Of a stretch of 64,000 nucleotides of DNA, positions 1-64,000 are shown one piece after another. This DNA comes from Pullulanibacillus sp. KACC 23026 (GTDB lineage: Bacteria > Bacillota > Bacilli > Bacillales > Sporolactobacillaceae). The notes below the pieces were generated by a model that was not told where the DNA came from, made no database searches, and saw only the letters and a list, made by a program, of their open reading frames with translations. Where the stretch lies: positions 868,001-932,000 of the forward strand of contig NZ_CP119107.1 in NCBI RefSeq assembly GCF_029094525.1, given 5' to 3'. Made by a program: the position numbers and the translations under genes. Each line of letters opens with the position of its first letter. The stretch's first letter is position 1.

Positions 1-1
1 A

Positions 2-445
2 CAAAATCCAGAGGCCTTTGCCGCAAGTTATGAAGAAGTCGTAAAAAGACAAAACCCAATTGAAGGGGTCGCGCGTAATTTGGCAGCGGAAGGGACTTAC
101 ACATTTGGTGCTTTTAATCATCATAACTTTTTAGTTGGTATGGTCACGTTGATGCAAGAAAAACCAATGAAACTTAGACATAAAGCTAATATTTTTGCCA
201 TGTATGTCAGCTTGGAAAGCCGGGGCCAAGGAATAGGAAAAGAACTTCTTACTGCTGCCATTAACCAAGCAAAATCAATTGATTCAATAGAAAAAATCCA
301 CTTAACAGTTGTAAAATCAAATGAAAATGCGAAGCGACTTTATACGAAATTAGGATTTGCAGTGTTTGGATTAGAAGAACGGGCATTGAAAATTAATGGA
401 GAGTATTATGATGAAGAATATAGGGTGCTGCATTTGACTAAATGA
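2..445 (+). CDS. GNAT family N-acetyltransferase (5' end outside window)
   Basis: The reading frame is open from the first bases of the window, so the true start lies upstream; an apparent TTG start near position 80 is internal. The visible 147 residues carry the GNAT acetyl-CoA core: a beta strand ending NIFAMYV, then the pyrophosphate-binding loop SRGQGIGKELL, and the late motif NENAKRLYTKLGF typical of RimI-like enzymes. The protein should transfer an acetyl group from acetyl-CoA to an amine, but the acceptor cannot be read from the sequence. A second acetyltransferase follows 31 bp downstream on the same strand, so the two may be co-transcribed. Family assignment is firm; substrate unknown. 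Confidence 0.88.
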   Translation, partial: QNPEAFAASYEEVVKRQNPIEGVARNLAAEGTYTFGAFNHHNFLVGMVTLMQEKPMKLRHKANIFAMYVSLESRGQGIGKELLTAAINQAKSIDSIEKIHLTVVKSNENAKRLYTKLGFAVFGLEERALKINGEYYDEEYRVLHLTK

Positions 446-476
446 TCCGTCATAAACAGAAGAGTGGGGTGTCAAA

Positions 477-1358
477 TTGGCAGAATTGACATTTTATAAG
501 GATTATAAAAATGATGAGGCATTAAGAAGAAGCTTCGATGAGTTGGCCAATTTAGTTTTTGGTATTCATTTTGAAGAGTGGTATCAAATGGGGTATTGGA
601 AAGAGCGTTATATTCCCTTTTCTTATGTTCAAGGGGGCAAAGTGGTAGCCAATGTTTCGGTAAACTTATTAGATTTTGTAATAGAGGGTGAGGAAAAAAG
701 GGCCATACAAATCGGAACCGTGATGACCCATCCCGACTATCGAAATCAAGGACTTTCTAAGCGTTTAATGAACAGAGTATTAAAAGAATACGAAAACCAC
801 TATGATTTTATGTACTTGTTCGCTAATCAGAACGTTTTAGATTTTTATCCGAAATTTGGCTTTGAAGCGATCAATGACTATCCGTTTTCAATGGAGTATG
901 CAGCAGGCCAAACAGAAGAAAGTGATTTGCGCAAACTAGACGGTCGTCATGCTGATGATCTTAACTTCATTTACACATTCGCATTAGATAGGGTGCCCGT
1001 TTCGAATCGTTTTGGTACGATCCATGATCAAGAACTGCTTATGTTTTATTGTCTGTATGTTTTTAATCATTGTATTTACTACATTCAAGATGAAGATGCC
1101 ATTGTCATCTTTGAGCAAGAGGACAAGGAATTACATATTTTTGATATTATCAGTAAAAGAGAAATTCATCTTGCCAGTATTCTTTCAAAGATTTCGAGTC
1201 TAACTACGAATCGAATTATTTTCCATTTTACCCCGGATGATCGGGACATAAAGACTCAAGGAACTATTTATAACGGGGAGGATGCATTATTTGTAAAAAC
1301 AAGGGATTCTATTAAATTTCCGTCTCAAGTTAAACATCCCCTCACCTCTAAAGCCTAA
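477..1358 (+). CDS. GNAT acetyltransferase of the Eis/Acetyltransf_9 type
   Basis: The start is a TTG behind a GTGGGGTG purine-rich site. Residues about 20-140 form a GNAT domain with the acetyl-CoA loop TVMTHPDYRNQGLSKRLMN and the following segment FANQNVLDFYPKFGF. The remaining C-terminal half (about 150 residues) has no motif I recognise but its position and length match the extra domain of Eis-like acetyltransferases such as aminoglycoside or lysine N-acetyltransferases. The preceding acetyltransferase gene ends 31 bp upstream. Substrate cannot be inferred; enzyme class is well supported by the loop and total length of 293 residues. Confidence 0.85.
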   Translation: MAELTFYKDYKNDEALRRSFDELANLVFGIHFEEWYQMGYWKERYIPFSYVQGGKVVANVSVNLLDFVIEGEEKRAIQIGTVMTHPDYRNQGLSKRLMNRVLKEYENHYDFMYLFANQNVLDFYPKFGFEAINDYPFSMEYAAGQTEESDLRKLDGRHADDLNFIYTFALDRVPVSNRFGTIHDQELLMFYCLYVFNHCIYYIQDEDAIVIFEQEDKELHIFDIISKREIHLASILSKISSLTTNRIIFHFTPDDRDIKTQGTIYNGEDALFVKTRDSIKFPSQVKHPLTSKA

Positions 1359-1770
1359 AGAAAAGTAACTGTGACCGCTTTTTCTAAAACGGCATACCTT
1401 TCGCTTTATTAGCAAATACAAGCAATTTAACCAAAAAAACGGATCTTCTGCGGGCATGATGACGAAGCATTCCGACTTAGCTATCGTGCTCGCCAATTCA
1501 TCTAACCCCTCTAAGTCTATTTTTCCTAACCCTCTCATTTCGCAAAGAGGTAAAAAACTTTCGACAGAGCCTATAATTATAGGCGTTTGTTTGTTATAGA
1601 TCTTAAAAATGACAAAGATTCAGCTCGTTCTTTGTCGATTTTTAGCGACTTTTGTATTGCGTTTTGATGGGTATTATTACCTAAAAAACTAGAAAAACAA
1701 ATAGATGATATGGTAAAATACAGTATGTAATTAGTAGAAAAGTCCTAAGGGTCTGTCCCCTTAAATGTGA
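1359..1770. other. Intergenic stretch without a supported gene
   Basis: No frame with a ribosome site is seen. The stretch holds one terminator-like hairpin (1611-1643) and a degenerate GGGTCTGTCCCC palindrome at 1747-1762 directly before the next gene. A minus-strand open frame over 1287-1538 has no ribosome site and overlaps the end of the acetyltransferase gene. Confidence 0.6.
1611..1643 (+). terminator. Terminator-like hairpin
   Basis: GACAAAGA pairs with TCTTTGTC across a short loop and is followed by GATTTTT. It lies about 250 bp after the acetyltransferase stop, so it could end that transcript. The stem is only 8 bp and the T-run is short, so support is moderate. Confidence 0.45.
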
Positions 1771-2157
1771 ATGGATAAAATAAAAACACGCATGAGTCTA
1801 ATAAAACTTTTATGGAGAACTCTAAGGTTAGAATTCGGAATATTGATATTTATTTTATCAAAAAAAGAAAGAAGAAGGGTTGGATCAGCGGTGGTGAATT
1901 ATGTTTTTTTCTTAGAATATGATGGAAGACGTCACTATGAAGCGGGCCCAAATGCCAGAGTAGAGACGATTAAGGCAGGGACGACAGAAAAAGCCTTTAA
2001 GAAGTTTGCCAATAAGAAAAAGCTTAAACTTGAATCCTACGATTTGCTAGCCGACAATAGCTATCGGTTGTTTTTTTACAAAAAGCCACTCTTTAAGAAA
2101 CCCATTGAAATTGTCTACAGAGCTACCCTAGAAAGCCAAAATCAAATAGTTAGTTAA
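1771..2157 (+). CDS. Hypothetical protein with N-terminal hydrophobic segment
   Basis: A 128-residue frame ending just before a strong terminator. Residues about 18-28 (FGILIFILS) are hydrophobic but short, followed by a basic stretch KKERRRVG. The rest is a mixed alpha/beta-looking, lysine-rich sequence with no motif I recognise. The ATG has only a weak purine stretch upstream, so the start is uncertain; an internal ATG (MSLIKLL) 7 codons later is an alternative. Composition is like neighbouring real genes and the frame ends cleanly before the terminator at 2181, which supports it being expressed. No function proposed. Confidence 0.55.
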   Translation: MDKIKTRMSLIKLLWRTLRLEFGILIFILSKKERRRVGSAVVNYVFFLEYDGRRHYEAGPNARVETIKAGTTEKAFKKFANKKKLKLESYDLLADNSYRLFFYKKPLFKKPIEIVYRATLESQNQIVS

Positions 2158-2180
2158 AATGCTATGTATAAAAAAGAGGT

Positions 2181-2243
2181 AAGATGATTGCCAGAGACAG
2201 GTACAACCGGCCCCTGTCCCTGGCAGTCATCTTATTTTTTTTG
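2181..2243 (+). terminator. Strong intrinsic terminator
   Basis: AAGATGATTGCCAGAGACAGG at 2181-2201 pairs almost fully with CCTGTCCCTGGCAGTCATCTT at 2213-2233, followed by a run of T. It begins 23 bp after the stop of the preceding hypothetical gene. Confidence 0.88.
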
Positions 2244-2266
2244 GAAAACCGGTGGAACGCGGGGGT

Positions 2267-2337
2267 GGAACGCGGGGACGGATCTGTCGTTTCACAGAGT
2301 CCGCTAGATGGAACGCGGGGACGGATCTCTCGTTTCA
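2267..2337. repeat. Two copies of the 28-bp REP-like palindrome
   Basis: Copies at 2267-2294 and 2310-2337. Each starts GGAACGCGGGGACGGATCT and ends CGTTTCA. This is the window's dominant repeat (family A): complementary arms around a 13-14 nt GGGACGG-containing centre. Conceptual translation gives the peptide RGRISRF that contaminates several open frames. Confidence 0.9.
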
Positions 2338-2390
2338 CGAGAGTCCGTCAATTGAAAAGCGCCGCCCCCACAGCAACTGAATGAAGCAAA

Positions 2391-2418
2391 GGGACGAGAC
2401 GATGTCTCGTCCCTTTTT
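2391..2418. terminator. Terminator-like hairpin
   Basis: GGGACGAGAC, a GAT loop, GTCTCGTCCC and then TTTTT. A perfect 10-bp stem with a T-run. No gene end lies immediately upstream, so it may be a decayed repeat rather than a working terminator. Confidence 0.6.
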
Positions 2419-3044
2419 CCTGATTTAGTTGAATCTCAATATGCGAAATGCTGTTCGGTGCAATTGCTTTCCAAAAATGGGGAACGAAATCGGCAGTTCA
2501 AGCGCTTCTTGTCCGGTCGTGAAGAAAACAAGTGATTGGCCGGAGTGTGCAGGATGCGGTTGAATGTGGTGAACACGCTGATAGAAGATCCAATGACAGT
2601 CATAGTGGCTCGGTGACTGGGTCGGAAAGGCATAGATCCCTTGGTTTGGAGCAATTGGGAGGGGGACTTTGTGCTTGGCACCCGTGATTTTTACAGGTCA
2701 GGCAGTGAGAAGGCTAATAGAGGTGGTATCCGAGAGTAGACAATATCCGTTAAAAATTAACTAACTAATCTAATTATATATCGTTTATAGTCCGCTTTTC
2801 TGGATTAGTCAAGACTTAAAATGACATTTTTTGATAAAAAATACATGTTTCTCCTATGCGAATTCTTTTTGGCTAGCTTATAAGGGAAAGCAGCTCTTAC
2901 TCTTGATGCTGCCATGCAGGTACTCCTTCCTTGCGATTAAATAGATATGTAACCGAAATTTAAAAGAATCGCCATTAAAAACATTGTCGAATTTTAGTAT
3001 GATAGATTAGGAGAGAAAAAATAGTAAGAAATGGAGTTGAGATT
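2419..3044. other. Intergenic stretch without a supported gene
   Basis: I see no convincing gene. A minus-strand open frame at 2436-2681 lacks a ribosome site and recognisable motifs. The last 100 bp are AT-rich and should contain the promoter of the following GH18 gene, but no clear -35/-10 pair stands out. Confidence 0.5.
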
Positions 3045-4115
3045 CTGAAAAAAATAGTTTTGTCTTTTCTTATTGGTATTGGTCTTTTTTCGTTTGGGAG
3101 TCACCGTTCATTTGCTCAAACTCAAACTCCAATAAGTTTTGCCTATCTGTACGGGAGACCGCCCAGCTCATTTGAGGCATCGATTAATCGCACGAATGGT
3201 ACGTTTAACCGTGTGTCCCCGACTTATTTTGGTGTCAATGCGGATGGATCTTTAGATTTAACATCAATAGATACACAGTTTATAAATGATATGCATCAAA
3301 AGTCTATTAAAGTGATTCCGAGACTAACAGCGGATTGGAATAAAAAGTTGGGTGAGAAGGCGCTTGCCAATCGCGAGGTTCTTGCCGCTCAGATTGCCAA
3401 GGCCGTTAATAAATATCATTTAGATGGAGTCAATGTCGACTTAGAGGATTTGGGACCATCCGATAAGCAAGCCTTAACCCAGTTAACCGCGCTCCTTAAG
3501 CAAAAATTAGGAAAGAAAGAAGTATCGGTCGCTGTTGCAGCTAATCCAGCGGGGTGGACGGCTGGATGGCAGGGTTCCTATGATGATAGGGCTCTTGCGA
3601 AGGTGTCTGACTATATTATCCTCATGGCTTACGATGAAAGCTATGCAGGAAGTGCCCCTGGCCCTGTTGCCGGATTGCCTTTTGTGACTAAATCGATTGA
3701 TTACGCCTTGAATCAGGGGGTTCCAAAGGACAAGCTTGTCTTAGGTATTCCTTTGTACGGGCGTATATGGAACACCGATATGTCGGTTTCTGGAAGTTCA
3801 GTTCCTTTATATGAAGTCAACACGATTATGGCTAAATTCCATCCAAGTCTGACCTATTCGCAAAGCCAGCAAACGCCAGTCGCTACCTTTGCGGTTGGAA
3901 ATAACAGCCACTTTCGATTAAACAGCTGGTCCGATCCTCTGCCGGTTGGCGTCTACACGCTTTATTACGAAAACCACGATTCCATTTCCAGTAAACTAAA
4001 TGCCGTAACCGCCAACGATCTCGGCGGCTCCGCAGTCTGGAGCATTGGCCAAGACGACCCAGCCCTATGGACCTTCTACAAAGCCGCCCTAAACCCCATC
4101 CAAGGCATTCACTGA
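3045..4115 (+). CDS. Secreted glycoside hydrolase family 18 protein
   Basis: A roughly 356-residue exported enzyme. I place the start at CTG 3045, 8 bp after GGAG at 3033-3036, because this restores the basic N-terminus (M-K-K-I-V) of a signal peptide; the first standard start codon, TTG 3060, would remove it. The hydrophobic core SFLIGIGLFSFG and a cleavage region near SFAQT follow. The GH18 signature is DGVNVDLED, with the catalytic Glu at about residue 134; a second conserved strand is YIILMAYDE and a later one LGIPLYGR. GH18 proteins cleave or bind beta-1,4-linked N-acetylglucosamine polymers (chitin or peptidoglycan). No LysM or chitin-binding domain is visible. Repeats follow directly after the stop. 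Confidence 0.88.
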   Translation: MKKIVLSFLIGIGLFSFGSHRSFAQTQTPISFAYLYGRPPSSFEASINRTNGTFNRVSPTYFGVNADGSLDLTSIDTQFINDMHQKSIKVIPRLTADWNKKLGEKALANREVLAAQIAKAVNKYHLDGVNVDLEDLGPSDKQALTQLTALLKQKLGKKEVSVAVAANPAGWTAGWQGSYDDRALAKVSDYIILMAYDESYAGSAPGPVAGLPFVTKSIDYALNQGVPKDKLVLGIPLYGRIWNTDMSVSGSSVPLYEVNTIMAKFHPSLTYSQSQQTPVATFAVGNNSHFRLNSWSDPLPVGVYTLYYENHDSISSKLNAVTANDLGGSAVWSIGQDDPALWTFYKAALNPIQGIH

Positions 4116-4168
4116 AGCCGTTGCAACGCAGAGGTTGGAACGCAGGGACGTGGAATGCAGGGACGCGT

Positions 4169-4315
4169 GGAATGCAGGGACGGATCTCGCGTTTCAGTGT
4201 GAGGAGGTTGGAACGCGGGGACGGATCTCGCGTTTCAGTCAGAGGAATATCAAGATGAAATAGACTTTTTAGGGACGGTTCTCCTGTTCGCTTTTGGAAC
4301 AGGAGAACCGTCCCT
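4169..4315. repeat. Family A palindromes, including one long inverted pair
   Basis: Single copies lie at 4169-4196 and 4210-4237. A head-to-head pair follows: AGGGACGGTTCTCCTGTTC at 4271-4289 and its exact reverse complement at 4297-4315, separated by 7 nt. The pair would form a 19-bp hairpin and could end transcription from the GH18 gene. This doublet architecture resembles a REPIN. Confidence 0.9.
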
Positions 4316-4409
4316 TCGTTTCCTGCGTTTCAAAAAATTTTTCAAAGAAGTTCCTCTTTCTTGCACTTATTTTTGTTATACTGAATAGTGTGAAAATAGA
4401 GATGAGAGA

Positions 4410-5822
4410 GTGGTTGGGATGATGGGTTCTACTTTTAAGAAAATAGGCATGGTTGCTCTGGTGTTAGTGATTTTTTTAGTATATATGAAATTTAATGACT
4501 ACAAGACGAAGCATTTCAAGGTGAATGCCAAGACTTTTCATGTTCAATCATCAAAAGCGGATCTGTTAAAAGATGAATTCAGTGCGATGCCATTACTAGA
4601 ACCAGCCAATCAATATCATATTATGATGGATGAAAGCGTGGATGTCCCTCTTGTGAATATGCAGCGCACCCTTCATATCGAAAAAGCTTGGTTGAATGAA
4701 GGCTTCTTATATGTACTTTATAGTATTGATCTGCGAAATAGCGATAAAACACTGACTGATGTCCCCACATTAAGCTTTAATAAAATCCGACTCCACTTTT
4801 CAAACGGAAAAACAGTGGATGTTACGACCAATGAGGATCCCTCAGTCAACACGCCCTCTCGCTTAACTTATAATTATAAAGTCTACGATGAAAAATTACT
4901 TGGTCTTGAGGTAGACCCAGGTGCGTTGCAGTTGAAGGGTAATGAAAACTATATGGATGTCCTGAATAAAATTGACAAAGCGACCCTGCTCGATCCCACC
5001 TTAGAGGTGAAGGGACAGCCCAAAACGTCGCTTAGCAACATTTCCTTTCCCGTAAAGCTGAATCAGGATAAGTATTATGTAGGCTCCAATCCGATCAATA
5101 AAGAAATGAAGGTAAAAGGGACAACCATCCAGTTTACAAAAGTAAAAAAATATTATGATCATGATGAATTGGAATTCAAGACGCTTAACAATAAAAAACA
5201 TTTAGTAAATTTAACCTATCAATTTCGGCCTGCTGATGGCGATTCATCTCCAGTGGATAAATTTTTGCCAGGTGATACGACAAGTTTAGACTTTAATAGC
5301 CATTCAGCCTATATGGAGGATTCTGGGGATCGCGTGCAAATCATCCCCCAAAAAGTGTCTTACAAATTGAATAAGTCGATAAAATTTACAATTACTCCGG
5401 AGATGTTTAAGAAGCTCTCCACCAATTATGGTGAGGAAAAAGTGGCGGATATACCAGGTGGACACATTTATTTTGGAATTGAAATGGAAGAGGATGGCTT
5501 TTTTTATTTGGGATTCAAAAGTGATTCAAGGAACGAAGCACAACCTACTGCATATGAATTTGTATCCAAAAATTTTGCGAGCAAAATGTCTAAGGAAGCA
5601 CGGGATCAAACTACATTTATTACGTTTACCACTTTGGATGGAAAATCAATCGACCTAGATACACCCGATCAATTCTCTACAGATGAGGGGACTGGTGAAA
5701 CCAAAACATTTTTTAGCCGCCCCAACGCAGACTCCCCCGAGAAAGGATTTAAAGTTGAAATAGACGGCCTCATTTATGAAGAACCCGTCAACACCAACCC
5801 CATCACCATATCCCTAAAATAA
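4410..5822 (+). CDS. Membrane-anchored hypothetical protein
   Basis: A 470-residue protein with one N-terminal hydrophobic segment (about residues 12-27, IGMVALVLVIFLVYMKF) and a long polar C-terminal region that should face outside. The exported part is rich in beta-strand-like segments (LHIEKAWLNEGFLYVLYSI, VKYYDHDELEF) and recalls extracytoplasmic domains of anti-sigma or stress proteins, but I do not recognise a family. GTG 4410 lies just after GAGATGAGAG; ATG 4419 and 4422 are equally possible starts. The gene is flanked on both sides by repeat clusters and appears monocistronic. Confidence 0.75.
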   Translation: MVGMMGSTFKKIGMVALVLVIFLVYMKFNDYKTKHFKVNAKTFHVQSSKADLLKDEFSAMPLLEPANQYHIMMDESVDVPLVNMQRTLHIEKAWLNEGFLYVLYSIDLRNSDKTLTDVPTLSFNKIRLHFSNGKTVDVTTNEDPSVNTPSRLTYNYKVYDEKLLGLEVDPGALQLKGNENYMDVLNKIDKATLLDPTLEVKGQPKTSLSNISFPVKLNQDKYYVGSNPINKEMKVKGTTIQFTKVKKYYDHDELEFKTLNNKKHLVNLTYQFRPADGDSSPVDKFLPGDTTSLDFNSHSAYMEDSGDRVQIIPQKVSYKLNKSIKFTITPEMFKKLSTNYGEEKVADIPGGHIYFGIEMEEDGFFYLGFKSDSRNEAQPTAYEFVSKNFASKMSKEARDQTTFITFTTLDGKSIDLDTPDQFSTDEGTGETKTFFSRPNADSPEKGFKVEIDGLIYEEPVNTNPITISLK

Positions 5823-5868
5823 AACTGGGTGGGACGCGGGGATGGGGTTGGAACGCGGTGTTTGGGCT

Positions 5869-5995
5869 GGAACGCGGGGACGGATCTCTCGTTTCATTTT
5901 TTGCAGGAGGCATGGCCGGAACGCGGGGACGGATCCCTCGTTTCATTTTTTTGCAGGAGGCATGGCTGGAACGCGGGGACGGATCTCTCGTTTCA
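5869..5995. repeat. Three direct copies of the family A palindrome
   Basis: Copies at 5869-5896, 5918-5945 and 5968-5995, about 50 bp apart, each followed by a near-identical TTTTGCAGGAGGCATGG spacer. The spacer contains a ribosome-site-like AGGAGG and ATG, so automated calling produces false genes here. Partial degenerate copies precede at 5826-5860. Confidence 0.9.
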
Positions 5996-6638
5996 TTTTT
6001 GCAGGGGGCATGTGGGGAAAGTTTCACCTTAAACTAAAAAGGAGAGCTACCCTTCTAGTGGGAGAGCTGTCGTCAGCTTTAAAGGGAATAGAACGGGCTC
6101 ATTCTTCAGCGTTTCACGAACAAGGAGACTCCCTGAAACATACATTATAATGAGGGGGGGCGGAGAGGACAGCCCTATTAAATATAAATAGGTTTGCAAA
6201 GGATGGTTGTCGGCATGAGAACCTTTACGGTCGTTGTCTTTTTTCTTGTGTGTCTCTTTTTTGCTTTTGTGGTCGGGTTCTAGAATGTGGCAGATAACCC
6301 GAATCTTTATAGAGGACGTACCATAAAGTGGTCGCTTGGGAGCAGGGCAGGATGTCTATCTCAAGGGGCCCATTTTAGCGAGCGATGGGTTGAGGCAGGA
6401 GCAGGTGGCGGAAGTAGTCTATAGCGGGAGCTGGTGGCGGACGCGAGAGTTAGCACTAGATTGAAGAGGGGTCTGGACCTGAGCGAGCAATGATCAGGCA
6501 GAAACTTTGCTTGAATTTTAGCTCAAGATAGGGGTGGAGTCGACGTTGCTTGATCGGACCCCTTATGATACTTTAACTGATCTTTTTGAATGAAAAAAGA
6601 CTACCTGATGGTTCTAGGCAGCCTCAAGTATTTACGCT
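5996..6638. other. Gene-poor stretch with decayed coding traces
   Basis: A 22-codon hydrophobic frame at 6215-6283 has an AAAGGATGG site upstream and encodes MRTFTVVVFFLVCLFFAFVV. After its stop, a different frame (6351-6464) reads 37 protein-like codons including QVAEVVYSGSWWRTREL. The broken frames suggest a decayed exported-protein gene; I cannot identify it. Confidence 0.35.
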
Positions 6639-6788
6639 TCAACGCGTTCTCTTGTGGTCACGATGTTGGATGGCGAGGCTGTAGTTTTGGAAGCTGCGCT
6701 CATCAGCTTCTTTTGCAACAGTCATAAGACTGAGATAAAAGAAGACGGCAAACAACCATAATACGACACACCAAATTGCAATTGTCAT
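6639..6788 (-). CDS. 49-residue single-pass membrane microprotein
   Basis: The minus-strand ATG at 6788 is preceded by GGAGGTG at ideal spacing. The encoded peptide has one hydrophobic helix (residues about 3-24, IWCVVLWLFAVFFYLSLM) and a charged tail ending HRDHKRTR. The topology suggests N-terminus out or in the membrane with a basic cytoplasmic tail. Such proteins often act as small subunits or regulators of membrane complexes, but no partner gene is adjacent, so no function is proposed. It is too short for usual gene callers. The ribosome site and amphipathic layout make it credible. Confidence 0.65.
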   Translation of the reverse strand: MTIAIWCVVLWLFAVFFYLSLMTVAKEADERSFQNYSLAIQHRDHKRTR

Positions 6789-7110
6789 GGTACGCACCTC
6801 CGTTTTGGTAACTGGCTGGCATAGTGTTCCCTAAATCCACACTTTAGCCCCTAAAGTTTTGCGTCCTAAGATTTCCCTTAGTTTGCCTTTGTCTGACTAA
6901 GCGTACAGCAAAAAGATAAAAAAGCCTTAAGTCTCCATTGCATCTTTTTTTTCTAAGCAACTCTTTTGAAACGTTGTGGCATAGGTAAAATGAAATGGAT
7001 TAAAATTTAATAGTATTAATGTAGTACATTTTCCGGTCCTTTGCAAGCGCTTTCTTAAAACTCGACAAAAGATTCTACTTTCTTACAAAGGTACTCGATA
7101 GTTTTCTATG

Positions 7111-7694
7111 AAGGTCACTGAAAAACCCAGAAGGTCAGTGAGTGCCGCCCCTAGGATGGCAGACATCCTAAAAGGTTAGTAAAAAATCTAAGAAGGTAGA
7201 CGAAAAATCCGAGAAGGTCGGCTAAAAATCCAAGAAGGTCACTGAAAAACACCAGAAGGTCAGTGAGTGCCGCCCCTAGGATGGCAGACATCCTAAAAGG
7301 TTAGTAAAAAATCCAAGAAGGTGGACAAAAAATCCAAGAAGGTCTGCCGAAAATCCAAGAAGGTCACTGAAAAACCCCAGAAGGTCAGTGAGCGCCCACC
7401 CTAGGATGGCAGCAATCCTAAAAGGTTAGTAAAAAAACCAAGAAGGTCGGCCAAAAATCCAAGAAGGTTACCGAAAAACACCAGAAGTCCTCAGAGTGCC
7501 GACCCTAGGATGGTAGCAATCCTAAAAGGTTAGTAAAAAATCCAAGAAGGTCGGCCAAAAATCTAAGAAGGTCACCGAAAAACCCCAGAAGGTCAGTGAG
7601 CGCCCGCCCTAGGATGGTAGCAATCCTAAAAGGTTGGTAAAAGATCTTAGAAGGTAGACGGAAAATCCGAGAAGGTCAGCAAGTGCCGACCTAA
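7111..7694. repeat. Tandem array of five 104-125 bp units
   Basis: Units begin AAGGTCACTGAAAAAC or similar at 7111, 7235, 7360, 7464 and 7568, with a partial sixth at 7672. The first two units are 124-125 bp and the other three 104 bp; the difference is one internal 21-bp subrepeat of the form AAGAAGGT-N-AAAAATCC. Each unit holds the near-palindrome CCTAGGATGGCAGACATCCTA. No coding frame runs through the array. Confidence 0.9.
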
Positions 7695-7703
7695 AGTGAC
7701 GAG

Positions 7704-7839
7704 TGAAACGGGAGAACCGTCCCCGCGTTTCGTCCCCGCGTTTCTCCCGCGTTTCCCGTCCTGCATTAGGGTATAATAGGGTTAGGTTATTTAGTGGTGT
7801 TTAGGTTGTGTGGAACAAGGGGACGGATCTCGCGTTTCA
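7704..7839. repeat. Family A palindromes upstream of the DUF445 gene
   Basis: A reverse-orientation copy at 7704-7731 is followed by degenerate CGCGTTTC pieces to about 7760, and a forward copy lies at 7812-7839. The second copy is inside the apparent open frame of the next gene and is the reason for its spurious N-terminal extension. Confidence 0.88.
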
Positions 7840-7904
7840 TTTTTAATGTAGCTTTTGTGAGAAACATAATGGCCGTCCGAACAAAAGGAATGGAGTTTAG
7901 GAAC

Positions 7905-9143
7905 ATGTCTAAGAGTAATTCTAAGTTTTTGGCGATGACTTCGCTTATTTTGATGGCAATAGGGTTTATCGTTACCCTGTTCTTTCACCAAAATTTTTTA
8001 TTGAAACTATTGCATGGCGGTTTTGAAGCGGGCTTAGTTGGTGGGCTCGCCGATTGGTTTGCTGTCACGGCGTTATTTCGCCATCCATTGGGTTTGCCGA
8101 TTCCTCATACCGCCCTGTTGCCCAATAACAGGGAGAAAATGACAAAAGGGATCATCTCGATGGTGGAAGATAATTGGTTAAGCAAGTCGAGTATTATTGA
8201 AAAAATTGGCAAGCGGATTTCGGCTGAACAGCTAATTAGCCTCTTGGAAAAAGAAATAAGTTCTGAGAAGGCAAAGGAGACCCTCGCATCGTTACTAATT
8301 GAACTGGTAAAAAGTAGTGAAATAACGCCTATAGCAAACGGACTTGAGAAGGAATTGAAAAACTACTTTTTGTCTTTAAATTCAAAGAAGCTAATCGATT
8401 CACTGCTTCCTTTCTTGCTGGAACAGAAATTAGAGGAAAAGGGATTTGATTTAATCCTTAATAAGGCAAGTGAGTGGATTCAAAAAGAAGAGAATCGCAA
8501 TAAAATTGGAGCGGCATCGCTAAAAGGTCTTTCTGGCCTTAAATTGGATGGCTTTTTACAATTTGCTCTTAATTCGCTTGTGAGTATGATGAGTGATGAA
8601 AAAATGGGGCAAATCCTTTCAAAATTGCTTATAAATGCAGCTGTAGATCTGCAGCAGAAGGATAATTCGCTAAGAAATGATTTGATCGCAACGATCAGGG
8701 GCGAAATTAGTCAACTAGGATCCAATGAAAAACTGATTGAATCCTTGGAAAGCTGGAAGAACGCGTGGATTAGCCAGCATGATCTCTCCAGTGAGATTGG
8801 ATCCGTTCTGACAAAACTTAAACAAAATTTGATTCATATATTGGGGGATTCTAATAAAGTCGATCAAACCATTTACCCCTATGTTATGCAGGGTTTCGAA
8901 AAACTAAAATCAAATCCCGCCTTAATGGACAAGTTCGATGCGTGGTTAGAAAAAAGTGTCATTGATTTCATCGATAAGAATCATGAAAAAATTGGGGCCA
9001 TGGTTAAAGAAAACTTGGACAAGTTAGATGACAACACCTTAACCTTATTAATTGAAGAAAAAGTCGGCAAAGACATCCAATGGATTCGAGTTAACGGTGC
9101 CGTCTGCGGCTTCGTCATCGGCATCATATTATCCCTTTTCTAA
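7905..9143 (+). CDS. DUF445 family membrane protein
   Basis: About 412 residues from ATG 7905, which follows GGAGTTTAGGA; the open frame extends upstream to 7794 but that part translates a repeat (GTRGRISRF) and is rejected. N-terminal helix about residues 10-32 (MTSLILMAIGFIVTLFF), then the DUF445 signature GGFEAGLVGGLADWFAV and FRHPLGLPIPHTALLP. A long helical, charged middle part follows, and a C-terminal helix VCGFVIGIILSLF ends the protein, as in the YheB/YtwI group of Bacillus. The role of DUF445 proteins is not established; they are inner-membrane proteins with a large cytoplasmic or extracytoplasmic helical domain. Confidence 0.9.
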   Translation: MSKSNSKFLAMTSLILMAIGFIVTLFFHQNFLLKLLHGGFEAGLVGGLADWFAVTALFRHPLGLPIPHTALLPNNREKMTKGIISMVEDNWLSKSSIIEKIGKRISAEQLISLLEKEISSEKAKETLASLLIELVKSSEITPIANGLEKELKNYFLSLNSKKLIDSLLPFLLEQKLEEKGFDLILNKASEWIQKEENRNKIGAASLKGLSGLKLDGFLQFALNSLVSMMSDEKMGQILSKLLINAAVDLQQKDNSLRNDLIATIRGEISQLGSNEKLIESLESWKNAWISQHDLSSEIGSVLTKLKQNLIHILGDSNKVDQTIYPYVMQGFEKLKSNPALMDKFDAWLEKSVIDFIDKNHEKIGAMVKENLDKLDDNTLTLLIEEKVGKDIQWIRVNGAVCGFVIGIILSLF

Positions 9144-9164
9144 TTAAAGGTGGAACACGAGGGT

Positions 9165-9229
9165 GAAACGCAGGGACGGTTCTCGTGTTCCATTGATTAA
9201 GTGGAACACGAGAACCGTCCCTTTGTTGC
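9165..9229. repeat. Head-to-head family A pair
   Basis: A forward copy at 9165-9192 and a reverse copy at 9202-9229 separated by about 9 nt. Together they form a long hairpin just after the DUF445 stop and just before the VOC gene, whose start had been mis-extended into it. Confidence 0.9.
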
Positions 9230-9249
9230 AAATGAAAGGAATGAAACGA

Positions 9250-9636
9250 GTGAAGTTAAATAAGATTCATCATATTGCTATTATTTGTTCGGATTATGAG
9301 GTTTCAAAGTCTTTTTATGTGAATGTACTAGGTTTAGAGATTTTGAAGGAAACATATAGAAGTGAGAGAGAGTCTTACAAGTTAGACTTAATGGTCAATG
9401 GTCATTATCAAATTGAGCTTTTTTCGTTTCCAAACAGTCCGGAGCGAGCGAGTTACCCGGAGGCAAGAGGGCTAAGACACTTGGCCTTTGAAGTGGAAGA
9501 TGTAGAAGAAGCAGCGGCAGAGCTTCGGGAAAAAGCTGTTGAGGTTGAAGAGGTGAGATTGGATCCAATTACGGGGAAGAAATTTACCTTCTTTGAAGAC
9601 CCAGACCACCAGCCCATAGAATTGTATGAGAGTTAA
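9250..9636 (+). CDS. gloA2: VOC-superfamily protein, YaeR/GloA2 type
   Basis: About 128 residues from GTG 9250, 9 bp after AAAGGA; longer starts run into the upstream repeat. The sequence follows E. coli YaeR closely from memory: HHIAIICSDYEVSKSFYV, GHYQIELFSFPNSPERAS, ARGLRHLAFEV and the end FFEDPDHQPIELYE. Metal-ligand candidates of the paired beta-alpha-beta-beta-beta folds are His (HHIAI), Glu (QIELF), His (LRHLAF) and Glu (PIELYE). The true substrate of YaeR-like proteins is unsettled; a glyoxalase I or lyase reaction is the usual guess. It stands alone between two repeat pairs. Confidence 0.88.
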   Translation: MKLNKIHHIAIICSDYEVSKSFYVNVLGLEILKETYRSERESYKLDLMVNGHYQIELFSFPNSPERASYPEARGLRHLAFEVEDVEEAAAELREKAVEVEEVRLDPITGKKFTFFEDPDHQPIELYES

Positions 9637-9645
9637 ATCATAGAG

Positions 9646-9710
9646 TGAAACATAGGGACGGTTCTCGTGTTCCATTGGTTAAATGGAACGCGAGAACCGT
9701 CCCTGCGTTC
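9646..9710. repeat. Head-to-head family A pair
   Basis: A forward copy at 9646-9673 and a reverse copy at 9683-9710, with the same 9-nt spacing as the pair before the VOC gene. The VOC gene is thus bracketed by two near-identical doublets. Confidence 0.9.
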
Positions 9711-9820
9711 ATTCTGCGTTCATTTGAAGATGTACAAAAGCTTTACATTGAATTAACACTAGGTTTACATAGGTGTGTTAGAGTTAAGTCAACAAGTAAA
9801 TAGGTGCCTTGGAGAGATCA

Positions 9821-9897
9821 GAGAGAGCGTTAATGAAGCGAGGGTTGTCTGTGCGTTTTGGACAGAGTACCGTTTGCTGGAATTAAGCTCTCTTTTT
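9821..9897 (+). promoter_or_regulatory. Leader hairpin with T-run before glpP
   Basis: AGAGAGCGTTAAT pairs with ATTAAGCTCTCT (one bulged base) around a 45-nt apical region that contains a smaller TGTC/GACA stem, and the descending arm runs into TTTTT. This has the form of a leader terminator just upstream of the antiterminator gene. GlpP proteins act on such leaders, so autoregulation is possible. The T-box element AGGGTGG is absent. Confidence 0.5.
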
Positions 9898-9909
9898 CTA
9901 TGGGAAAGG

Positions 9910-10548
9910 ATGAGGAAGTTGGAGGAGAAGGATAGGATATTAGAGGTTTTGCGAAGGGAACAGATCATTTTTTCAATAAAAACACCTAAAGCGCTGGATC
10001 ATTTTCTTGAATCGGACATTACCATAGGATTCTTATTAGAAGGCAGTATTAATAATCTTCAAAATTACGTTAAAGTCTTGAAAAACAGAAATAAAATTGT
10101 TTTTCTTCATTTAGAAAAGGTGCAAGGTATTCGCGTTGATTTTGAAGGGCTTCAGTTTTTATCCCATTACATAAAGCCGCATGGCATTATTACGACCAAA
10201 AAACAGTTAATTCGATCTGCTAAAAGTTTGGGTTTTTGCACAGTCCAGCGTTTGTTCTTAGTTGATACTGATGCAGTCCAAAACGGGTTGCAGATTGCCA
10301 AGGAATTTCAGCCTGATTTTATTGAGGTTATGCCAGGGCTTATCTCATGTGTCTTTGGAAAAATTAAGCAAACCATTGATATCCCATTGATTACAGGAGG
10401 ACTCATTAGCGATGAGGAGCAGATCCAAAAAGCCATCAATCATGGTGCGCTAGCCGTTTCAACAAGCCGACTTAAGCTAGGTCAAGCTTTTTTAGATAAG
10501 GGGTCTGACCCCTCAAAAGCTTCAAAGGGTTTTCTGCTTAATATATAG
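9910..10548 (+). CDS. glpP: Glycerol-3-phosphate-responsive antiterminator, GlpP type
   Basis: About 212 residues from ATG 9910; TTG 9919 and 9949 are alternatives, the latter closest to the usual family N-terminus. An open frame from 9775 overlaps the structured leader and is rejected. Family signatures are KPHGIITTKKQLIRSAK, VQRLFLVDTDAV, PDFIEVMPG and PLITGGLISDEEQIQKA, a TIM-barrel-like fold. In B. subtilis GlpP binds glycerol-3-phosphate and nascent leader RNA to prevent termination of glp transcripts. The ABC importer genes start 33 bp downstream, so it probably controls them. The last 17 residues (KGSDPSKASKGF) come from a GGGGTCTGACCCC palindrome at 10500-10512 fused to the 3' end. 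Confidence 0.85.
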   Translation: MRKLEEKDRILEVLRREQIIFSIKTPKALDHFLESDITIGFLLEGSINNLQNYVKVLKNRNKIVFLHLEKVQGIRVDFEGLQFLSHYIKPHGIITTKKQLIRSAKSLGFCTVQRLFLVDTDAVQNGLQIAKEFQPDFIEVMPGLISCVFGKIKQTIDIPLITGGLISDEEQIQKAINHGALAVSTSRLKLGQAFLDKGSDPSKASKGFLLNI

Positions 10549-10551
10549 AGG

Positions 10552-10566
10552 GGGGTCTGACCCCCT
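10552..10566. repeat. GGGGGTCTGACCCCC palindrome
   Basis: A perfect family B palindrome directly after the glpP stop and before the ugpA ribosome site. A second copy (10500-10512) lies inside the glpP 3' end. Confidence 0.88.
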
Positions 10567-10581
10567 AAAGAAGGAGCGGTG

Positions 10582-11511
10582 ATGAGGATGGATAAGATGG
10601 TGGTTGCGAGGGCGCAGGGTGGTGTGGTGATGAGGGCGAGGAGTTCGCGGTTGTATCGCTTTACCCATTGGCCGTTCTTGCTGCCAGCTATGTTTTTTAT
10701 CACGGTTTTTGTTTTTGTGCCAGCCATTTATGTGATTTATTTGAGCTTATTGAATTGGAACTTGTTGAGTTCGACTCCAAAGTTTGTTGGTCTGAAAAAT
10801 TATGCTTTTTTGTTTCATGATACCTACTTCTTAACAGCGCTGAGGAATTCTGGGTTGGTGAGCGCGTCTATGGTGGTAGTCGCTCTTCCGCTCGGACTTG
10901 GTCTCGCGCTCTTAGCGGATATGGGCTTAAAGGGGACGCGCGTCTATCGAACGATCATTTTTACGCCTTATGTTATTCCGCTTGTGGCTTCTGGGCTGAT
11001 TTGGTCGCTTCTCTTTGGTGACAGCGGGCTGATTAATCATCTTCTTGGTCTATTCGGAATCTCAGGTCCGAAATGGTTAGGCACTCAGCCTTATGCGCTG
11101 ATCAGCATCATGGTTGTGACCATCTGGCAGTTTACGGGCTACTACATGTTGATTTTTCTTGGGGGTCTTCAGGGCGTTCCAATGGTTTTGAAAGAGGCAG
11201 CGCGAGTGGATGGAGCAGGAAATTGGGGCGTTTTTAAAACGGTGACGCTTCCGTCTCTGACACCCAGCCTTTTCTTTGCGGTCGTGGTCTGTATCATTCA
11301 ATCGCTTCAGACGTTTGATCAAGTGTACATTATGACCAAAGGCGGTCCGGACGGCTCAACGACCACGCTCGTTTATTACATATTCCAGCAAGGATTTGGC
11401 ATGTATAACATTGGCCCTGCGACAGCTGCTTCGGTTATCCTGCTTTTGATTCTTGGCTTTTTAACCTTTATTCAATTGCGAGTGAGTCAAAGATGGGTGG
11501 TGGAAGAATGA
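10582..11511 (+). CDS. ugpA: ABC transporter permease, UgpA-like
   Basis: About 309 residues. AAGGAG at 10571-10576 precedes overlapping GTG 10579 and ATG 10582; I use the ATG. Six hydrophobic segments are visible (for example LLPAMFFITVFVFVPAIYVI and the last, VILLLILGFLTFIQL). The permease EAA loop is EAARVDGAGNWGVFKTVTLP, the contact for an ABC ATPase. Family MalF/UgpA of carbohydrate importers. Together with the next two genes it forms a CUT1-type importer; the preceding GlpP and the nearby phosphodiesterase point to glycerol-3-phosphate or its diesters. No ATPase gene is present, so a shared ATPase such as MsmX is likely. Confidence 0.87.
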   Translation: MRMDKMVVARAQGGVVMRARSSRLYRFTHWPFLLPAMFFITVFVFVPAIYVIYLSLLNWNLLSSTPKFVGLKNYAFLFHDTYFLTALRNSGLVSASMVVVALPLGLGLALLADMGLKGTRVYRTIIFTPYVIPLVASGLIWSLLFGDSGLINHLLGLFGISGPKWLGTQPYALISIMVVTIWQFTGYYMLIFLGGLQGVPMVLKEAARVDGAGNWGVFKTVTLPSLTPSLFFAVVVCIIQSLQTFDQVYIMTKGGPDGSTTTLVYYIFQQGFGMYNIGPATAASVILLLILGFLTFIQLRVSQRWVVEE

Positions 11512-12344
11512 ATCAGCACTCTTTAGTTAAAAAAGTAATGGGGCATGCTCTCTTGATTATCGCTTGTGCGTCTATTTTGATTCCAATTTACTGGATGATT
11601 GTCAGTGCGTTTGAGCCGAATTCAGATATTCTCTCAACGACACCGCACTTTTTCCCATCTCACTTTGCACCTGGGAATCTCTTAACGGCTCTTAAAGCCC
11701 AGCCTTTTGGCCGATTTTTTCTAAACAGTTGTATCATGAGTGCCCTCATTGTGTTTTGCCAAGTGGTGACTTCAAGCTTAGCAGCTTATGCTCTAGTCTT
11801 TATTCCTATGCACCGCAGTAAAGGATGGTTCTTTCTTATCCTGCTCGCCATGATGATACCGATGCAGGCTACTTTTATTCCTGTTTACCTCATTTTGAGT
11901 AAAGTGCATCTGATCAATACCTACATGGGACTGGTGCTTCCTTTTGCCGGGAGTGCTTTCGGAATCTTCCTTCTTCGACAAGGGTTTGTGTCGGTTCCTA
12001 AAGCGATCGTGCATGCTGCGCGAATTGATGGCGCATCGGAATGGCGTATCCTGGGCACTATTGTTTTGCCGAATGCCAAACCCATCATTATTACACTTGT
12101 CCTATTAAATTTCGTCTTCCATTACAATGACTTATTTTGGCCATTGATCTCGACGAACGCGGCTAACATGCGGGTCGTCCCAGTCGCTCTTTCTTACTTC
12201 CTAAGCCAAGAGCCAGGACAAACCCTTCAATGGAACCTGCTGATGGCAGCCGACCTTGTCACCATTTTACCCGCACTCGCCCTGTTCCTCCTTGGACAAC
12301 GCTACATCGTCCGAGGGATCATGAGCAGCGCCGTAAAGGGGTGA
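11508..12344 (+). CDS. ugpE: ABC transporter permease, UgpE-like
   Basis: About 278 residues from ATG 11508, which overlaps the ugpA stop as ATGA, indicating translational coupling; an in-frame ATG 15 bp earlier is less likely. Six hydrophobic segments, the first HALLIIACASILIPIYWMI. The EAA-type loop is HAARIDGASEWRILGTIVLP. This is the MalG/UgpE half of the importer channel and pairs with UgpA. The gene ends just before a family A repeat cluster that separates it from the binding-protein gene. Confidence 0.87.
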   Translation: MNQHSLVKKVMGHALLIIACASILIPIYWMIVSAFEPNSDILSTTPHFFPSHFAPGNLLTALKAQPFGRFFLNSCIMSALIVFCQVVTSSLAAYALVFIPMHRSKGWFFLILLAMMIPMQATFIPVYLILSKVHLINTYMGLVLPFAGSAFGIFLLRQGFVSVPKAIVHAARIDGASEWRILGTIVLPNAKPIIITLVLLNFVFHYNDLFWPLISTNAANMRVVPVALSYFLSQEPGQTLQWNLLMAADLVTILPALALFLLGQRYIVRGIMSSAVKG

Positions 12345-12379
12345 TGCCAGAAACAGAGAGACAGGTGGAACGCGGGGGT

Positions 12380-12447
12380 GGAACGCAGGGACGGATCTCG
12401 CGTTTCATTGAGAGTGCATGGAACGCGGGGACGGATCTCGCGTTTCA
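12380..12447. repeat. Two family A palindromes inside the ugp operon
   Basis: Copies at 12380-12407 and 12420-12447 lie between the second permease and the binding-protein gene, within one presumed transcript. A stable hairpin here could change the relative amounts of permease and binding-protein mRNA. Confidence 0.88.
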
Positions 12448-12534
12448 GAACGTTCGATCAGCCATTTCAAATTTAAGAGGGCCAAAACGGTTTTTAAAAA
12501 ATTAAAATAAGCCCATTTTGAGGAGGGGAATAGG

Positions 12535-13863
12535 TTGAAAGCTTTTCCTTTGAAGGTAGTTTCGGCAGTTGTGTCATTAGGTATTCTTTTATCAGGATGC
12601 GGGACATCCGGCAATTCCGCTAGTACAAGCGGCACCGCAGGCAAAACAGCAGAATCTGGATCAAATAAAGTTGTTGATATTTCACTATGGTATGGAATTA
12701 GTGGGGATTTGGATAAGGATGTACAGAAGATGGTCAAGAAATTCAATGACGCTCACCCGGCTATACACGTTACGGCGACCTACCAAGGCAGCTATTCGGG
12801 CGGAGGACCTGAACAGCAAAAATTGCTTGCCGCTCTTGCTGCCGGCAACCCGCCTGACCTTGCTCAAATCGAAGTGAATTCCATGGGTGTTTTTGCAAAC
12901 TCTGGGAAGTTAATGGATTTAACGGATTTTATGAAAAATAGCTCTGTTGATAAGCCAGATAATTTCTTAGACGGCATGTTGGTCAGTACGCAATGGAACG
13001 GCAAGTATTATGGCGTTCCGCTCAACCGAAGCGTTCCAGTCCTTTACTACAACAAAACGTTGTTTAAAAAAGCTGGTATTCAAGACCCTCCAAAAACTTG
13101 GGATGAACTCGCAGCGGATACCAAAAAATTAACAAGTGGCTCTGGCGACTCCAAGGTCTACGGTTATGGTCCGCTTGTTGACTGGTGGCCATGGGAATCA
13201 ATGGCTTGGTCCTCAGGAAGTGAAATTCTTTCAAAAGATGGCAAAAAAGCCACCTTTAATACACCTGAGCTCAATCACGTCCTTACCCTTCAGCAAAATC
13301 TAGTCAAAAGCGGGGATGCCCTTGTTGAGACAGGGGACAATTATTGGACACTCATGACTAATGATTTTATTAACGGAAAAGTGGCTATGGATCTCGATTC
13401 TATTGGCAGTGCCGCGCAAGTTCAACAAGGTGTTGGCTCGAAGTTCGAATGGGGCACCGCTTATTTGCCAAGCGACAAAACCCTTAATGTACCTCCAGGC
13501 GGTGGTGACATGGCCATCATGAACGGCATTCCGCAAGATCATGTTAAGGCAGCTGAAACGTTTATTGAATGGTGGACTTCACCAAAACAAACACTTGAAT
13601 GGTCACAATTAACCGGTTATCTGCCTGTTCAAAAAGATGCTGTTCAAGATCAATCTTACCAAAATTTCTTGAAGAAAAACCCGCAATTCAAAACAGCTAT
13701 TGATGAGCTTCAATATCAAAAAGCAGCTCCTGCCTCCGAGCACCTGCTTAACGTCCTACAATACATGCAGCAATCCTTGCAAGGTATTTTTGACCAAGGG
13801 AAGCCAGTCGGCGACCAACTCAAAAAAGCCGTCGACCAAGCCAACAGCATCTTAGGTGGTTGA
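12535..13863 (+). CDS. ugpB: ABC transporter substrate-binding lipoprotein, UgpB-like
   Basis: 442 residues from TTG 12535 behind AGGAGGGG. The N-terminus is a lipoprotein signal with lipobox LLSGC (Cys at about residue 22) and a Ser/Thr/Gly-rich linker. The mature part is a SBP_bac_1 fold: WYGISGDLDKDVQKMVKKFN, LAALAAGNPPDLAQIE, PVLYYNKTLFKKAGI and PKTWDELAA. Such lipoproteins deliver sugars or glycerol phosphates to the CUT1 permeases encoded upstream. Typical for UgpB is a G-rich binding segment; here PPGGGDMAIMNGI is present. A hairpin terminator follows at 14039. Confidence 0.88.
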   Translation: MKAFPLKVVSAVVSLGILLSGCGTSGNSASTSGTAGKTAESGSNKVVDISLWYGISGDLDKDVQKMVKKFNDAHPAIHVTATYQGSYSGGGPEQQKLLAALAAGNPPDLAQIEVNSMGVFANSGKLMDLTDFMKNSSVDKPDNFLDGMLVSTQWNGKYYGVPLNRSVPVLYYNKTLFKKAGIQDPPKTWDELAADTKKLTSGSGDSKVYGYGPLVDWWPWESMAWSSGSEILSKDGKKATFNTPELNHVLTLQQNLVKSGDALVETGDNYWTLMTNDFINGKVAMDLDSIGSAAQVQQGVGSKFEWGTAYLPSDKTLNVPPGGGDMAIMNGIPQDHVKAAETFIEWWTSPKQTLEWSQLTGYLPVQKDAVQDQSYQNFLKKNPQFKTAIDELQYQKAAPASEHLLNVLQYMQQSLQGIFDQGKPVGDQLKKAVDQANSILGG

Positions 13864-13868
13864 CCTAT

Positions 13869-13929
13869 GAAACGCGGGGACGGTTCTTCCGTTTCGTTGG
13901 TGAAACGTGGGGACGGATCTCGCGTTTCA
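13869..13929. repeat. Two family A palindromes
   Basis: Copies at 13869-13895 and 13902-13929 directly follow the ugpB stop, again at the 3' side of a gene. Confidence 0.9.
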
Positions 13930-14038
13930 TTTGATAGCTTCAACAGATAGGGCAGCAGGAACCGTTTTACAGTGAAAGGTGAGCAAGATTTTTTTGCTTA
14001 CCCAGCATTGAAGAGGACATTCTAGTTAAATCAAGAAC

Positions 14039-14070
14039 GAGCACAGTGAAGGGTTCGCTGTGCTCTTTTT
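14039..14070 (+). terminator. Intrinsic terminator, probably of the ugp operon
   Basis: GAGCACAG, an 11-nt loop, CTGTGCTC and TTTTT. It lies about 175 bp after the ugpB stop with only repeats between them. Confidence 0.75.
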
Positions 14071-14339
14071 CTATTATCAGAAAGAAAAATATTGCTGGCT
14101 CTTGGGAAGCAGACCTCTGCTGAAAAATATTGCTCGAAAAGGTCTGTTCCTAACTATGAGAAGAAAAAGGGATTTTCACGGAAGACACACAAAGTATGCT
14201 CTAGTAATTTTGGCAATTCTTAGTCTTTCACCCCATACACCTTAGCGAATGGCTCTATTCTTAGATTATATTTTGGGAATTTTGAAGGACTTGTGACCTG
14301 AATGTAGAATAGTTTAAGATGATAACCTCCTCTCCCACT

Positions 14340-14367
14340 GAAACACAGGGACGGATCTCGCGTTTCA
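14340..14367. repeat. Family A palindrome left of the RAYT gene
   Basis: One copy, GAAACACAGGGACGGATCTC ending GCGTTTCA, about 100 bp upstream of the transposase start. With the copies at 15303-15459 it brackets the gene. Confidence 0.9.
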
Positions 14368-14470
14368 TTTCATCTTTTCCTCGAAAAAAAGCTGGTTCTC
14401 GTCTCATTTCCTCCGATCGCCTCACTATTTTTTTCTAATTCCAATGAAAAAGTCTTTTTGCAAGGTCACC

Positions 14471-15205
14471 ATGGGCAGACAAAAGAAATATTTTTTTGAA
14501 AGTGGTGATAAGTTGGTTCGTAATCCAAGAGTGAAAAGCAAAACGGGAGTCTATCATATTATGTGGAGAGGAGTTAATAGACAGGCTATTTTTCACGACG
14601 ATCAGGACAGAAGGAAATTTCTTGATATCCTTAAAACCTATAAGAACAAAAATGATTTGAACATCTATGCTTGGTGTTTAATGAGTAACCATGTCCATTT
14701 GCTGATAAAAGAGGGGAATGAAGGGATTTCAGATACGATGAAGCGGATAGGGATTAGCTATGTTAATTATTTCAATTGGAAGTACCAAACAACAGGTTCT
14801 CTTTTTCAGGATCGTTTTAATAGTGAATGTGTTGAAGAGAGACCCTATCTACTAACTGTCGTAAGGTATATTCACCAGAATCCGTTAAAAGCTGGAATGG
14901 TCAGTCGCGCTGAAGATTGGAAATGGAGCAGTTGTAGTACTTACTATGGCAAAGTCCCTTATTCTGTTGACCTGTTGGATAGTGAGCTTGTTCTTGGATG
15001 CTTCTCCCCGCATATCGCAGAGGCAAGAGAAGCATTTCGAGCATTTAACGAAAGCTTGAATGATGATACATGCCTAGATGAAAAGCTGGTTAAAAAAAGG
15101 TTGTCCGATGAAGAGGCAAGAACAGCCATTCTAGAACTCATAGGTATTTATGAAATCACACAAATTAAGAGTCTGCCTAAGTCAGAGAGAGAAAAAGTGC
15201 TGTGA
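14471..15205 (+). CDS. REP-associated tyrosine transposase (Y1_Tnp/IS200-like, RAYT)
   Basis: From ATG 14471 (MGRQKKYFF, preceded by AAGGTC) the frame gives 244 residues; an earlier ATG at 14444 lacks a ribosome site. The HUH motif is LMSNHVHLLIKE, and the catalytic Tyr lies in VVRYIHQNPLKAGMV, both hallmarks of RAYT single-strand transposases, which cut and join at REP hairpins. The family's C-terminal helix-turn-helix tail is cut off by TGA 15203-15205: the same frame continues for 27 sense codons (GISLGQAARIMGISKTLIF) to TAA 15287-15289. One base change thus splits the original gene. The gene is flanked on both sides by family A palindromes, its probable substrate. Confidence 0.88.
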   Translation: MGRQKKYFFESGDKLVRNPRVKSKTGVYHIMWRGVNRQAIFHDDQDRRKFLDILKTYKNKNDLNIYAWCLMSNHVHLLIKEGNEGISDTMKRIGISYVNYFNWKYQTTGSLFQDRFNSECVEERPYLLTVVRYIHQNPLKAGMVSRAEDWKWSSCSTYYGKVPYSVDLLDSELVLGCFSPHIAEAREAFRAFNESLNDDTCLDEKLVKKRLSDEEARTAILELIGIYEITQIKSLPKSEREKVL

Positions 15206-15302
15206 GAGATAAAAAGAATAAACGGCATCTCACTAGGCCAAGCCGCAAGAATTATGGGAATCTCAAAAACCCTTATCTTTCGAGCATAATTAAGTGCCGC
15301 TT

Positions 15303-15459
15303 GAAACGCAGGGACGGATCTCGCGTTTCAAGCAAAGCACCAAGTGAAACGCAGGGACGGATCTCGCGTTTCAAGCAAAGCACCAAGTGAAACGCAGGGA
15401 CGGATCTCGCGTTTCAAGCAAAGCACCAAGTGAAACGCAGGGACGGATCTCACGTTTCA
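15303..15459. repeat. Four family A palindromes in 43-bp tandem
   Basis: Copies start at 15303, 15346, 15389 and 15432. Each 28-bp palindrome (GAAACGCAGGGACGGATCTC to GCGTTTCA) is followed by the identical 15-bp spacer AGCAAAGCACCAAGT. The array begins 14 bp after the end of the RAYT frame. The perfect spacing indicates recent tandem amplification. Confidence 0.93.
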
Positions 15460-15612
15460 ACCTAACATTCAAGTAATCGGCTACAAAATCAAAGAATTTA
15501 AATTAAGTACAAGAAATCCAAGGTATTCTATAGAATGGTCCTTCATTTTTTGTTTACAAAAAATAGAAGCGGCAGGACCGCTTCTTTAAGTAAAGTAATG
15601 TATTTATATTTA

Positions 15613-15680
15613 TGAAACAGAAGAACCGTCCCCGCGTTCCACCCGCGTTCCACCCGCGTTCCACCGCGTTCCACCTGCGT
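15613..15680. repeat. Family A copy with CCGCGTTCCAC tandem tail
   Basis: A reverse-orientation copy at 15613-15640 is followed by repeated 10-12 bp CCGCGTTCCAC units up to the stop of the phosphodiesterase gene. The unit is one arm of the palindrome, so slippage within the element probably produced it. Confidence 0.85.
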
Positions 15681-16409
15681 TTATTTTAATAGTTTTAGGC
15701 TTGCTAGTCGGTCTGGGTAGTCGGTGATGATTGAGGTGACGCCAAGGTTCATCATGGTTTCTAGGTCGTTTATTTCGTTTACGGTATAGGGGTTGATGTC
15801 GATTTTATATTTTTTGCATGCCATGACGATTTCGGGACTAATATGTTTGAAATAGGGGTGAATGGCTACAGCACCTATATGTTTAGCGTACAGCCAAGGA
15901 TCCACTAATTGCTGGGCATATAGAATGGCCACTTGGATATCGGGATCAAGCTGTTTTATATTCTTTAGACTAACATGATTAAAGGACGAGCAAAGGACTT
16001 GGTCATGAAGGCCATAACGATTAATTAAATCGACGACAGCGTCTTCTAATCCTGGGTATTCGACTATTGCTGTTTTAAGTTCAATATTGACAAAAATGCC
16101 TTGGCTTCTTGCCCAAATAAGAACGTCCTCAAGCAGTGGGATTTTTTCTCCCTTGAATTCTGGGGCAAACCAACTGCCAGCATCCAACTTAGAGAGTTCT
16201 GCAAAGGTGATATCTTTAATCCATCCCCTTCCATTAGATGTTCTATCCAATGTCTCGTCGTGCATGACGACAAGACTTCCATCCTTTGTTCTATGGATGT
16301 CCAGCTCAATTCCGTCTGTGCCAGCTTGTTTTGCCAATTCAAAAGCTATCAAGGTGTTCTCTGGAGCGGCGGATTTAAATCCTCGATGAGCTATAATCTT
16401 AGTTTTCAT
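15681..16409 (-). CDS. ugpQ: Glycerophosphodiester phosphodiesterase
   Basis: 242 residues from a minus-strand ATG behind GGAAGAGG. Catalytic and metal residues of the GDPD family are all visible: IAHRGFKSAAPENT near the N-terminus (His-Arg-Gly and Glu-Asn), GIELDIHRTKDG (Glu and Asp), VVMHDETLDRTSNG (His), then NIELK. The enzyme hydrolyses glycerophosphodiesters to glycerol-3-phosphate and an alcohol. No signal peptide, so it is cytoplasmic, the UgpQ type. It lies on the strand opposite to the GlpP-ugp module 1.8 kb away and would supply the glycerol-3-phosphate that GlpP senses. Confidence 0.9.
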   Translation of the reverse strand: MKTKIIAHRGFKSAAPENTLIAFELAKQAGTDGIELDIHRTKDGSLVVMHDETLDRTSNGRGWIKDITFAELSKLDAGSWFAPEFKGEKIPLLEDVLIWARSQGIFVNIELKTAIVEYPGLEDAVVDLINRYGLHDQVLCSSFNHVSLKNIKQLDPDIQVAILYAQQLVDPWLYAKHIGAVAIHPYFKHISPEIVMACKKYKIDINPYTVNEINDLETMMNLGVTSIITDYPDRLASLKLLK

Positions 16410-16650
16410 AAAATAGCCTCTTCCCCATTTAAAATTGATTCCATTCTGATTATATTTATATTATAGAATCAACTGGAGTATTAAAAAGAGCTCTATAGTT
16501 GAAATTACAAAAGCTTTACAAATAAATGGGAGGGCGCTTTTCTTAGTGACAGCACTTTGCTTGAAATTTCAATAAAAAGTCAAAGCTATGAGGGGACAGA
16601 CGAGATTAGGCTGTTAAGATTTTATTAAGTTTATTAGTATATTATAGTGT

Positions 16651-16755
16651 AGTTCGTTTGCGAAAAGGGTTAGAGTGTTAGTAGGGATTTTATCTAACTT
16701 GGCGGCTTGGTAAGGGAACGAGTTGCAGGGGAAGGCATCCCGCCGAACTTTTTTG
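16651..16755 (+). promoter_or_regulatory. Candidate structured leader RNA upstream of the SLC13 permease
   Basis: Downstream of an AT-rich promoter-like stretch (TATTATAGTG near 16640) there is a GC-rich segment with GGCGG (16701-16705) facing CCGCC (16740-16744), a purine-rich interior (GGGAACGAG, GCAGGGGAAGGC) and a T-run after the closing arm. The form is that of an aptamer joined to a terminator. I cannot assign it to a known riboswitch class. Confidence 0.35.
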
Positions 16756-16775
16756 CAGAGCTATGACGTGGGCAA

Positions 16776-16856
16776 TGAAACAGGAGAACCGTCCCTGTGT
16801 TTCCTGTGTTTCATTGAGCGAAGAAAATGAAACGCGAGAACCGTCCCTGCGTTTCA
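16776..16856. repeat. Two family A palindromes
   Basis: Reverse-orientation copies at 16776-16803 and 16828-16856, 17 bp before the permease start. They lie inside the apparent open frame, which explains its false N-terminal extension. Confidence 0.9.
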
Positions 16857-16873
16857 AGAGGGGATTGCGATTG

Positions 16874-18652
16874 ATGTCTTTTCAGATGGTGTTTGTGTTG
16901 GTTATGATTGTGTTGATGTTGCTTGGGCTTTTGTTTGAGGTGGGGCGTCCGGATGTTGTGGTGTTTTCGGTTCTTGTTATTTTTTTGATAACGGGGATTT
17001 TGACACCGGATGAGGCGTTGAAGGGCTTCTCAAATGAAGGCATGATTACGATTGCGTTATTGTTTATTGTGGCTGGGGCCATTCAGAAGTATGGGCTGAT
17101 TGATCAAGGAATGACGCGTTGGTTGAAGAAGAGTCGGTCTCGAATGGGGTCAATGCTGCGTTTTTTTATTCCAACTGCGTTGATGTCTGCCTTTTTGAAC
17201 AATACACCAATTGTGGTTACATTTACTCCGATTATTAAAAAGTGGTGCGAGGACCGTGGGATTGCGCCATCTAAATTTTTGATTCCATTGTCTTATGTGA
17301 CGATTTTGGGCGGAACGATGACGCTGATGGGTACGTCCACTAATCTGGTGGTTCAAGGTCTGCTTTTGGATAACGGCATTAAGTCGTTTAACTTGTTCAC
17401 CTTGACACCGGTCGGAGTGGTCGTGGCGGTAGTCGGGCTTTTGTTCATTTTTTTAATAGGAATCAAGTTACTTCCCGAGCATAAGGGATTTGAGCAAAAG
17501 GTGCGTGAGGATTCACGTGAGTATTTAGCAGAAATGCGTGTAGATGACTCGTTTCCTTATGTGAATCAGAGCATTGACGCGGCGGGGCTGCGGAAGTTAA
17601 AAGGCTTGTATTTAATTGAAATTATTAGGGGCGAGGAACGGTTGTCACCGGTTCGTTCTTCTACGATTATACAGGCGGGCGATCGCTTAATTTTTACAGG
17701 TCTAATTTCAACTATTGTTGATTTACAAAGCGTTAAAGGGTTGACGCTTGAGACGGGGACGCATCTTGAACTAGATGATTTGAAAAAAGGGTCAAGTCTA
17801 CTTGTTGAGGCAGTTGTGTCTCACAATTCTTCTCTGTTATCCAAAACGATTAAAAAGGCAAGGTTTCGCTCTAATTTTGATGCGGGGGTTATTGCGGTTC
17901 ATCGTAATAATGAACGGATCAAAAGTAAGGTGGGCGATATTAGTCTAAAAGCGGGCGATACGCTGCTTTTGCTTGCGGGGTCAGATTTTATTAGAAAATA
18001 CCAAGAGTCCAGTGATTTTTACGTTGTGTCTTCTATTGATACGCCTGACAGATTGAATCGAGATTTGAAAAAAGGGCTGTTATCTATTGGCATTCTTGTC
18101 GTGATGATTGCTCTGGTGACGCTTGGCTTTCTCTCCATGTTTAAAGCGATGGCCTTGGCGACCTTTCTTTTATTAGCAACCCGATTAATAACGCCAGTCG
18201 ATGCCAAAAAATATATACAGTTTGATGTCTTACTTTTGATTGCAAGTTCCTTTGGTGTCGGATCGGCTATGACGACGACTGGTTTGGCCAAATGGCTTGC
18301 GGATGGGCTCATTGCCATTGGTCAACCGATGGGGTTATTTGTTATCCTTATCATGGTCTATCTATTAACAAATATTTTTACAGAGTTAATCACTAATAGT
18401 GCTGCTGCTGTGCTGATGATTCCGATTGGCTTGCAGATGGCTGATACGCTTCACGTCAGCCCGCTTGGTTTTGCCGTGTTGATTGCCATTGGTGCATCGG
18501 CAAGCTTTATCACGCCGATCGGTTATCAAACCAACCTTATCGTCTACGGACCAGGAGGCTATCGCTTCAAGGATTACGTTAAAATTGGCGTGCCATTAAG
18601 CCTAGTTATTATGATGACTACGGTCGTGATGGTCTACTGGATTTATTTTTAA
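16874..18652 (+). CDS. SLC13-family permease with two TrkA-C domains
   Basis: 592 residues from ATG 16874 (after GAGGGG); the longer frame from 16763 translates repeats. Two membrane halves flank a cytoplasmic pair of TrkA-C (RCK_C) domains at about residues 205-370 (for example LSPVRSSTIIQAGDRLIFTG). SLC13 motifs include FLNNTPIVVTFTPIIK and GTSTNLVVQG in the first half and ELITNSAAAVLMIPI plus FITPIGYQTNLIVYGPGGY in the second. Members carry sulfate, dicarboxylates or similar anions. The next genes, cysC and cysQ, belong to sulfate assimilation, so sulfate uptake is the best inference. Confidence 0.87.
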   Translation: MSFQMVFVLVMIVLMLLGLLFEVGRPDVVVFSVLVIFLITGILTPDEALKGFSNEGMITIALLFIVAGAIQKYGLIDQGMTRWLKKSRSRMGSMLRFFIPTALMSAFLNNTPIVVTFTPIIKKWCEDRGIAPSKFLIPLSYVTILGGTMTLMGTSTNLVVQGLLLDNGIKSFNLFTLTPVGVVVAVVGLLFIFLIGIKLLPEHKGFEQKVREDSREYLAEMRVDDSFPYVNQSIDAAGLRKLKGLYLIEIIRGEERLSPVRSSTIIQAGDRLIFTGLISTIVDLQSVKGLTLETGTHLELDDLKKGSSLLVEAVVSHNSSLLSKTIKKARFRSNFDAGVIAVHRNNERIKSKVGDISLKAGDTLLLLAGSDFIRKYQESSDFYVVSSIDTPDRLNRDLKKGLLSIGILVVMIALVTLGFLSMFKAMALATFLLLATRLITPVDAKKYIQFDVLLLIASSFGVGSAMTTTGLAKWLADGLIAIGQPMGLFVILIMVYLLTNIFTELITNSAAAVLMIPIGLQMADTLHVSPLGFAVLIAIGASASFITPIGYQTNLIVYGPGGYRFKDYVKIGVPLSLVIMMTTVVMVYWIYF

Positions 18653-18664
18653 AGCGAGAGAATG

Positions 18665-18860
18665 GCGGCCGCGACAACAGGCCAGCAGGTGCCGGAGATT
18701 AGGCGGCCGCGACAACAGGCCAGCAGATGCCGAAGATTAGGCGGCCGCGACAACAGGTCAGCAGGTGCCGAAGATTAGGCGGCCGCGACAACAGGCCAGC
18801 AGATGCCGGAGTTTAGGCGGCGCGACAACAGGTCAGCAGGTGCCGGAGATTAGGCGGCCG
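18665..18860. repeat. 38-bp GC-rich tandem array (five units)
   Basis: Units start at 18665, 18703, 18741, 18779 and 18817, with a partial sixth at 18853. Each begins GCGGCCGCGACAACAGG and ends GGAGATTA or similar. The array is far more GC-rich than its neighbours and lies between the permease and cysC. It is not a coding frame; 38 bp is not a multiple of three. Confidence 0.92.
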
Positions 18861-18993
18861 GGCGTGCTAACGGACAAGGTGGCGCAGTTTGCAGTTCACA
18901 GATTCAAGAGATGGCGGGTTCGGCACGCTCAGAGACTTGCTATTGGGCATTACAAATTTTTTAGGTAATTAAATTATTATGGGGGTACGCAAG

Positions 18994-19617
18994 ATGACTG
19001 TTTCAAAAAATATTGTGTGGCATGATTCAAAAGTGACGAAGGAGGAGCGGCAGGAGCTGATGCATCACAAAAGTGCGGTGCTTTGGTTTACAGGTCTGTC
19101 CGGTTCCGGCAAGTCGACGATTTCGGTTGAGCTTGAGAAGGAACTGCATGCGCAAGGCATTCATACCTATCGCCTGGATGGAGACAATGTGAGACATGGG
19201 CTAAACAAGAATCTTGGTTTTAGTCCTGAAGATCGGACGGAGAATATCCGCCGGGTTGGCGAGGTCGCAAAACTTATGGTTGATGCGGGGCTCATCACAT
19301 TGACGGCCTTTATTTCACCCTATCTTGAGGACCGGAAGCAAGTAAGGGACATAATGGAAGAAGGCGAGTTTATCGAGGTTTACGTGAAGGCGAGTGTTGA
19401 AACTTGCGAAGCACGCGATCCGAAGGGCCTTTATAAAAAAGCACGGGCTGGTGAAATCAAGGAGTTTACGGGCATCGATGCTCCTTATGAAGAACCTGTG
19501 AACCCAGAAATTGTTCTTGAAACGGGCTCGCTTTCGGTAGAGGAATCGGTAGCAGTCATTATTGACTATTTAAAAGCAAAGGGGTACTTGTATGAAACGA
19601 GCCGTTCAAGTCGCTGA
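18994..19617 (+). CDS. cysC: Adenylyl-sulfate kinase
   Basis: 207 residues from ATG 18994, 8 bp after GGGGG; an earlier in-frame ATG at 18979 is less well placed. The P-loop is GLSGSGKST at about residues 34-42, followed by [33 protein letters not shown] and the late [11 protein letters not shown], all diagnostic for APS kinase. It phosphorylates adenosine 5'-phosphosulfate to PAPS with ATP. The stop overlaps cysQ by 26 bp, so the pair is coupled. No ATP sulfurylase or PAPS reductase gene is present here. Confidence 0.95.
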
Positions 19618-20395
19618 TTTATTTGACATTGCCTTAAGAGCTGGACAAGATATTATGGCGGTTTATGCGAAGGACTTTAATGTGGAGTACAAAGGGGATG
19701 ATTCTCCTTTAACACTGGCTGATAAAAAGTCGCATTTAGTCATCTCTGAAGGGCTGGCGAAACATTACCCTGAGCTTCCTATTCTGAGTGAAGAAGGCCG
19801 GGCGATTCCTTATGAAGAGCGTAAGGATTGGGAACAGTTTTGGCTGGTGGACCCTTTAGATGGGACGAAAGAATTTATTAAGAAAAATGATGAATTCACG
19901 GTAAATATTGCGCTGATTGAGAATGGTTTTCCAACACTTGGAGTTATTTACGCCCCTGCTCTAGATGTCTTTTATTTTGGCATCCAAGGAAAGGGAGCTT
20001 TCAAGCTAGTTGAGGCATCTAAGAATGAAGTTTCGAGTGACCATGAGCTCATCGCTAAAAGCCGCCCGCTGCCAGAGGTTAAGAACCAAGATGTCCTGAA
20101 TGTGGTTGCTAGCCGGTCGCATATGTCTGAAGAGACGCAGGCGTTTATTGATGAATTGAAAAAAGAAAACACAGTAGACGTCGTGTCTTCCGGCAGTTCA
20201 TTAAAGTTTTGTTTGGTGGCAGAAGGAAAAGCGGATTACTATCCGCGTTATGCGCCTACAATGGAATGGGATACAGCAGCGGGACAAGCGATTGTCGAGG
20301 CCGCGGGAGGAACCGTTACTCGCTACGAGGACCAACAGCGTTTTTATTATAATAGAGAAAACCTGCTGAACGGCTGGTTTTTGGCCAAACGGTAA
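19592..20395 (+). CDS. cysQ: 3'(2'),5'-bisphosphate nucleotidase
   Basis: 267 residues; ATG 19592 follows AAAGGGG by 8 bp inside the end of cysC. The inositol-monophosphatase fold is marked by ILSEEGR (metal Glu), [12 protein letters not shown] (metal Asp-Pro-Leu-Asp) and [16 protein letters not shown] near the C-terminus. CysQ hydrolyses 3'-phosphoadenosine 5'-phosphate, the by-product of PAPS use, to AMP. Its overlap with cysC fits a PAPS-making and PAP-removing pair. A strong terminator follows 17 bp after the stop. Confidence 0.95.
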
Positions 20396-20412
20396 ACTAA
20401 AAAAAAGAGAGG

Positions 20413-20451
20413 CCCACATTAGTCATTTCCAGGACTGATGTGGGTTTTTTT
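20413..20451 (+). terminator. Intrinsic terminator of the cysC-cysQ unit
   Basis: CCCACATTAGTC at 20413-20424 pairs with GACTGATGTGGG at 20433-20444, then a run of seven T. Closely follows the cysQ stop. Confidence 0.93.
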
Positions 20452-20579
20452 ACTTTAGCAAGGCAGAAAATCCGATTTGGCTTGGCACTAGCCAAATCTT
20501 CTTTAAATGATATATAGTCTAGGCGGTTGCATATCTTTTTGAGTGAGGAAAAATCACACAGTTTTTTAGGAGGGGTTTA

Positions 20580-21005
20580 ATGACGACGGATTTTAATGCT
20601 GAGCGGCCAAGAATACAAGGCTGGTTATTTGGCTTCACAATCGTATTATGGGTGCGAACGGTGACATCACCTCTTTCGATCACCCTTTTGCTTGTAGCGT
20701 TGGTGTCTGGTGGGGCTCCACAAATTGATTTCTCGCAAGTCTCGACATGGGCAAGCCTCCTGTTTGAACTCGGCTATGTTGTGCTGTCCATTCCCACACT
20801 TGTTCTTTTCTTAAGTAGAAATAAGTCCTTCTTATATTGGTTTATGTGTTTAGAGGCGTGGTCCGTCATTCATTACATCGTGTTAATGGTTCAATTGCCA
20901 AGTGAACCCAACTTAATAAACGGTATTGTGGGGATTGTGATTGATCTGCTTCTTGTTATTTATACCTTGAAATCAAAGCGGATGAAAGCCCACTTTGCCC
21001 GTTAA
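20580..21005 (+). CDS. Small membrane protein, DUF2569-like
   Basis: 141 residues; ATG 20580 behind AGGAGGGG. Four hydrophobic segments are visible: GWLFGFTIVLWVRTV, LLFELGYVVLSIPTLVLFL, FLYWFMCLEAWSVIHYIVLM and IVGIVIDLLLVIYTL. The GWL start and four-helix plan resemble DUF2569, but I cannot confirm it. The C-terminus is basic (KSKRMKAHFAR) and probably cytoplasmic. It stands alone after a terminator. No function can be given. Confidence 0.75.
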   Translation: MTTDFNAERPRIQGWLFGFTIVLWVRTVTSPLSITLLLVALVSGGAPQIDFSQVSTWASLLFELGYVVLSIPTLVLFLSRNKSFLYWFMCLEAWSVIHYIVLMVQLPSEPNLINGIVGIVIDLLLVIYTLKSKRMKAHFAR

Positions 21006-21262
21006 GTCTGAAAAAGCATGTGTAAACGAGTATCCGGAAAAATTAAGTTTGAGCGGAGTCTTTTAATAAAGGCGAAACCAGGCCGGCTTTCCGTGGCGGC
21101 AAGCAGCTTTTTCGTGTCTAACCAACAAGCAAATAGAAAATCAACATTAAACGTTAAGAATGATGTCAGCCTTTAAATTAACTTAAGTCCTCTGGAAAAA
21201 ATGGATCTACTTTACCCGGTTCGAGTTCTGTTGAAATCCTTGTGCCTAAAAGATGGAAAAAA
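21006..21262. other. Intergenic region before a repeat array
   Basis: No supported gene. Minus-strand open frames here and over 21178-21572 are created by the repeat array that follows. Confidence 0.5.
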
Positions 21263-21368
21263 GAAACGAGAGAACCGTCCCCGCGTTTCAGCCTGAAAAA
21301 AGAAACGAGAGAACCGTCCCCGCGTTTCAGCCTGAAAAAAGAAACGAGAGAACCGTCCCCGCGTTTCA
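21263..21368. repeat. Three family A palindromes in 39-bp tandem
   Basis: Reverse-orientation copies at 21263, 21302 and 21341, each GAAACGAGAGAACCGTCCCC then GCGTTTCA, with the identical spacer GCCTGAAAAAA. The spacing differs from the 43-bp array beside the RAYT gene, so the two arose independently. Confidence 0.93.
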
Positions 21369-21437
21369 TCCGCGTCCCAGGAATAAAAGCGGGTTCGATG
21401 GAAAAAATGAGGGAAAGGATTTTGTGAGGGGTATTGG

Positions 21438-22121
21438 ATGGATAATTATAGTAATGATAATACGGCGAGAAGGTATCGGGCTCATGTGAGTGTTCTTGGG
21501 ACGACACAAATTCATCTTAGAAATCCGTCTATCATTGGTTGGTGGAGTGCGGCGTTTCCGGGATTTGGGCATCTTCTTTTATCCAAATATCTTCGTGGAT
21601 TTGTTTTGTTTATATGGGAAGTCGTGGTGAATTTAAATTCGCATCTTAATTTAGCTATGATTTATTCGTTTCAAGGTGAGATTGATAAGGCGAAGGATAT
21701 TCTAAATACACGGTGGTTATTAATTTATATTCCAGTTTATATTTTTAGTATTTGGGATAGCTATCGGACAACTGTCGATATGAATAAAGTGTTTGTACTG
21801 GCAGAACGTGAGGAGCATCGGTTTAATTCCTTTAGTATAGGAGCACTTGAAATTAATTATTTGGATAAAAGAAATCCTATAATGGCGATCATCTGGTCGC
21901 TATTCGTCCCAGGCTTAGGACAACTATATATACATAGAATTGTCACAGCCTTCTTTGTCATTGTCTGGACCGTTATCTTTTTTTACTATTCTCATGGTCT
22001 TGAAGCCATTTCGCTTTTATTTTTAGGTGAGATAAGCAAGGGGCTACATCGGTTCTCAGTCCTGAATGGCTTCTCTTCTTTCCTTCTTTGTATGGGTTTT
22101 CAGTATTTGATTCTTATATAA
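21438..22121 (+). CDS. Multi-pass membrane protein with duplicated PGxGxL motif
   Basis: 227 residues; ATG 21438 follows GTGAGGGG. Two related segments, AAFPGFGHLLLSKYLRGFVLF (about residues 39-58) and SLFVPGLGQLYIHRIVTAF (about 153-171), show the PG-x-G-x-L/Y pattern of TM2-like or small secreted-protein families, each followed by a hydrophobic helix. A middle charged part contains REEHRFNS. The internal repeat suggests duplication of a two-helix unit. I do not know a function. It precedes two more short membrane proteins on the same strand. Confidence 0.78.
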   Translation: MDNYSNDNTARRYRAHVSVLGTTQIHLRNPSIIGWWSAAFPGFGHLLLSKYLRGFVLFIWEVVVNLNSHLNLAMIYSFQGEIDKAKDILNTRWLLIYIPVYIFSIWDSYRTTVDMNKVFVLAEREEHRFNSFSIGALEINYLDKRNPIMAIIWSLFVPGLGQLYIHRIVTAFFVIVWTVIFFYYSHGLEAISLLFLGEISKGLHRFSVLNGFSSFLLCMGFQYLILI

Positions 22122-22230
22122 ACACAGTTGAGAACAACAAATTATTTGAGAAAGAACAACGCTCCTTTTTTAAAGAGCATTATCAATCCCGATCTTTTCA
22201 AGTTGTAAAGGGCAAAAGGTGAAATAGATT

Positions 22231-22689
22231 ATGCAGTTATTTTCCGCATTTGAGCATGGGGTTTTTATAGAAATGGCCATTGCGGCATTGGAGAAAAAGG
22301 GGATCAAAAGTGAACAAATTTTTATTGTTCCCCTTGATAATCGTAAGGAGCCGCACAAAATTTTTGATGATCTGCATCGCTCTGATGGAACGTCTTTAAT
22401 AGATATTGGTGTAGCTTTAGCAACTGCTTTTTCAGTTGTTGGAGCGAGCATCGGTTTTAAGCTCGCTTGGGGTCCCATTTATTGGGGGTTAATCGGTGCA
22501 GGTGCTGGATTTATTGTTGGGTTAGCTATTCGGTTAGTCACTGAGATAGTTCTCAAAAAGAAACGAAGACTGTTAAAAGGCAAACACTCTGAAGTCATTA
22601 TGATCGTCAATTGTGTGGACTCACAAGGAGAGATGGTGGAGAATATTTTGTTTAGCCATTTTGCATTAGGCGTAGCCAAGGTCAAGTGA
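22231..22689 (+). CDS. Hypothetical protein with central membrane segment
   Basis: 152 residues; ATG 22231 follows AAAGGTG by 9 bp. The N-terminal part is soluble and ferredoxin-like in pattern (MAIAALEKKGIKSEQIFIVPL). Residues about 60-105 are glycine-rich and hydrophobic (ATAFSVVGASIGFKLAWG, LIGAGAGFIVGLAIRL). A basic loop KKKRRLLKGK and another beta-strand part IMIVNCVD follow. The plan resembles general-stress proteins of the low-temperature-induced/YflT type, where a soluble domain flanks a glycine-rich hairpin, but the match is only by layout. Confidence 0.7.
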   Translation: MQLFSAFEHGVFIEMAIAALEKKGIKSEQIFIVPLDNRKEPHKIFDDLHRSDGTSLIDIGVALATAFSVVGASIGFKLAWGPIYWGLIGAGAGFIVGLAIRLVTEIVLKKKRRLLKGKHSEVIMIVNCVDSQGEMVENILFSHFALGVAKVK

Positions 22690-22783
22690 TAGTCATAAAA
22701 ACAGACGGTGTTTTCTGCGTTTCATCATGTTAGACGCTCCTGCTGGATATACTAGAAATCCGAAGCTATGTGGGGGTGTCGGT

Positions 22784-23398
22784 ATGGCTATCATTTCAAC
22801 TTATAAAAATGTGATTAATTATTTGTTTCTTGCAATTGAATTGGCAGGTTTAATGGCTTTATTTGTGACACATAACCATTTATTTATAGGGATGATTATC
22901 GGTAATTTTATTTTTTGGGTGATTTATCTCATTTTAGAAGCCAAATGGAATTGGTGTTTGCCCCTTTACATACGCATCATGGTGATTCTCTCAATTATAG
23001 GTAACGGAATTCTCGGCGGGGTGTTTAAGCTCTATCTTAACATGGCCATTTTTGATCAGCTCCTGCATGTTTTTGCGAGCTACTCGGTTGCCATTTGGGT
23101 CTATTATCTTGTCCAACAATTTGCAGGAGTGGTTCTTGCGAAAAGGAGATTGCATTTTGTGATCATCTTCTGTTTGGCGTTAGCCTTAGGTGCCGTGTAT
23201 GAAATCATGGAATTCGGTGTTGATCATATGATTCAGTCAAAGCATAAAAATCAAGCCTCGCTCTATGACACTGATTTGGATCTCATCTCGGATTTAATCG
23301 GTGGACTGATCGCCTCTTTTCACTTTGTTCTCTCAAGTAAACTCAACCAATTTCTCATTTCGTTAAAACGCTTCAAAGGTGACTCGCCAGAAGAATAG
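22784..23398 (+). CDS. Membrane protein, DUF2238/YjdF-like
   Basis: About 204 residues from ATG 22784, 5 bp after GGGGGTG; the earlier start at 22727 has no ribosome site. Six hydrophobic segments. The conserved part is FDQLLHVFASYSVAIWVYYL, then LALALGAVYEIMEFGVD and YDTDLDLISDLIGGLIAS, which has the DQ-x-H, E-x-x-E and D-T-x-x-D pattern of the DUF2238 family. The acidic and His residues inside helices suggest metal or lipid chemistry, but no activity is known for the family. The gene ends in a polar tail. Confidence 0.72.
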   Translation: MAIISTYKNVINYLFLAIELAGLMALFVTHNHLFIGMIIGNFIFWVIYLILEAKWNWCLPLYIRIMVILSIIGNGILGGVFKLYLNMAIFDQLLHVFASYSVAIWVYYLVQQFAGVVLAKRRLHFVIIFCLALALGAVYEIMEFGVDHMIQSKHKNQASLYDTDLDLISDLIGGLIASFHFVLSSKLNQFLISLKRFKGDSPEE

Positions 23399-23757
23399 CT
23401 GATTCATAAAAAAGTGAAGTTGGGTTTGCTGCTCATTGGAAAGGGCGGTATAGCTTGCTGAGAGGATGTAGATCAAAAGGTGCAAAGCCGGTCCCGAAAG
23501 AAAGGCGCTCATTTTTGGGGAAGGAGCGTCTGACGGGGCGAGGAAGACACTGCCTGAGAGGTCGAATGCTTGGCTAGGACAATAAACGTTTTTAGCGGAG
23601 AAAATGAAACGGGAGAACCGTCCCTGCGTTTCACCCCAAATAGAAGGCGGATTAGATGATAAGGGCTGTGCTCTAATGGTAAAATAAGACTTAGTGACAT
23701 GGTCAGAAGGTGTTTGTAAAAGGGAAAAGATCACTTCGGGGGGAGAATAGTCTCTAG
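23399..23757. other. Intergenic stretch with one family A copy
   Basis: No supported gene. A family A palindrome lies at 23605-23632. Minus-strand open frames over 23363-23734 depend on this repeat and have no ribosome site. Confidence 0.55.
23605..23632. repeat. Family A palindrome
   Basis: One reverse-orientation copy, GAAACGGGAGAACCGTCCCT then GCGTTTCA. Confidence 0.88.
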
Positions 23758-24621
23758 ATGAAGGTACATAAAAAGTTAGATAGGAAACATTTACTGAGAA
23801 AGGCCATTACTATTCCAATTGGTGCTTTGTTGTCAGCTATTGGGCTTGAAATCTTTTTGGTTCCTAATCATATCCTTGATGGCGGGATTACCGGTATATC
23901 GATTATTTTAGCTTATGTCACACATTTTCCTTTAGGGGTATTTATTGGGGTTTTAAACCTACCCTTTATCATTATTGGATACAAGCAAATAGGAAAAACC
24001 TTTGCCTTTTCCACGCTTTACGCGATCATATGCCTCTCTATCTTTACCAGTATTTTTATTCCGATTCCGCAAATTACAACCGATCCTTTATTAGCCTCTG
24101 TTTTTGGTGGTGTGATTTTAGGGATTGGTGTGGGGATTGTAATTCGTAATGGCGGTTCTCAAGACGGGACGGAGATTCTTTCCATTCTTCTGAACAAAAA
24201 GACCCCTTTTTCAGTCGGTGAGATTGTGATGTTTGTCAACGTATTTATTTTAGGAAGTGCAGGCTTTGTCTTTGATTGGAACAGTACCATGTATTCGCTA
24301 TTGGCTTATTTTATAGCGTTTAAGACGATCGATATTACCATCGAGGGCTTGGAACAATCGAAGGCGGTATGGATCATTAGTGATGTACATGAAGAAATCG
24401 GCGATGCCTTAAACAACCGATTAGGGCGCGGGGTTACTTATTTAAATGGACAAGGTGCTTATTCGCATGATAAAAAACAAGTGATCTTCACCATCGTGAC
24501 TCGATTAGAAGAAGCGAAACTAAAATCAATAGTAGAGGACATCGACCCTAACGCCTTTCTTGCAGTAGGAGATATTCACGACGTTAAAGGCGGTAACTTT
24601 AAGAAAAGAGACATTCATTAA
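23758..24621 (+). CDS. YitT family membrane protein (DUF161-DUF2179)
   Basis: 287 residues; ATG 23758 lies behind GGGGGGAGAATAG. The N-terminal DUF161 part has five to six hydrophobic segments with the family motifs FLVPNHILDGGITGIS, IRNGGSQDGTEILSILLNK and a long loop NKKTPFSVGE. The cytoplasmic DUF2179 domain occupies about residues 195-285 (VWIISDVHEEIGDALNNRLGRG, DPNAFLAVGDIHDVKGG). The role of YitT-type proteins is poorly known; several are envelope or sporulation linked in Bacilli. Length and domain order match the family exactly. Confidence 0.92.
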   Translation: MKVHKKLDRKHLLRKAITIPIGALLSAIGLEIFLVPNHILDGGITGISIILAYVTHFPLGVFIGVLNLPFIIIGYKQIGKTFAFSTLYAIICLSIFTSIFIPIPQITTDPLLASVFGGVILGIGVGIVIRNGGSQDGTEILSILLNKKTPFSVGEIVMFVNVFILGSAGFVFDWNSTMYSLLAYFIAFKTIDITIEGLEQSKAVWIISDVHEEIGDALNNRLGRGVTYLNGQGAYSHDKKQVIFTIVTRLEEAKLKSIVEDIDPNAFLAVGDIHDVKGGNFKKRDIH

Positions 24622-24674
24622 AACACATAAAAGCAGCGAACCTGAGATTCAGGTTCGCTGTTTTTATGTGTTTT
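24622..24674 (+). terminator. Long inverted-repeat terminator
   Basis: GCAGCGAACCTGA at 24633-24645 pairs with the reverse arm at 24650-24660, with TTTTT after it. The pairing extends outward through AAACACATAAAA and TTTTATGTGTTT, giving a stem of over 20 bp that could work on both strands. Confidence 0.92.
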
Positions 24675-24675
24675 A

Positions 24676-24764
24676 GGGGGTCAGACCCCCTTTCGTTTTC
24701 ACCTTATATATAGGGTGAATTGGTGGAAATAGCCGGCAAAAGGTGTGTTGAGGGGTCAGACCCC
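24676..24764. repeat. Two GGGGTCAGACCCC palindromes at the end of the EamA gene
   Basis: Copies at 24676-24690 and 24752-24764. The second supplies the last codons and stop of the EamA transporter (frame reads Gln-Gly-Val-stop with the TGA inside the palindrome). Confidence 0.88.
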
Positions 24765-25643
24765 TTGAAATAACTCTTGGGTTTGTTTTTTCTTTTTGTT
24801 GACGAGCAGGATACTTGCGACGATTAGGATGATGCCGACAAATAATAGTTTGGTGAAGGGTTCGCTTAGGAAGATGGTTCCTATGACCACGGCAAGCATC
24901 GGGACTAGGAAGGTGAAGGTGGCGACAACACTTGCGTCACCCGTTTTCACCAGCGTGACATAGAAGATCCATGAGATCGCGATTCCGAGTATGGCCCCAA
25001 AGGCAAGGCCGCTGAAATAAGTGCCGTTCCAAACAATGCTTGACCACTTTTCAGTCGAAAGTCCGCTTATCATAAGAACCACACCGCCAATTAAGCACTG
25101 GAGGGCGACCATCCAAAGCGAATCGACTGAATGGGCCATCTTTTTGGTGTAAATGGTACCGAATGCCCAGGATAGTGCGGATAATAAGCCGAATAGAATT
25201 CCTAAGATGGAGACATGGCCGGAGAACCCCTCTGCACTGACCGATATGACACCGAGAAATCCAAGAATCAGTCCGAGCACCTTGGTTAGCGTCATCGTTT
25301 CGCCTAACCATAGCCAAGCAAAAAGTCCAACTAAAATAGGTTGAAAATAAACAATAACTGAGAAGAGACCGGATGGAACCAATTTGAGCCCCTCTGTTTG
25401 CAGTCCATAAAATAACGTAATATTTAAAAGACCGGTGATCACATATATTTTCCAATTCTTTTTCCATTGGATTCGATCCCGTGTTTTCCAAATGAAGCCT
25501 GCTAAAAGAGCGCCGCCTAACAAACACCTCATCCCAGCAAAAAGCAATGGAGGCGTATAGACCAATGCTACTTTATAAATTGGCCAGGAGAGGCTCCAAA
25601 TAATGATTAAACCCGCCATCATTAAAAACCATTTTGCTTTCAT
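24756..25643 (-). CDS. EamA/DMT-superfamily transporter
   Basis: 295 residues with ten hydrophobic segments arranged as two EamA repeats of five. Family patterns are LIIWSLSWPIYKVALV and FAGMRCLLGGALL in the first repeat, and ILGILFGLLSALSWAFGTIY in the second. DMT proteins usually export amino acids or other metabolites; RhaT- and YedA-like members cannot be separated here. The start ATG follows AGGAG in the minus strand. The stop codon TGA is part of the GGGGTCTGACCCC palindrome, so the native C-terminus may have been replaced. Gene order gives no substrate. Confidence 0.88.
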   Translation of the reverse strand: MKAKWFLMMAGLIIIWSLSWPIYKVALVYTPPLLFAGMRCLLGGALLAGFIWKTRDRIQWKKNWKIYVITGLLNITLFYGLQTEGLKLVPSGLFSVIVYFQPILVGLFAWLWLGETMTLTKVLGLILGFLGVISVSAEGFSGHVSILGILFGLLSALSWAFGTIYTKKMAHSVDSLWMVALQCLIGGVVLMISGLSTEKWSSIVWNGTYFSGLAFGAILGIAISWIFYVTLVKTGDASVVATFTFLVPMLAVVIGTIFLSEPFTKLLFVGIILIVASILLVNKKKKQTQELFQGV

Positions 25644-25884
25644 AACATCTTTTTCTCCTCATCCATATATTTATCCAACTTTAATGACTAAAGACTTTCT
25701 ACAGTCTTAAAGCCCTTCTGTTTTTTTCTCTAAAAAATCAATAACTTTTACAGAATACGTCCTTTCGTTAAATATTTCAATTAATAAAGACTGGAGAGTT
25801 ATGGCAATTTTTCATAACTACAGATTTCGTCGAATAGGTATTATAAAACAGCATGAACTATAAGTTGAAAGGAGAAATGGTCGA

Positions 25885-26151
25885 ATGGCACAGGTACCAA
25901 TTCCCGCTCAATTTAACATCAACATTCATATCATAAAAGTAAATTCCTTTGAAAATGCGTCTGCGATTAATGTTGGTAATAACTTATTAGCGGAATGGCA
26001 GAATTCAGATAAGAAAACAATGGGGATCGGACAAAATATGGGCGATGATGCCGCTTTTTTGGGGACTAAAAGCATGGTCGATGATCGGGATTATATGGAT
26101 TCACCTGCTTCATTTGATTCGGAGATGCTGATTCCAGGATTAAAACCATGA
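25885..26151 (+). CDS. GerPA/GerPF-like spore protein, paralogue 1
   Basis: 88 residues; ATG 25885 behind AAAGGAG. The core IIKVNSFENASAINVGNNL then KKTMGIGQNMGDDAAF follows the gerPA family plan: a short strand, a V-G-D/N turn, a lysine, a G-x-G turn and a final D-x-D segment (VDDRDYMDS). GerP proteins are small spore-coat-associated proteins that help germinants pass the coat. This copy is the longest of four tandem paralogues because of a C-terminal extension ending LIPGLKP. The next gene begins 9 bp after its stop. Family assignment is by pattern and moderately sure. Confidence 0.7.
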   Translation: MAQVPIPAQFNINIHIIKVNSFENASAINVGNNLLAEWQNSDKKTMGIGQNMGDDAAFLGTKSMVDDRDYMDSPASFDSEMLIPGLKP

Positions 26152-26160
26152 GGTGGGATA

Positions 26161-26400
26161 ATGATGTTCTTTAAACCAATGAATGTTAAACTTGATGCTC
26201 TTAAAGTCAACAACGTGGACCATTTAAGTGCTGTTTCCTTCGGCAGTACAGTGAAGATAGGGAAAAGCGTGCAGGCAAAAAAAAACCAAGGCTATGGTCA
26301 GCAGTTGGCCGATCACGTCTATCGAGCCTATAGCGTCCACTATTGTTTAGATGATGAGCATTCTGATAACCTGACAATTAAGACAGGGAAAATTTTATAA
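26161..26400 (+). CDS. GerPA/GerPF-like spore protein, paralogue 2
   Basis: 79 residues; ATG 26161 follows GAGGTGG. The shared core reads ALKVNNVDHLSAVSFGSTV then VQAKKNQGYGQQLADH, and the C-terminus has the acidic DDEHSDN segment of the other copies. It is the most divergent of the four in the middle (RAYSVHYCL). It sits in the same orientation as the flanking paralogues and is likely in one mother-cell transcript with them, although no sporulation promoter could be read with confidence upstream. Confidence 0.7.
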   Translation: MMFFKPMNVKLDALKVNNVDHLSAVSFGSTVKIGKSVQAKKNQGYGQQLADHVYRAYSVHYCLDDEHSDNLTIKTGKIL

Positions 26401-26437
26401 TGATGTGCCTCATCATTACATACTGGGAGGAGATGGC

Positions 26438-26674
26438 ATGTACCCTTCAGAACCTGTGACCATTTTCTTAGGTGTATTTAAAGTCAATGCCCTCGACCAC
26501 TCTGCCGGAATATTCATGGGCCCCAGTATTCAACTTGATGTCATGGTTTCCTATAAACGAAATCAAGGCATCGGAGAACAAAACGGAGACTTCTCACCCA
26601 TCACACTAACCGAAGCCTTTGTCATGGATAATGATTTTAATGATAACCACTCTGTGAAAAACAGCTTTTTATAG
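26438..26674 (+). CDS. GerPA/GerPF-like spore protein, paralogue 3
   Basis: 78 residues from ATG 26438 after GGGAGGAG; an earlier in-frame start at 26405 has no ribosome site. Core VFKVNALDHSAGIFMGPSI then YKRNQGIGEQNGDFSPI and the end DNDFNDNHSVKNSFL. It is close to paralogue 4 in the second half (YKRNQ, GEQNGD, S-x-KNS-x), so these two are a recent duplication. Its stop codon abuts a family A palindrome that separates it from paralogue 4. Confidence 0.73.
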   Translation: MYPSEPVTIFLGVFKVNALDHSAGIFMGPSIQLDVMVSYKRNQGIGEQNGDFSPITLTEAFVMDNDFNDNHSVKNSFL

Positions 26675-26701
26675 AAACGCAGGGACGGTTCTCCCGTTTC
26701 A
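26674..26701. repeat. Family A palindrome within the GerP-like cluster
   Basis: One forward copy directly at the stop codon of paralogue 3 (GAAACGCAGGGACGGTTCTC then CCGTTTCA). Confidence 0.9.
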
Positions 26702-26774
26702 TTCCAATCGGGGGTGTACGTTGTGTCATCCTTTTCAGTCTTACTTTTTAGAAACCTATGGGAGGTGTGCGAAC

Positions 26775-27011
26775 ATGGTTTTCTTTTCACCAGTAGCGAT
26801 TAATATGCTGTCTTTTAAAGTGAACGCGATGGATAATGAGGCCCTGATCAACTCAGGCACCTATTTTTCGGTTGATCGATTTATCTCTTATAAGCGAAAT
26901 CAGGCGGTAGGAGAGCAAAACGGTGACATCTCACCTATTAACTTACCAATAACCTCTGTTTTAGATTCGGACGTCGCAGACAGCAATTCTGCCAAAAATA
27001 GTGTCTTTTAG
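26775..27011 (+). CDS. GerPA/GerPF-like spore protein, paralogue 4
   Basis: 78 residues from ATG 26775 after GGGAGGTG; the longer frame from 26721 has no site. Core SFKVNAMDNEALINSGTYF then YKRNQAVGEQNGDISPI, ending DSDVADSNSAKNSVF. It shares the KRNQ-x-x-GEQNGD segment with paralogue 3. No transmembrane segment or signal peptide, as for GerP proteins. It closes the cluster; the next gene is a MarR-GNAT fusion with its own promoter. Confidence 0.73.
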   Translation: MVFFSPVAINMLSFKVNAMDNEALINSGTYFSVDRFISYKRNQAVGEQNGDISPINLPITSVLDSDVADSNSAKNSVF

Positions 27012-27187
27012 AGTGCTCAGGTAGCCATTTAACAACTCCTGGACTTCAACTGCATTCAGGATAAGGGAAACGAATTTAATTGTGAGGGATGCCTTTCGCC
27101 TAGCGATCGGTATCCCTCTTTTAATGGTTTTATTAAGATATCCCCCGCTTCTTTCCAATGAATCATGGGTAGCCCTTAAACTATTAA

Positions 27188-27216
27188 TTGACTAAATCAA
27201 CTAAATATTTTATGCT
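27188..27216 (+). promoter_or_regulatory. Sigma-A promoter with palindromic operator
   Basis: TTGACT at 27188-27193 and TATGCT at 27211-27216 are 17 bp apart. The -35 box is inside the palindrome TTGACTAAATCAA (27188-27200), a likely site for autorepression by the MarR-domain protein encoded 40 bp downstream. Confidence 0.7.
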
Positions 27217-27255
27217 AGATTCAACATTAAACATTCTGACTATTTAGGAGGAAGA

Positions 27256-28176
27256 ATGAAAAAGAGCCCATATGTAGAAAAGATTAGGAAATTCAATCGG
27301 TATTATGCCAGTGTATTAGGTAAAATGGATCAAGAAATCTATAATAAACCTTTTCCTTTAACCGAGGCGCGAGTGATCACTGAACTCCATTTTAAAAAGG
27401 GCTGTACGGCAACAGCGGTTAGAGAAAATCTTGGAATAGACCGTGGACAGATGAGCCGAATCATTCAAAAATTTGAGGACGAAAAAATTATTGTTAAAAA
27501 GCAGGCATCAAAGGACAAACGCCAATATTTACTTTATCTCACTAATTATGGGGAAGAAATTTATAATGATTTAGTCGAGCATGCCAATTATGAAGTTGGA
27601 AAGATGATCCAAGAAAAGTCAAATCGTGAATTGACCAAGCTAATCACTTCTATGGAAGCGATTGAATCGATCTTAACTGAAGTGCCTCCTTTTCAATCAA
27701 AGGTATCCATTCGAACGTTTGAGCCAGGTGATGCTGGATTTGTCGCTTATCTTCACGGAGCATTTTATGAAAATACCTATCGTTTTGGCAAGATGTTTGA
27801 CTATTACGTCATGAAGGGGCTAACGGCATTCATGGCGGATTCGGATGGAGGGGAGCTATGGATTGCAGAAGTGGAAGGTAAAAGGGCAGGTTCGATTGCG
27901 ATTACGAAATCCGACGACAAGACCGCCCAACTAAGATGGTTTATTTTAGATGAAGCGTATCAAGGCATGGGAATAGGTAAGCAATTGATGGATACAGCCA
28001 TGGCTTTCTGTAAAGGCCAAGGATACACCCATATCTTTTTATGGACGGTCAGTATTTTATATGCAGCCCGTCACCTCTATCAAACCTATCATTTTCAACT
28101 AACCGAAGAAAAACCTAATTATGAGTGGACCGGTTCGAAACTAATAGAAGAACGCTGGGACTTAGAATTAAAGTGA
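27256..28176 (+). CDS. MarR-type regulator fused to GNAT acetyltransferase
   Basis: 306 residues; ATG behind AGGAGGA. Residues about 1-145 form a winged-helix MarR domain (LTEARVITELHFKKG, LGIDRGQMSRIIQKFEDEK, the wing KKQASKDKRQYLLYLT). Residues about 155-305 form a GNAT domain with LRWFILDEAYQGMGIGKQLM and ILYAARHLYQTYHFQL. This two-domain architecture is known in many bacteria, where DNA binding may respond to acetyl-CoA or the acetyl acceptor. The palindrome in its own promoter supports autoregulation. No obvious partner gene adjoins; the neighbours are separate. Confidence 0.92.
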   Translation: MKKSPYVEKIRKFNRYYASVLGKMDQEIYNKPFPLTEARVITELHFKKGCTATAVRENLGIDRGQMSRIIQKFEDEKIIVKKQASKDKRQYLLYLTNYGEEIYNDLVEHANYEVGKMIQEKSNRELTKLITSMEAIESILTEVPPFQSKVSIRTFEPGDAGFVAYLHGAFYENTYRFGKMFDYYVMKGLTAFMADSDGGELWIAEVEGKRAGSIAITKSDDKTAQLRWFILDEAYQGMGIGKQLMDTAMAFCKGQGYTHIFLWTVSILYAARHLYQTYHFQLTEEKPNYEWTGSKLIEERWDLELK

Positions 28177-28186
28177 AACGCAGAGT

Positions 28187-28214
28187 GAAACGCGGGGACG
28201 GTTCTCCTGTTCCA
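28187..28214. repeat. Family A palindrome, last of the dense region
   Basis: A forward copy with GTTCCA at its right arm, preceded by a short degenerate GAAACGCAG at 28175. No further copy is found until 49885. Confidence 0.88.
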
Positions 28215-28358
28215 CTTTTAAACGAATGATTAAAATAGCCACCCATGGCGCGTTTGACGGAACCACCCCCAGATGAAAGAAACCTGGATGGCTTTAAAGT
28301 TTCAGCTATCCAAAACGCCTTATTTTCAGGGCAGCCAGGGAGCAAAGGTGGTGATTCA

Positions 28359-28550
28359 ATGAATGTTGCTGAGATTAAGCACACACCTACGAACGGTTGT
28401 GGGGGGAGGCCCCTGAATGCCATTCAGACTAACGCGCTTAAGGTTGACCCTCATCTGTTAGATAAGGCCGATGACAAGCGCAGAGGATTGACGGTCATTT
28501 GCCGCCCGGCACAGGTGGTACAAAGGTCGGTCATGGACTTTTTGGACTAA
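28359..28550 (+). CDS. Possible 63-residue protein, unidentified
   Basis: ATG 28359 follows AAAGGTGGTG by 5 bp, a good ribosome site. The product MNVAEIKHTPTNG... is polar, with ADDKRRGLTVICRP near the C-terminus and no motif I recognise. The frame is also open upstream to 28245, where FKVSAIQNALFSG faintly recalls the GerP-like core; this may be chance. Its end is 4 bp from the convergent acetyltransferase gene. Treated as doubtful. Confidence 0.3.
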   Translation: MNVAEIKHTPTNGCGGRPLNAIQTNALKVDPHLLDKADDKRRGLTVICRPAQVVQRSVMDFLD

Positions 28551-28554
28551 GACC

Positions 28555-28977
28555 TTAGAGCCTTTTCATAAAATAGTTTGGAGATTCAGTATAGCCCTGT
28601 CTTGCATAAAACCTATGTGCATCCTTTCTTCTTGAATGACAATGAACTTCGATTCTGTCGCAGTTTCTTTTTATAGCCAAATCGGTGCAATGCGCTTCTA
28701 TGTCACGCCCGATACCTTGACTTCTTATTGTGGAGTCTACAGCGAAATAGCTAATCCTTGCGAAGTCTCCTTTTAAAGCTAGTTGAGGAATATAATGAAT
28801 TGAAATAAAAGCGATTACTTTCCCTGAAATTTCATAAACCAATAATTCTTCATCTGGATGATTAATAAGTGCTTCTATTTTCTCTCTTATAAAGCTTTCT
28901 GTATCATAGTAATCTAATTGTTCTAATAACCCACATACCGATTTCCAATCTCCAACCCTTGCTTTTCGAATTCCCAA
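28555..28977 (-). CDS. GNAT family N-acetyltransferase
   Basis: 140 residues. The acetyl-CoA loop is FAVDSTIRSQGIGRDIEAH and the late motif HSRRKDAHRFYARQGYTES, both standard GNAT features; the N-terminus IRKARVGDWKSVCGLL is the usual first strand and helix. The start ATG has AAGGAGTG upstream on the minus strand. It converges with the small frame at 28359. The motif HRFYARQGY with preceding HCHSRR resembles aminoglycoside or PhnO-like acetyltransferases, but substrate cannot be given. Confidence 0.88.
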   Translation of the reverse strand: MGIRKARVGDWKSVCGLLEQLDYYDTESFIREKIEALINHPDEELLVYEISGKVIAFISIHYIPQLALKGDFARISYFAVDSTIRSQGIGRDIEAHCTDLAIKRNCDRIEVHCHSRRKDAHRFYARQGYTESPNYFMKRL

Positions 28978-29339
28978 CCCCTATCACTCCTTAACTGAAA
29001 TAGAATGCGTCAATGCTCTAAACGGGCCTTTCGTATTAATCAACTCTAGGCTAGCGTTAACAAAAATTCAGCGGCACCGATCAAAATACTCACAAATCTA
29101 ATTGCTAATTAAGGTCTAAGCAACTAAAAAAATAAGGATGCTAATGGCTATTCGAAAAGCACCTCAATTATACAGCTAATTTAAATTCTCTCCCCAGATC
29201 GGCCTGTTCACCTCTAGGTTTTTCTTTTTTATAGACTAAAAATAAAGGAGGTGAGAAAGGCCAATTAAGGATCGTTTTCCTAGCTGAAGAGTCACCATTT
29301 TAGCGGGACAATTGCCATACATAGAATGGAGGTCGTTTA
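28978..29339. other. Intergenic stretch between divergent genes
   Basis: No gene seen. An orphan AAGGAGGTGAGAAAGG at about 29249 looks like a ribosome site followed only by a 5-codon frame. Promoters for both divergent genes should be here, but no clear -35/-10 pair was picked out. Confidence 0.45.
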
Positions 29340-30338
29340 ATGGGAACTCATCCGGTCCGCTTGACGTCATCTGAGGTGGGGGGATTATGGGCGAATTATG
29401 TTGTGGGATCCATGTTTGTTTGTGTTTATAACTATTACTTAGCGAAAGTCGAGGATCCAGAAATAAAAACCATCTTGGAGCGTGCTTTAAATTTATCTAG
29501 AGAGCATGTCCAGGTGGTAAAACAGATATTTGAAGAAGAGGGCCATGCAATCCCTTTAGGTTTTACTGAAGAGGATGTTCATCTCGAGGCGGCTAAACTT
29601 TTTTCGGATGACTTCTTTTTATATTATACCAATCAAATGGCAAAGGGTTCTTTGATCACTTATGGAGCCTTTTTGCAGAATACGTTTCGGGCTGATTGCC
29701 GAGCGTTTTTTACTTCATGCCTCACGTCTGCCATGGAGTTATTTAATGAGACCACCCAACTCCTACTTTCAAAGGGGCTTGAAGTCAGGTCCCCTTATAT
29801 TCCTTATCTTAGAGATGTGACTATGGTTGAAAAACAACATTTCCTAGCAGGGTGGTGGGGAGAACAACGCCCTCTGACGGCTGCTGAGATTACGCATCTC
29901 TATTCCAATACTTTAAGCAATCATTTGGGAGCTGCGGTTATTACCGGCTTCGGTCAAGTCGCTCAGTCTCAGGAGATTCGAGCGTATTATAGAAGAGGTA
30001 AAGAGCTTTCCAAGAAGCAAGTGACTATTTTCAGTAAGTTTTTAAACGAAAATGATCTCCCCATTCCTGTATCCTTTGATGCCTATGTCTACGATTCAAC
30101 AGAGCCTCCTTTTTCTGATAAATTAATGCTATTTCAGATTTCTATGATGACCGCTGCTGGGTTGGTCAACTATGGTTCGGCTCTTTCTGCAAGTCCGAGA
30201 CGAGACATAGCCGCGGCCTATGTGCGTTTACAAGGTGAGATTGGCCTTTTCGCAGAGGATGGATTACAACTTCAAATTAGCCATGGTTGGCTGGAAAGGC
30301 CGCCGCATGCCATCAATCGAGAACAATTAATGAAATGA
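29340..30338 (+). CDS. DUF3231 family protein
   Basis: 332 residues; ATG 29340 behind GGAGGTCG. The protein is two related four-helix halves: the first has NYYLAKVEDPEIKTILERAL and LSREHVQVVKQIFEEEG, the second has SNHLGAAVITGFGQVAQ and GKELSKKQVTIFSKFLNEN. Each half holds the acidic and His residues of a ferritin-like bundle (E-x-x-H/K-x-x-x), which is how DUF3231 proteins of Bacillus are built. The function of the family is not established. The gene is monocistronic. Family assignment is confident from the duplicated pattern. Confidence 0.88.
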   Translation: MGTHPVRLTSSEVGGLWANYVVGSMFVCVYNYYLAKVEDPEIKTILERALNLSREHVQVVKQIFEEEGHAIPLGFTEEDVHLEAAKLFSDDFFLYYTNQMAKGSLITYGAFLQNTFRADCRAFFTSCLTSAMELFNETTQLLLSKGLEVRSPYIPYLRDVTMVEKQHFLAGWWGEQRPLTAAEITHLYSNTLSNHLGAAVITGFGQVAQSQEIRAYYRRGKELSKKQVTIFSKFLNENDLPIPVSFDAYVYDSTEPPFSDKLMLFQISMMTAAGLVNYGSALSASPRRDIAAAYVRLQGEIGLFAEDGLQLQISHGWLERPPHAINREQLMK

Positions 30339-30659
30339 CGGCAATAGGGGAGCGTTGTACTGTGCTGAAAAAGACCAACAAGGTAAAAGGTTTGAAAAGT
30401 CTACTCATGCGAAAAATCCAAGAATAGTTTATGACTTAACGTCCGGTATCCTAATGCATAAAGCTATTTTAGATAGGGGGGCTCGTAAGTCACTTTTTGG
30501 GGCCCTCAAGAAAATCACTTCCATCAAATGATTCTTGGGCGGCTTACCTTGGCATCCATTGATAACCTGCTACGCGAATTACTTCGAGCTTAGCTTGCCT
30601 GAAAGCCTATATCCGTCTTTCTTTAAAGCAAGTGGCATTGCCCCAACCAAAGAAGCTGA
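30339..30659. other. Intergenic stretch without a supported gene
   Basis: No gene seen. The open frame at 30535-30783 runs into the 3' end of folD antisense and has no ribosome site. Confidence 0.5.
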
Positions 30660-31514
30660 TTATAGAGTGACTTCAAGCTGGCTGGTTCGTTCGGCGGATT
30701 CAACGGTGTGTTTCAACAGGGTGGCGATGGTTACGGGACCAACGCCGCCTGGTACTGGGGTAATGGCGCTTGCCGCTTTGTAACACGATTCATAGTCGAC
30801 GTCCCCGATATTCCCTTTGTTATAGCCGGCGTCCAAAACCGCGGCGCCTTCTTTAAGCCATTCGCCTTTTATAAATTCAGGTTTTCCAACGGCTGCGACA
30901 ACAATGTCGGCCAGCTTTAAGATTTCTGGGAGATTGACCGTTTTTGAGTGACAGGTCGTGACGGTCGCATTTTCGTTTAAAAGCAAGGCTGATACAGGTT
31001 TTCCTAAAATGGGACTCCTGCCCACGACAACGGCGTGTTTTCCTTCAAGAGGGATCTTATAAAAATTGATAATGCTCATTATGGCAGCAGGGGTGCAGGA
31101 TGGAAATTCGCCAAAGCCTAATGCGGTTTGACCGTACCCCGCACTCGTTACCCCGTCGACATCCTTTTTGATCGCAATGGCTTCAAAGGCTTGCCGTTCA
31201 TCAATGTGGGATGGAACGGGATGCTGAAGGAGAATCCCGTGAACGGAGTCGTCTTTATTTAACTCTTCAATGGCGTTAATTAACTCTTGTGTGCTCGTTT
31301 CCTCTGGAAGCTCGATTCGAATGGATTTCATTCCAATTCGTCGGCATGCATTCCCCTTCATTTTGACATACGTTTCTGAAGCGGGGTTATTTCCGACTAA
31401 GATCGTGGCGAGGCAAGGCACGATGCCTTTTTCTGAAAGAGCTTCAATGCGTTCCTTTAAATGGTCTTTGATGGCTTGAGCCACAACGGTTCCGTCTAAA
31501 ATAAGTGGATTCAT
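30660..31514 (-). CDS. folD: Bifunctional methylene-THF dehydrogenase / cyclohydrolase
   Basis: About 284 residues from ATG 31514, six bases after GGAGGG; a TTG two codons earlier touches the site and is rejected. Family signatures: PCLATILVGNNPASETYVKM (the catalytic Tyr-x-x-x-Lys of FolD), QHPVPSHIDER, KDVDGVTSAGYG, PCTPAAIM-like CTPAAIMSII, and VVGRSPILGKPVSALLL (NADP-binding). FolD interconverts 5,10-methylene-, methenyl- and 10-formyl-tetrahydrofolate. It is a single-gene transcript controlled by the ZTP riboswitch upstream, consistent with its role in supplying formyl groups for purine synthesis. Confidence 0.96.
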   Translation of the reverse strand: MNPLILDGTVVAQAIKDHLKERIEALSEKGIVPCLATILVGNNPASETYVKMKGNACRRIGMKSIRIELPEETSTQELINAIEELNKDDSVHGILLQHPVPSHIDERQAFEAIAIKKDVDGVTSAGYGQTALGFGEFPSCTPAAIMSIINFYKIPLEGKHAVVVGRSPILGKPVSALLLNENATVTTCHSKTVNLPEILKLADIVVAAVGKPEFIKGEWLKEGAAVLDAGYNKGNIGDVDYESCYKAASAITPVPGGVGPVTIATLLKHTVESAERTSQLEVTL

Positions 31515-31538
31515 AGACAACCCTCCAAAAAGTGTAAT

Positions 31539-31573
31539 AAAAAAGAGATAAGGATGCCTATATCCTTATCTCT
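31539..31573 (-). terminator. Riboswitch expression-platform terminator
   Basis: On the minus strand AGAGATAAGGAT pairs with ATCCTTATCTCT around a TATAGGC-type loop, followed by TTTTTT, between the ZTP aptamer and folD. ZTP binding would favour read-through. Confidence 0.88.
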
Positions 31574-31650
31574 GCCCAGACGACCCGACCTTATAAAAGC
31601 ATAGCTCCCCTGTGGTTCATTCCACACATGTCGTCAGTTACTATGCCTTT
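31572..31650 (-). promoter_or_regulatory. ZTP (pfl) riboswitch aptamer
   Basis: Read on the minus strand: GGCATAG, GTAACTGACG, then ACCACAGGGGAGCTATGC and, after a linker, CGTCTGGGCA. These are the conserved pieces of the pfl RNA, including the GGGGAGC pseudoknot strand and the 3' CUGGGC. ZTP/ZMP riboswitches sense a shortage of 10-formyl-THF and are common before folD in Firmicutes. It sits directly upstream of a terminator and folD. Confidence 0.93.
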
Positions 31651-31956
31651 CGTTTCTACCCCTAAGATAGTGGTTTCTTAAGAAAATGTCAATTCAAACT
31701 TAGAATAAACAACCGAATAATGGAAGTGAAATCTGATGGGAATCGGGAATGATTGCCCGGATAACGATACTGGCTGGCTCCGTTTCCGGGTGTTGTTCTT
31801 TTTGGGTACGGCTTATTTTAATGGCGTTTTAAATAAAAAGAGACTTACTCCGAGGGTTCATGACTGTAACCCTGCATCAAAAAGTTCTGATCAATAAAAT
31901 TCTTTCATCCCTCCCATCATTTTTTAGGTTATCATAGTGGAAACAGGGGGGATTCC

Positions 31957-32574
31957 ATGTATATTCCTAAGTCATTTAGAATAGAGGATGAAGATAGGAT
32001 TCATGATTTTATTGAAACCTATAGCTTTGCGACACTTTTTTCCCAGCATAACGGTGAACCTTGGGCGACACATCTTCCGTTGGTCTTAAATAAGGAGGAG
32101 AGTGCGCTCTATTGTCACTTTTCTCTTGGTAATGAACAATGGAAGGATGTTGAAGGGCAACCGATTCTTGCTGTGTTTCAAGGACCCCACAGTTATATCT
32201 CGTCTTCTTGGTACGAAACAACAAAGGCCGTTCCCACTTGGAATTATGTAGCGGTCCATGTCTATGGTAAAGCGGAAATGATCAATGATGGAGAGAGTAT
32301 CTCACGGGCTTTAAGTGAGTTGGTCCAGAAATATGAACAGCCGGATAGTTCTTACAAGTTAGAAAAAGTTGATCCTCATTATATCGAGCAATTAAGTAAA
32401 GGTATTGCCCCATTTAAAATTAAAATTGAAAGAATGGAAGCCAAAGCCAAATTAAGCCAAAATCATTCTGTTGAACGTCAGGAATTAGTCATTAAGCAGC
32501 TTGAGAAATCATCGGACCAAGATGCTCAACAGATTGCCACCTTGATGAAAGCCAATCTCGAAAAAAAGAAATAA
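31957..32574 (+). CDS. paiB: PaiB-type FMN-binding protein
   Basis: 205 residues, the usual PaiB length; ATG 31957 behind GGGGGG. Diagnostic pieces: MYIPKSF, FATLFSQHNGEPWATHLPLVL, LAVFQGPHSYISSSWY and VPTWNYVAVHVYGKAE (split-barrel FMN binding), then GIAPFKIKIERMEAKAKLSQN. B. subtilis PaiB acts with the acetyltransferase PaiA as a negative regulator of sporulation and degradative enzyme genes. No PaiA gene is adjacent here. Assignment to the family is firm; the regulatory role is inferred. Confidence 0.93.
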   Translation: MYIPKSFRIEDEDRIHDFIETYSFATLFSQHNGEPWATHLPLVLNKEESALYCHFSLGNEQWKDVEGQPILAVFQGPHSYISSSWYETTKAVPTWNYVAVHVYGKAEMINDGESISRALSELVQKYEQPDSSYKLEKVDPHYIEQLSKGIAPFKIKIERMEAKAKLSQNHSVERQELVIKQLEKSSDQDAQQIATLMKANLEKKK

Positions 32575-32969
32575 GCCTGATTCTTACGTCAGCAGTCTTT
32601 AAAAAGGACGCCTATTTTTGGGTTAACCGTTCGATGGGTAGTCGATTGGAAGTCATTTACAGCATTGGATGGAGATCCTCGCGCAACTGGGGCCGTATCG
32701 GCGATGGACGTGCGATCAGCGCCCCTACATACGAATGAAGCCCCGCCAAGCCGGAAAATGGGCGATGGGGGTGGGCTGTCTTACTTTGATTTGTTCATAA
32801 TAGGGGTGCCCATGTTGACAAGGATAAATCAGCCAACTAAGTTCCGTTCCATTCAGTTATGAGGTGGGAGCACCGGTCACTTTCTCATGCCCATGATTGG
32901 AGAATTTATCTGATAACGTTTTAAGGTTGAGTCGAGCAAATCAAAAAACAGCGGAAGGAGTAACATAAT
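32575..32969. other. Intergenic stretch without a supported gene
   Basis: An open frame at 32665-32862 lacks a ribosome site and motifs. The end of the stretch carries GGAAGGAG, the ribosome site of the HAD gene. Confidence 0.5.
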
Positions 32970-33584
32970 ATGTACAAGCACATTATTTGGGATTTTGATG
33001 GTACGCTTTTCGATGCTTATCCTGTTATGGGAAAAGCGTTTCAAGTAACGCTGAGAGGGCGAGGGATTGAGGAACCATTGGATGCGATCATGAAGCAAAT
33101 GAGAGTATCGATGGGGCATGCGCTTAAGCACTATGAAACAAAATACCACATAGATTCTGCTTTTATCGAGGACTATGAGAAGCAGAGAAAAGACAGGGAG
33201 TTGGCTTACATAAAACCTTATGAAGGAATCGAGGAGCTATGCCGATTTATTCATACCTCTGGTCGCCATAATTATTTATTTACACATAGAGGCGAATCGG
33301 CCATCACCTTTTTAAAGAAGTTTGGTTTATACAATTATTTTACGGATTGTATCACTTCAGAGCACGGTTTCGAGCGTAAGCCGAGTCCTGCTGGAATTGA
33401 ATTTCTAATGGAAAAATATAAAATGAAACACTCTGAATCGATCATGATTGGTGATCGTGATTTGGATGTCCTGTCGGGAAAAAATGCCGGGATCAGCGGA
33501 TGCTTCTTTACCGAGAGCCATGAATCCAGCAGTCATGCAGACTATACCATCCATGAGTTTCAACAGTTGTATCCAATTTTATAA
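32970..33584 (+). CDS. HAD-superfamily hydrolase, phosphoglycolate-phosphatase-like
   Basis: 204 residues; ATG 32970 behind GGAAGGAG. HAD motif I is IIWDFDGTLFDAYPVM (nucleophile Asp and acid Asp), motif II LFTHRG, motif III EHGFERKPSPAG (Lys) and motif IV MIGDRDLDVLSGKNAG. A helical cap domain of subclass IA occupies about residues 15-85. Such enzymes are phosphatases of small phosphorylated metabolites; substrate cannot be read. Gene is monocistronic and followed by the convergent MFS gene. Confidence 0.9.
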   Translation: MYKHIIWDFDGTLFDAYPVMGKAFQVTLRGRGIEEPLDAIMKQMRVSMGHALKHYETKYHIDSAFIEDYEKQRKDRELAYIKPYEGIEELCRFIHTSGRHNYLFTHRGESAITFLKKFGLYNYFTDCITSEHGFERKPSPAGIEFLMEKYKMKHSESIMIGDRDLDVLSGKNAGISGCFFTESHESSSHADYTIHEFQQLYPIL

Positions 33585-33700
33585 AAAAGTTGGGACTTAC
33601 AACCAGAGTCTCGTCCGCAAAAAGGGGGCACCAATCAACCACGTTTTACTCACGCCAAGGTAAAAAAGGAGCCCTGATTGCTCAGAGTTCCTTAGAACGT

Positions 33701-34885
33701 TCAGTTTGTACCGGTCTGTTGGTTTCTTTTAAGTAATGTCATGCACAAGAAGCAAAAGACAATCGTTCCGAGGCAGACAGCCCCTAGCATCATACGAGAG
33801 CCATAGGCATCAAAAATGTCACCGACGCCGATTGGCCCTAATCCGCTCCCTAAAAAAAGTGAAAAAGCAAAAACGGATACGGCGGTTGCACGACCGTTTG
33901 GCAATAAATCCGTCGCAAACGTCTGAAGGGTAGAATGGCAGTAACTAAAGCCGAAACCAAGAATAATAAAACCGACTGTTAGTGAAATGACACTTTGCCA
34001 TCCCCAGATCACCCCGAATCCTAGGATCATTAAACCCGAACCAAGCATGGGCATTTTGGTTGTGCCAACACGGCTCAGCACCTTAGTTATGGTCTTACTT
34101 CCAATAAAAGCGCCAACACTATAAGTGGCGGTCAAGAGTCCGATGATGAGGTAGGATAAATGAAGGGTGGAAACGCCATAGACTCCAAGGAATGTGAACC
34201 CTCCGTAAAAGACGAGACCCTCACAGAGCACTAATCCATAAATTTGCCAAGACCGTTTGTGTTTAAAAAGCTCTATGTAACGCTTCAAGATAGGTGTTGG
34301 GTTTGGTTTAACTGGAATCGTTTCGCGGCCGCGCTCGCGAAAGATGGCTAATAGTGCGGGGATACAGGCTAACCCCAGTAAAAAGAAAAGGATGCGATAG
34401 GAAAAGAATTGGGCGACTAATCCGCCAATGACAATTCCCAATGCTTGGCCGGATGTTGAAAAGGACATAAAGAGGGCAATGGCACCTGGTCTTTCTGAAA
34501 GGTCAAACCGGTCGCCGATTTGTGCAAGAGTGGTAGGGATAATCCCAGCGGCAAATAGTCCGGTCAGAACGCGTAAGACTAACAGCCAAGAGAATACATG
34601 GGCCACACCGCATAACAGCGTGCCAAGTGAAAATAAACACAAAGCCATAAAGATGGTGCTGACCTTCCCGATTTTCTCAGCAATCGGACCATAAACTAAT
34701 TGGAATACTCCATAGGGAATGGAATAGGCCGTCACAAGCAAGGCAACGGAAGACATGGAAGTGTGAAGACTGACTGCCATTGCCGGCAGCATGGGGGCAA
34801 TGGCCCGATTATCGGCATTGACCAGAAAGCCGCCCAACCCAAGCGACAGCAGCATTTGTCTATTTCTTGAAGCATTCCTCTCCAT
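33701..34885 (-). CDS. MFS transporter, multidrug-efflux type
   Basis: 394 residues with twelve hydrophobic segments. The MFS motif A lies in YGPIAEKIGKVSTIF and the early helix has the D-NR-AIAPMLPAMA pattern of drug/proton antiporters; helix five has the GIVIGGLVAQF glycines of motif C. The family is Bcr/YdhP/NepI-like 12-TM exporters. No regulator lies beside it. The protein start ATG has AAGGAGT upstream on the minus strand. Function as a drug or metabolite exporter is inferred only. Confidence 0.88.
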   Translation of the reverse strand: MERNASRNRQMLLSLGLGGFLVNADNRAIAPMLPAMAVSLHTSMSSVALLVTAYSIPYGVFQLVYGPIAEKIGKVSTIFMALCLFSLGTLLCGVAHVFSWLLVLRVLTGLFAAGIIPTTLAQIGDRFDLSERPGAIALFMSFSTSGQALGIVIGGLVAQFFSYRILFFLLGLACIPALLAIFRERGRETIPVKPNPTPILKRYIELFKHKRSWQIYGLVLCEGLVFYGGFTFLGVYGVSTLHLSYLIIGLLTATYSVGAFIGSKTITKVLSRVGTTKMPMLGSGLMILGFGVIWGWQSVISLTVGFIILGFGFSYCHSTLQTFATDLLPNGRATAVSVFAFSLFLGSGLGPIGVGDIFDAYGSRMMLGAVCLGTIVFCFLCMTLLKRNQQTGTN

Positions 34886-35065
34886 ACAAAAACTCCTTCT
34901 CTAACTATATAAACCTATGTAATCATTTTATCTTTTTTTATTCAAATAACTTGATTATGGAAAGTGGATCCAATTTTCTCATGCATTTAGAAAGCTAACT
35001 GTTATGTGGGTTGCCCTGCCCTAGTGTTAGGGGCAAACTAGTTATGGATTGGGAGGGACAGTCTT

Positions 35066-35548
35066 ATGTCGGCTATCAAGATGCAAAAGTTCACTTCAAG
35101 CGACTTTTATGAGTATTTTCTTCTTGTTTCCAATGAGAGCGTAATGCGGATGATTACGGAACGGGCTATTCCATTTGATGAAGCCAAGGAAAACTATAAG
35201 AAGCTATTAAATCGCAATAATAGATACGAAGGTTTTGGCTCTTATAAGGTGTTGAATGAGGCGCATGATTTTATCGGACTTGGGAGTTTGATTTTAAATG
35301 AAAACACCTGTGAAGAAGCTGAATTGGGCTATATGCTGATGCCGAACTATTGGGGCAGGGGATATGGGAGCACGATTGCTAAAAGCTTAATCCGTCGAGC
35401 CGAAAGTGCCGGGCTCAAGCGGTTAACTGCCATCATTGATCCTCAAAATGGGCCCTCTAGAATAATCTTAATAAAAAATGGGTTTCACTCCGAAAAAGTG
35501 TGTGAGATCGATGGATTGCCCGGAGAAATATTAAGCAAGGAGTTATAA
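35066..35548 (+). CDS. GNAT acetyltransferase, RimJ/RimL type
   Basis: 160 residues; ATG 35066 behind GGGAGGGA. The acetyl-CoA loop is MLMPNYWGRGYGSTIAKSL and the late motif DPQNGPSRIILIKNGFHSE; SYKVLNEAHDFIGLGSLIL supplies the middle strands. The RYG/G-R-G-Y-G pattern is typical of RimL-like enzymes acting on protein N-termini or antibiotics. The neighbouring gene 125 bp downstream is not obviously linked. Substrate unknown. Confidence 0.88.
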   Translation: MSAIKMQKFTSSDFYEYFLLVSNESVMRMITERAIPFDEAKENYKKLLNRNNRYEGFGSYKVLNEAHDFIGLGSLILNENTCEEAELGYMLMPNYWGRGYGSTIAKSLIRRAESAGLKRLTAIIDPQNGPSRIILIKNGFHSEKVCEIDGLPGEILSKEL

Positions 35549-35672
35549 TGCCATCATTTATTCTGATAGTTAATTTTTGGGACAGATTTCTACTGGAAAA
35601 TAATTGCTCTAAGTGGTCTGTTCCCGGCATGCAGTTGTTTCTTTAAAAAGGATGGATTAGGGGGAATGGTAA

Positions 35673-35999
35673 GTGACTGATCAAGGAATGGCTCCAGAGT
35701 ACCCTTATTATGCGGTTATTTTTACTTCACAGAGAACGGACGGTGACAAGGGTTATGGGAGAATGGCGAGGAAAATGGAGGAACTGGCCTCACAGCAGGA
35801 AGGATTCTTAGGAATTGAGAGTGCAAGGGATTCGGAACTTGGCATCACGGTCTCATATTGGGATTCCTTAGAAGCCATTCAAAAGTGGAAAGACCACGCT
35901 GCCCATCAGGTTGCCCAAGAAAAAGGAAGGACAGAATGGTATAAAAACTATAAGGTTAGAATTTGCAAAGTCGAGAGGGACTACTCGTTTGAACTCTAG
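35673..35999 (+). CDS. Antibiotic-biosynthesis-monooxygenase (ABM) fold protein
   Basis: 108 residues; GTG 35673 follows GGGGGAATGG. The dimeric alpha-beta barrel pattern is evident: YAVIFTSQR, RMARKMEELASQQEGFLGIES, GITVSYWDSLEAIQKWKDHAAHQVAQEKGR. The SYWDSLEAIQKWK-x-x-A-x-H segment matches ABM proteins such as YqjZ of B. subtilis, which is likely the closest type. Possible activities include heme or quinone monooxygenase, but the catalytic residues of neither are clear. Monocistronic. Confidence 0.85.
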   Translation: MTDQGMAPEYPYYAVIFTSQRTDGDKGYGRMARKMEELASQQEGFLGIESARDSELGITVSYWDSLEAIQKWKDHAAHQVAQEKGRTEWYKNYKVRICKVERDYSFEL

Positions 36000-36393
36000 A
36001 ATTTTTAAAAAAAACTGAATGGCGACGATCAGAAAAATTGGAATCAGGCGGCTTAGGCCAATCGACCGATATTTTAACATAAAAAAGGAAAAGGCTTCCT
36101 GCGTATGGAATTAGATAAAAAAAGACGTCGGTTTGAAGTGGTTTATCGGGAGGAGATTCTCGTTAAACGCGGAACCTGCACGAATTCGTCCAAATCAAAT
36201 TGGTCTGTTTGAATAAGAGAAAACAACGATGACTGTGAGCCAATCAAAACGATTCTGGGTGAAACAGCCATTTAACTCTTTTTAGTTAGGAAAAGTGTTG
36301 GGTTCATTTGGATTGATGAATGACCCAAGCTATCTTTTTGAAAAAGAGTCATTAAACGCTTGATCTTATAAATACTTTTGTTGTTAGCCATCA
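36000..36393. other. Intergenic stretch without a supported gene
   Basis: No frame with a ribosome site or recognisable motif. No repeats of the window's families were seen. Confidence 0.5.
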
Positions 36394-37236
36394 TTGTGCA
36401 GGGAGTGGATTCCAATTCGTTCATCAACCCATTTAGTCAAAATGAAATCAAGGCTTCGTGATTTGGAGGCTTTTTTGTCAGCGGTAAGATTAAATACAGG
36501 GAGAAGCAGAAGAGAGCTTGTTCTTGATATTTTCAATTTAACAGAGAACCAATTAGATGAACTGTTGTTTTTCGGGATGTTTCAATTGGACAGCGATGCC
36601 GAACAACTCAAGCAGCAATTAAGGGAGCTGCGGCTGCTTGGTTTTGAAACTTTTATAAAAGAAGAATTGGAGCTTTTGCATGGATTCTATCCCTCTCATA
36701 AAGCTGTCAAATTTGAGCTGTTTCTTTTAGATGAGAAGGATGAGTTCGTGAAAACCAAGTTAGGTGGCGTCTCGGCTTTTACCGAATGGAATGGCAGGAT
36801 GGTGTTTGTTGTAGAGCCGGATGAACGTGTACGCCAAACGCTCAAGTCCGTCATTACGCACGAATATCATCACCACTGGCGCATGAGCGCTCTAAAGGTA
36901 GCGAGTGAAGAGGAGAGTTTGCTGGACCGGCTTGTTTTAGAAGGACTGGCTGAGCATTTTGTCAGGCTTCGTTTAGGGGAAGAGTTCCTTGGCCCTTATA
37001 GAGAGGCGCTTTCTGAGGAGCAGGCAAGACGATTATGGGAAACCACCTACAAATACCATGTAGGTGAAATGGGGGATGCTGCGGACCCCTATATGTTTGG
37101 CCATCCGGATAATGGCCTGCCTTTTTGGGGCGGCTATGCTTTAGGCTATTATCTGGTGAAGTGGTATCTCGAGGAGCATGAGGAGATCTCGATTGAAGAG
37201 TTAACGGTGCTGCCATCTGAAGCTTTTATGATTTAA
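36394..37236 (+). CDS. DUF2268 putative zinc metalloprotease
   Basis: Up to 280 residues. The gluzincin-type motif is SVITHEYHHHWRMS, with the third ligand probably in LVLEGLAEHF, as in DUF2268 (YjaZ of B. subtilis). Other family strings are KFELFLLDEK and WGGYALGYYLVKWYL. The start is odd: TTG 36394 has no ribosome site, whereas GGGAGTG at 36401 is followed 8 bp later by ATT at 36415 (I-R-S-S-T-H-L), which lies where family members usually begin. The first ATG (codon 17, MKSRLR) would cut family sequence. The C-terminus ends at VLPSEAFMI and may be slightly truncated, as the following DNA is an IS remnant. Confidence 0.8.
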   Translation: MCREWIPIRSSTHLVKMKSRLRDLEAFLSAVRLNTGRSRRELVLDIFNLTENQLDELLFFGMFQLDSDAEQLKQQLRELRLLGFETFIKEELELLHGFYPSHKAVKFELFLLDEKDEFVKTKLGGVSAFTEWNGRMVFVVEPDERVRQTLKSVITHEYHHHWRMSALKVASEEESLLDRLVLEGLAEHFVRLRLGEEFLGPYREALSEEQARRLWETTYKYHVGEMGDAADPYMFGHPDNGLPFWGGYALGYYLVKWYLEEHEEISIEELTVLPSEAFMI

Positions 37237-37354
37237 ATCGAGGAGCTAAGCTTTGAGGCTATTTTGGGTCTCGTTGCTGATCTGCTGGGAGACTTGGTTT
37301 ACATCAAAAAGTCTTTGAAAGAGCTGCTGCGGAGTTCACCCTCTGTGCGAATCG

Positions 37355-37987
37355 TTGGCTATATCGAAACCTCAGTTGAAAAAGCAGCTTTCCTTCTTGG
37401 TAGAATATGAGCGTCGTTATCATCTTCATTCGAATGAGAACTTGTTTCGCCAAAAGCTCTATCAAATCATTGCCGGATATTCCGAAGATGATGCGGCAGA
37501 TGACCTAACGAAAGATCCCGTTTTTACTCAAATCATTGGCACAAATGCCTTGGCTTCTCAGCCTAGTTTATCTCGCTTTTTCAAACGATTTGATGACCAA
37601 TTAGTGGAAGAATTAAACCAAGCGAATCAAGCACTTCTTGATAAGGTCCATCAGCACAGAGAATCTAAGGCTCTCATTCTAGATCTCGATTCAACGCATT
37701 CAGATGCCTATGGTGAACAAGAAGAATCAGCTTATAATGCTCATTACGGAACAGTGGGATTTCATCCATTGGTTGCCTTTGATGGTGTAACAGGTGACTT
37801 TCTTAAAGCTAAGCTACGCCCAGGGAATGTGTATACGTCAAACGGTGTGGTCGATTTCATTCAACCCCTGATTGAACATTACAACGAAACATTTCGACCC
37901 GGCAGGAAGTGCTTTTCTTCCGAGGAGGCTGAAGCGTTGCCCGCGGAAAGCGAGCCTATTTCCGCTTTCATAAATGGAAAAAGGTAA
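37355..37987 (+). pseudogene. IS1380-family transposase fragment
   Basis: A 210-codon frame from a TTG without a ribosome site. The middle of an IS1380 transposase is clear: NLFRQKLYQIIAGYSEDDAA, PVFTQIIGTNALASQPSLSR, LILDLDSTHSDAYGEQEES (first catalytic Asp) and KLRPGNVYTSNGVVDFI. Full transposases have about 430-450 residues; here both ends are lost. The N-terminal match begins only around codon 13, and after FRPGRKC the frame runs into an unrelated repeat (37921-37965). No terminal inverted repeats seen. Non-functional remnant. Confidence 0.88.
37921..37965. repeat. GAGGAGGCT-CCGCGGAAAGCGAGC repeat (family C)
   Basis: Contains CGAGGAGGCTGAAGCGTTGC then CCGCGGAAAGCGAGC. The same element occurs in inverse orientation at 56784-56885. 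Its left junction cuts the IS1380 transposase. Confidence 0.8.
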
Positions 37988-38291
37988 ATGACACCAATCC
38001 AAGAAAAAGGCCAAAGAAACACGGGAGAAGTCTGCCCCCAAAAAGAAGAATGGTTTCCATATATTTGGAAACAGCTTCTTTAACGAGTAAATTCTTTTTC
38101 CTATTCTGTGAAGAATTTGAACCCTACTCGTTTTTGGCGAATGTCAGCATTTAATCACTGCGGTATGAATAATTCAGGTAGACCTTTATAGAGAATGTTT
38201 ATATAAGAAATAATTAACTCTAGAATAGAGTGTAAAGTTTTACTCTTTAATGAGTAATGAGATTTCATTTTCACTTTAGGAGGAGTGCAAT

Positions 38292-38597
38292 TTGTTGTCA
38301 CATAGTTTTAGGTTTATATTAATTGTTATGTCTGTAGTTTTTTTACTATTTGGTTGCTCTAATAATCTTAATTCAAAATCAAATTTAGTAAAAAAAAGCA
38401 GTCATTTGTATCAAAAACAAACAAATAATATTGAATCAAAACAGGATGGGGAACTTATATCATTAAAGAAAATTAATATTCAGCAGATATATGATTTGCA
38501 ATCATACCGCATGACATATTGGAGTGATGGGGTTAAAACAGTTGCTTACGTGGCAGCGCCAAAGGAAATAAATGTTGGATTATCGAAGACTTTGTGA
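38292..38597 (+). pseudogene. Truncated lipoprotein, possibly an alpha/beta-hydrolase N-terminus
   Basis: TTG 38292 behind AGGAGGAGTG starts a 101-codon frame with a lipoprotein signal (ILIVMSVVFLLFGC, lipobox Cys at about residue 22). The last part, YRMTYWSDGVKTVAYVAAPK, matches the opening strand of prolyl-oligopeptidase/dienelactone-hydrolase-like lipoproteins (T-Y-x-SDG-x-K-x-x-x-Y-x-x-x-P). The frame stops there and no catalytic domain follows, so this appears to be a 5' remnant of a 300- to 350-residue enzyme. It may still make a short lipoprotein. Confidence 0.6.
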
Positions 38598-38670
38598 AAA
38601 AATGGTTCTTAAGGTAAAAACCGTAGTGTAATGGTTAACAAGAAATTTTAGAGTCACCTGCGATCGTTGA

Positions 38671-38874
38671 AATAAGCGGAGATTTTTCCGTTATCAACCA
38701 AAGTAGCGTTCAGTTCGTCGTAAATAAGCGGAGTTTTTCCGTTTAAACCAAAAGAAATGATCCATTTTCATATTTTTCGAGTCAATAGTCGGAATTTCTC
38801 CGTCTATTTTAGCTATTTTTAATGTCGATTTCTAAATAAGCGGAATTTCTCCGCTTATTTAGAAAGTTCGCTTT
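38671..38874. repeat. Four ATAAGCGGA-TCCG hairpin repeats (family D)
   Basis: Short elements of the form AAGCGGA, 4-6 T-rich bases, TCCGnTT at about 38673, 38723, 38789 and 38836. The last is a near-perfect palindrome, AAATAAGCGGAATTTCTCCG then CTTATTT. They follow the truncated lipoprotein gene. Confidence 0.8.
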
Positions 38875-39573
38875 AGCCCTTTAATGAAATAGGTAATCGA
38901 TTGCCTTTTATGAAAATAATCAAACCGAATCTCAAAAGATTCGGTTGTTTTGACGTTTACTAGTCTTTTCTTTCTGTGATTCTATTGTGAATAGTAGGGT
39001 GATTGAAGGTGATAATTAGCGTTTTGCATCTCACAAGTAAACCCGTTAACTTTATTAAGGTATCGTCTTTTTCTTATTCAGCTAACGGTGATAATGTTTT
39101 TAGTTCCTAATTTATTGTTAGTCTAATAAAAAAAACTTACAAGTGATCAGACACAGCGCATACTATGAGTTCTCAAATTTTAGCCCATCCCACAATGTTT
39201 TTTTACGGTTAATTTTCGTGCCAATTTGAATTTATCTTTTTGTGTAGGAGGCGAACTTTTGAGGGCGTCTTCTTCTAATTGAAGCCTAAACCTAGCATAA
39301 AGGGCATGAGAGCCAAGATACTGATAAACATCAGAATTTGAATCGGTGCATATAGAAGCCTTTATCATTCAAATTCGGTATAACTCCATCTGTCTTCAAA
39401 TAACAAGATCCCAAACGGTTTAACAAATTTATATAAGATTTCCACAATATAACTCGCTATTGATCATGATAATAACTGATCCTCGCCCTATTTCGTTATT
39501 GGACAGCCCCGCTGATGCCTGGGCTGCAGCCATTTTTTAAAATGATTGATCTTTTAATAAAAAATAGAAAAAA

Positions 39574-39610
39574 CACATCCATTTTGTTTCAATGATGGAT
39601 GCGTTTTTTT
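39574..39610. terminator. Bidirectional terminator after the PrpR-type gene
   Basis: CACATCCAT and ATGGATGCG pair, with A-runs on the left and T-runs on the right, so it works in either direction. It lies about 80 bp past the stop of the minus-strand activator gene. Confidence 0.82.
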
Positions 39611-39687
39611 GATAAACAGCCTTTAAAAGTCTGGCGATAAATGAAGGTCAATCAAACGTTCACCTGAATTTTTCTTTGTTTTTATTC

Positions 39688-41604
39688 CTATTGTGCCTCG
39701 ATGTCTTTTAATTTTCTCCATAACGTAGCACGGCTGATGCCTAGCTTTCGAGCGATTAAGTCTTTGTTGCCGTTGAGCTTTTCTAGATGGTTAAGGATGA
39801 CCTGTTTTTCGATATCTTTAAGTGTTCCTTCATAACTAGGGGACATGGAACGCTTTTCAATAGCAGAGTTGTCTTGAACTTTATCATTCAGTTCGTTGAT
39901 CATTTCAATAGAGACCATCTCTTTTGGAATATCAGTCTGCGAAAGAACCACGAATTTCTCTAATATATTTTCCAATTGCCGGATGTTACCAGGCCAAGAA
40001 TAGTTTAAAAACGTATTAATCAGTTCGTTTGGTATGACGGGCTTTGGACAATTGTACCGATTGGAAAGCTTATTCAGCAGCTTGCTCACAAGTATTGGAA
40101 TGTCCTCTTTGCGTTCTCTAAGAGGGGGGAGCGGAATAGTTAGCACGTTCAGCCGGTAGTAGAGATCCGCCCGGAATTTCCCTTCGCTGATGTCTTTTTG
40201 TATATCGCGATGGGTAGCTGCGATAACCCGAACATCGATACTAATGATCGAGCTTCCTCCAATGCGCATGATTTCACGCTCCTGAATCACACGCAATAGA
40301 CGTGATTGCAATTCAAGAGGCATTTCACCAATTTCATCAAGGAAGATCGTACCGCTATGGGCCAGTTCAAAGAGCCCTGCCTTCCCATTTCGACTAGCCC
40401 CTGTAAAGGCCCCAGGCTCATAACCAAAAAGCTCACTCTCAAGTAGATTAGGAGGAAGCGCCCCACAGTTAATTGGAACAAAAGGCCGATTGTTTCGATT
40501 GCTTTGATTATGAATGCTTTGAGCAATTAATTCTTTCCCCGTACCTGTCTCTCCTTGAAGTAATATAGTCGAATCGGTTTGACTAAAATGAGTCACCTTT
40601 TCTGCCACATTTTTCATTGCCGGAGCAACCGCCACGAGATCCTTCAAGCTTTGTTTGGCGACAAATCCAGAATGGCTTAATTTACGGCGGATTTTATGCT
40701 CTAGCTTCTGAATGTGTGTGACGTCCTGTAAAGTCACGACCCAGCCTATTTTCTCATGGCCAACTACGATGGTTCGTTTCGAAACGGAAACGACGGAGTC
40801 CTGCAGTTTGGCAATTTCCCCATTAAATTCCTGCTTCTCATTTATTAAGTGAAGCAGCTCCTGTTCTGAATTCAAAGCGCTTTCTATTTGGTGGTTCATA
40901 AAAGAGTTAGGGTCTTGTTTAAGAAGAACGACTGCCCGATTATTCGCCAATATGATCTGAGAATCGTTGGAGATGATAAAGATCCCATCTTGGGCGGTTT
41001 CAAGAATCATTCGCAATTGCTCATTAATCTTCCGTTCCTGAAAACGCGCAAGAATGAGGTTTTCGGCCATATCGAAAGCTTCATGGACGCTTGAGCTAGA
41101 TGGCATGAGCTTAATTCCAGGCAAGCCAAATTTTTTCGTGTAGTCGATGGACATTCCATCACCCACAACAAAATCGATTTGGTCTTCAATAGCTTTTCTA
41201 ACCTGAAGATCTAAGTCATGCTCATAGGAGAAGACCGGGTAAATTTTAATATCAATATAGCTTCCGAGCTCACGATAATCACATATAATGTTTTCTACTC
41301 CAATGAGACCAATCTTTTGATAACGGGTCTTTAAGGAATGAACTGTTCTCAGGATATCGAGTACAGTCATTTTGACTTCCACGACAGGGATATGAAGCTT
41401 TTGTTTTAAAAGAGTGGCCTGGCCTCCTCGGGTAATTATGACCTCCGCCCCATTAGCTTCTTCTTGCTTAGCAATTGGAACCGTTTCTTCAAACGAAAAA
41501 TCCCGATCGCTTTCTGGCGCATAAATTTTGTAGGAATCGCCGACAGCTGTCCGAACGGTATCAGCAAACTCCTTTGAAGGGGCAATGACGATAATTTGGC
41601 TCAT
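39688..41604 (-). CDS. PrpR-type sigma-54-dependent transcriptional activator
   Basis: 638 residues. Residues about 1-190 form a PrpR_N sensor domain (IIVIAPSKEFADTV, EVIITRGGQATLLKQK, SVHEAFDMAENLI). About 195-305 is a PAS domain (MILETAQDGIFIISNDSQII). About 325-560 is the AAA+ domain with Walker A GETGTGKE, the sigma-54 contact loop GAFTGASRNGKAGLFE and Walker B GTIFLDEIGEMP. The C-terminus is a Fis-type helix-turn-helix (NKDLIARKLGISRATLWRKL). PrpR_N domains bind small carboxylates or sugar-acid ligands. It is divergent from a sigma-54 promoter and so should activate the sugar-acid operon. The palindrome 41640-41654 next to its start is a likely binding site. Confidence 0.95.
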   Translation of the reverse strand: MSQIIVIAPSKEFADTVRTAVGDSYKIYAPESDRDFSFEETVPIAKQEEANGAEVIITRGGQATLLKQKLHIPVVEVKMTVLDILRTVHSLKTRYQKIGLIGVENIICDYRELGSYIDIKIYPVFSYEHDLDLQVRKAIEDQIDFVVGDGMSIDYTKKFGLPGIKLMPSSSSVHEAFDMAENLILARFQERKINEQLRMILETAQDGIFIISNDSQIILANNRAVVLLKQDPNSFMNHQIESALNSEQELLHLINEKQEFNGEIAKLQDSVVSVSKRTIVVGHEKIGWVVTLQDVTHIQKLEHKIRRKLSHSGFVAKQSLKDLVAVAPAMKNVAEKVTHFSQTDSTILLQGETGTGKELIAQSIHNQSNRNNRPFVPINCGALPPNLLESELFGYEPGAFTGASRNGKAGLFELAHSGTIFLDEIGEMPLELQSRLLRVIQEREIMRIGGSSIISIDVRVIAATHRDIQKDISEGKFRADLYYRLNVLTIPLPPLRERKEDIPILVSKLLNKLSNRYNCPKPVIPNELINTFLNYSWPGNIRQLENILEKFVVLSQTDIPKEMVSIEMINELNDKVQDNSAIEKRSMSPSYEGTLKDIEKQVILNHLEKLNGNKDLIARKLGISRATLWRKLKDIEAQ

Positions 41605-41639
41605 TATAGAACGCCTCTCGTTTTCAATATTTTAACGCT

Positions 41640-41667
41640 GTTTCAAAATGAAACGGCTTATGTTTCA
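41640..41667. promoter_or_regulatory. Candidate upstream activating sequence for the PrpR-type protein
   Basis: The perfect palindrome GTTTCAAAATGAAAC (41640-41654) is followed by a third half-site TGTTTCA at 41661-41667. It lies about 190 bp upstream of the -24 element, a normal distance for an enhancer-binding activator site. Confidence 0.55.
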
Positions 41668-41703
41668 ATTTTTATAAAAGTATATCATATTTGAATTTAG
41701 AAA

Positions 41704-41741
41704 TGAGAGCGTTTTTTTGAAAATGAATGAAAGCGTATTTA
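41704..41741. promoter_or_regulatory. Two cre-like CcpA half-consensus sites
   Basis: TGAGAGCGTTTTTT (41704-41717) and TGAAAGCGTATTTA (41728-41741) each match the TGWNANCGNTNWCA box at all but two positions. They lie between the activator palindrome and the -24/-12 promoter. Catabolite repression of the operon would be expected, but both are imperfect. Confidence 0.4.
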
Positions 41742-41840
41742 TTGATAAAAAAATATGGGAATCCGAAAACCCTTATTATTAAACTGTTTTCGCAAATAAG
41801 TAATTATTTTGTCGTTTTTTATTTTTATTTTTTTCTATTG

Positions 41841-41858
41841 TTGGCATGAAACTTGCAT
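41841..41858 (+). promoter_or_regulatory. Sigma-54 (-24/-12) promoter
   Basis: TTGGCATGAAACTTGCAT matches the consensus TTGGCAC-N5-TTGCW with GG and GC at the right spacing. It lies about 33-50 bp upstream of the aldolase ribosome site. The ATG inside it is therefore not a start codon. With a sigma-54 activator encoded divergently, the assignment is well supported. Confidence 0.9.
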
Positions 41859-41890
41859 ATAGAAAAGTGTGCGAAAGGAGGTCAAAGAAA

Positions 41891-42559
41891 GTGACTTTAG
41901 AAAAGCAAGAGCAGCTATCACAAAAATTGGTGGAAACAGGTAAGTATCTTTTAGCTAACCAGCTCGCATGGGGGACATCTGGAAATATCAGTGCTCGGCT
42001 AAATGACAAGCAAATGTTAATTACGGCTTCAGGTACAGAAATGGGAAGCCTCCAACCTAACGATTTTGCCTTCGTTAATTTTGAAACAGGTGACTGGGAG
42101 GGAGACCGTAAGCCATCTAAAGAAGTCCCTATGCATACAGGAATTTACCAAGTGCGTCAGGATGCTAATGTCATTCTTCACTCTTCACCGTTTTATACAA
42201 CATTAATGGCATCAAGTGAGGAGCCGATTGTTTCGGAATTGTTTGTTGAAACGATGTACTTCCTTGAGGATGTTGCTTATGTAGACTATTTTCATCCTGG
42301 CACCGCTGAGTTAGGGGAGGCGGTTAAGGAACAAGCTGAAAATGGCCATGTCCTTATTTTGAGAAATCATGGGGTTATTCTTTTTGATGATTCGTTTTCA
42401 GATGCTGTTATGAGATTAGAAACCCTGGAAATGGCCTGCCGAATGATTATAACGGCAAAATCAGCAGGGATCCCATTAACAAAGATTCCCGATCAGGTGG
42501 TTCGTGATTTCTTAGAAAACGCGCGGTATAAACCTAGGAAGAGAATTTGGCAAAAGTAG
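41891..42559 (+). CDS. Class II aldolase/adducin-family protein (OtnC/FucA-like)
   Basis: 222 residues from GTG 41891, 9 bp after AAAGGAGG; an ATG at 41846 lies inside the promoter. Family motifs: WGTSGNISARL, LITASGTEMG, EVPMHTGIYQ (Glu 78) and ILRNHGVILF (His 160). Zinc in this family is held by H-x-H plus a third His; here the pair reads ILHSSPFY (His 97 kept, Ser 99 in place of the second His). Relatives split fuculose-1-phosphate or decarboxylate 3-oxo-tetronate-4-phosphate (OtnC). First gene of the operon, so it probably acts on the kinase product or an upstream intermediate, with altered metal binding. Confidence 0.85.
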   Translation: MTLEKQEQLSQKLVETGKYLLANQLAWGTSGNISARLNDKQMLITASGTEMGSLQPNDFAFVNFETGDWEGDRKPSKEVPMHTGIYQVRQDANVILHSSPFYTTLMASSEEPIVSELFVETMYFLEDVAYVDYFHPGTAELGEAVKEQAENGHVLILRNHGVILFDDSFSDAVMRLETLEMACRMIITAKSAGIPLTKIPDQVVRDFLENARYKPRKRIWQK

Positions 42560-42617
42560 AATTAAAAGGAATTAATCAATATTATTAAATCTACATCTAC
42601 GAGGAAGTGTTATTGAC

Positions 42618-43643
42618 ATGAAAGCTGTTATGATAGATCGTCCTTATTCTGTAGTTGTTACTGATGTAAGTAACGCTCCTCTAGGGGACCACGATGTACG
42701 TATTCAAGTTAAGGCAGCCGGAATATGCGGATCGGATATTCATGCTTATAAAGGACTTCATCCATTTCGTCAGCCTCCCGTTATTATTGGCCATGAAATT
42801 TCTGGAGAAGTTGTAGAGCATGGCCGCCTGGTCACACGTGTCAAAGTGGGAGATAAAGTCACAGTTGAGCCTCAGGTAGGCTGTGGTAAATGTGAGCACT
42901 GCCTGCAAGGTGAAACGAACTATTGTGATCATCGTCAAGCACCTGGTATTGGGAATTGGTATGGCACCATGGCTGAAAACTTTGTCGCTCATGAAGATGT
43001 CGTTTTCGTCTTACCCCCAAATATGGATCACAAAGTGGGGGCGCTATCTGAACCACTTGCTGTTGGGGTTCATGCGATTCGTCAAGCTGATATTCAAATT
43101 GGGGATAAAGTGGCTGTTCTTGGATCAGGCCCGATTGGATTATTAGCTGTGGCTGTTGCGAAGGAAGCGGGCGCTACTACGATTCTTTCAACCGATGTCT
43201 TTGATTATTGCTTAGATACAGCTACAACAATGGGTGCCACGCACACGATTAACATTAGTGGAAAAGATAATTGGCTCGATAAAGCAAGGGAAATGATTGG
43301 TGGGTCCTTTGATAAAGTCCTCGTTGCGATCGGCGTCCCTGGCATTGTTAATCAGGCCCTTTCTCTCGTGAAAAAAGGCGGCCGTGTCGTGACTATTGCA
43401 ATGTTCCATGGTGAGCAATCTCTAGATATCATGCAGCTTCAAGGTCAAGAAAAAGAATTAGTGGGCTGCTTCTGTTATACACGCGAGGATACGATCACCG
43501 CAGTTGATTTACTTGCTTCCGGCCGAATCCCAACAGATGCCATTGTTACGCACGTCTTACCTTATACGCAGGCGGCAGATGGTTTTAGAATGATGGAGAA
43601 AAAGGAAGATAATCCGCTTAAGATCCTTGTTACTTTTGACTAA
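42618..43643 (+). CDS. Zinc-dependent medium-chain alcohol dehydrogenase
   Basis: 341 residues; ATG 42618 behind GAGGAAGTG. Catalytic zinc ligands lie in GICGSDIHAY (Cys) and IIGHEISGEV (His-Glu); the structural zinc site is CGKCEHCLQGETNYC. The NAD-binding motif is VLGSGPIGLLAVAVAKEAGA, followed by Asp in LSTDVFDY, which favours NAD over NADP. Type: sorbitol/threonine/galactitol dehydrogenases. In the operon it would oxidise a hydroxyl of the imported sugar acid to a keto acid before phosphorylation. It starts 58 bp after the aldolase and ends 33 bp before the RuBisCO-like gene. Confidence 0.92.
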   Translation: MKAVMIDRPYSVVVTDVSNAPLGDHDVRIQVKAAGICGSDIHAYKGLHPFRQPPVIIGHEISGEVVEHGRLVTRVKVGDKVTVEPQVGCGKCEHCLQGETNYCDHRQAPGIGNWYGTMAENFVAHEDVVFVLPPNMDHKVGALSEPLAVGVHAIRQADIQIGDKVAVLGSGPIGLLAVAVAKEAGATTILSTDVFDYCLDTATTMGATHTINISGKDNWLDKAREMIGGSFDKVLVAIGVPGIVNQALSLVKKGGRVVTIAMFHGEQSLDIMQLQGQEKELVGCFCYTREDTITAVDLLASGRIPTDAIVTHVLPYTQAADGFRMMEKKEDNPLKILVTFD

Positions 43644-43676
43644 GGGAAGCTTCCCTAAGAATGGAGGGAACGAAAA

Positions 43677-44939
43677 TTGAAAAGTGAAGAACGTGTTCTA
43701 GCAACCTATTTGATTGAAACGCCTTATTCTTTGGAATACGCGGCAGAAGTTATGGCAGGTGAACAATCAACGGGTACATTTGTTTCAGTTCCTGGAGAAA
43801 CAGAAGCCCTTAAGGAACAACACGGGGCTAAAATCGTGTCCGTTAAAGAAGTGGATGCCAGCTATTATCCGACATTGCCGGGAGCAAAGCCCCTAGTAAA
43901 AGATAAAAAGGCGGTTTATCACCGCGGACAGGTCGTGCTCTCGTTTCCTTTTCATAATTTTGGACCCTCCATCCCCAATCTTTTGGCAACGGTAGCGGGC
44001 AATCTGTATGAGCTTCGTGAGTTTTCCGGTCTCCGATTAATTGATCTTAAATTACCTGAAGCGTTTATGGATAAGTATTTAGGGCCGCAGTTTGGGATTG
44101 AAGGAACGCGCAGACTGGCGAATGTTTATGAGAGGCCTTTGATTGGTACGATTGTCAAACCGAGTATTGGACTGCCGCTAGAAGAACTAAGGGTTTTGGT
44201 TCGGCATCTGGCTCTTTCTGGTATAGATTTTATTAAAGATGATGAGCTCAATGCGAATCCTCCTTATGCACCTCTAAAGGAAAGAGTAAAGGTTGTGATG
44301 GAGGAAATAGAACGGGCTGCCGATCGAACCGGTAAGAAGGTCATGTATGCGTTTAATATAACTGGAGATATGGATGAATTAAGAGAAAACCACGATACAG
44401 TCGTCGCAGCGGGTGGAAATTGTGTGATGGTTGGGATTAATAGTGTTGGCTATACAGGTGTCTCTTATCTTAGAAACTACTCGCAGGTGCCGATACACGG
44501 ACATCGAAATCAATGGGGGGCGATGACGCGATGCCCATTACTGGGGATGGATTTTCGGGTCTATCAAAAATTATGCCGTTTAGCTGGTGTGGATCATCTT
44601 CATACAAATGGCCTGGACAGTAAATTTTACGAGTCCAATGCAACTGTTATTCGTTCTGTGCAAGATTGCTTAACACCAATGTTCGGTGAGGACACCGTGA
44701 TGCCAGTCCTTTCTTCGGGGCAATGGGCGGGTACCGCCATCGGCTCCTACAACGCGATGAAGACAGTCGACCTGATTCATTTGGCAGGCGGCGGGATTAT
44801 GGCTCATCCTGATGGTGCAGCGGCAGGAGTTGAAAGTATGAAGCAGGGATGGGAAGCCGCATTAACCGGCTCTTCATTGGAAGCTTATGCCGAAACTCAT
44901 CCCGAATTAGCTCGAGCTATAGAGAAGTTTGGAAAATAA
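43677..44939 (+). CDS. RuBisCO-like protein (type IV), candidate OiaX/OiaT type
   Basis: 420 residues; TTG 43677 follows GGAGGGA. RuBisCO large-chain fold. Active-site residues kept (spinach numbering in brackets): Glu 29 [60], Lys 161 [175], Lys 187 [201, carbamylated], Asp 189 [203], Glu 190 [204] in IDFIKDDE, His 276 and Arg 277 [294, 295], His 309 [327] and Lys 316 [334]. Lys 177 is Ser 163 and Trp 66 is Phe 35. The phosphate loop LAGGGIMAHPDGAAAGV is intact. This is not a CO2-fixing enzyme. RuBisCO-like proteins next to DUF1537 kinases act in D-apionate degradation (decarboxylase OiaX or transcarboxylase OiaT); that role is inferred here. Confidence 0.9.
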   Translation: MKSEERVLATYLIETPYSLEYAAEVMAGEQSTGTFVSVPGETEALKEQHGAKIVSVKEVDASYYPTLPGAKPLVKDKKAVYHRGQVVLSFPFHNFGPSIPNLLATVAGNLYELREFSGLRLIDLKLPEAFMDKYLGPQFGIEGTRRLANVYERPLIGTIVKPSIGLPLEELRVLVRHLALSGIDFIKDDELNANPPYAPLKERVKVVMEEIERAADRTGKKVMYAFNITGDMDELRENHDTVVAAGGNCVMVGINSVGYTGVSYLRNYSQVPIHGHRNQWGAMTRCPLLGMDFRVYQKLCRLAGVDHLHTNGLDSKFYESNATVIRSVQDCLTPMFGEDTVMPVLSSGQWAGTAIGSYNAMKTVDLIHLAGGGIMAHPDGAAAGVESMKQGWEAALTGSSLEAYAETHPELARAIEKFGK

Positions 44940-44953
44940 AGTAAGCGCTTTTA
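44940..44953. promoter_or_regulatory. cre-like site between the RLP and MFS genes
   Basis: AGTAAGCGCTTTTA, with the symmetric AAGCGCTT core of CcpA boxes. It starts at the last base of the RuBisCO-like stop codon. A TATAAT at 45005-45010 suggests a possible secondary promoter for the transporter, with an inverted TTGTCT/AGACAA repeat between. Confidence 0.4.
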
Positions 44954-45091
44954 AGAAATGGTTTGAAAACTTGTCTGGTAATCTTTCTTTTAAAAAAGAC
45001 AAAGTATAATGGGAAGAGAATGTCATCTATTAACTTAAAACTATTAATAAATAATACAGAAAAAATTGACTAAAAATTAGGTGGTGTCACC

Positions 45092-46393
45092 ATGTTGGCC
45101 AATAAAAAACAAGAACCGCTGGAGAATCCGACCGGGTTTAAACTTCCTGGATTACGCTGGTGGATGTTCTCATTCTTTATCTTAGTAATGATTATTAACT
45201 ATATTGATCGATCGTCGATTTCAATCGCAATGCCTTTAATTAGTAAGCAGCTTCATATTAATTCCGTTACGATTGGTATTATCCTAAGTTCCTTTAGCTG
45301 GACCTATGCTCTAATGCAGGTTCCAGGAGGTTGGCTCGTAGATAAGTTGAAGCCGCGTAAGGTGGTCGCGACCAGTTTAATTGGTTGGGGGATTGCGGAA
45401 GCCCTTACAGGTTTTGCGACAGGTATTGCCACGTTAATGGGCATGCGTATGTTCTTAGGGATTTTTGAAGGTCCTGTTCAAAACGGTGCCAATACTTCTT
45501 TGATTCGCTGGTTGAGAAGACATGAACGTTCTCGTGGGAGCACGCTTGTGGACGGTGGCGGACCACTTGGAACGGCCATTGGCGGACTTTTTGTAACCGG
45601 TCTTATTATTTGGTTAGGCTCTTGGCGACTTGCATTCGGTGTCGTGGGTGCGATCACGGTATTGATTGGTGTCATTGCCATCCTATTTATGCGCAATAAT
45701 CCGGCTGAACATCCTTGGATGACGGAGAAAGAAAAATTATATCTTTCAAAAATTGATGAGGAAGATGAAGAAGATGATGTAAAAGGGAAAGCGGGCAACT
45801 ACTTCTTACATCTAAGCCCATGGATGCTTCTCCTTGCTTTCTTCGGTTATGATATCGTTCTATTTGGTCTTCTTACTTGGGCTCCAACTTATATTAGTCA
45901 GCAGCAGCATATTTCTCTTGGAATAACGGGTGTTTGGACATTTGTCATCTTTGGTGCCGGCTTCTTAGGTGAGGTTTTTGCCGGCCAATTAGCAGACTTC
46001 TTAATTAGAAAAGGTGCTTCTGCAAACGCGGTTTTACGGACGATGCTAGGATTTGCTGGAGTCGGCGTGGCAGTAGCTATCATTTTGGTTAACCATGTGA
46101 ACACAGCGAGCGCTGCCATTCTATTAATTACACTTGCTAATTTCTTCCTTCGTTGGGGTGGATTATTCTGGAGTGTTCCCGCCCGACTTGCGGCGAAAAA
46201 GCATGTTGGTCTACTAACTGGTGCGATGAACTTCTCTGGAAATATTGCAGGGATCATCATTCCCATCTTAATTGGTTTTATTGTTCAAGCAACCAACAGC
46301 TATGCGGGGGTATTCGTTACGTTTGCGATTTCGGGTCTCCTTATGGCTATTGGATCTATTGGCATTAACTATTCAAGAAAAATAAACATCTAA
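45092..46393 (+). CDS. MFS transporter, anion:cation symporter (ACS) type
   Basis: 433 residues; ATG 45092 behind AGGTGGTG. Twelve hydrophobic segments. ACS-family strings: NYIDRSSISIAMPLI, FSWTYALMQVPGGWLVDKL, and MRMFLGIFEGPVQNGANTS. Relatives move galactonate, glucarate, hexuronates or tartrate with protons. A charged central loop contains the run EEDEEDDVKG. In this operon it should import the sugar acid. Spacing from the previous gene is 152 bp, larger than for the others, and contains a cre-like site. Confidence 0.93.
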   Translation: MLANKKQEPLENPTGFKLPGLRWWMFSFFILVMIINYIDRSSISIAMPLISKQLHINSVTIGIILSSFSWTYALMQVPGGWLVDKLKPRKVVATSLIGWGIAEALTGFATGIATLMGMRMFLGIFEGPVQNGANTSLIRWLRRHERSRGSTLVDGGGPLGTAIGGLFVTGLIIWLGSWRLAFGVVGAITVLIGVIAILFMRNNPAEHPWMTEKEKLYLSKIDEEDEEDDVKGKAGNYFLHLSPWMLLLAFFGYDIVLFGLLTWAPTYISQQQHISLGITGVWTFVIFGAGFLGEVFAGQLADFLIRKGASANAVLRTMLGFAGVGVAVAIILVNHVNTASAAILLITLANFFLRWGGLFWSVPARLAAKKHVGLLTGAMNFSGNIAGIIIPILIGFIVQATNSYAGVFVTFAISGLLMAIGSIGINYSRKINI

Positions 46394-46418
46394 GATACAG
46401 TGGTTTGGAGGGAAAAAC

Positions 46419-47816
46419 ATGCAGAGTGAAACGTCAAAGGAGAGTAGGCTCGTTCTTTCCTTTTATGGGGATGATTTTACGGGTTCAACAGATGCCATGG
46501 AATCCCTCACGATTAATGGATTACCAACCGTCTTGTTTCTAGAGGTTCCCGATCAATCCGTTTTAAGGCGTTTTCCGCATATTAAGTGTGTTGGGGTTGC
46601 TGGAAATAGCCGGGTCATGAGCCCTGAAGAAATGAAGCAGGAACTACCGTCAATTTTTAAAGGGTTAAAGAGCTTGGGCAGCGAGTACGTGCATTATAAA
46701 GTTTGCTCCACCTTTGATTCCTCAAAAACTATCGGAAACATTGCGACTGTTTTAGAAATTGGTCAAGAGGTTTTTGATTCTCAGGTCACGGTGCCAGTAT
46801 TTGTCGCGTCACCTGACTTAAGACGCTACACCGTTTTTGGAAATCATTTTGCGGCAATGGGGGAGAACGTTTATCGATTAGATCAGCATCCTGTTATGTC
46901 AAGGCATCCTATAACGCCTATGTCCGAAGCCGATTTACGTGTCCTATTACAGGATCAGGGGTTAGCGGGACGCATTGAATTAATCAACGTGGTGGACTTA
47001 GAGCAGCCAATGGAAGCTTTAAAGCTGACTTTTAAGGGAAAGGTATCTGAAGAATCAAAAGCGGTTGTCTTTGATTCCTCAAGGAAAGAGCACGTGGATA
47101 AAGTGGGTGAGTTGCTTGCTTTATCCCGATATTCAGATGAACCCTTATTCCTAATCGGTTCATCTGGAGTCGGGCATGCCATTTCAGCTGTCCAGCAAGC
47201 GTCTATTGTTGAGGTCAGCAAACGCCCAGCCTTTAAAGAGGTTGATCAACTGCTTGTGGTTTCAGGGAGTTGTTCACCGGTTACGGAACAACAGCTTCAG
47301 TGGGCATTGACTAATGGTTTCGAGGGTATTCATCTGTCACTGCAAGAAGTCATGGATGACAAAAATGGTCAAGCAGCGATGCAGAACATTGTTGATAAGG
47401 CTTCTGAGATCGTTAAACACGGAAAAAGTGTGATTATCTATACCGCTCTCGGACCAGATGATCCAAGCATTAAGGAAAATCAGCGTGTCTTCAGAGAACG
47501 TGGCGCCTCCATTTCGGAGTCCAGCAAAATCCTCGGTTCTTACTTAGGTGAAGTCGCCAAGCTTGTCATTCAAGAGACCGGCCTTGAACGCTTAGTCGTT
47601 GCCGGCGGGGATACCTCCAGTTATGCTACAAGACAGCTCGGTATCTACGCATTAGAAATGGTGACGTCGATTTCACCAGGTGCCCCGTTGTCCAGATGTC
47701 ACTCAGATGACCCGCGACTTGACGGATTAGAATTAGCATTAAAAGGCGGACAATTTGGCAGTGTCGACTATTTCGGCAAAGTCTTAACTTGTGCACCGAA
47801 CTCGGTCCAGGCTTAA
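46419..47816 (+). CDS. DUF1537 four-carbon acid sugar kinase family protein
   Basis: 465 residues; ATG 46419 behind GGAGGGA. N-terminal substrate domain begins FYGDDFTGSTDAMESL, the DDFTG signature of the family; a second conserved part is HYKVCSTFDSS. The C-terminal nucleotide domain has LIGSSGVGHAI, LVVSGSCSPVTEQQL and VVAGGDTSSYATRQLGI. The YGDDFTGSTD opening is close to the kinases of 3-oxo-isoapionate (OiaK) type, as I recall it. Products are 4-phosphorylated keto acids, the natural substrate of the RuBisCO-like or aldolase-like enzymes encoded upstream. Last gene of the operon; a terminator follows 28 bp later. Confidence 0.92.
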   Translation: MQSETSKESRLVLSFYGDDFTGSTDAMESLTINGLPTVLFLEVPDQSVLRRFPHIKCVGVAGNSRVMSPEEMKQELPSIFKGLKSLGSEYVHYKVCSTFDSSKTIGNIATVLEIGQEVFDSQVTVPVFVASPDLRRYTVFGNHFAAMGENVYRLDQHPVMSRHPITPMSEADLRVLLQDQGLAGRIELINVVDLEQPMEALKLTFKGKVSEESKAVVFDSSRKEHVDKVGELLALSRYSDEPLFLIGSSGVGHAISAVQQASIVEVSKRPAFKEVDQLLVVSGSCSPVTEQQLQWALTNGFEGIHLSLQEVMDDKNGQAAMQNIVDKASEIVKHGKSVIIYTALGPDDPSIKENQRVFRERGASISESSKILGSYLGEVAKLVIQETGLERLVVAGGDTSSYATRQLGIYALEMVTSISPGAPLSRCHSDDPRLDGLELALKGGQFGSVDYFGKVLTCAPNSVQA

Positions 47817-47843
47817 GAGAATCCTATAAAACCAGCTAAAAAG

Positions 47844-47878
47844 CAGGGAAGTCGAAGCCTATGACTTTCCTGTTTTTT
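47844..47878 (+). terminator. Terminator of the sigma-54 operon
   Basis: CAGGGAAGTC pairs with GACTTTCCTG (one mismatch) and is followed by TTTTTT. Confidence 0.88.
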
Positions 47879-48530
47879 GGTGGGGATAGACCACGACTGA
47901 AAGACTAACTGCTCTAAAGGAGGTCTGTCCCCGCTCGCTATTTAAGCCAGTTTTTTCGCAAGCCAGCACTAGCAGAGTCCCCTTGTATTTTAGCGTGGGG
48001 AGCGCTGTTTTATTGAATGTTTTAATTTTATTTTATTTCGAAAAAAGAAATTGTTTTTAAAAATACATCGTGCTAATATATAGTGACAAATCTCAATTTA
48101 GTCGATGAACGCTGTCCAATATTGCTGTCGTTTATCTTCTATAAGGAGGATGATTGTACGAGTTGCTTTTCTAATGTTAATAAAATTGTCATGCGAGTTG
48201 ACAATTGGTAAATGACCTTGTGAATAATGAAAACCCTGGTTTAGTGTGCTTGAACCGTTAGATTATCGGCGGCTTAGGCAGGGCAAGTATGAGAAGTGAA
48301 ATCTGTCCTAGAAAGGGTGTTTTATATCATTCTAAGGTTCGTTTTAAAAAGGGATCAGACGGTCGAAATGAGAAGCAAGGGTTAGGCTGTGTATCTCTTT
48401 TTTTATGTGGCCCTTTTTATATCTAACCATTGGTGAATCCAAGATTAAAAACGTATAAGGTTTACGGGTCGCATGATTGAGTTAAGTCTTATTAAATTTA
48501 GAGTCAGGCATGGAGTGAGACTATAAGCCT
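47879..48530. other. Intergenic stretch without a supported gene
   Basis: About 650 bp. A degenerate GGTCTGTCCCC piece lies at 47921-47932. No ribosome-site-supported frame and no repeat of family A. The MATE gene ribosome site GGAGTGAG closes the stretch. Confidence 0.5.
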
Positions 48531-49886
48531 ATGAAACTAGTCATCCAAATCCTTCGATTGGCAATCCCTTCTATTGCCACCTTTTCTTCTATGACATTTA
48601 CTGGACTTCTTCTGTTAATGATCGTTGGAAAAATGGGTGCGGCGGCCATTGCGATCGTTGGTATTACGAACGTTCTCATGTATAACATGTGGGCCTTGTT
48701 TGCGGGGATTCAAGGGACCATCAATTATCTGGTGGCACAGAATTTTGGTTCAAAAACCATGGCACAAGGCAATCAGCGCATGCAAATCGCGCTTCTTTTT
48801 TCTACTGTTATTTCCATTCTTGTTTTGATTGCGAGTTTCATTACACCCCATGAATTTTTGAAGATGATGGGGGCTAATCCAACTATTTTGGCTCTCGGTA
48901 CGACGTATTTTCAAATAAGAATGGCTGCCTTTATGTTTACGATATTTAATACGGTCTTCTTTGCTTACTTTAGGGCAATTGGGGATACTCGAACCCCTAT
49001 GATTATTTCAATAATAAACAGTGCCACGGTTGTCATCTTAGCTTATGTTCTAGGCTACGGAAAATTTGGATTTCCGAATCTCGGTCTGCAAGGGGCAGCT
49101 TGGGGATTCCTTTGTGCTGAAGGGATTGCTTTTGTTTTATGCGCCTTCGTTTATTTTGCTGTCCTTAATAAAACCTATAAGACTCGTAAATGGGTATCCA
49201 TTGAGCGCTATCAAGTCAAACTTATGCTGGTTGAGAGTGCGAAGCTGAGCACATTAGAATTATCCAACAGTCTCGGGATGCTTATCTTTACGAGCTGCAT
49301 TACTCGGCTTGGGACGGTCGCGATTGCCGCCAATGAAATTGCTCTGAATATCCTTTCCTTTGGCTTTATGCCTTCGAATGGATTTGGCTCTGCTTCCACC
49401 ATTGGCGTCGGCCAGGAAATTGGAAGGGGTCGAACACTTGAGGCAAGAAAGTTCGGTTTGGTCACCACTTACTTAGGGTTAGGCTTTATGACCTTGTTTT
49501 CGATTGGCTTGTTTTTATTTGCCTTACCGGTTGCAAAACTGTATACGCCAGAAGCCACGGTTTATTTGCTCGCGATTTCCTTGATTCACTTGGCTTCGTT
49601 TATCCAATTATTTAATGGGGCCGGGATTATTTTTGCAGGAGGACTGCGTGGGGTGGGGGATACCACCTTCCTGTCGCGAACCGCCCTGATCCTAAACTGG
49701 GTTCTGTTTATCCCTTGCACCATCCTGTTAACCTCCGTCTTTCACCTTGGTCAAGTAGGCGCCTGGACTTCATTGTGTTCATTGAACGTCTTACAAGGCC
49801 TCATAAACGGATGGCGCTATATGACCTACAAATGGACGTCAGCCAAAACACAAGGAGATACACCTGTCGTCTCATGGGTCAATTGA
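48531..49886 (+). CDS. MATE family efflux transporter
   Basis: 451 residues with twelve hydrophobic segments. MATE repeats are visible: RLAIPSIATFSSMTFTGLLL, GIQGTINYLVAQNFGSK and AYFRAIGDTRTPM in the first half, SNSLGMLIFTSCITRLG, GFGSASTIGVGQEIGRG and GGLRGVGDTTFLSR in the second. The paired AIGDTRTPM / RGVGDTTFL motifs at the ends of helices five and eleven are diagnostic. These antiporters export cationic drugs or metabolites using sodium or protons. It has its own ribosome site and no regulator nearby. Confidence 0.92.
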   Translation: MKLVIQILRLAIPSIATFSSMTFTGLLLLMIVGKMGAAAIAIVGITNVLMYNMWALFAGIQGTINYLVAQNFGSKTMAQGNQRMQIALLFSTVISILVLIASFITPHEFLKMMGANPTILALGTTYFQIRMAAFMFTIFNTVFFAYFRAIGDTRTPMIISIINSATVVILAYVLGYGKFGFPNLGLQGAAWGFLCAEGIAFVLCAFVYFAVLNKTYKTRKWVSIERYQVKLMLVESAKLSTLELSNSLGMLIFTSCITRLGTVAIAANEIALNILSFGFMPSNGFGSASTIGVGQEIGRGRTLEARKFGLVTTYLGLGFMTLFSIGLFLFALPVAKLYTPEATVYLLAISLIHLASFIQLFNGAGIIFAGGLRGVGDTTFLSRTALILNWVLFIPCTILLTSVFHLGQVGAWTSLCSLNVLQGLINGWRYMTYKWTSAKTQGDTPVVSWVN

Positions 49887-49936
49887 AACAGGGGGACGGT
49901 TCTCGCGTTTCAAAACGCGACAACCGTCCCCTTTTT
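49885..49936. terminator. Family A palindrome pair forming a terminator
   Basis: GGGGACGGTTCTCGCGTTT pairs with AACGCGACAACCGTCCCC, then TTTTT. The element starts one base before the end of the MATE stop codon. This is the only family A site in the right half of the window and shows that a repeat can serve as a terminator. Confidence 0.85.
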
Positions 49937-50017
49937 GGTGCACTGTTTGCCTCCATTTCATTGAAAAGGCTTCACTTGGGTATAGTAATAACGACTATTT
50001 TTTAGGAGGTTATTAAT

Positions 50018-50803
50018 GTGGATAAGCTGCTTGAAAATCAGGTTGCTTTCGTGACTGGAGCTGGTTCTGGGATCGGAAAGGCGGCTGCTTTAAAGCTAGC
50101 TGAAAATGGGGCTAAAGTTGCCTTAGTTGACTTACATAAAGAAAATGTGGCAGAGGTTCAAAAGCAAATTCAAGATTTGGGTAGCGAGGCCCTTGTTTTG
50201 GAAGCCAATGTCGCTCATCCTAAGGAAATGGAGAACGCCTACAAAAAAACGATGGACCAGTGGGGGAGACTGGACGTTGTTTTTGCGAATGCCGGCATTA
50301 ATGGTGAAGTGGCCCCCATAGAGGATTTAAAACCAGAGGACTGGGAATTGACCATTTCGAATAACTTAACAAGTACTTTTTTAACGATCAAATACGCGAT
50401 TCCTCACCTAAAGACAAAGGGTGGAAGTGTGATCATCACGAGCTCGATTAATGGAAATAGGACCTTTAGGGGCTTTGGCATGTCCGCCTACAGTACGTCC
50501 AAGAAAGGTCAGATGGGCTTTGGAAAGATGGCAGCACTCGAACTTGCCAATTATGGAATTCGAGTCAATATTATTTGTCCAGGTGCCATTGAAACCAATA
50601 TCGGCGAGAACACGTGGAAAGAGAAAGAGAACTTGAAAAAAGTTGAAATTCCTATTAAATATCCTAAAGGGAGTCAACCGCTGGAGCATCATCCCGGAAA
50701 ACCCGAACAAGTGGCCGACCTCGTTCTCTTCCTTGCCTCCAACCTGTCCAGCCACATAACCGGGAGCGAAATCTACATTGACGGCGCAGAATCACTATTG
50801 TAA
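50018..50803 (+). CDS. Short-chain dehydrogenase/reductase
   Basis: 261 residues; GTG 50018, 8 bp after GGAGG. NAD(P) motif TGAGSGIGKAAALKLAENG and Asp in VALVDLH, favouring NAD. The NAG strand is VFANAGINGEVAP; catalytic Ser lies in VIITSSINGNRTF and Tyr-x-x-x-Lys in YSTSKKG. The C-terminus FLASNLSSHITGSEIYIDG is typical of classical SDRs of the FabG/glucose dehydrogenase type. A GGGGTCAGACCCC palindrome abuts its stop. Substrate not inferable; close to the AraC and GH3 genes, so a carbohydrate role is possible. Confidence 0.92.
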   Translation: MDKLLENQVAFVTGAGSGIGKAAALKLAENGAKVALVDLHKENVAEVQKQIQDLGSEALVLEANVAHPKEMENAYKKTMDQWGRLDVVFANAGINGEVAPIEDLKPEDWELTISNNLTSTFLTIKYAIPHLKTKGGSVIITSSINGNRTFRGFGMSAYSTSKKGQMGFGKMAALELANYGIRVNIICPGAIETNIGENTWKEKENLKKVEIPIKYPKGSQPLEHHPGKPEQVADLVLFLASNLSSHITGSEIYIDGAESLL

Positions 50804-50922
50804 GGGGGTCAGACCCCTCACAAGGTATTTTGGAGCATTTGAAGGCGCAGAGGGGACAGACCCCACCTAATATATAGTGCAAAAGGGTAGATGGTGCGGC
50901 TTAAGGGGTCAGACCCCCCTTA
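50804..50922. repeat. Three GGGGTCAGACCCC palindromes between convergent genes
   Basis: Copies at 50805-50817, 50852-50864 (with an A change, GGGGACAGACCCC) and 50905-50917. They separate the SDR gene from the convergent AraC gene. The last copy encodes the final GGLTP and stop of the AraC protein. Confidence 0.9.
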
Positions 50923-52118
50923 AGTTGATACTGTTTCGGTGTGGTTCCTGTGATCTTTTTAAAAACTCTGGTAAAGTGGCTTTGGTCGGTAAAATTAAGC
51001 AGGTTACTAATTTCTGTTAAGGTGTAATCTGAAAATGAAATCAGGGAGATCGCTTCTTCGATTTTTGCTTGATGAACATAATCCCGGATAGTGATCCCGA
51101 CTTCCTTTTTAAACAGCTCGGATAGGTAGCTTGGGTGCAGGTTCACTTGTTTAACAAGGTCTTTAAGTGTTATTGGTTGATATACGTGTTTATAAATGAA
51201 GTTAAGGCATTTGGCAATAGGTTTAGAGTAGTGTTGTTCCCGTGTGTGATTGACTTGATCAATAAAGGTTAACATGCCTTCTTTGAATAGGGCATCCACG
51301 TTTTCTGGCTGATACGTGTCCTCGATTCTCTGAATATAGAGATCACTTAGAGTAAAAGCCGCTTCAGCATGTAACCCCCCCTTAATGGCGGATCGAGTTG
51401 CAACGGCAATTGCTGATATCGCTAAATTTTTTTTGCTCCTCAAAAAACTCGTCCTTGATAACATTCCTAATTCTTCTTCAGGTATTTTGTTTTGCCAATA
51501 TAAAAAAGCCTCTTTGTCACCTTTCTCAATAGAATCGAAGAAATGCTGATCAAAAGACGGATCATGATGAAAGTGTTCGGACTGCCGATTTTGCGATAAT
51601 AGGGTATCTTGTTTTTCAACTTCCTTCTCTTTAGGAGGTTGAATCTTTAAAAGGCCAATGACTTCTCGATTTAGGCGTTCTTCGTAGATCATGTAATGGA
51701 GAAGCAGGCCTAGGCTAGTCAATTGGTCTTGATTAAGGACAGTCATGTTCTGCAAGTCTTGCAAAGCCCCTTGCTTATCTCTTAAATCTGCAGAATCGTT
51801 GATTAACCCTTTTAATTGTTCCTCTCTCAGCTTAAATGGCAGAGTAGGACCTAAAAGGAGTACGCCATTTGGTGAATCAACACCTAAAATTGGTTGGACA
51901 AGAAAAAGCTCCGAGTGATGGGTCATGACCAAAATAGGCGTTTCTCTTTTTGGAGATAGGAATGAAGCAAGCTTCATTCGATGAAAGCTTTTTGTTCCAT
52001 TCGAGATAGGCAAGTCAAAGACCAAATCGTGATACGAGTCTATATAAACGATTGGAATAATATAAGATTCAAAGATCACCTGACAAATGTTCCATATCTT
52101 TTGAGTAGACGTCATCAT
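50901..52118 (-). CDS. AraC-family transcriptional regulator
   Basis: 405 residues from ATG 52118, 5 bases after GAGGAAG on the minus strand; a longer frame to 52172 lacks a site. The C-terminal 100 residues are the two-helix-turn-helix AraC domain (VNLHPSYLSELFKKEVGITI, then SNLLNFTDQSHFTRVFKKIT and GTTPKQYQ). The N-terminal 300 residues resemble the YesN/YsiA-type cytoplasmic sensing region with no known motif. It is divergent from the GH3 beta-glucosidase gene and probably controls it. Its last residues GGLTP come from a palindrome. Confidence 0.9.
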   Translation of the reverse strand: MMTSTQKIWNICQVIFESYIIPIVYIDSYHDLVFDLPISNGTKSFHRMKLASFLSPKRETPILVMTHHSELFLVQPILGVDSPNGVLLLGPTLPFKLREEQLKGLINDSADLRDKQGALQDLQNMTVLNQDQLTSLGLLLHYMIYEERLNREVIGLLKIQPPKEKEVEKQDTLLSQNRQSEHFHHDPSFDQHFFDSIEKGDKEAFLYWQNKIPEEELGMLSRTSFLRSKKNLAISAIAVATRSAIKGGLHAEAAFTLSDLYIQRIEDTYQPENVDALFKEGMLTFIDQVNHTREQHYSKPIAKCLNFIYKHVYQPITLKDLVKQVNLHPSYLSELFKKEVGITIRDYVHQAKIEEAISLISFSDYTLTEISNLLNFTDQSHFTRVFKKITGTTPKQYQLKGGLTP

Positions 52119-52232
52119 TACGACTTCCTCTCTATTAAATACATAAAAACGTACCGAATTTACTAAAATCATAACATAAATGGATTTGAAAAAGGGCTAA
52201 AATAAAATTAGAGAAAACGCTTCCTCGAAACT

Positions 52233-52337
52233 TTGAGATTCAGCCCCTTCTTGGAGGATCAGTCCTTTTCCATGTGAGTTTAGGGCTTTTCCTTGAGATT
52301 AGGTTTGGTTCCTATCGAGGAAGTTCGAGTTGAGATT
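52233..52337. promoter_or_regulatory. Three TTGAGATT direct repeats in the AraC-GH3 divergent region
   Basis: Copies at 52233-52240, 52293-52300 and 52330-52337, all in the same orientation, upstream of the GH3 start. A weak cre-like AGAAAACGCTTCCT lies at 52211-52224. AraC proteins bind direct repeats, so these are candidate operators; the 37 and 60 bp spacings are not exact helical multiples of each other. Confidence 0.35.
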
Positions 52338-52354
52338 TTGAGGAGGGTCAGTCA

Positions 52355-54658
52355 ATGGAACGTGATTTAAAAGGACTTATTCAGCAAATGACATTAGAAG
52401 AAAAAGCTAGCTTTGCTTCGGGATTGGATTTTTGGCATCTACAAGGTCTTGATCGTCTCGGGATCCCATCGGTTATGGTGACGGACGGTCCGCACGGCTT
52501 GCGCAAACAAGCAGAAGGCTCCGATCATTTAGGCTTGTTTAATAGTGTTCCAGCCACTTGTTTTCCATCGGCAGCAGGACTTGCTTGTTCCTGGGACCGT
52601 GATTTAATTCAACAAGTTGGAGAAGCACTTGGTGAAGAATGTCAGGCTGAGAATGTTGCGGTTCTCCTTGGACCTGGTGCCAATATTAAACGTTCACCTC
52701 TTTGCGGGCGAAACTTTGAGTATTTTTCTGAAGATCCCTATCTTTCTTCGCAAATGGCAGCCAATCATATTAAAGGTGTCCAAAGTAAAAACGTAGGGAC
52801 TTCCTTGAAGCATTTTGCAGTTAACAACCAAGAGCATCGCCGGATGACGACGAGTGCTGAAGTATCTGAGCGGGCTTTGAGGGAAATCTATTTGGCAAGC
52901 TTTGAAGGGGCTGTAAAGGAATCACAGCCATGGACAGTCATGAGTTCTTACAATAAAGTAAATGGGACCTTTGCTTCCGAAAATCCAAGACTACTCACGG
53001 AAATCTTGAGGGATGAATGGGGCTTTGAAGGGTTTGTGGTGTCTGACTGGGGAGCGGTTAATGAGCGCGTTGATGCGCTAAAGGCTGGTCTTGATCTTGA
53101 GATGCCGGCAAGCTATGGTGTGGGACAGACGAAGATCTTAGATGCGCTTCAAAATGGCTCACTTTCTGAGGAAACACTTGATCAAGCTGTTGAGCGAATT
53201 CTCTCTATTGTTTTTAGATTTGTTGATTCGAAAGACCAGAACGCTGCATTCGACAAAGAAGCTCATCATGATTTGGCACGTCAGGTTGCGAGTGAATGCA
53301 TGGTGCTTTTGAAAAACGAAGACAGCATTCTCCCGCTCGATAAAAAAAGGCCTGTCTCGGTAATTGGTGCCTTCGCGACGAAGCCTCGCTACCAAGGCGG
53401 AGGAAGCTCCCATGTCAATCCGACCAAATTGGAAAACAGCTTAGAGGAAATAGAGAAAAAATGTGCAGGAAAAGCTAATGTCCTCTATGCAAAGGGCTAT
53501 GATTTGGATCGTGATCAAACCAACGAAGAACTCCTCACTGAGGCAAAAGAAGCAGCTGTTCAATCCGATGTCGCCGTTCTTTTTCTTGGTCTTCCCGATC
53601 GCTATGAGTCAGAGGGCTATGATCGCGAGCATTTAAATATCCCGGCCAACCAGGTTGAATTGATCGAAGCAGTCTATGAGGTCCAAAAGAATATGGTTGT
53701 GGTATTAAGCAATGGGGCACCGATCGAAATGCCTTGGCTTGGTAAAGTAAAAGGCTTACTAGAAGGATATCTAGGCGGGCAGGGTCTTGGAGGTGCCGTT
53801 GCAGATCTCCTATTTGGATATGCTAACCCAAGTGGCAAGCTAGCTGAAAGCTTCCCACAAAAGTTGAGTGATAATCCATCTTATTTGTTCTTCCCGGGTG
53901 AAGGTGATCGCGTAGAGTACAAAGAAGATATCTTTGTTGGCTATCGTTATTATGACACCAAGCAAGTGAAGCCGCTATTTCCTTTTGGCTACGGGTTAAG
54001 CTATACGAATTTTAAATATAGTAATTTGAAGGTTGATAAAAAAGAAGCTCAAGAATCGGATCTTGTGACTGTTACGGTTGATGTCACGAACGCCGGAACA
54101 CTCGCGGGTAAAGAGATTGTTCAGCTCTATGTTAAGGATGTGATAAGCTCTGTCGCGCGCCCTGAAAAAGAGTTGAAGGGATTTGCAAAAGTAGCTCTTG
54201 AAACTGGCGAAACTAAAACGGTGACGTTCACTCTAGATAGAAGGGCTTTTGCTTTCTACAATACTGAGTTAAAGGATTGGGATGTTGAAACAGGCGAGTT
54301 TGAGATCTTAATAGGAAAATCCTCACAGGACATCCTGTTAAGTGATTCGATTAAGGTTATTTCATCGAGAACACCAAAATTAACCGTACACCGCAACACA
54401 ACGATCGGTGATCTTTTGAGTGATTCCGTTTTAGCTCCAGTTGCATCACAAGTACTGGCTAAATTAAATGAAAACAATCTACTCATGAGTGCAGCTGACG
54501 ACGAAGAAGGGGCAGACATGATGGCCGCTATGATGAAATACCTGCCGCTTCGTGCACTTGTCGGATTCAGCCAAGGTACTATTACAGAGGAACAACTGCA
54601 GGAAGCCATTGATCAGTTGAATGCGGCTTATGAAGAGGAAGGCAATGTTTCTAAGTAA
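52355..54658 (+). CDS. Glycoside hydrolase family 3 beta-glucosidase
   Basis: 767 residues, full GH3 length; ATG 52355 behind GAGGAGG. The N-terminal TIM barrel holds [23 protein letters not shown] and the nucleophile Asp in [19 protein letters not shown]. The second domain has [14 protein letters not shown] and [16 protein letters not shown]; a fibronectin-III-like domain lies at about 575-645 ([19 protein letters not shown]). No signal peptide, so it is cytoplasmic and should hydrolyse imported beta-glucosides or xylosides. An unusual acidic tail (about residues 695-767) with [14 protein letters not shown] follows the FnIII domain. Controlled by the divergent AraC gene, by inference. Confidence 0.94.
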
Positions 54659-54682
54659 CATTTGAAAAAATTAAAAAAGAAG

Positions 54683-54719
54683 GCTGACTCAGTTATCATC
54701 TACTGGGTCAGCTTTTTTT
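54683..54719 (+). terminator. Terminator of the GH3 gene
   Basis: GCTGACTCAG pairs with CTGGGTCAGC, then a run of seven T. A second hairpin (GAAGGTGC and GTACCTTC with CGATT/AATCG) follows at about 54741-54772 and would serve the opposite strand. Confidence 0.92.
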
Positions 54720-54788
54720 GTATAAAAAAAATTAATAAAGAAGGTGCTCGATTAAAAATCGGTACCTTCTTCTTGTTTAAAAGAAAAA

Positions 54789-55048
54789 CTAATTTTTTAG
54801 CACCGAAATCATTAAAGTCATGATAAAACTTTCAAGAATCAAGAGATCGTTTTCTGTAGGCTGGTCACTCATGATATTTCGTCGTGTGGCTAATCTTTGA
54901 ACTAAACCAAAAGTAGAATGGAGGAAAGTTGAACTCAACAGTTTTGGATTAATATCTTCTCTAAAAATCCCCTCCTCAATACCAGCCGTTAGGATTTTTT
55001 CAAATTTGTTATTTGCTCTAGAAGTGCGTATGAAATCCTCATATTTAT
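54789..55048 (-). pseudogene. 3' part of an interrupted TetR-family regulator
   Basis: Minus-strand reading: YEDFIRTSRANNKFEKILTA, then EEGIFREDINPKLLSSTF, and SDQPTENDLLILESFIMTLM before TAG at 54789-54791. This is a TetR C-terminal ligand domain. The frame joins in phase with the fragment at 56546 once the ISL3 element and one 8-bp duplication are removed. Confidence 0.85.
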
Positions 55049-56545
55049 GCTTCCTCGCTATTTAATATTTAGTTTATTGTGAGATTAATATGGCCATACT
55101 GGTAAGAAACTATGAAAATACCAGGAGGCCAAACTAAATGAACGCGTTTGATCAGGACTACAATGTCTTTCAAGATGCCCTTAAAATTGAAGAACCATGG
55201 TACGTATTTCATCACGAATTAGATCGAGATACTGGTGAACTTCATATTTACTTGGAGTATCGTAGAGGTGCTCTATTTACATGCCCAAATTGTGGGTATG
55301 ACCATTGCCATGTTCATGACATCCAAGATCAAGACCGAACATGGAGACATCTGGACTTTTGGCAATATAAAACCATCTTGCATGCCAGGATGCCACGTAT
55401 CAAATGTATAGCGTGCGGTAAAATAAGAACGGTACACATTGATTGGGCAAGACCTGGCGGCGGCTTCTCTTTATTTTTCGAGTCATATGTGATGTCGCTG
55501 ATGACAGAAATGCCAGTTGCGGCTGTTGCTCGACAAGTAGGTGAACACGACACCAGACTATGGCGTGTCTTTCATCATTACGTGGATAAGGGAATGAAAA
55601 CCCTTGACTTCTCGAATGTTCAACGAGTTGCGTTAGATGAAACCTCAAGTAAGCGAGGACATCAGTATGTGACGTTATTTGTTGATACGGATACCAAACG
55701 AGTGATATTTGCCACAGAGGGAAAGGATTCTGGTACGCTTAAAAAATTCAAAGATTTCCTTGAGGACAAAGGGATTCCTCCGGGACAAATCGAAGAAGCC
55801 TGTAGTGATATGTCGCCTTCCTTTATCTCTGGAATCGGAGAGCACTTTCCTGAGGCTCATTTGACATTTGATAAATTCCACATCATGAAACTGGTTAATA
55901 AAGCCTTAGATGAGGTCCGGCGACAGGAACAAAGAGAACAGCCGATTCTAAAAAAGACACGCTTCCTTTGGTTAAAGAATCAAGGGAATCTCACTGAAAA
56001 GCAACAAGAAAAAATGATTAAACTAAAGGACATGGAGTTAAAGACGGGGCGTGCTTACCGTCTAAAACTACTCCTACAAAAGTTATGGATCACCAATCGC
56101 TCCATCGCTGGGTTATACTTTGACGAGTGGTTGGATTGGGCCACGCGTTCAAGACTTCAGCCAATGGTTGACGTAGCTAAAACCTTAAAAGCACACAAAC
56201 CAGGCATTTTAAGATGGTTCACCAGTAGGATGACCAATGGTCTACTTGAAGGGATCAACAGTTTGATTCAAGCAGCTAAACGCAAAGCTCGAGGATACAG
56301 GACAACCGAAAATCTGATAGCGATGATCTACGCAACCGTGAATAAACTTGAATTTGGGTTGTTGAACTATCGAGCTTATTAATTCCTTGTTAGCGTATAG
56401 ACTCCTGCTCAACTGACAAATCGGTTGTCAAGTGGTCTCCTTGACGAGCGATTTGTCAGTTGAGAAACTATGAAAAGCTAACAGGGATAGTAGTCTAGTA
56501 TTCTTTTACTATTTCTTACAGCTAAACACTAAACGGCGAGGAGCC
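55049..56545 (+). mobile_element. ISL3-family insertion sequence, 1497 bp
   Basis: The ends are imperfect inverted repeats: left GCTTCCTCGCTATTTAATAT and right, reversed, GGCTCCTCGCCGTTTAGTGT. The flanks are the 8-bp direct repeat ATATTTAT at 55041-55048 and 56546-56553, a target duplication of the size ISL3 elements make. One transposase gene fills the element. A long hairpin (56408-56464, CTCAACTGACAAATCG and its complement) follows the transposase. The intact duplication indicates recent insertion. Confidence 0.95.
55138..56382 (+). CDS. ISL3-family transposase
   Basis: 414 residues; ATG 55138 near AGGAGG. N-terminal zinc finger CPNCGYDHCHVHD with a second pair CIACG, then a helix-turn-helix (VAAVARQVGEHDTRLWR). 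The DDE domain has ALDETSSKRGHQYVTLFVD (first Asp), EEACSDMSPSFISGIGE (second Asp) and, near the end, NGLLEGINSLIQAAKRKARG (Glu). All three catalytic residues and the zinc finger are intact, so the element looks active. It is the only full transposase of this family in the window. Confidence 0.95.
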   Translation: MNAFDQDYNVFQDALKIEEPWYVFHHELDRDTGELHIYLEYRRGALFTCPNCGYDHCHVHDIQDQDRTWRHLDFWQYKTILHARMPRIKCIACGKIRTVHIDWARPGGGFSLFFESYVMSLMTEMPVAAVARQVGEHDTRLWRVFHHYVDKGMKTLDFSNVQRVALDETSSKRGHQYVTLFVDTDTKRVIFATEGKDSGTLKKFKDFLEDKGIPPGQIEEACSDMSPSFISGIGEHFPEAHLTFDKFHIMKLVNKALDEVRRQEQREQPILKKTRFLWLKNQGNLTEKQQEKMIKLKDMELKTGRAYRLKLLLQKLWITNRSIAGLYFDEWLDWATRSRLQPMVDVAKTLKAHKPGILRWFTSRMTNGLLEGINSLIQAAKRKARGYRTTENLIAMIYATVNKLEFGLLNYRAY

Positions 56546-56698
56546 ATATTTATTTTGTAAATCAGGAGAAGGAATTGCGTTATGATAGGCGTGGTCAAAC
56601 ATGGCTGTAAATCGAATCTCTTCAGGATGTTCTTTTAAAAATAGATGAGGACTAAAAAAGTACACTTTTTGAAAAAAGAAATTGAAGTCAACAGTCAT
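56546..56698 (-). pseudogene. 5' part of the interrupted TetR-family regulator
   Basis: From an ATG at 56698 the frame reads KVYFFSPHLFLKEHPEEIRF and MFDHAYHNAIPSPDLQNKY, running in phase into the C-terminal fragment if the IS is removed. The N-terminal DNA-binding helix-turn-helix is missing: the DNA upstream is AT-rich and then a family C repeat. The regulator was probably decapitated before or apart from the IS insertion. Confidence 0.75.
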
Positions 56699-56783
56699 TT
56701 AATAAATTTTCCTTTATAATTATATATAAATCCTGTTTGTTTTTGGCTGTTTTCGTAAACTTTGTTGTTTTTTTAGGCTCCAA

Positions 56784-56885
56784 TAAGCTCGCTTTCCGCG
56801 GGCAATCCGTGAGCCTCCTCGGCAAAATACGCCTGCGGGGTCTCACCTGGCTTGCTATTCCCGCAGGAGTCTCGCCTATTTCCAC
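56784..56885. repeat. Family C repeat with GCTCGCTTTCCGCGGGCAA core
   Basis: Inverse copy of the element at 37921: GCTCGCTTTCCGCGGGCAAT, GAGCCTCCTCGGC and a second half with CCTGCGGGGTCTCACCTGG and CCCGCAGGAGTCTCGCC that can pair with itself. It lies just upstream of the truncated TetR gene and may have replaced its 5' end. Confidence 0.82.
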
Positions 56886-56952
56886 CTATTTTTATCAACT
56901 AGCAACACTCTTTTAGAAAAGAGCCTTGTTTTTATTAGAAAGGATGTTTTTG

Positions 56953-57945
56953 ATGGCAGATTCAGTCAGCAAACCGTCTTGTTGTTCGGCAAACCGAAGT
57001 CAGATGATTTCATCCCAACCGATGACTCCTTTAGAGCGAAGCAATTCGACTAATGAAGGTAAGGGTATCTCAAAAGGGTTTATAAATAAAGAAAATATGA
57101 TTTATATCCCAGGCGGAGAATTTCTGATGGGAACTGAAGACAAAGAAGGTTTCCCTTGGGATGGAGAAGGTCCGATAAGAAATGTAACTGTAAAACCATT
57201 TTATATTGATCCATATACTGTTACGAATCTTGAATTCAAACAATTTGTGGAGGTAACAGGGTATGTCACAGAAGCTGAAAAGTTTAAGTGGTCCTATGTT
57301 TTCCATTTGTTTGTTCCGAGTACAGGGGTGAAGGTATTAGGTTCCCCTCGGCAGACTCCATGGTGGCTCGCGGTTGAGGAGGCTTACTGGAAGCAGCCTG
57401 AAGGACCGGGCTCTGGAATTGAAGAAAGACTGGATCACCCCGTTGTTCATATTTCTTGGAATGATGCGCAGGCTTATTGTGATTGGGCGGGGAAAAGATT
57501 GCCCACCGAAGCGGAGTGGGAATTTGCAGCCCGCGGGGGATTGGTCCAAAAACGCTATCCTTGGGGTGATGATCTAACCCCCGATGGTAAACATATGTGT
57601 AATATATGGCAAGGTAAATTTCCTGTTGAAAATGATGCAAGTGATGGCTATGTTGGGACAGCCCCAGTGAAAACTTATGAGCCTAACGGGTATGGGTTAT
57701 ACCAGATTGTCGGAAATGTCTGGGAATGGTGTTCAGATTTCTTTAGCCCAACCTATCATAAAAGCGGTCAATGTGTAAATCCAACGGGTCCAGCTGATGG
57801 GACGAGTCGAACTATGCGCGGCGGATCTTATTTGTGTCATAAATCGTACTGTAATCGATACCGTGTAGCGGCCCGCAGTCAAAATACACCCGATAGCTCA
57901 TCCGGAAATGTGGGCTTTCGTTGTGTGGCTGACGCTGAATCCTAA
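56953..57945 (+). CDS. Formylglycine-generating enzyme (sulfatase-activating)
   Basis: 330 residues from ATG 56953, 9 bp after AAAGG. The SUMF1 fold is clear: YIPGGEFLMGTEDKEGFP, HPVVHISWNDAQAYCDWAGK, RLPTEAEWEFAARGG, VGNVWEWCSDFF and the catalytic block GGSYLCHKSYCNRYRVAARS with both active-site cysteines (about Cys 295 and Cys 300). These two Cys distinguish true FGE from the many inactive SUMF1-fold proteins. FGE converts a Cys in sulfatase CxPxR motifs to formylglycine. No sulfatase gene is in the window. N-terminal KPSCCSANR is typical of bacterial FGE. Confidence 0.9.
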   Translation: MADSVSKPSCCSANRSQMISSQPMTPLERSNSTNEGKGISKGFINKENMIYIPGGEFLMGTEDKEGFPWDGEGPIRNVTVKPFYIDPYTVTNLEFKQFVEVTGYVTEAEKFKWSYVFHLFVPSTGVKVLGSPRQTPWWLAVEEAYWKQPEGPGSGIEERLDHPVVHISWNDAQAYCDWAGKRLPTEAEWEFAARGGLVQKRYPWGDDLTPDGKHMCNIWQGKFPVENDASDGYVGTAPVKTYEPNGYGLYQIVGNVWEWCSDFFSPTYHKSGQCVNPTGPADGTSRTMRGGSYLCHKSYCNRYRVAARSQNTPDSSSGNVGFRCVADAES

Positions 57946-58080
57946 ATTGTGAGAGTATGAGACACGGCTCAAGTTTGTACGTGCGTGTCATTTATCATGA
58001 GTCCATTATGTTCTTCCAGTAAGCCAATCTTTCTTAATAGATAGGAAAAAAGAGTTGCTGGAGAGGGGTGAAAGTTTTTT

Positions 58081-58467
58081 ATGTCCTTAGGAAAGGGAAA
58101 AGAAGTCCTAGGAGAAAGTGTGAAATATGCGCAACAGCATTTAGCCAATGAAAGAACTTACTTAGCCTGGATTCGAACGGCTGTTTCCATTACGGGAGTG
58201 GGATTTCTTACAACTTCTTTGCACTTTACGATTAAGATGAGCTCTAACCATTTTATAAATCGGCTTGCTATTTTCTTAGGTATTTTTGCTTGCATAGTGG
58301 GCATCATAACAACTGCTATGTGTACCGTTACCTATTCAAGGAAGAGAAAAGAAATTATGCAAGGAATCTTTCTTCCTGCCAACTATTCTATTAATTTTTT
58401 GTCAATCCTATTAGTGGGCTTGATTTTAATCATCTTATTGTATCTGTCTTTATTGTTATTCAAATAA
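58081..58467 (+). CDS. DUF202 (YidH-type) membrane protein
   Basis: 128 residues; ATG 58081 after GAGGGGTG. DUF202 signature QQHLANERTYLAWIRTAVS followed by three hydrophobic segments (ITGVGFLTTSLHF, FLGIFACIVGIITTAMCTV, FLSILLVGLILIILLYLSLL). YidH-like proteins are three-helix inner membrane proteins of unknown role. It follows the FGE gene by 135 bp on the same strand; no mechanistic link is known. Confidence 0.92.
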   Translation: MSLGKGKEVLGESVKYAQQHLANERTYLAWIRTAVSITGVGFLTTSLHFTIKMSSNHFINRLAIFLGIFACIVGIITTAMCTVTYSRKRKEIMQGIFLPANYSINFLSILLVGLILIILLYLSLLLFK

Positions 58468-58655
58468 GTAATAAGAGGCTATCTCAAGGTCTAGCTTATG
58501 AGATTAGTCTCTTTTTAATTTAACTTTCAGTACAAGTGTTTCATGTGAAAGAACCGGGTTTTTGCGTTTAGATTTGTAAAACTGTAGGATAAAATAAAAG
58601 CAGCATTTAAATGGATAAAAAAGCCTCATGCAGGGTTAGATAAAGGAGAATCACA

Positions 58656-59645
58656 ATGTTATTTATTGATAATAAGGGTATTACGGATGCGTATATGAAT
58701 TTGGCGATTGAGGAATATGCTTTGAAAAATTTGGATCTTGATGAGTCGTATTTGCTTTTTTATATTAATAAGCCTTCTATTATTATTGGGAAGAACCAAA
58801 ATACGATTGAAGAGATTAATGTGGATTATGTTGAGGCCAATGGCATTCAAGTGGTTCGCCGTTTATCAGGTGGCGGGGCGGTCTATCACGATTTGGGGAA
58901 TTTGAGTTTTAGTTTTATCACAAAAGATGATGGCAATAGTTTCAGCAACTTCAAAAAGTTTACGGAGCCTGTGATCAAGGCACTACATAATTTGGGTGTT
59001 CCTGCTGAATTAAGCGGACGGAATGACATTGTTGTAGAAGGGCGCAAGGTGTCGGGTAATGCTCAATTTTTCACTAAAGGAAGATTGTTCAGCCATGGTA
59101 CGTTGATGTTTAAATCAGAGATTGAGAATGTGGTATCGGCCCTTAAAGTAAGGAAAGATAAAATAGAATCAAAAGGAATAAAGTCGATTCGAAGCCGTGT
59201 GGCTAATATTTCGGAATTTCTCGATCAAGAGATGACAATGGATGAGTTCAAGGACGTTCTTTTGAAACATATTTTTGGGAGCACAGAGGCGATTCCAGAA
59301 TATGTTCTGACTGATGAGGATTGGGCGAAGATCCGGAAGCTTTCCGAGGAGCGCTATCAATCTTGGGAGTGGAACTATGGGCAATCCCCCAAGTTTAATA
59401 TCCAGCGGACGCATCGTTTCCCTGTTGGTGGAATTGATGTCCGGTTGGAGGTTAATAAAGGACTGATCGAGAATTGTAAAATTTACGGAGACTTCTTTGG
59501 AACACGTGATGTAGCGGAGATTGAGGCAAGATTAACTGGCCAAAAATATGAGAAACAAGTGCTCAAGGAGGCACTCGGTGGTCTCGACATCAAGTCCTAC
59601 TTTGGAAATATAACAGAAGAAGAGTTTCTCAATTTGCTTTATTAA
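58656..59645 (+). CDS. lplJ: Lipoate-protein ligase
   Basis: 329 residues; ATG 58656 behind AAAGGAG. Family strings: YLLFYINKPSIIIGKNQNT, VVRRLSGGGAVYHDLGNLSF (the lipoate-binding RRxSGGGAVYHD block), RNDIVVEGRKVSGNAQF (active-site Lys) and LFSHGTLMF. The C-terminal about 80 residues form the accessory domain of LplA/LplJ. The enzyme activates lipoate with ATP and attaches it to E2 or GcvH lysines. Length and both domains match B. subtilis LplJ. A hairpin terminator follows. Confidence 0.95.
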   Translation: MLFIDNKGITDAYMNLAIEEYALKNLDLDESYLLFYINKPSIIIGKNQNTIEEINVDYVEANGIQVVRRLSGGGAVYHDLGNLSFSFITKDDGNSFSNFKKFTEPVIKALHNLGVPAELSGRNDIVVEGRKVSGNAQFFTKGRLFSHGTLMFKSEIENVVSALKVRKDKIESKGIKSIRSRVANISEFLDQEMTMDEFKDVLLKHIFGSTEAIPEYVLTDEDWAKIRKLSEERYQSWEWNYGQSPKFNIQRTHRFPVGGIDVRLEVNKGLIENCKIYGDFFGTRDVAEIEARLTGQKYEKQVLKEALGGLDIKSYFGNITEEEFLNLLY

Positions 59646-59678
59646 TACGGAACCATGTAATCAGCCCTTGGGTCTATT

Positions 59679-59728
59679 CAGACTGTCGACAAAACCTTCT
59701 AAAAAGGATGAGTCGACAGTCTGTTTTT
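59679..59728 (+). terminator. Terminator of the lipoate ligase gene
   Basis: AGACTGTCGAC at 59680-59690 pairs with GTCGACAGTCT at 59712-59722, followed by GTTTTT. Confidence 0.9.
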
Positions 59729-59733
59729 ATAAA

Positions 59734-59746
59734 GGGGTCTGACCCC
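59734..59746. repeat. GGGGTCTGACCCC palindrome
   Basis: One perfect family B copy directly after the terminator of the lipoate ligase gene. Confidence 0.88.
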
Positions 59747-59930
59747 ATCAAAAGTGTGATATTTTTTACTGTATAAATCAAGGGCATTGCTAAAATAAAG
59801 AAGAATTAGTTGTATGGTTTGGAAACGATAATTGAAATGAATGTGCCACAACGAGAGCGATAATGGTGAATGGATATAATTGGGTGGAAAGGCTATTTTA
59901 TCTATAAAATAAATTTACGGGGGGATTCAT

Positions 59931-61445
59931 ATGGACAGCAGATGGGGGAGAATTCGAAACGAACACCTGAAAGACCGAGTGGTGACAGCTGAGGAGGCGG
60001 CCTCTTGGATTGAAAGCGGTATGACTCTCGGACTAAGCGGGTTTACGCGGGCTGGAGATGCTAAAGCTGTGACAACGGCTTTGGTCGGTCGAGCCAGACA
60101 AGATGATTCTTTTAAAGTGAATGTGTTTACAGGGGCTTCGCTTGGGGCTGATCTTGATAAGCTGTTTACAGAATCGGGCTTAGTTAAGAAACGCTTACCT
60201 TTTCAATCGGATGCCACCATGAGGAAAGGGATCAATCAGGGGGACTTATTGTACGTGGATCAGCATCTTTCTATGACAGCTGAGATGATTCGCTCAAAGG
60301 TGCTAGGCGTTGATGTCGCTATTGTGGAAGCGATTGCGATTACTGAGGATGGGATGATTATTCCCACGACATCGGTGGGAAATTCAATGGCCTTTGCTCT
60401 GAACGCGAAATCTATTATTGTCGAAATTAATATGGCGCAGCCTGCTCATCTTGAGGGCATTCATGACTTGTATGAGCTTGAAGAACAAGGGAAGAGGGGA
60501 CCGATTCCGCTTGTCAAAGTAGAGGATCGAATTGGAAAAACGGGAATTCCGGTTGACTTAGAGAAAGTGCGAGGCATTGTTTTTACGAATCAATTCGATT
60601 CCCCTTCGCCGATCGTCATGCCGGATGAAGAAACGGAACGAATTGCGAGCCATCTTATTGAGTTCCTTCGTAGGGAAGTGAAAGCAGGGCGAATGACCAA
60701 ATGTTTGGCTCCAATAGAAGCTGGTGTTGGGTCCGTATCCAATGCGGTTTTACATGGTCTATTGCATTCAGAATTTGAAGACTTAGAAATTTATTCTGAG
60801 GTGCTGCAGGATGCGGTCTTTGAACTGATGGATGCAGGCAAGGTGCGCTTTGCTTCTTGCTGCTCTATGACCCTATCAGAAGAAAGAATGAAGCAGGTTT
60901 TCTCGGAATTTGAAAAATATGAGCAAAAGCTAATCATGCGTCCCCAAGAAATCTCGAATCATCCGGAAGTGATTCGTCGATTAGGGTTGATTGCGATTAA
61001 TACGGCTTTGGAGACGGACATATATGGGAATGTGAATTCGACGCATGTTCTTGGGACCAAAATGATGAATGGGATTGGCGGCTCTGGTGATTTTGCTCGA
61101 AACGCACGCCTTGCGATTTTTGTGACGGATTCAATTGCGAAGGGCGGAAACATATCGAGTATTGTGCCTTTTGTGTCACATGTCGACCACACCGAGCATG
61201 ATGTCGATGTTCTTGTTACGGAACAGGGCTATGCGGACTTGAGAGGGTTAGCGCCGCGGGAAAGAGTGGAATTAATTATTAACAATTGTGCTCACCCTAT
61301 GTATCGAGATCAGCTGCGAGCTTATTACAAGGAAGCTTTAACACGCGGCGGCCAGACGCCTCATGTTTTAGAAAAAGCCCTTTCTTGGCATATTTATTTT
61401 GCCGAGCGGGGAACCATGCTTGAAGAGGCCGAGATAACGGAATAG
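59931..61445 (+). CDS. Acetyl-CoA hydrolase / succinate:acetate CoA-transferase
   Basis: 504 residues, the length of Ach1/ScpC/Cat1 enzymes; ATG 59931 behind GGGGGGA. N-terminal GMTLGLSGFTRAGDAKAV, then VFTGASLGADLDKL, and the C-terminal GSGGDFARNARLAIFVTDS with SSIVPFVSHVDHTEHDVDV and VTEQGYADLRGLAPRERVE. The glycine-rich and EQGYADLRG segments are the CoA-binding and catalytic region of the class I transferases. It moves CoA between acetate, propionate and succinate. Monocistronic between two terminators. Confidence 0.93.
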   Translation: MDSRWGRIRNEHLKDRVVTAEEAASWIESGMTLGLSGFTRAGDAKAVTTALVGRARQDDSFKVNVFTGASLGADLDKLFTESGLVKKRLPFQSDATMRKGINQGDLLYVDQHLSMTAEMIRSKVLGVDVAIVEAIAITEDGMIIPTTSVGNSMAFALNAKSIIVEINMAQPAHLEGIHDLYELEEQGKRGPIPLVKVEDRIGKTGIPVDLEKVRGIVFTNQFDSPSPIVMPDEETERIASHLIEFLRREVKAGRMTKCLAPIEAGVGSVSNAVLHGLLHSEFEDLEIYSEVLQDAVFELMDAGKVRFASCCSMTLSEERMKQVFSEFEKYEQKLIMRPQEISNHPEVIRRLGLIAINTALETDIYGNVNSTHVLGTKMMNGIGGSGDFARNARLAIFVTDSIAKGGNISSIVPFVSHVDHTEHDVDVLVTEQGYADLRGLAPRERVELIINNCAHPMYRDQLRAYYKEALTRGGQTPHVLEKALSWHIYFAERGTMLEEAEITE

Positions 61446-61800
61446 ATTTTTATAAAATGAGCGTCTTACTGTCCTCTTAGGATGATGGTAAAACGCTTTT
61501 TTAGTATGGGTAAATCTTCCTTGTAGTTCTCGACTGATGATGAGTTTTTATGAAAGAAATTGACTTATTTCTCCGATTCACTAAAAAAACACTTTTCTGA
61601 CAACTGAGGAAAATGTCTTTAGGATAAGGAAAAAAGTTGTGGATAATGAGGATTTCCACTTTTTACCTTTGCGAAAAATGTAAAATTATTGTTAAATTAG
61701 AAATTAGCGAGTTTTTTATATGCTCTCTAATGATGAGAGAGCTGAAAGTGGTAATGCTAATATAAGGTCAAGATTAAGGATTTAAAGGAGTTGTTTTCAA
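61446..61800. other. Intergenic stretch before the POT transporter
   Basis: Contains the terminator at 61460-61502, then about 300 bp of AT-rich DNA that should hold the transporter promoter. No gene or repeat seen. Confidence 0.55.
61460..61502 (+). terminator. Terminator of the CoA-transferase gene
   Basis: AGCGTCTTAC and GTAAAACGCT pair with one mismatch and a long loop, then TTTTTT. Confidence 0.7.
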
Positions 61801-63294
61801 ATGATAAGCGAAAACAAACAAAAGATTGTTGCAAGTGTGCCGCAAAGAGGATTCTTTGGGCATCCAAGGGGTCTCTTCACTCTGTTTTTTACAGAATTTT
61901 GGGAGCGATTCTCCTATTATGGGATGAGAGCAATCCTTGTTTATTATTTGTATTATAAGGTTTCACAAGGCGGGCTTGGGTTTAACCAAACACTTGCCTT
62001 ATCGATTATGTCGATCTATGGTTCTCTAGTTTATATGTCGGGTGTCATAGGGGGCTGGTTAGCCGACCGGGTCTTCGGAACAACGAGAGCAGTGTTTTTT
62101 GGCGGGGTATTAATTATGTTTGGCCATATTGCCCTTTCGATTCCTGGAAGCAAAGCGATGTTCTTTATTTCAATGGTATTAATTGTGCTGGGCACAGGAC
62201 TGCTTAAGCCGAATGTCTCAACTGTTGTGGGTGAGATGTATGCTGAAGGAGATCGTCGCCGCGATTCTGGATTTAGTATTTTTTATATGGGCATTAACTT
62301 AGGTGGCTTTGTTTCGCCTCTCGTAGTGGGAACACTAGGCATGAAGTATAATTTCCACTTAGGATTTGCATTGGCTGCCATTGGGATGTTTATTGGTTTG
62401 GTCGTCTTTGCTGTGACGAAGAAGGGCAGTTTAGGTCTTGCGGGCTCATTTGTTCCTAATCCTTTAACGTCATCTGAATGGAAACGGGTACTAACCATTT
62501 TTGTAATAGCTATCATTATTATTGCGATCATCCTTGGTGTGACCATTCCAGCTGGTCTTTTCACTTTCAATACGTTTATTAACTTGGTAAGTATTTTGGG
62601 GATTTTAATTCCAGCTGCTTATTTTGTAACCATGTATTTCAGCCGCAAAACAACGAAGACTGAACGTTCGAGAGTACTGGCTTACATTCCGCTCTTCATT
62701 GCATCGGTTATCTTTTGGTCGATTGAGGAGCAAGGGTCTACGATTTTGGCCGAATATGCGGACAAGCGTACCCAGCTTAATTTTGCGGGCATTCACATTA
62801 TTCCAGCCTGGTTCCAGTCTTTAAATCCTTTATTTATCATCGTTCTGGCTCCAGTGTTTGCCTGGTTTTGGATGAAATTAGGGAGTCGTCAGCCTTCAAT
62901 TCCCAGAAAATTCTCTTTTGGCCTTTTATTTGGCGGGCTTTCTTTTCTAGTCATTCTTCTCCCTGCATACCTTGGCGGCACTCATGCCTTGGTTAATCCG
63001 TTATGGCTTGCTTTGAGTTATTTACTTGCAGTTATAGGGGAGCTTAGTTTGTCACCTGTTGGACTTTCGGCAACGACTAAATTAGCGCCGGCTGCTTTTT
63101 CAGCGCAAATGATGAGCCTATGGTTCTTGTCAGACGCCGCTGCTCAGGCTCTTAATGCGGTTCTTGCAAAATTTTATTCACCGCAAACGGAAATGGCCTA
63201 CTTCGGGACCATTGGCGCCGTTGCGGTCATTCTTGGCTTAGTTCTTTTTGCAATTGCACCAGTTATTCAAAGAGCGATGAAGGGTGTTAATTAG
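61801..63294 (+). CDS. POT/PTR family peptide:proton symporter
   Basis: 497 residues; ATG 61801 behind AAAGGAG. The PTR2 signatures are TEFWERFSYYGMRAILVYYL (with the ExxERF motif) and FSIFYMGINLGGFVSPLVVG. About fourteen hydrophobic segments, as in bacterial DtpT-like members. It imports di- and tripeptides driven by protons. Basic C-terminus QRAMKGVN. Monocistronic; a terminator follows. Confidence 0.95.
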   Translation: MISENKQKIVASVPQRGFFGHPRGLFTLFFTEFWERFSYYGMRAILVYYLYYKVSQGGLGFNQTLALSIMSIYGSLVYMSGVIGGWLADRVFGTTRAVFFGGVLIMFGHIALSIPGSKAMFFISMVLIVLGTGLLKPNVSTVVGEMYAEGDRRRDSGFSIFYMGINLGGFVSPLVVGTLGMKYNFHLGFALAAIGMFIGLVVFAVTKKGSLGLAGSFVPNPLTSSEWKRVLTIFVIAIIIIAIILGVTIPAGLFTFNTFINLVSILGILIPAAYFVTMYFSRKTTKTERSRVLAYIPLFIASVIFWSIEEQGSTILAEYADKRTQLNFAGIHIIPAWFQSLNPLFIIVLAPVFAWFWMKLGSRQPSIPRKFSFGLLFGGLSFLVILLPAYLGGTHALVNPLWLALSYLLAVIGELSLSPVGLSATTKLAPAAFSAQMMSLWFLSDAAAQALNAVLAKFYSPQTEMAYFGTIGAVAVILGLVLFAIAPVIQRAMKGVN

Positions 63295-63345
63295 AATAAC
63301 TGAATAAAAAAAACTCCGGACCACCGTGTTCCGAAGTAAAATGAG

Positions 63346-63394
63346 GGATCCCATGTCCTGTCGGCACAACTGACAGACATGAGATCCTTTTTTT
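63346..63394 (+). terminator. Terminator of the peptide transporter gene
   Basis: GGATCCCATGTC and GACATGAGATCC pair with an inner CTGTC/GACAG, then a run of seven T. Confidence 0.9.
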
Positions 63395-63590
63395 GATTGA
63401 ATGATTGCTTCACTCATCCGAATTTTGTGTTAAAATTTAACAAATCAGAAGAAAAAGAATGCTAGGCTGGCTGTAATAAAAATGGCGACGGACAATGACT
63501 TGAAGCAGCCGCTGCCCATGAACAAGGGTGAGGGGGAGCGCGGGGCCCACTGCGAAAAACACCAAGACAAGGCGTGTCAGGAGCCGAAAG

Positions 63591-64000
63591 CGTGTGATGG
63601 GGGCTCCAATGTACGGAATCTTGAGGAGCGCGGGGCCAACTGCGAAAAACACCAAGGTAAGGCGTGTCAGGAGCTGAAAGCGTGTGATGGGGGCTCCAAC
63701 GCACGAAAACGAGGTGAGAGAGGAGCCGAAAGTGTGTGATGGGGGCTCCAACGCACGAAAACGAGGCGAGAGAGTGTCCGAAAGTGTGTGATGAAGGCTC
63801 CAACGCACGAAAACGAGACGAGAGAGAGGCCGAAAGCGTGTGATGAAGGCTCCAACGCACGAAAACGAGGCGAGAGAGAGGCCGAAAGTGTGTGATGGAG
63901 GCTCCAACGCACGAAAACGAGGCGAGAGAGGAGCCGAAAGTGTGTGATGGAGGCTCCAACGCACGAAAACGAGGCGAGAGAGAGGCCGAAAGTGTGTGAT
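63591..64000. repeat. 52-bp tandem array running off the window
   Basis: Copies of CGTGTGATGGGGGCTCCAAC start at 63591 and 63681 (a 90-bp variant spacing), then at exact 52-bp steps at 63733, 63785, 63837, 63889, 63941 and 63993. Each unit continues GCACGAAAACGAGGCGAGAG. Before 63591 a related GCGGGGCCCACTGCGAAAAAC segment repeats at about 63540 and 63630. As 52 is not a multiple of three, the long minus-strand open frames here are artefacts of a stop-poor unit. Confidence 0.93.

Follow-up and report, generated by a model that had tools for sequence, protein, structure and literature searches.

A gene for a RuBisCO-like protein (RLP) lies in the window, the stretch of 64,000 nucleotides from Pullulanibacillus sp. 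KACC 23026 analysed here, and raises the question of which reaction its product catalyses. According to the original prediction, the protein keeps most RuBisCO catalytic residues, with Lys177 changed to Ser and Trp66 to Phe, and this pattern would point to enolate chemistry on a phosphorylated keto acid instead of enolisation alone.

Fold and catalytic residues of the RLP

The gene and the positions discussed below are as follows (window coordinates; RuBisCO positions in brackets).

43677..44939, + strand: RLP gene, 420 amino acids, TTG start, Shine-Dalgarno GGAGGG at 43663-43668
43761..43763, + strand: Glu29 (Glu60), Asp in 18/18 OiaX
43779..43781, + strand: Phe35 (Trp66), Phe in 94/95 relatives
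44001..44003, + strand: Asn109 (Asn123), Gly in 18/18 OiaX
44163..44165, + strand: Ser163 (Lys177), Ser in 86/95 and Asn in 9/95 relatives
44235..44246, + strand: metal site from the spinach alignment, Lys187 (carbamate Lys201), Asp189 and Glu190 (Asp203, Glu204)
44601..44624, + strand: loop 6, His309 to Lys316 (His327 to Lys334), Gln at 325 and 327 in OiaX

Matches of the protein to Pfam RuBisCO_large (E 2.6e-72) and to the sequence of 3nwr (E 1.2e-128) are far above chance. Its AlphaFold model (mean pLDDT 91.7), from whose alignment four rows from plasmid records were left out, superposes on solved RLPs and RuBisCOs. The best structural match is the RLP 3nwr (Z 52.2, rmsd 1.6 over 402 residues, 47% identity), followed by MtnW and then by RuBisCOs. 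This closest solved structure, from Burkholderia fungorum, shares Glu60, Phe66, Asn123 and His327 with the window RLP; it differs in carrying Asn177 and belongs to an SDR-linked clade.

Residues were numbered from a MAFFT alignment to spinach RbcL, the sequence of which was verified to be identical to PDB 1ir1/8ruc. Glu60 corresponds to Glu29, Thr65 to Thr34, Trp66 to Phe35, Asn123 to Asn109, Lys175 to Lys161, Lys177 to Ser163, Lys201 to Lys187, Asp203 to Asp189, Glu204 to Glu190, His294 to His276, Arg295 to Arg277, His327 to His309, Lys334 to Lys316, Leu335 to Phe317, Ser379 to Ser346 and Gly403/Gly404 to Gly371/Gly372. All the catalytic residues that had been described as retained are thus present in this structure-anchored alignment, and both substitutions are real. 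L335F, H298W and G380S are additional changes relative to RuBisCO that had escaped the prediction.

The two substitutions are not unique features of this protein, as Phe66 is found in 94 and Ser or Asn177 in all of 95 relatives. True OiaX proteins (n = 18, above the model cut-off) also have Phe66, with Ala (14) or Ser (4) at position 177, while MtnW, which does not fix CO2, retains Trp66. Being fixed family-wide, with Phe66 and the loss of Lys177 seen in OiaX as well, the substitutions neither single out the window RLP nor separate decarboxylation from other reactions, and their reading as pointers to the reaction is not borne out. The proposed substrate class, a phosphorylated 3-keto acid, is in better standing as far as the RLP family goes, with OiaX as the best curated model and an OiaK-like kinase in the operon.

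Placement among RuBisCO-like proteins

The window RLP belongs to the broad group of 3-oxo-isoapionate-4-phosphate RLPs (OiaX/OiaT), a described family in which it is an ordinary member. In our trees its place is among these RLPs, apart from MtnW and RuBisCO, within a fully supported Bacillota clade that contains ApnO-linked, racemase-like-linked and Zn-dehydrogenase-linked RLPs. RLPs of Bacillota and of Alphaproteobacteria fall into separate clades, with weak support for their branching order, and the window clade shows no particular tie to Xanthobacteraceae.

The best curated model for the protein is OiaX (NF042437) with 470.1 bits, 230 bits short of the cut-off of 700; type III RuBisCO scores 257 bits and MtnW 173-213 bits. 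The OiaX cut-off is reached by none of ten diverse relatives tested and is passed by 18 proteins (758-791 bits), which form one clade and come from the same order as Xanthobacteraceae. A CO2-fixing RuBisCO (forms I-III) is ruled out by Ser163 at the Lys177 position and by a TIGR03326 score of 257 bits against a cut-off of 497.

MtnW (DK-MTP-1-phosphate enolase, Form IV-YkrW) has the RuBisCO fold, the carbamate Lys and the metal ligands in common with the window RLP, but it is only 29-32% identical, alters Glu60, Arg295, His327 and Lys334, and retains Trp66. An enolase-only role is ruled out by these residue differences and by a separate MtnW-like protein, the third RLP of the genome; the MtnW model TIGR03332 gives the window RLP 173 bits (cut-off 514).

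The sigma-54-controlled operon

The RLP gene is part of an operon with a divergent PrpR-type activator, followed by genes for an aldolase homologue, a Zn-dehydrogenase, the RLP, an MFS transporter and an OiaK-like kinase.

39688..41604, - strand: divergent sigma-54 activator, PrpR-type (PrpR_N + Sigma54_activat + HTH_8)
41842..41857, + strand: sigma-54 (-24/-12) promoter TGGCATGAAACTTGCA, upstream of the aldolase gene
41846..42559, + strand: class II aldolase/OtnC-like protein, Ser in place of the second metal His (HSS)
42618..43643, + strand: Zn-dependent alcohol dehydrogenase, threonine-3-dehydrogenase-like, below equivalog cut-offs
45092..46393, + strand: MFS transporter, best match the D-galactonate transporter subfamily, 236 bits (cut-off 395)
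46419..47816, + strand: OiaK-like DUF1537 kinase, best match OiaK, 446 bits (cut-off 700)

All nine operons of the window type have the promoter 5' of the aldolase gene, with 0-2 mismatches. The ATG proposed by the ORF finder for the aldolase homologue (41846) lies inside this promoter, which thereby falls within the called N-terminal extension; the true start is probably GTG 41891, preceded by AGGAGG. Other Bacilli have a second form of the operon, in which these enzymes are combined with a TRAP transporter and a GntR regulator. The RLP itself is routine; the operon is an unusual variant, and this variant, together with its RLP-free forms, is more telling than the RLP and most worth following. 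Elsewhere in the window, an apparently truncated transposase-like ORF is found at 37355-37987, and an AraC-type regulator gene divergent from a GH3-type beta-glucosidase gene lies near the sugar-acid operon (50901-54658).

Two queries for ApnO (D-apionate oxidoisomerase) gave no homologue in the genome, in a search that hit three positive-control genomes/records. With ApnO absent, the Zn-dehydrogenase is the likely candidate for making the 3-oxo acid in its place. The same genome encodes a second RLP of the family (64% identical); its gene, at G000:C1:3568301, is part of a glycosidase cluster, and some 26 kb from it lies another OiaK-like gene. This cluster (L098, G000:C1:3556500-3576400) contains GH2, GH42 and GH106-like glycosidases, an ABC sugar transporter and a racemase-like gene. 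Its glycosidases fit a role in the use of plant cell-wall apiose, which would leave the window operon for another compound.

The substrate of the window operon could be another branched acid, for example hamamelonate (2-carboxyarabinitol), the latter being the precursor of a plant RuBisCO inhibitor. The dehydrogenase would then form the 3-oxo acid and the kinase would phosphorylate it, before RuBisCO-like hydrolysis or oxygenation by the RLP. We consider this rather unlikely. It is in line with the missing ApnO, and we reason that a class II aldolase homologue would suit a six-carbon route; nothing links the operon directly to hamamelose, however, and no hamamelose dehydrogenase or lactonase was identified here. 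An RLP oxygenase of the D-hamamelose pathway has been published and speaks for this alternative (Kim et al. 2018, as cited in PMC8914248 and PMC10176493). This Ochrobactrum anthropi enzyme is an RLP of broadly similar kind. It reportedly leads to 3-phosphoglycerate and glycolate (PMC8914248), which also speaks for the OiaT-like cleavage preferred below.

Residues that probably separate decarboxylation from cleavage

Two reactions are described for the family: the RLP of Agrobacterium K84 decarboxylates 3-oxo-isoapionate-4-phosphate, and a Xanthobacter RLP transcarboxylates/hydrolyses the same compound (PMC6302742). OiaX (NF042437; Agrobacterium radiobacter K84) resembles the window RLP in having Phe66, in the loss of Lys177 and in its linkage to an OiaK kinase, and differs in sequence (44-47% identity); the window operon has no isomerase gene nearby. 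OiaX is said to yield L-erythrulose-1-phosphate, and OiaT reportedly gives 3-phosphoglycerate and glycolate (work of Carter et al., 2018). For OiaT (Xanthobacter autotrophicus) we used RLPs from Xanthobacteraceae, the family of the source organism, and assumed these to be OiaT from the organism named in a review. They are 54-55% identical to the window RLP and have Ser177, Phe66 and RuBisCO-like residues at 60, 123, 327 and 379 in common with it; their loci contain ApnO and ApnL, both of which are absent from the window operon.

Five positions divide the family. At 60, 123, 325, 327 and 379 the window RLP has Glu, Asn, His, His and Ser, as in RuBisCO, whereas all 18 true OiaX proteins have Asp, Gly, Gln, Gln and Cys or Gly; loop 6 (spinach 328-336) was read in this comparison from motifs and the MAFFT alignment to spinach RbcL. 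The RuBisCO-like residues are also present in the clade of the window RLP and in five of five Xanthobacteraceae RLPs. Together with the missed cut-off, they rule out the window RLP as an OiaX. Glu60, Asn123 and His327 are part of the RuBisCO active site (PMC5786004). The pattern therefore points away from simple decarboxylation and towards a RuBisCO-like cleavage of the OiaT kind.

Gene neighbourhoods, in which neighbour gene types were scored by tblastn, agree with a split into two reactions. OiaK-like genes occur near the RLP in 87 of 96 RLP loci. A triose-phosphate-isomerase-like gene, as expected after the OiaX decarboxylase step, is found in three of eight OiaX loci compared with none of 107 other loci. 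Two loci of the Bacillota clade, L022 and L026, instead have glcD and glcF (glycolate oxidase) downstream of RLP-OiaK, with GlcD model scores of 596.9 bits (cut-off 567.9) and 543 bits, respectively. The window operon contains neither glcD nor glcF, and the only GlcD homologue of the genome scores low (352 bits). As GlcD homologues are present in 13 of 14 genomes, glycolate disposal is uninformative as a test. From residue pattern and neighbourhood, the probable reaction of the window RLP is C-C cleavage to 3-phosphoglycerate and glycolate, rather than simple decarboxylation.

The five-residue contrast provides an easy way of telling decarboxylation from full RuBisCO-type cleavage by sequence and bears on how the later catalytic steps of RuBisCO were gained or lost. 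It could also aid the annotation of many RLP genes whose only name at present is 'ribulose-bisphosphate carboxylase large subunit family protein'.

Conversely, the RLP could remove CO2 as OiaX does, and the aldolase homologue could then cleave the resulting L-erythrulose-1-phosphate to DHAP and formaldehyde. OiaX being the best curated match, the loss of Lys177 in both proteins and the aldolase-fold gene in the operon are in favour of this scheme. We nonetheless find it unlikely, given the 230-bit shortfall, the RuBisCO-like state of the five positions that set apart all 18 OiaX and the absence of an isomerase gene nearby. Two features of the aldolase homologue weigh against it as well: the Ser at its second metal ligand, and its retention in operons from which the RLP is gone.

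The aldolase homologue and operons without the RLP

In its model (pLDDT 91.0) the aldolase homologue folds like fuculose-phosphate aldolase and YgbL (Z 26-27). Two of its metal-binding His, the first and the third, are intact, as is the catalytic Glu, and HxS stands in place of HxH; a conserved HPG motif is also present, as is a YKPR tail. It is a subfamily of its own. The OtnC model NF043034 gives 117 bits (cut-off 250), and the HxH motif is absent. Homologues 55-61% identical to the window copy are found beside a dehydrogenase and a DUF1537 kinase in three loci without an RLP (L127, L128, L129). This arrangement suggests that the aldolase homologue works in parallel with the RLP, taking the 3-oxo-acid phosphate itself as substrate, by analogy with OtnC (PMC12540250).

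Two operons of the window type lack the RLP. In G191 the operon is otherwise intact and the sole RLP elsewhere in the genome is MtnW-like, while G451 has another locus with RLP, OiaK and ApnO; a genome-wide absence in both is thus rejected, as it holds for G191 only. In a tree of the five other operon proteins, a sister relation of the two RLP-less operons is rejected (p-AU 6e-6). Because RLPs occupy the same place in the operon in both bacterial families, we read the two absences as two losses. Being independent on the tree, they make the RLP look optional, perhaps running parallel to the aldolase homologue. A third genome, G359, has one in-frame TAA in its RLP gene, where dN/dS is still 0.088, which indicates a recent stop or an assembly error. 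Operons with and without the RLP form a natural experiment that asks if one and the same step can be carried out by either a RuBisCO relative or an aldolase-fold enzyme.

These operons also bring up four-carbon acids (threonate/erythronate) as substrates. Dehydrogenase, kinase and the OtnC-like homologue would convert these to DHAP, and the RLP would be an accessory for a branched C5 acid or in the course of being lost. The independent RLP-less operons that retain all other genes, the in-frame stop in G359 and the RLP-free loci with related aldolase homologues are consistent with this idea. It is, however, quite doubtful, because the operon kinase is far nearer to OiaK (446 bits) than to OtnK (205 bits), the dN/dS of the stop-carrying gene implies recent constraint, and most operons retain the RLP.

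Proposed pathway

Building on the family membership, the residues and the operon content and variation observed directly, we infer the reactions and the substrate as follows. The explanation that we tentatively prefer, at somewhat less than even confidence, is that of a catabolic RLP of the OiaT kind, from the 3-oxo-isoapionate-4-phosphate family, in a sigma-54-controlled sugar-acid operon. The MFS transporter would bring in a sugar acid, which the Zn-dehydrogenase would oxidise straight to the 3-oxo acid, replacing ApnO, for phosphorylation by the OiaK-like kinase. In the RLP, Mg2+ coordinated by carbamylated Lys187, Asp189 and Glu190 would bind the 3-oxo-acid phosphate, which the enzyme would split into 3-phosphoglycerate and glycolate. 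The aldolase-fold protein would probably be a decarboxylase of the OtnC type working on this phosphate too, and the RLP would then be optional. The RLP-less operons count against this explanation in that the pathway may not need the RLP step.

A bolder version, which we regard as improbable, is an apionate-independent pathway, in which a branched sugar acid (possibly 2-carboxyarabinitol) would pass through the Zn-dehydrogenase to a RuBisCO-like cleavage enzyme, and the HxS-type aldolase-fold decarboxylase could replace the RLP on the same intermediate.

RLP loci in other genomes

Across the 96 RLP loci, ApnO genes are present in 37 and an Asp/Glu-racemase-like gene in 31. Both occur together in a single locus (L059), against the roughly 12 loci that independence would predict. 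The racemase-like protein may stand in for ApnO or serve a parallel route.

In seven loci from Burkholderiales, Rhizobium and Chimaeribacter (L063, L074, L077, L081, L085, L105 and L107), an SDR dehydrogenase replaces ApnO next to the RLP and OiaK genes, and an acid transporter (TRAP or KdgT) is often present too. Two Rhodoferax MAGs (L082, L095) have the order RLP-OiaK-ZnADH-TRAP followed by a racemase-like gene, with a second DUF1537 kinase in L082. Since these loci belong to a clade far from the Bacillota operons, use of the Zn-dehydrogenase arose twice or was transferred. The RLP gene of Paenibacillus sp. P25 (L055, 8001-9244) is frameshifted, with 14 stops in the nominal frame.
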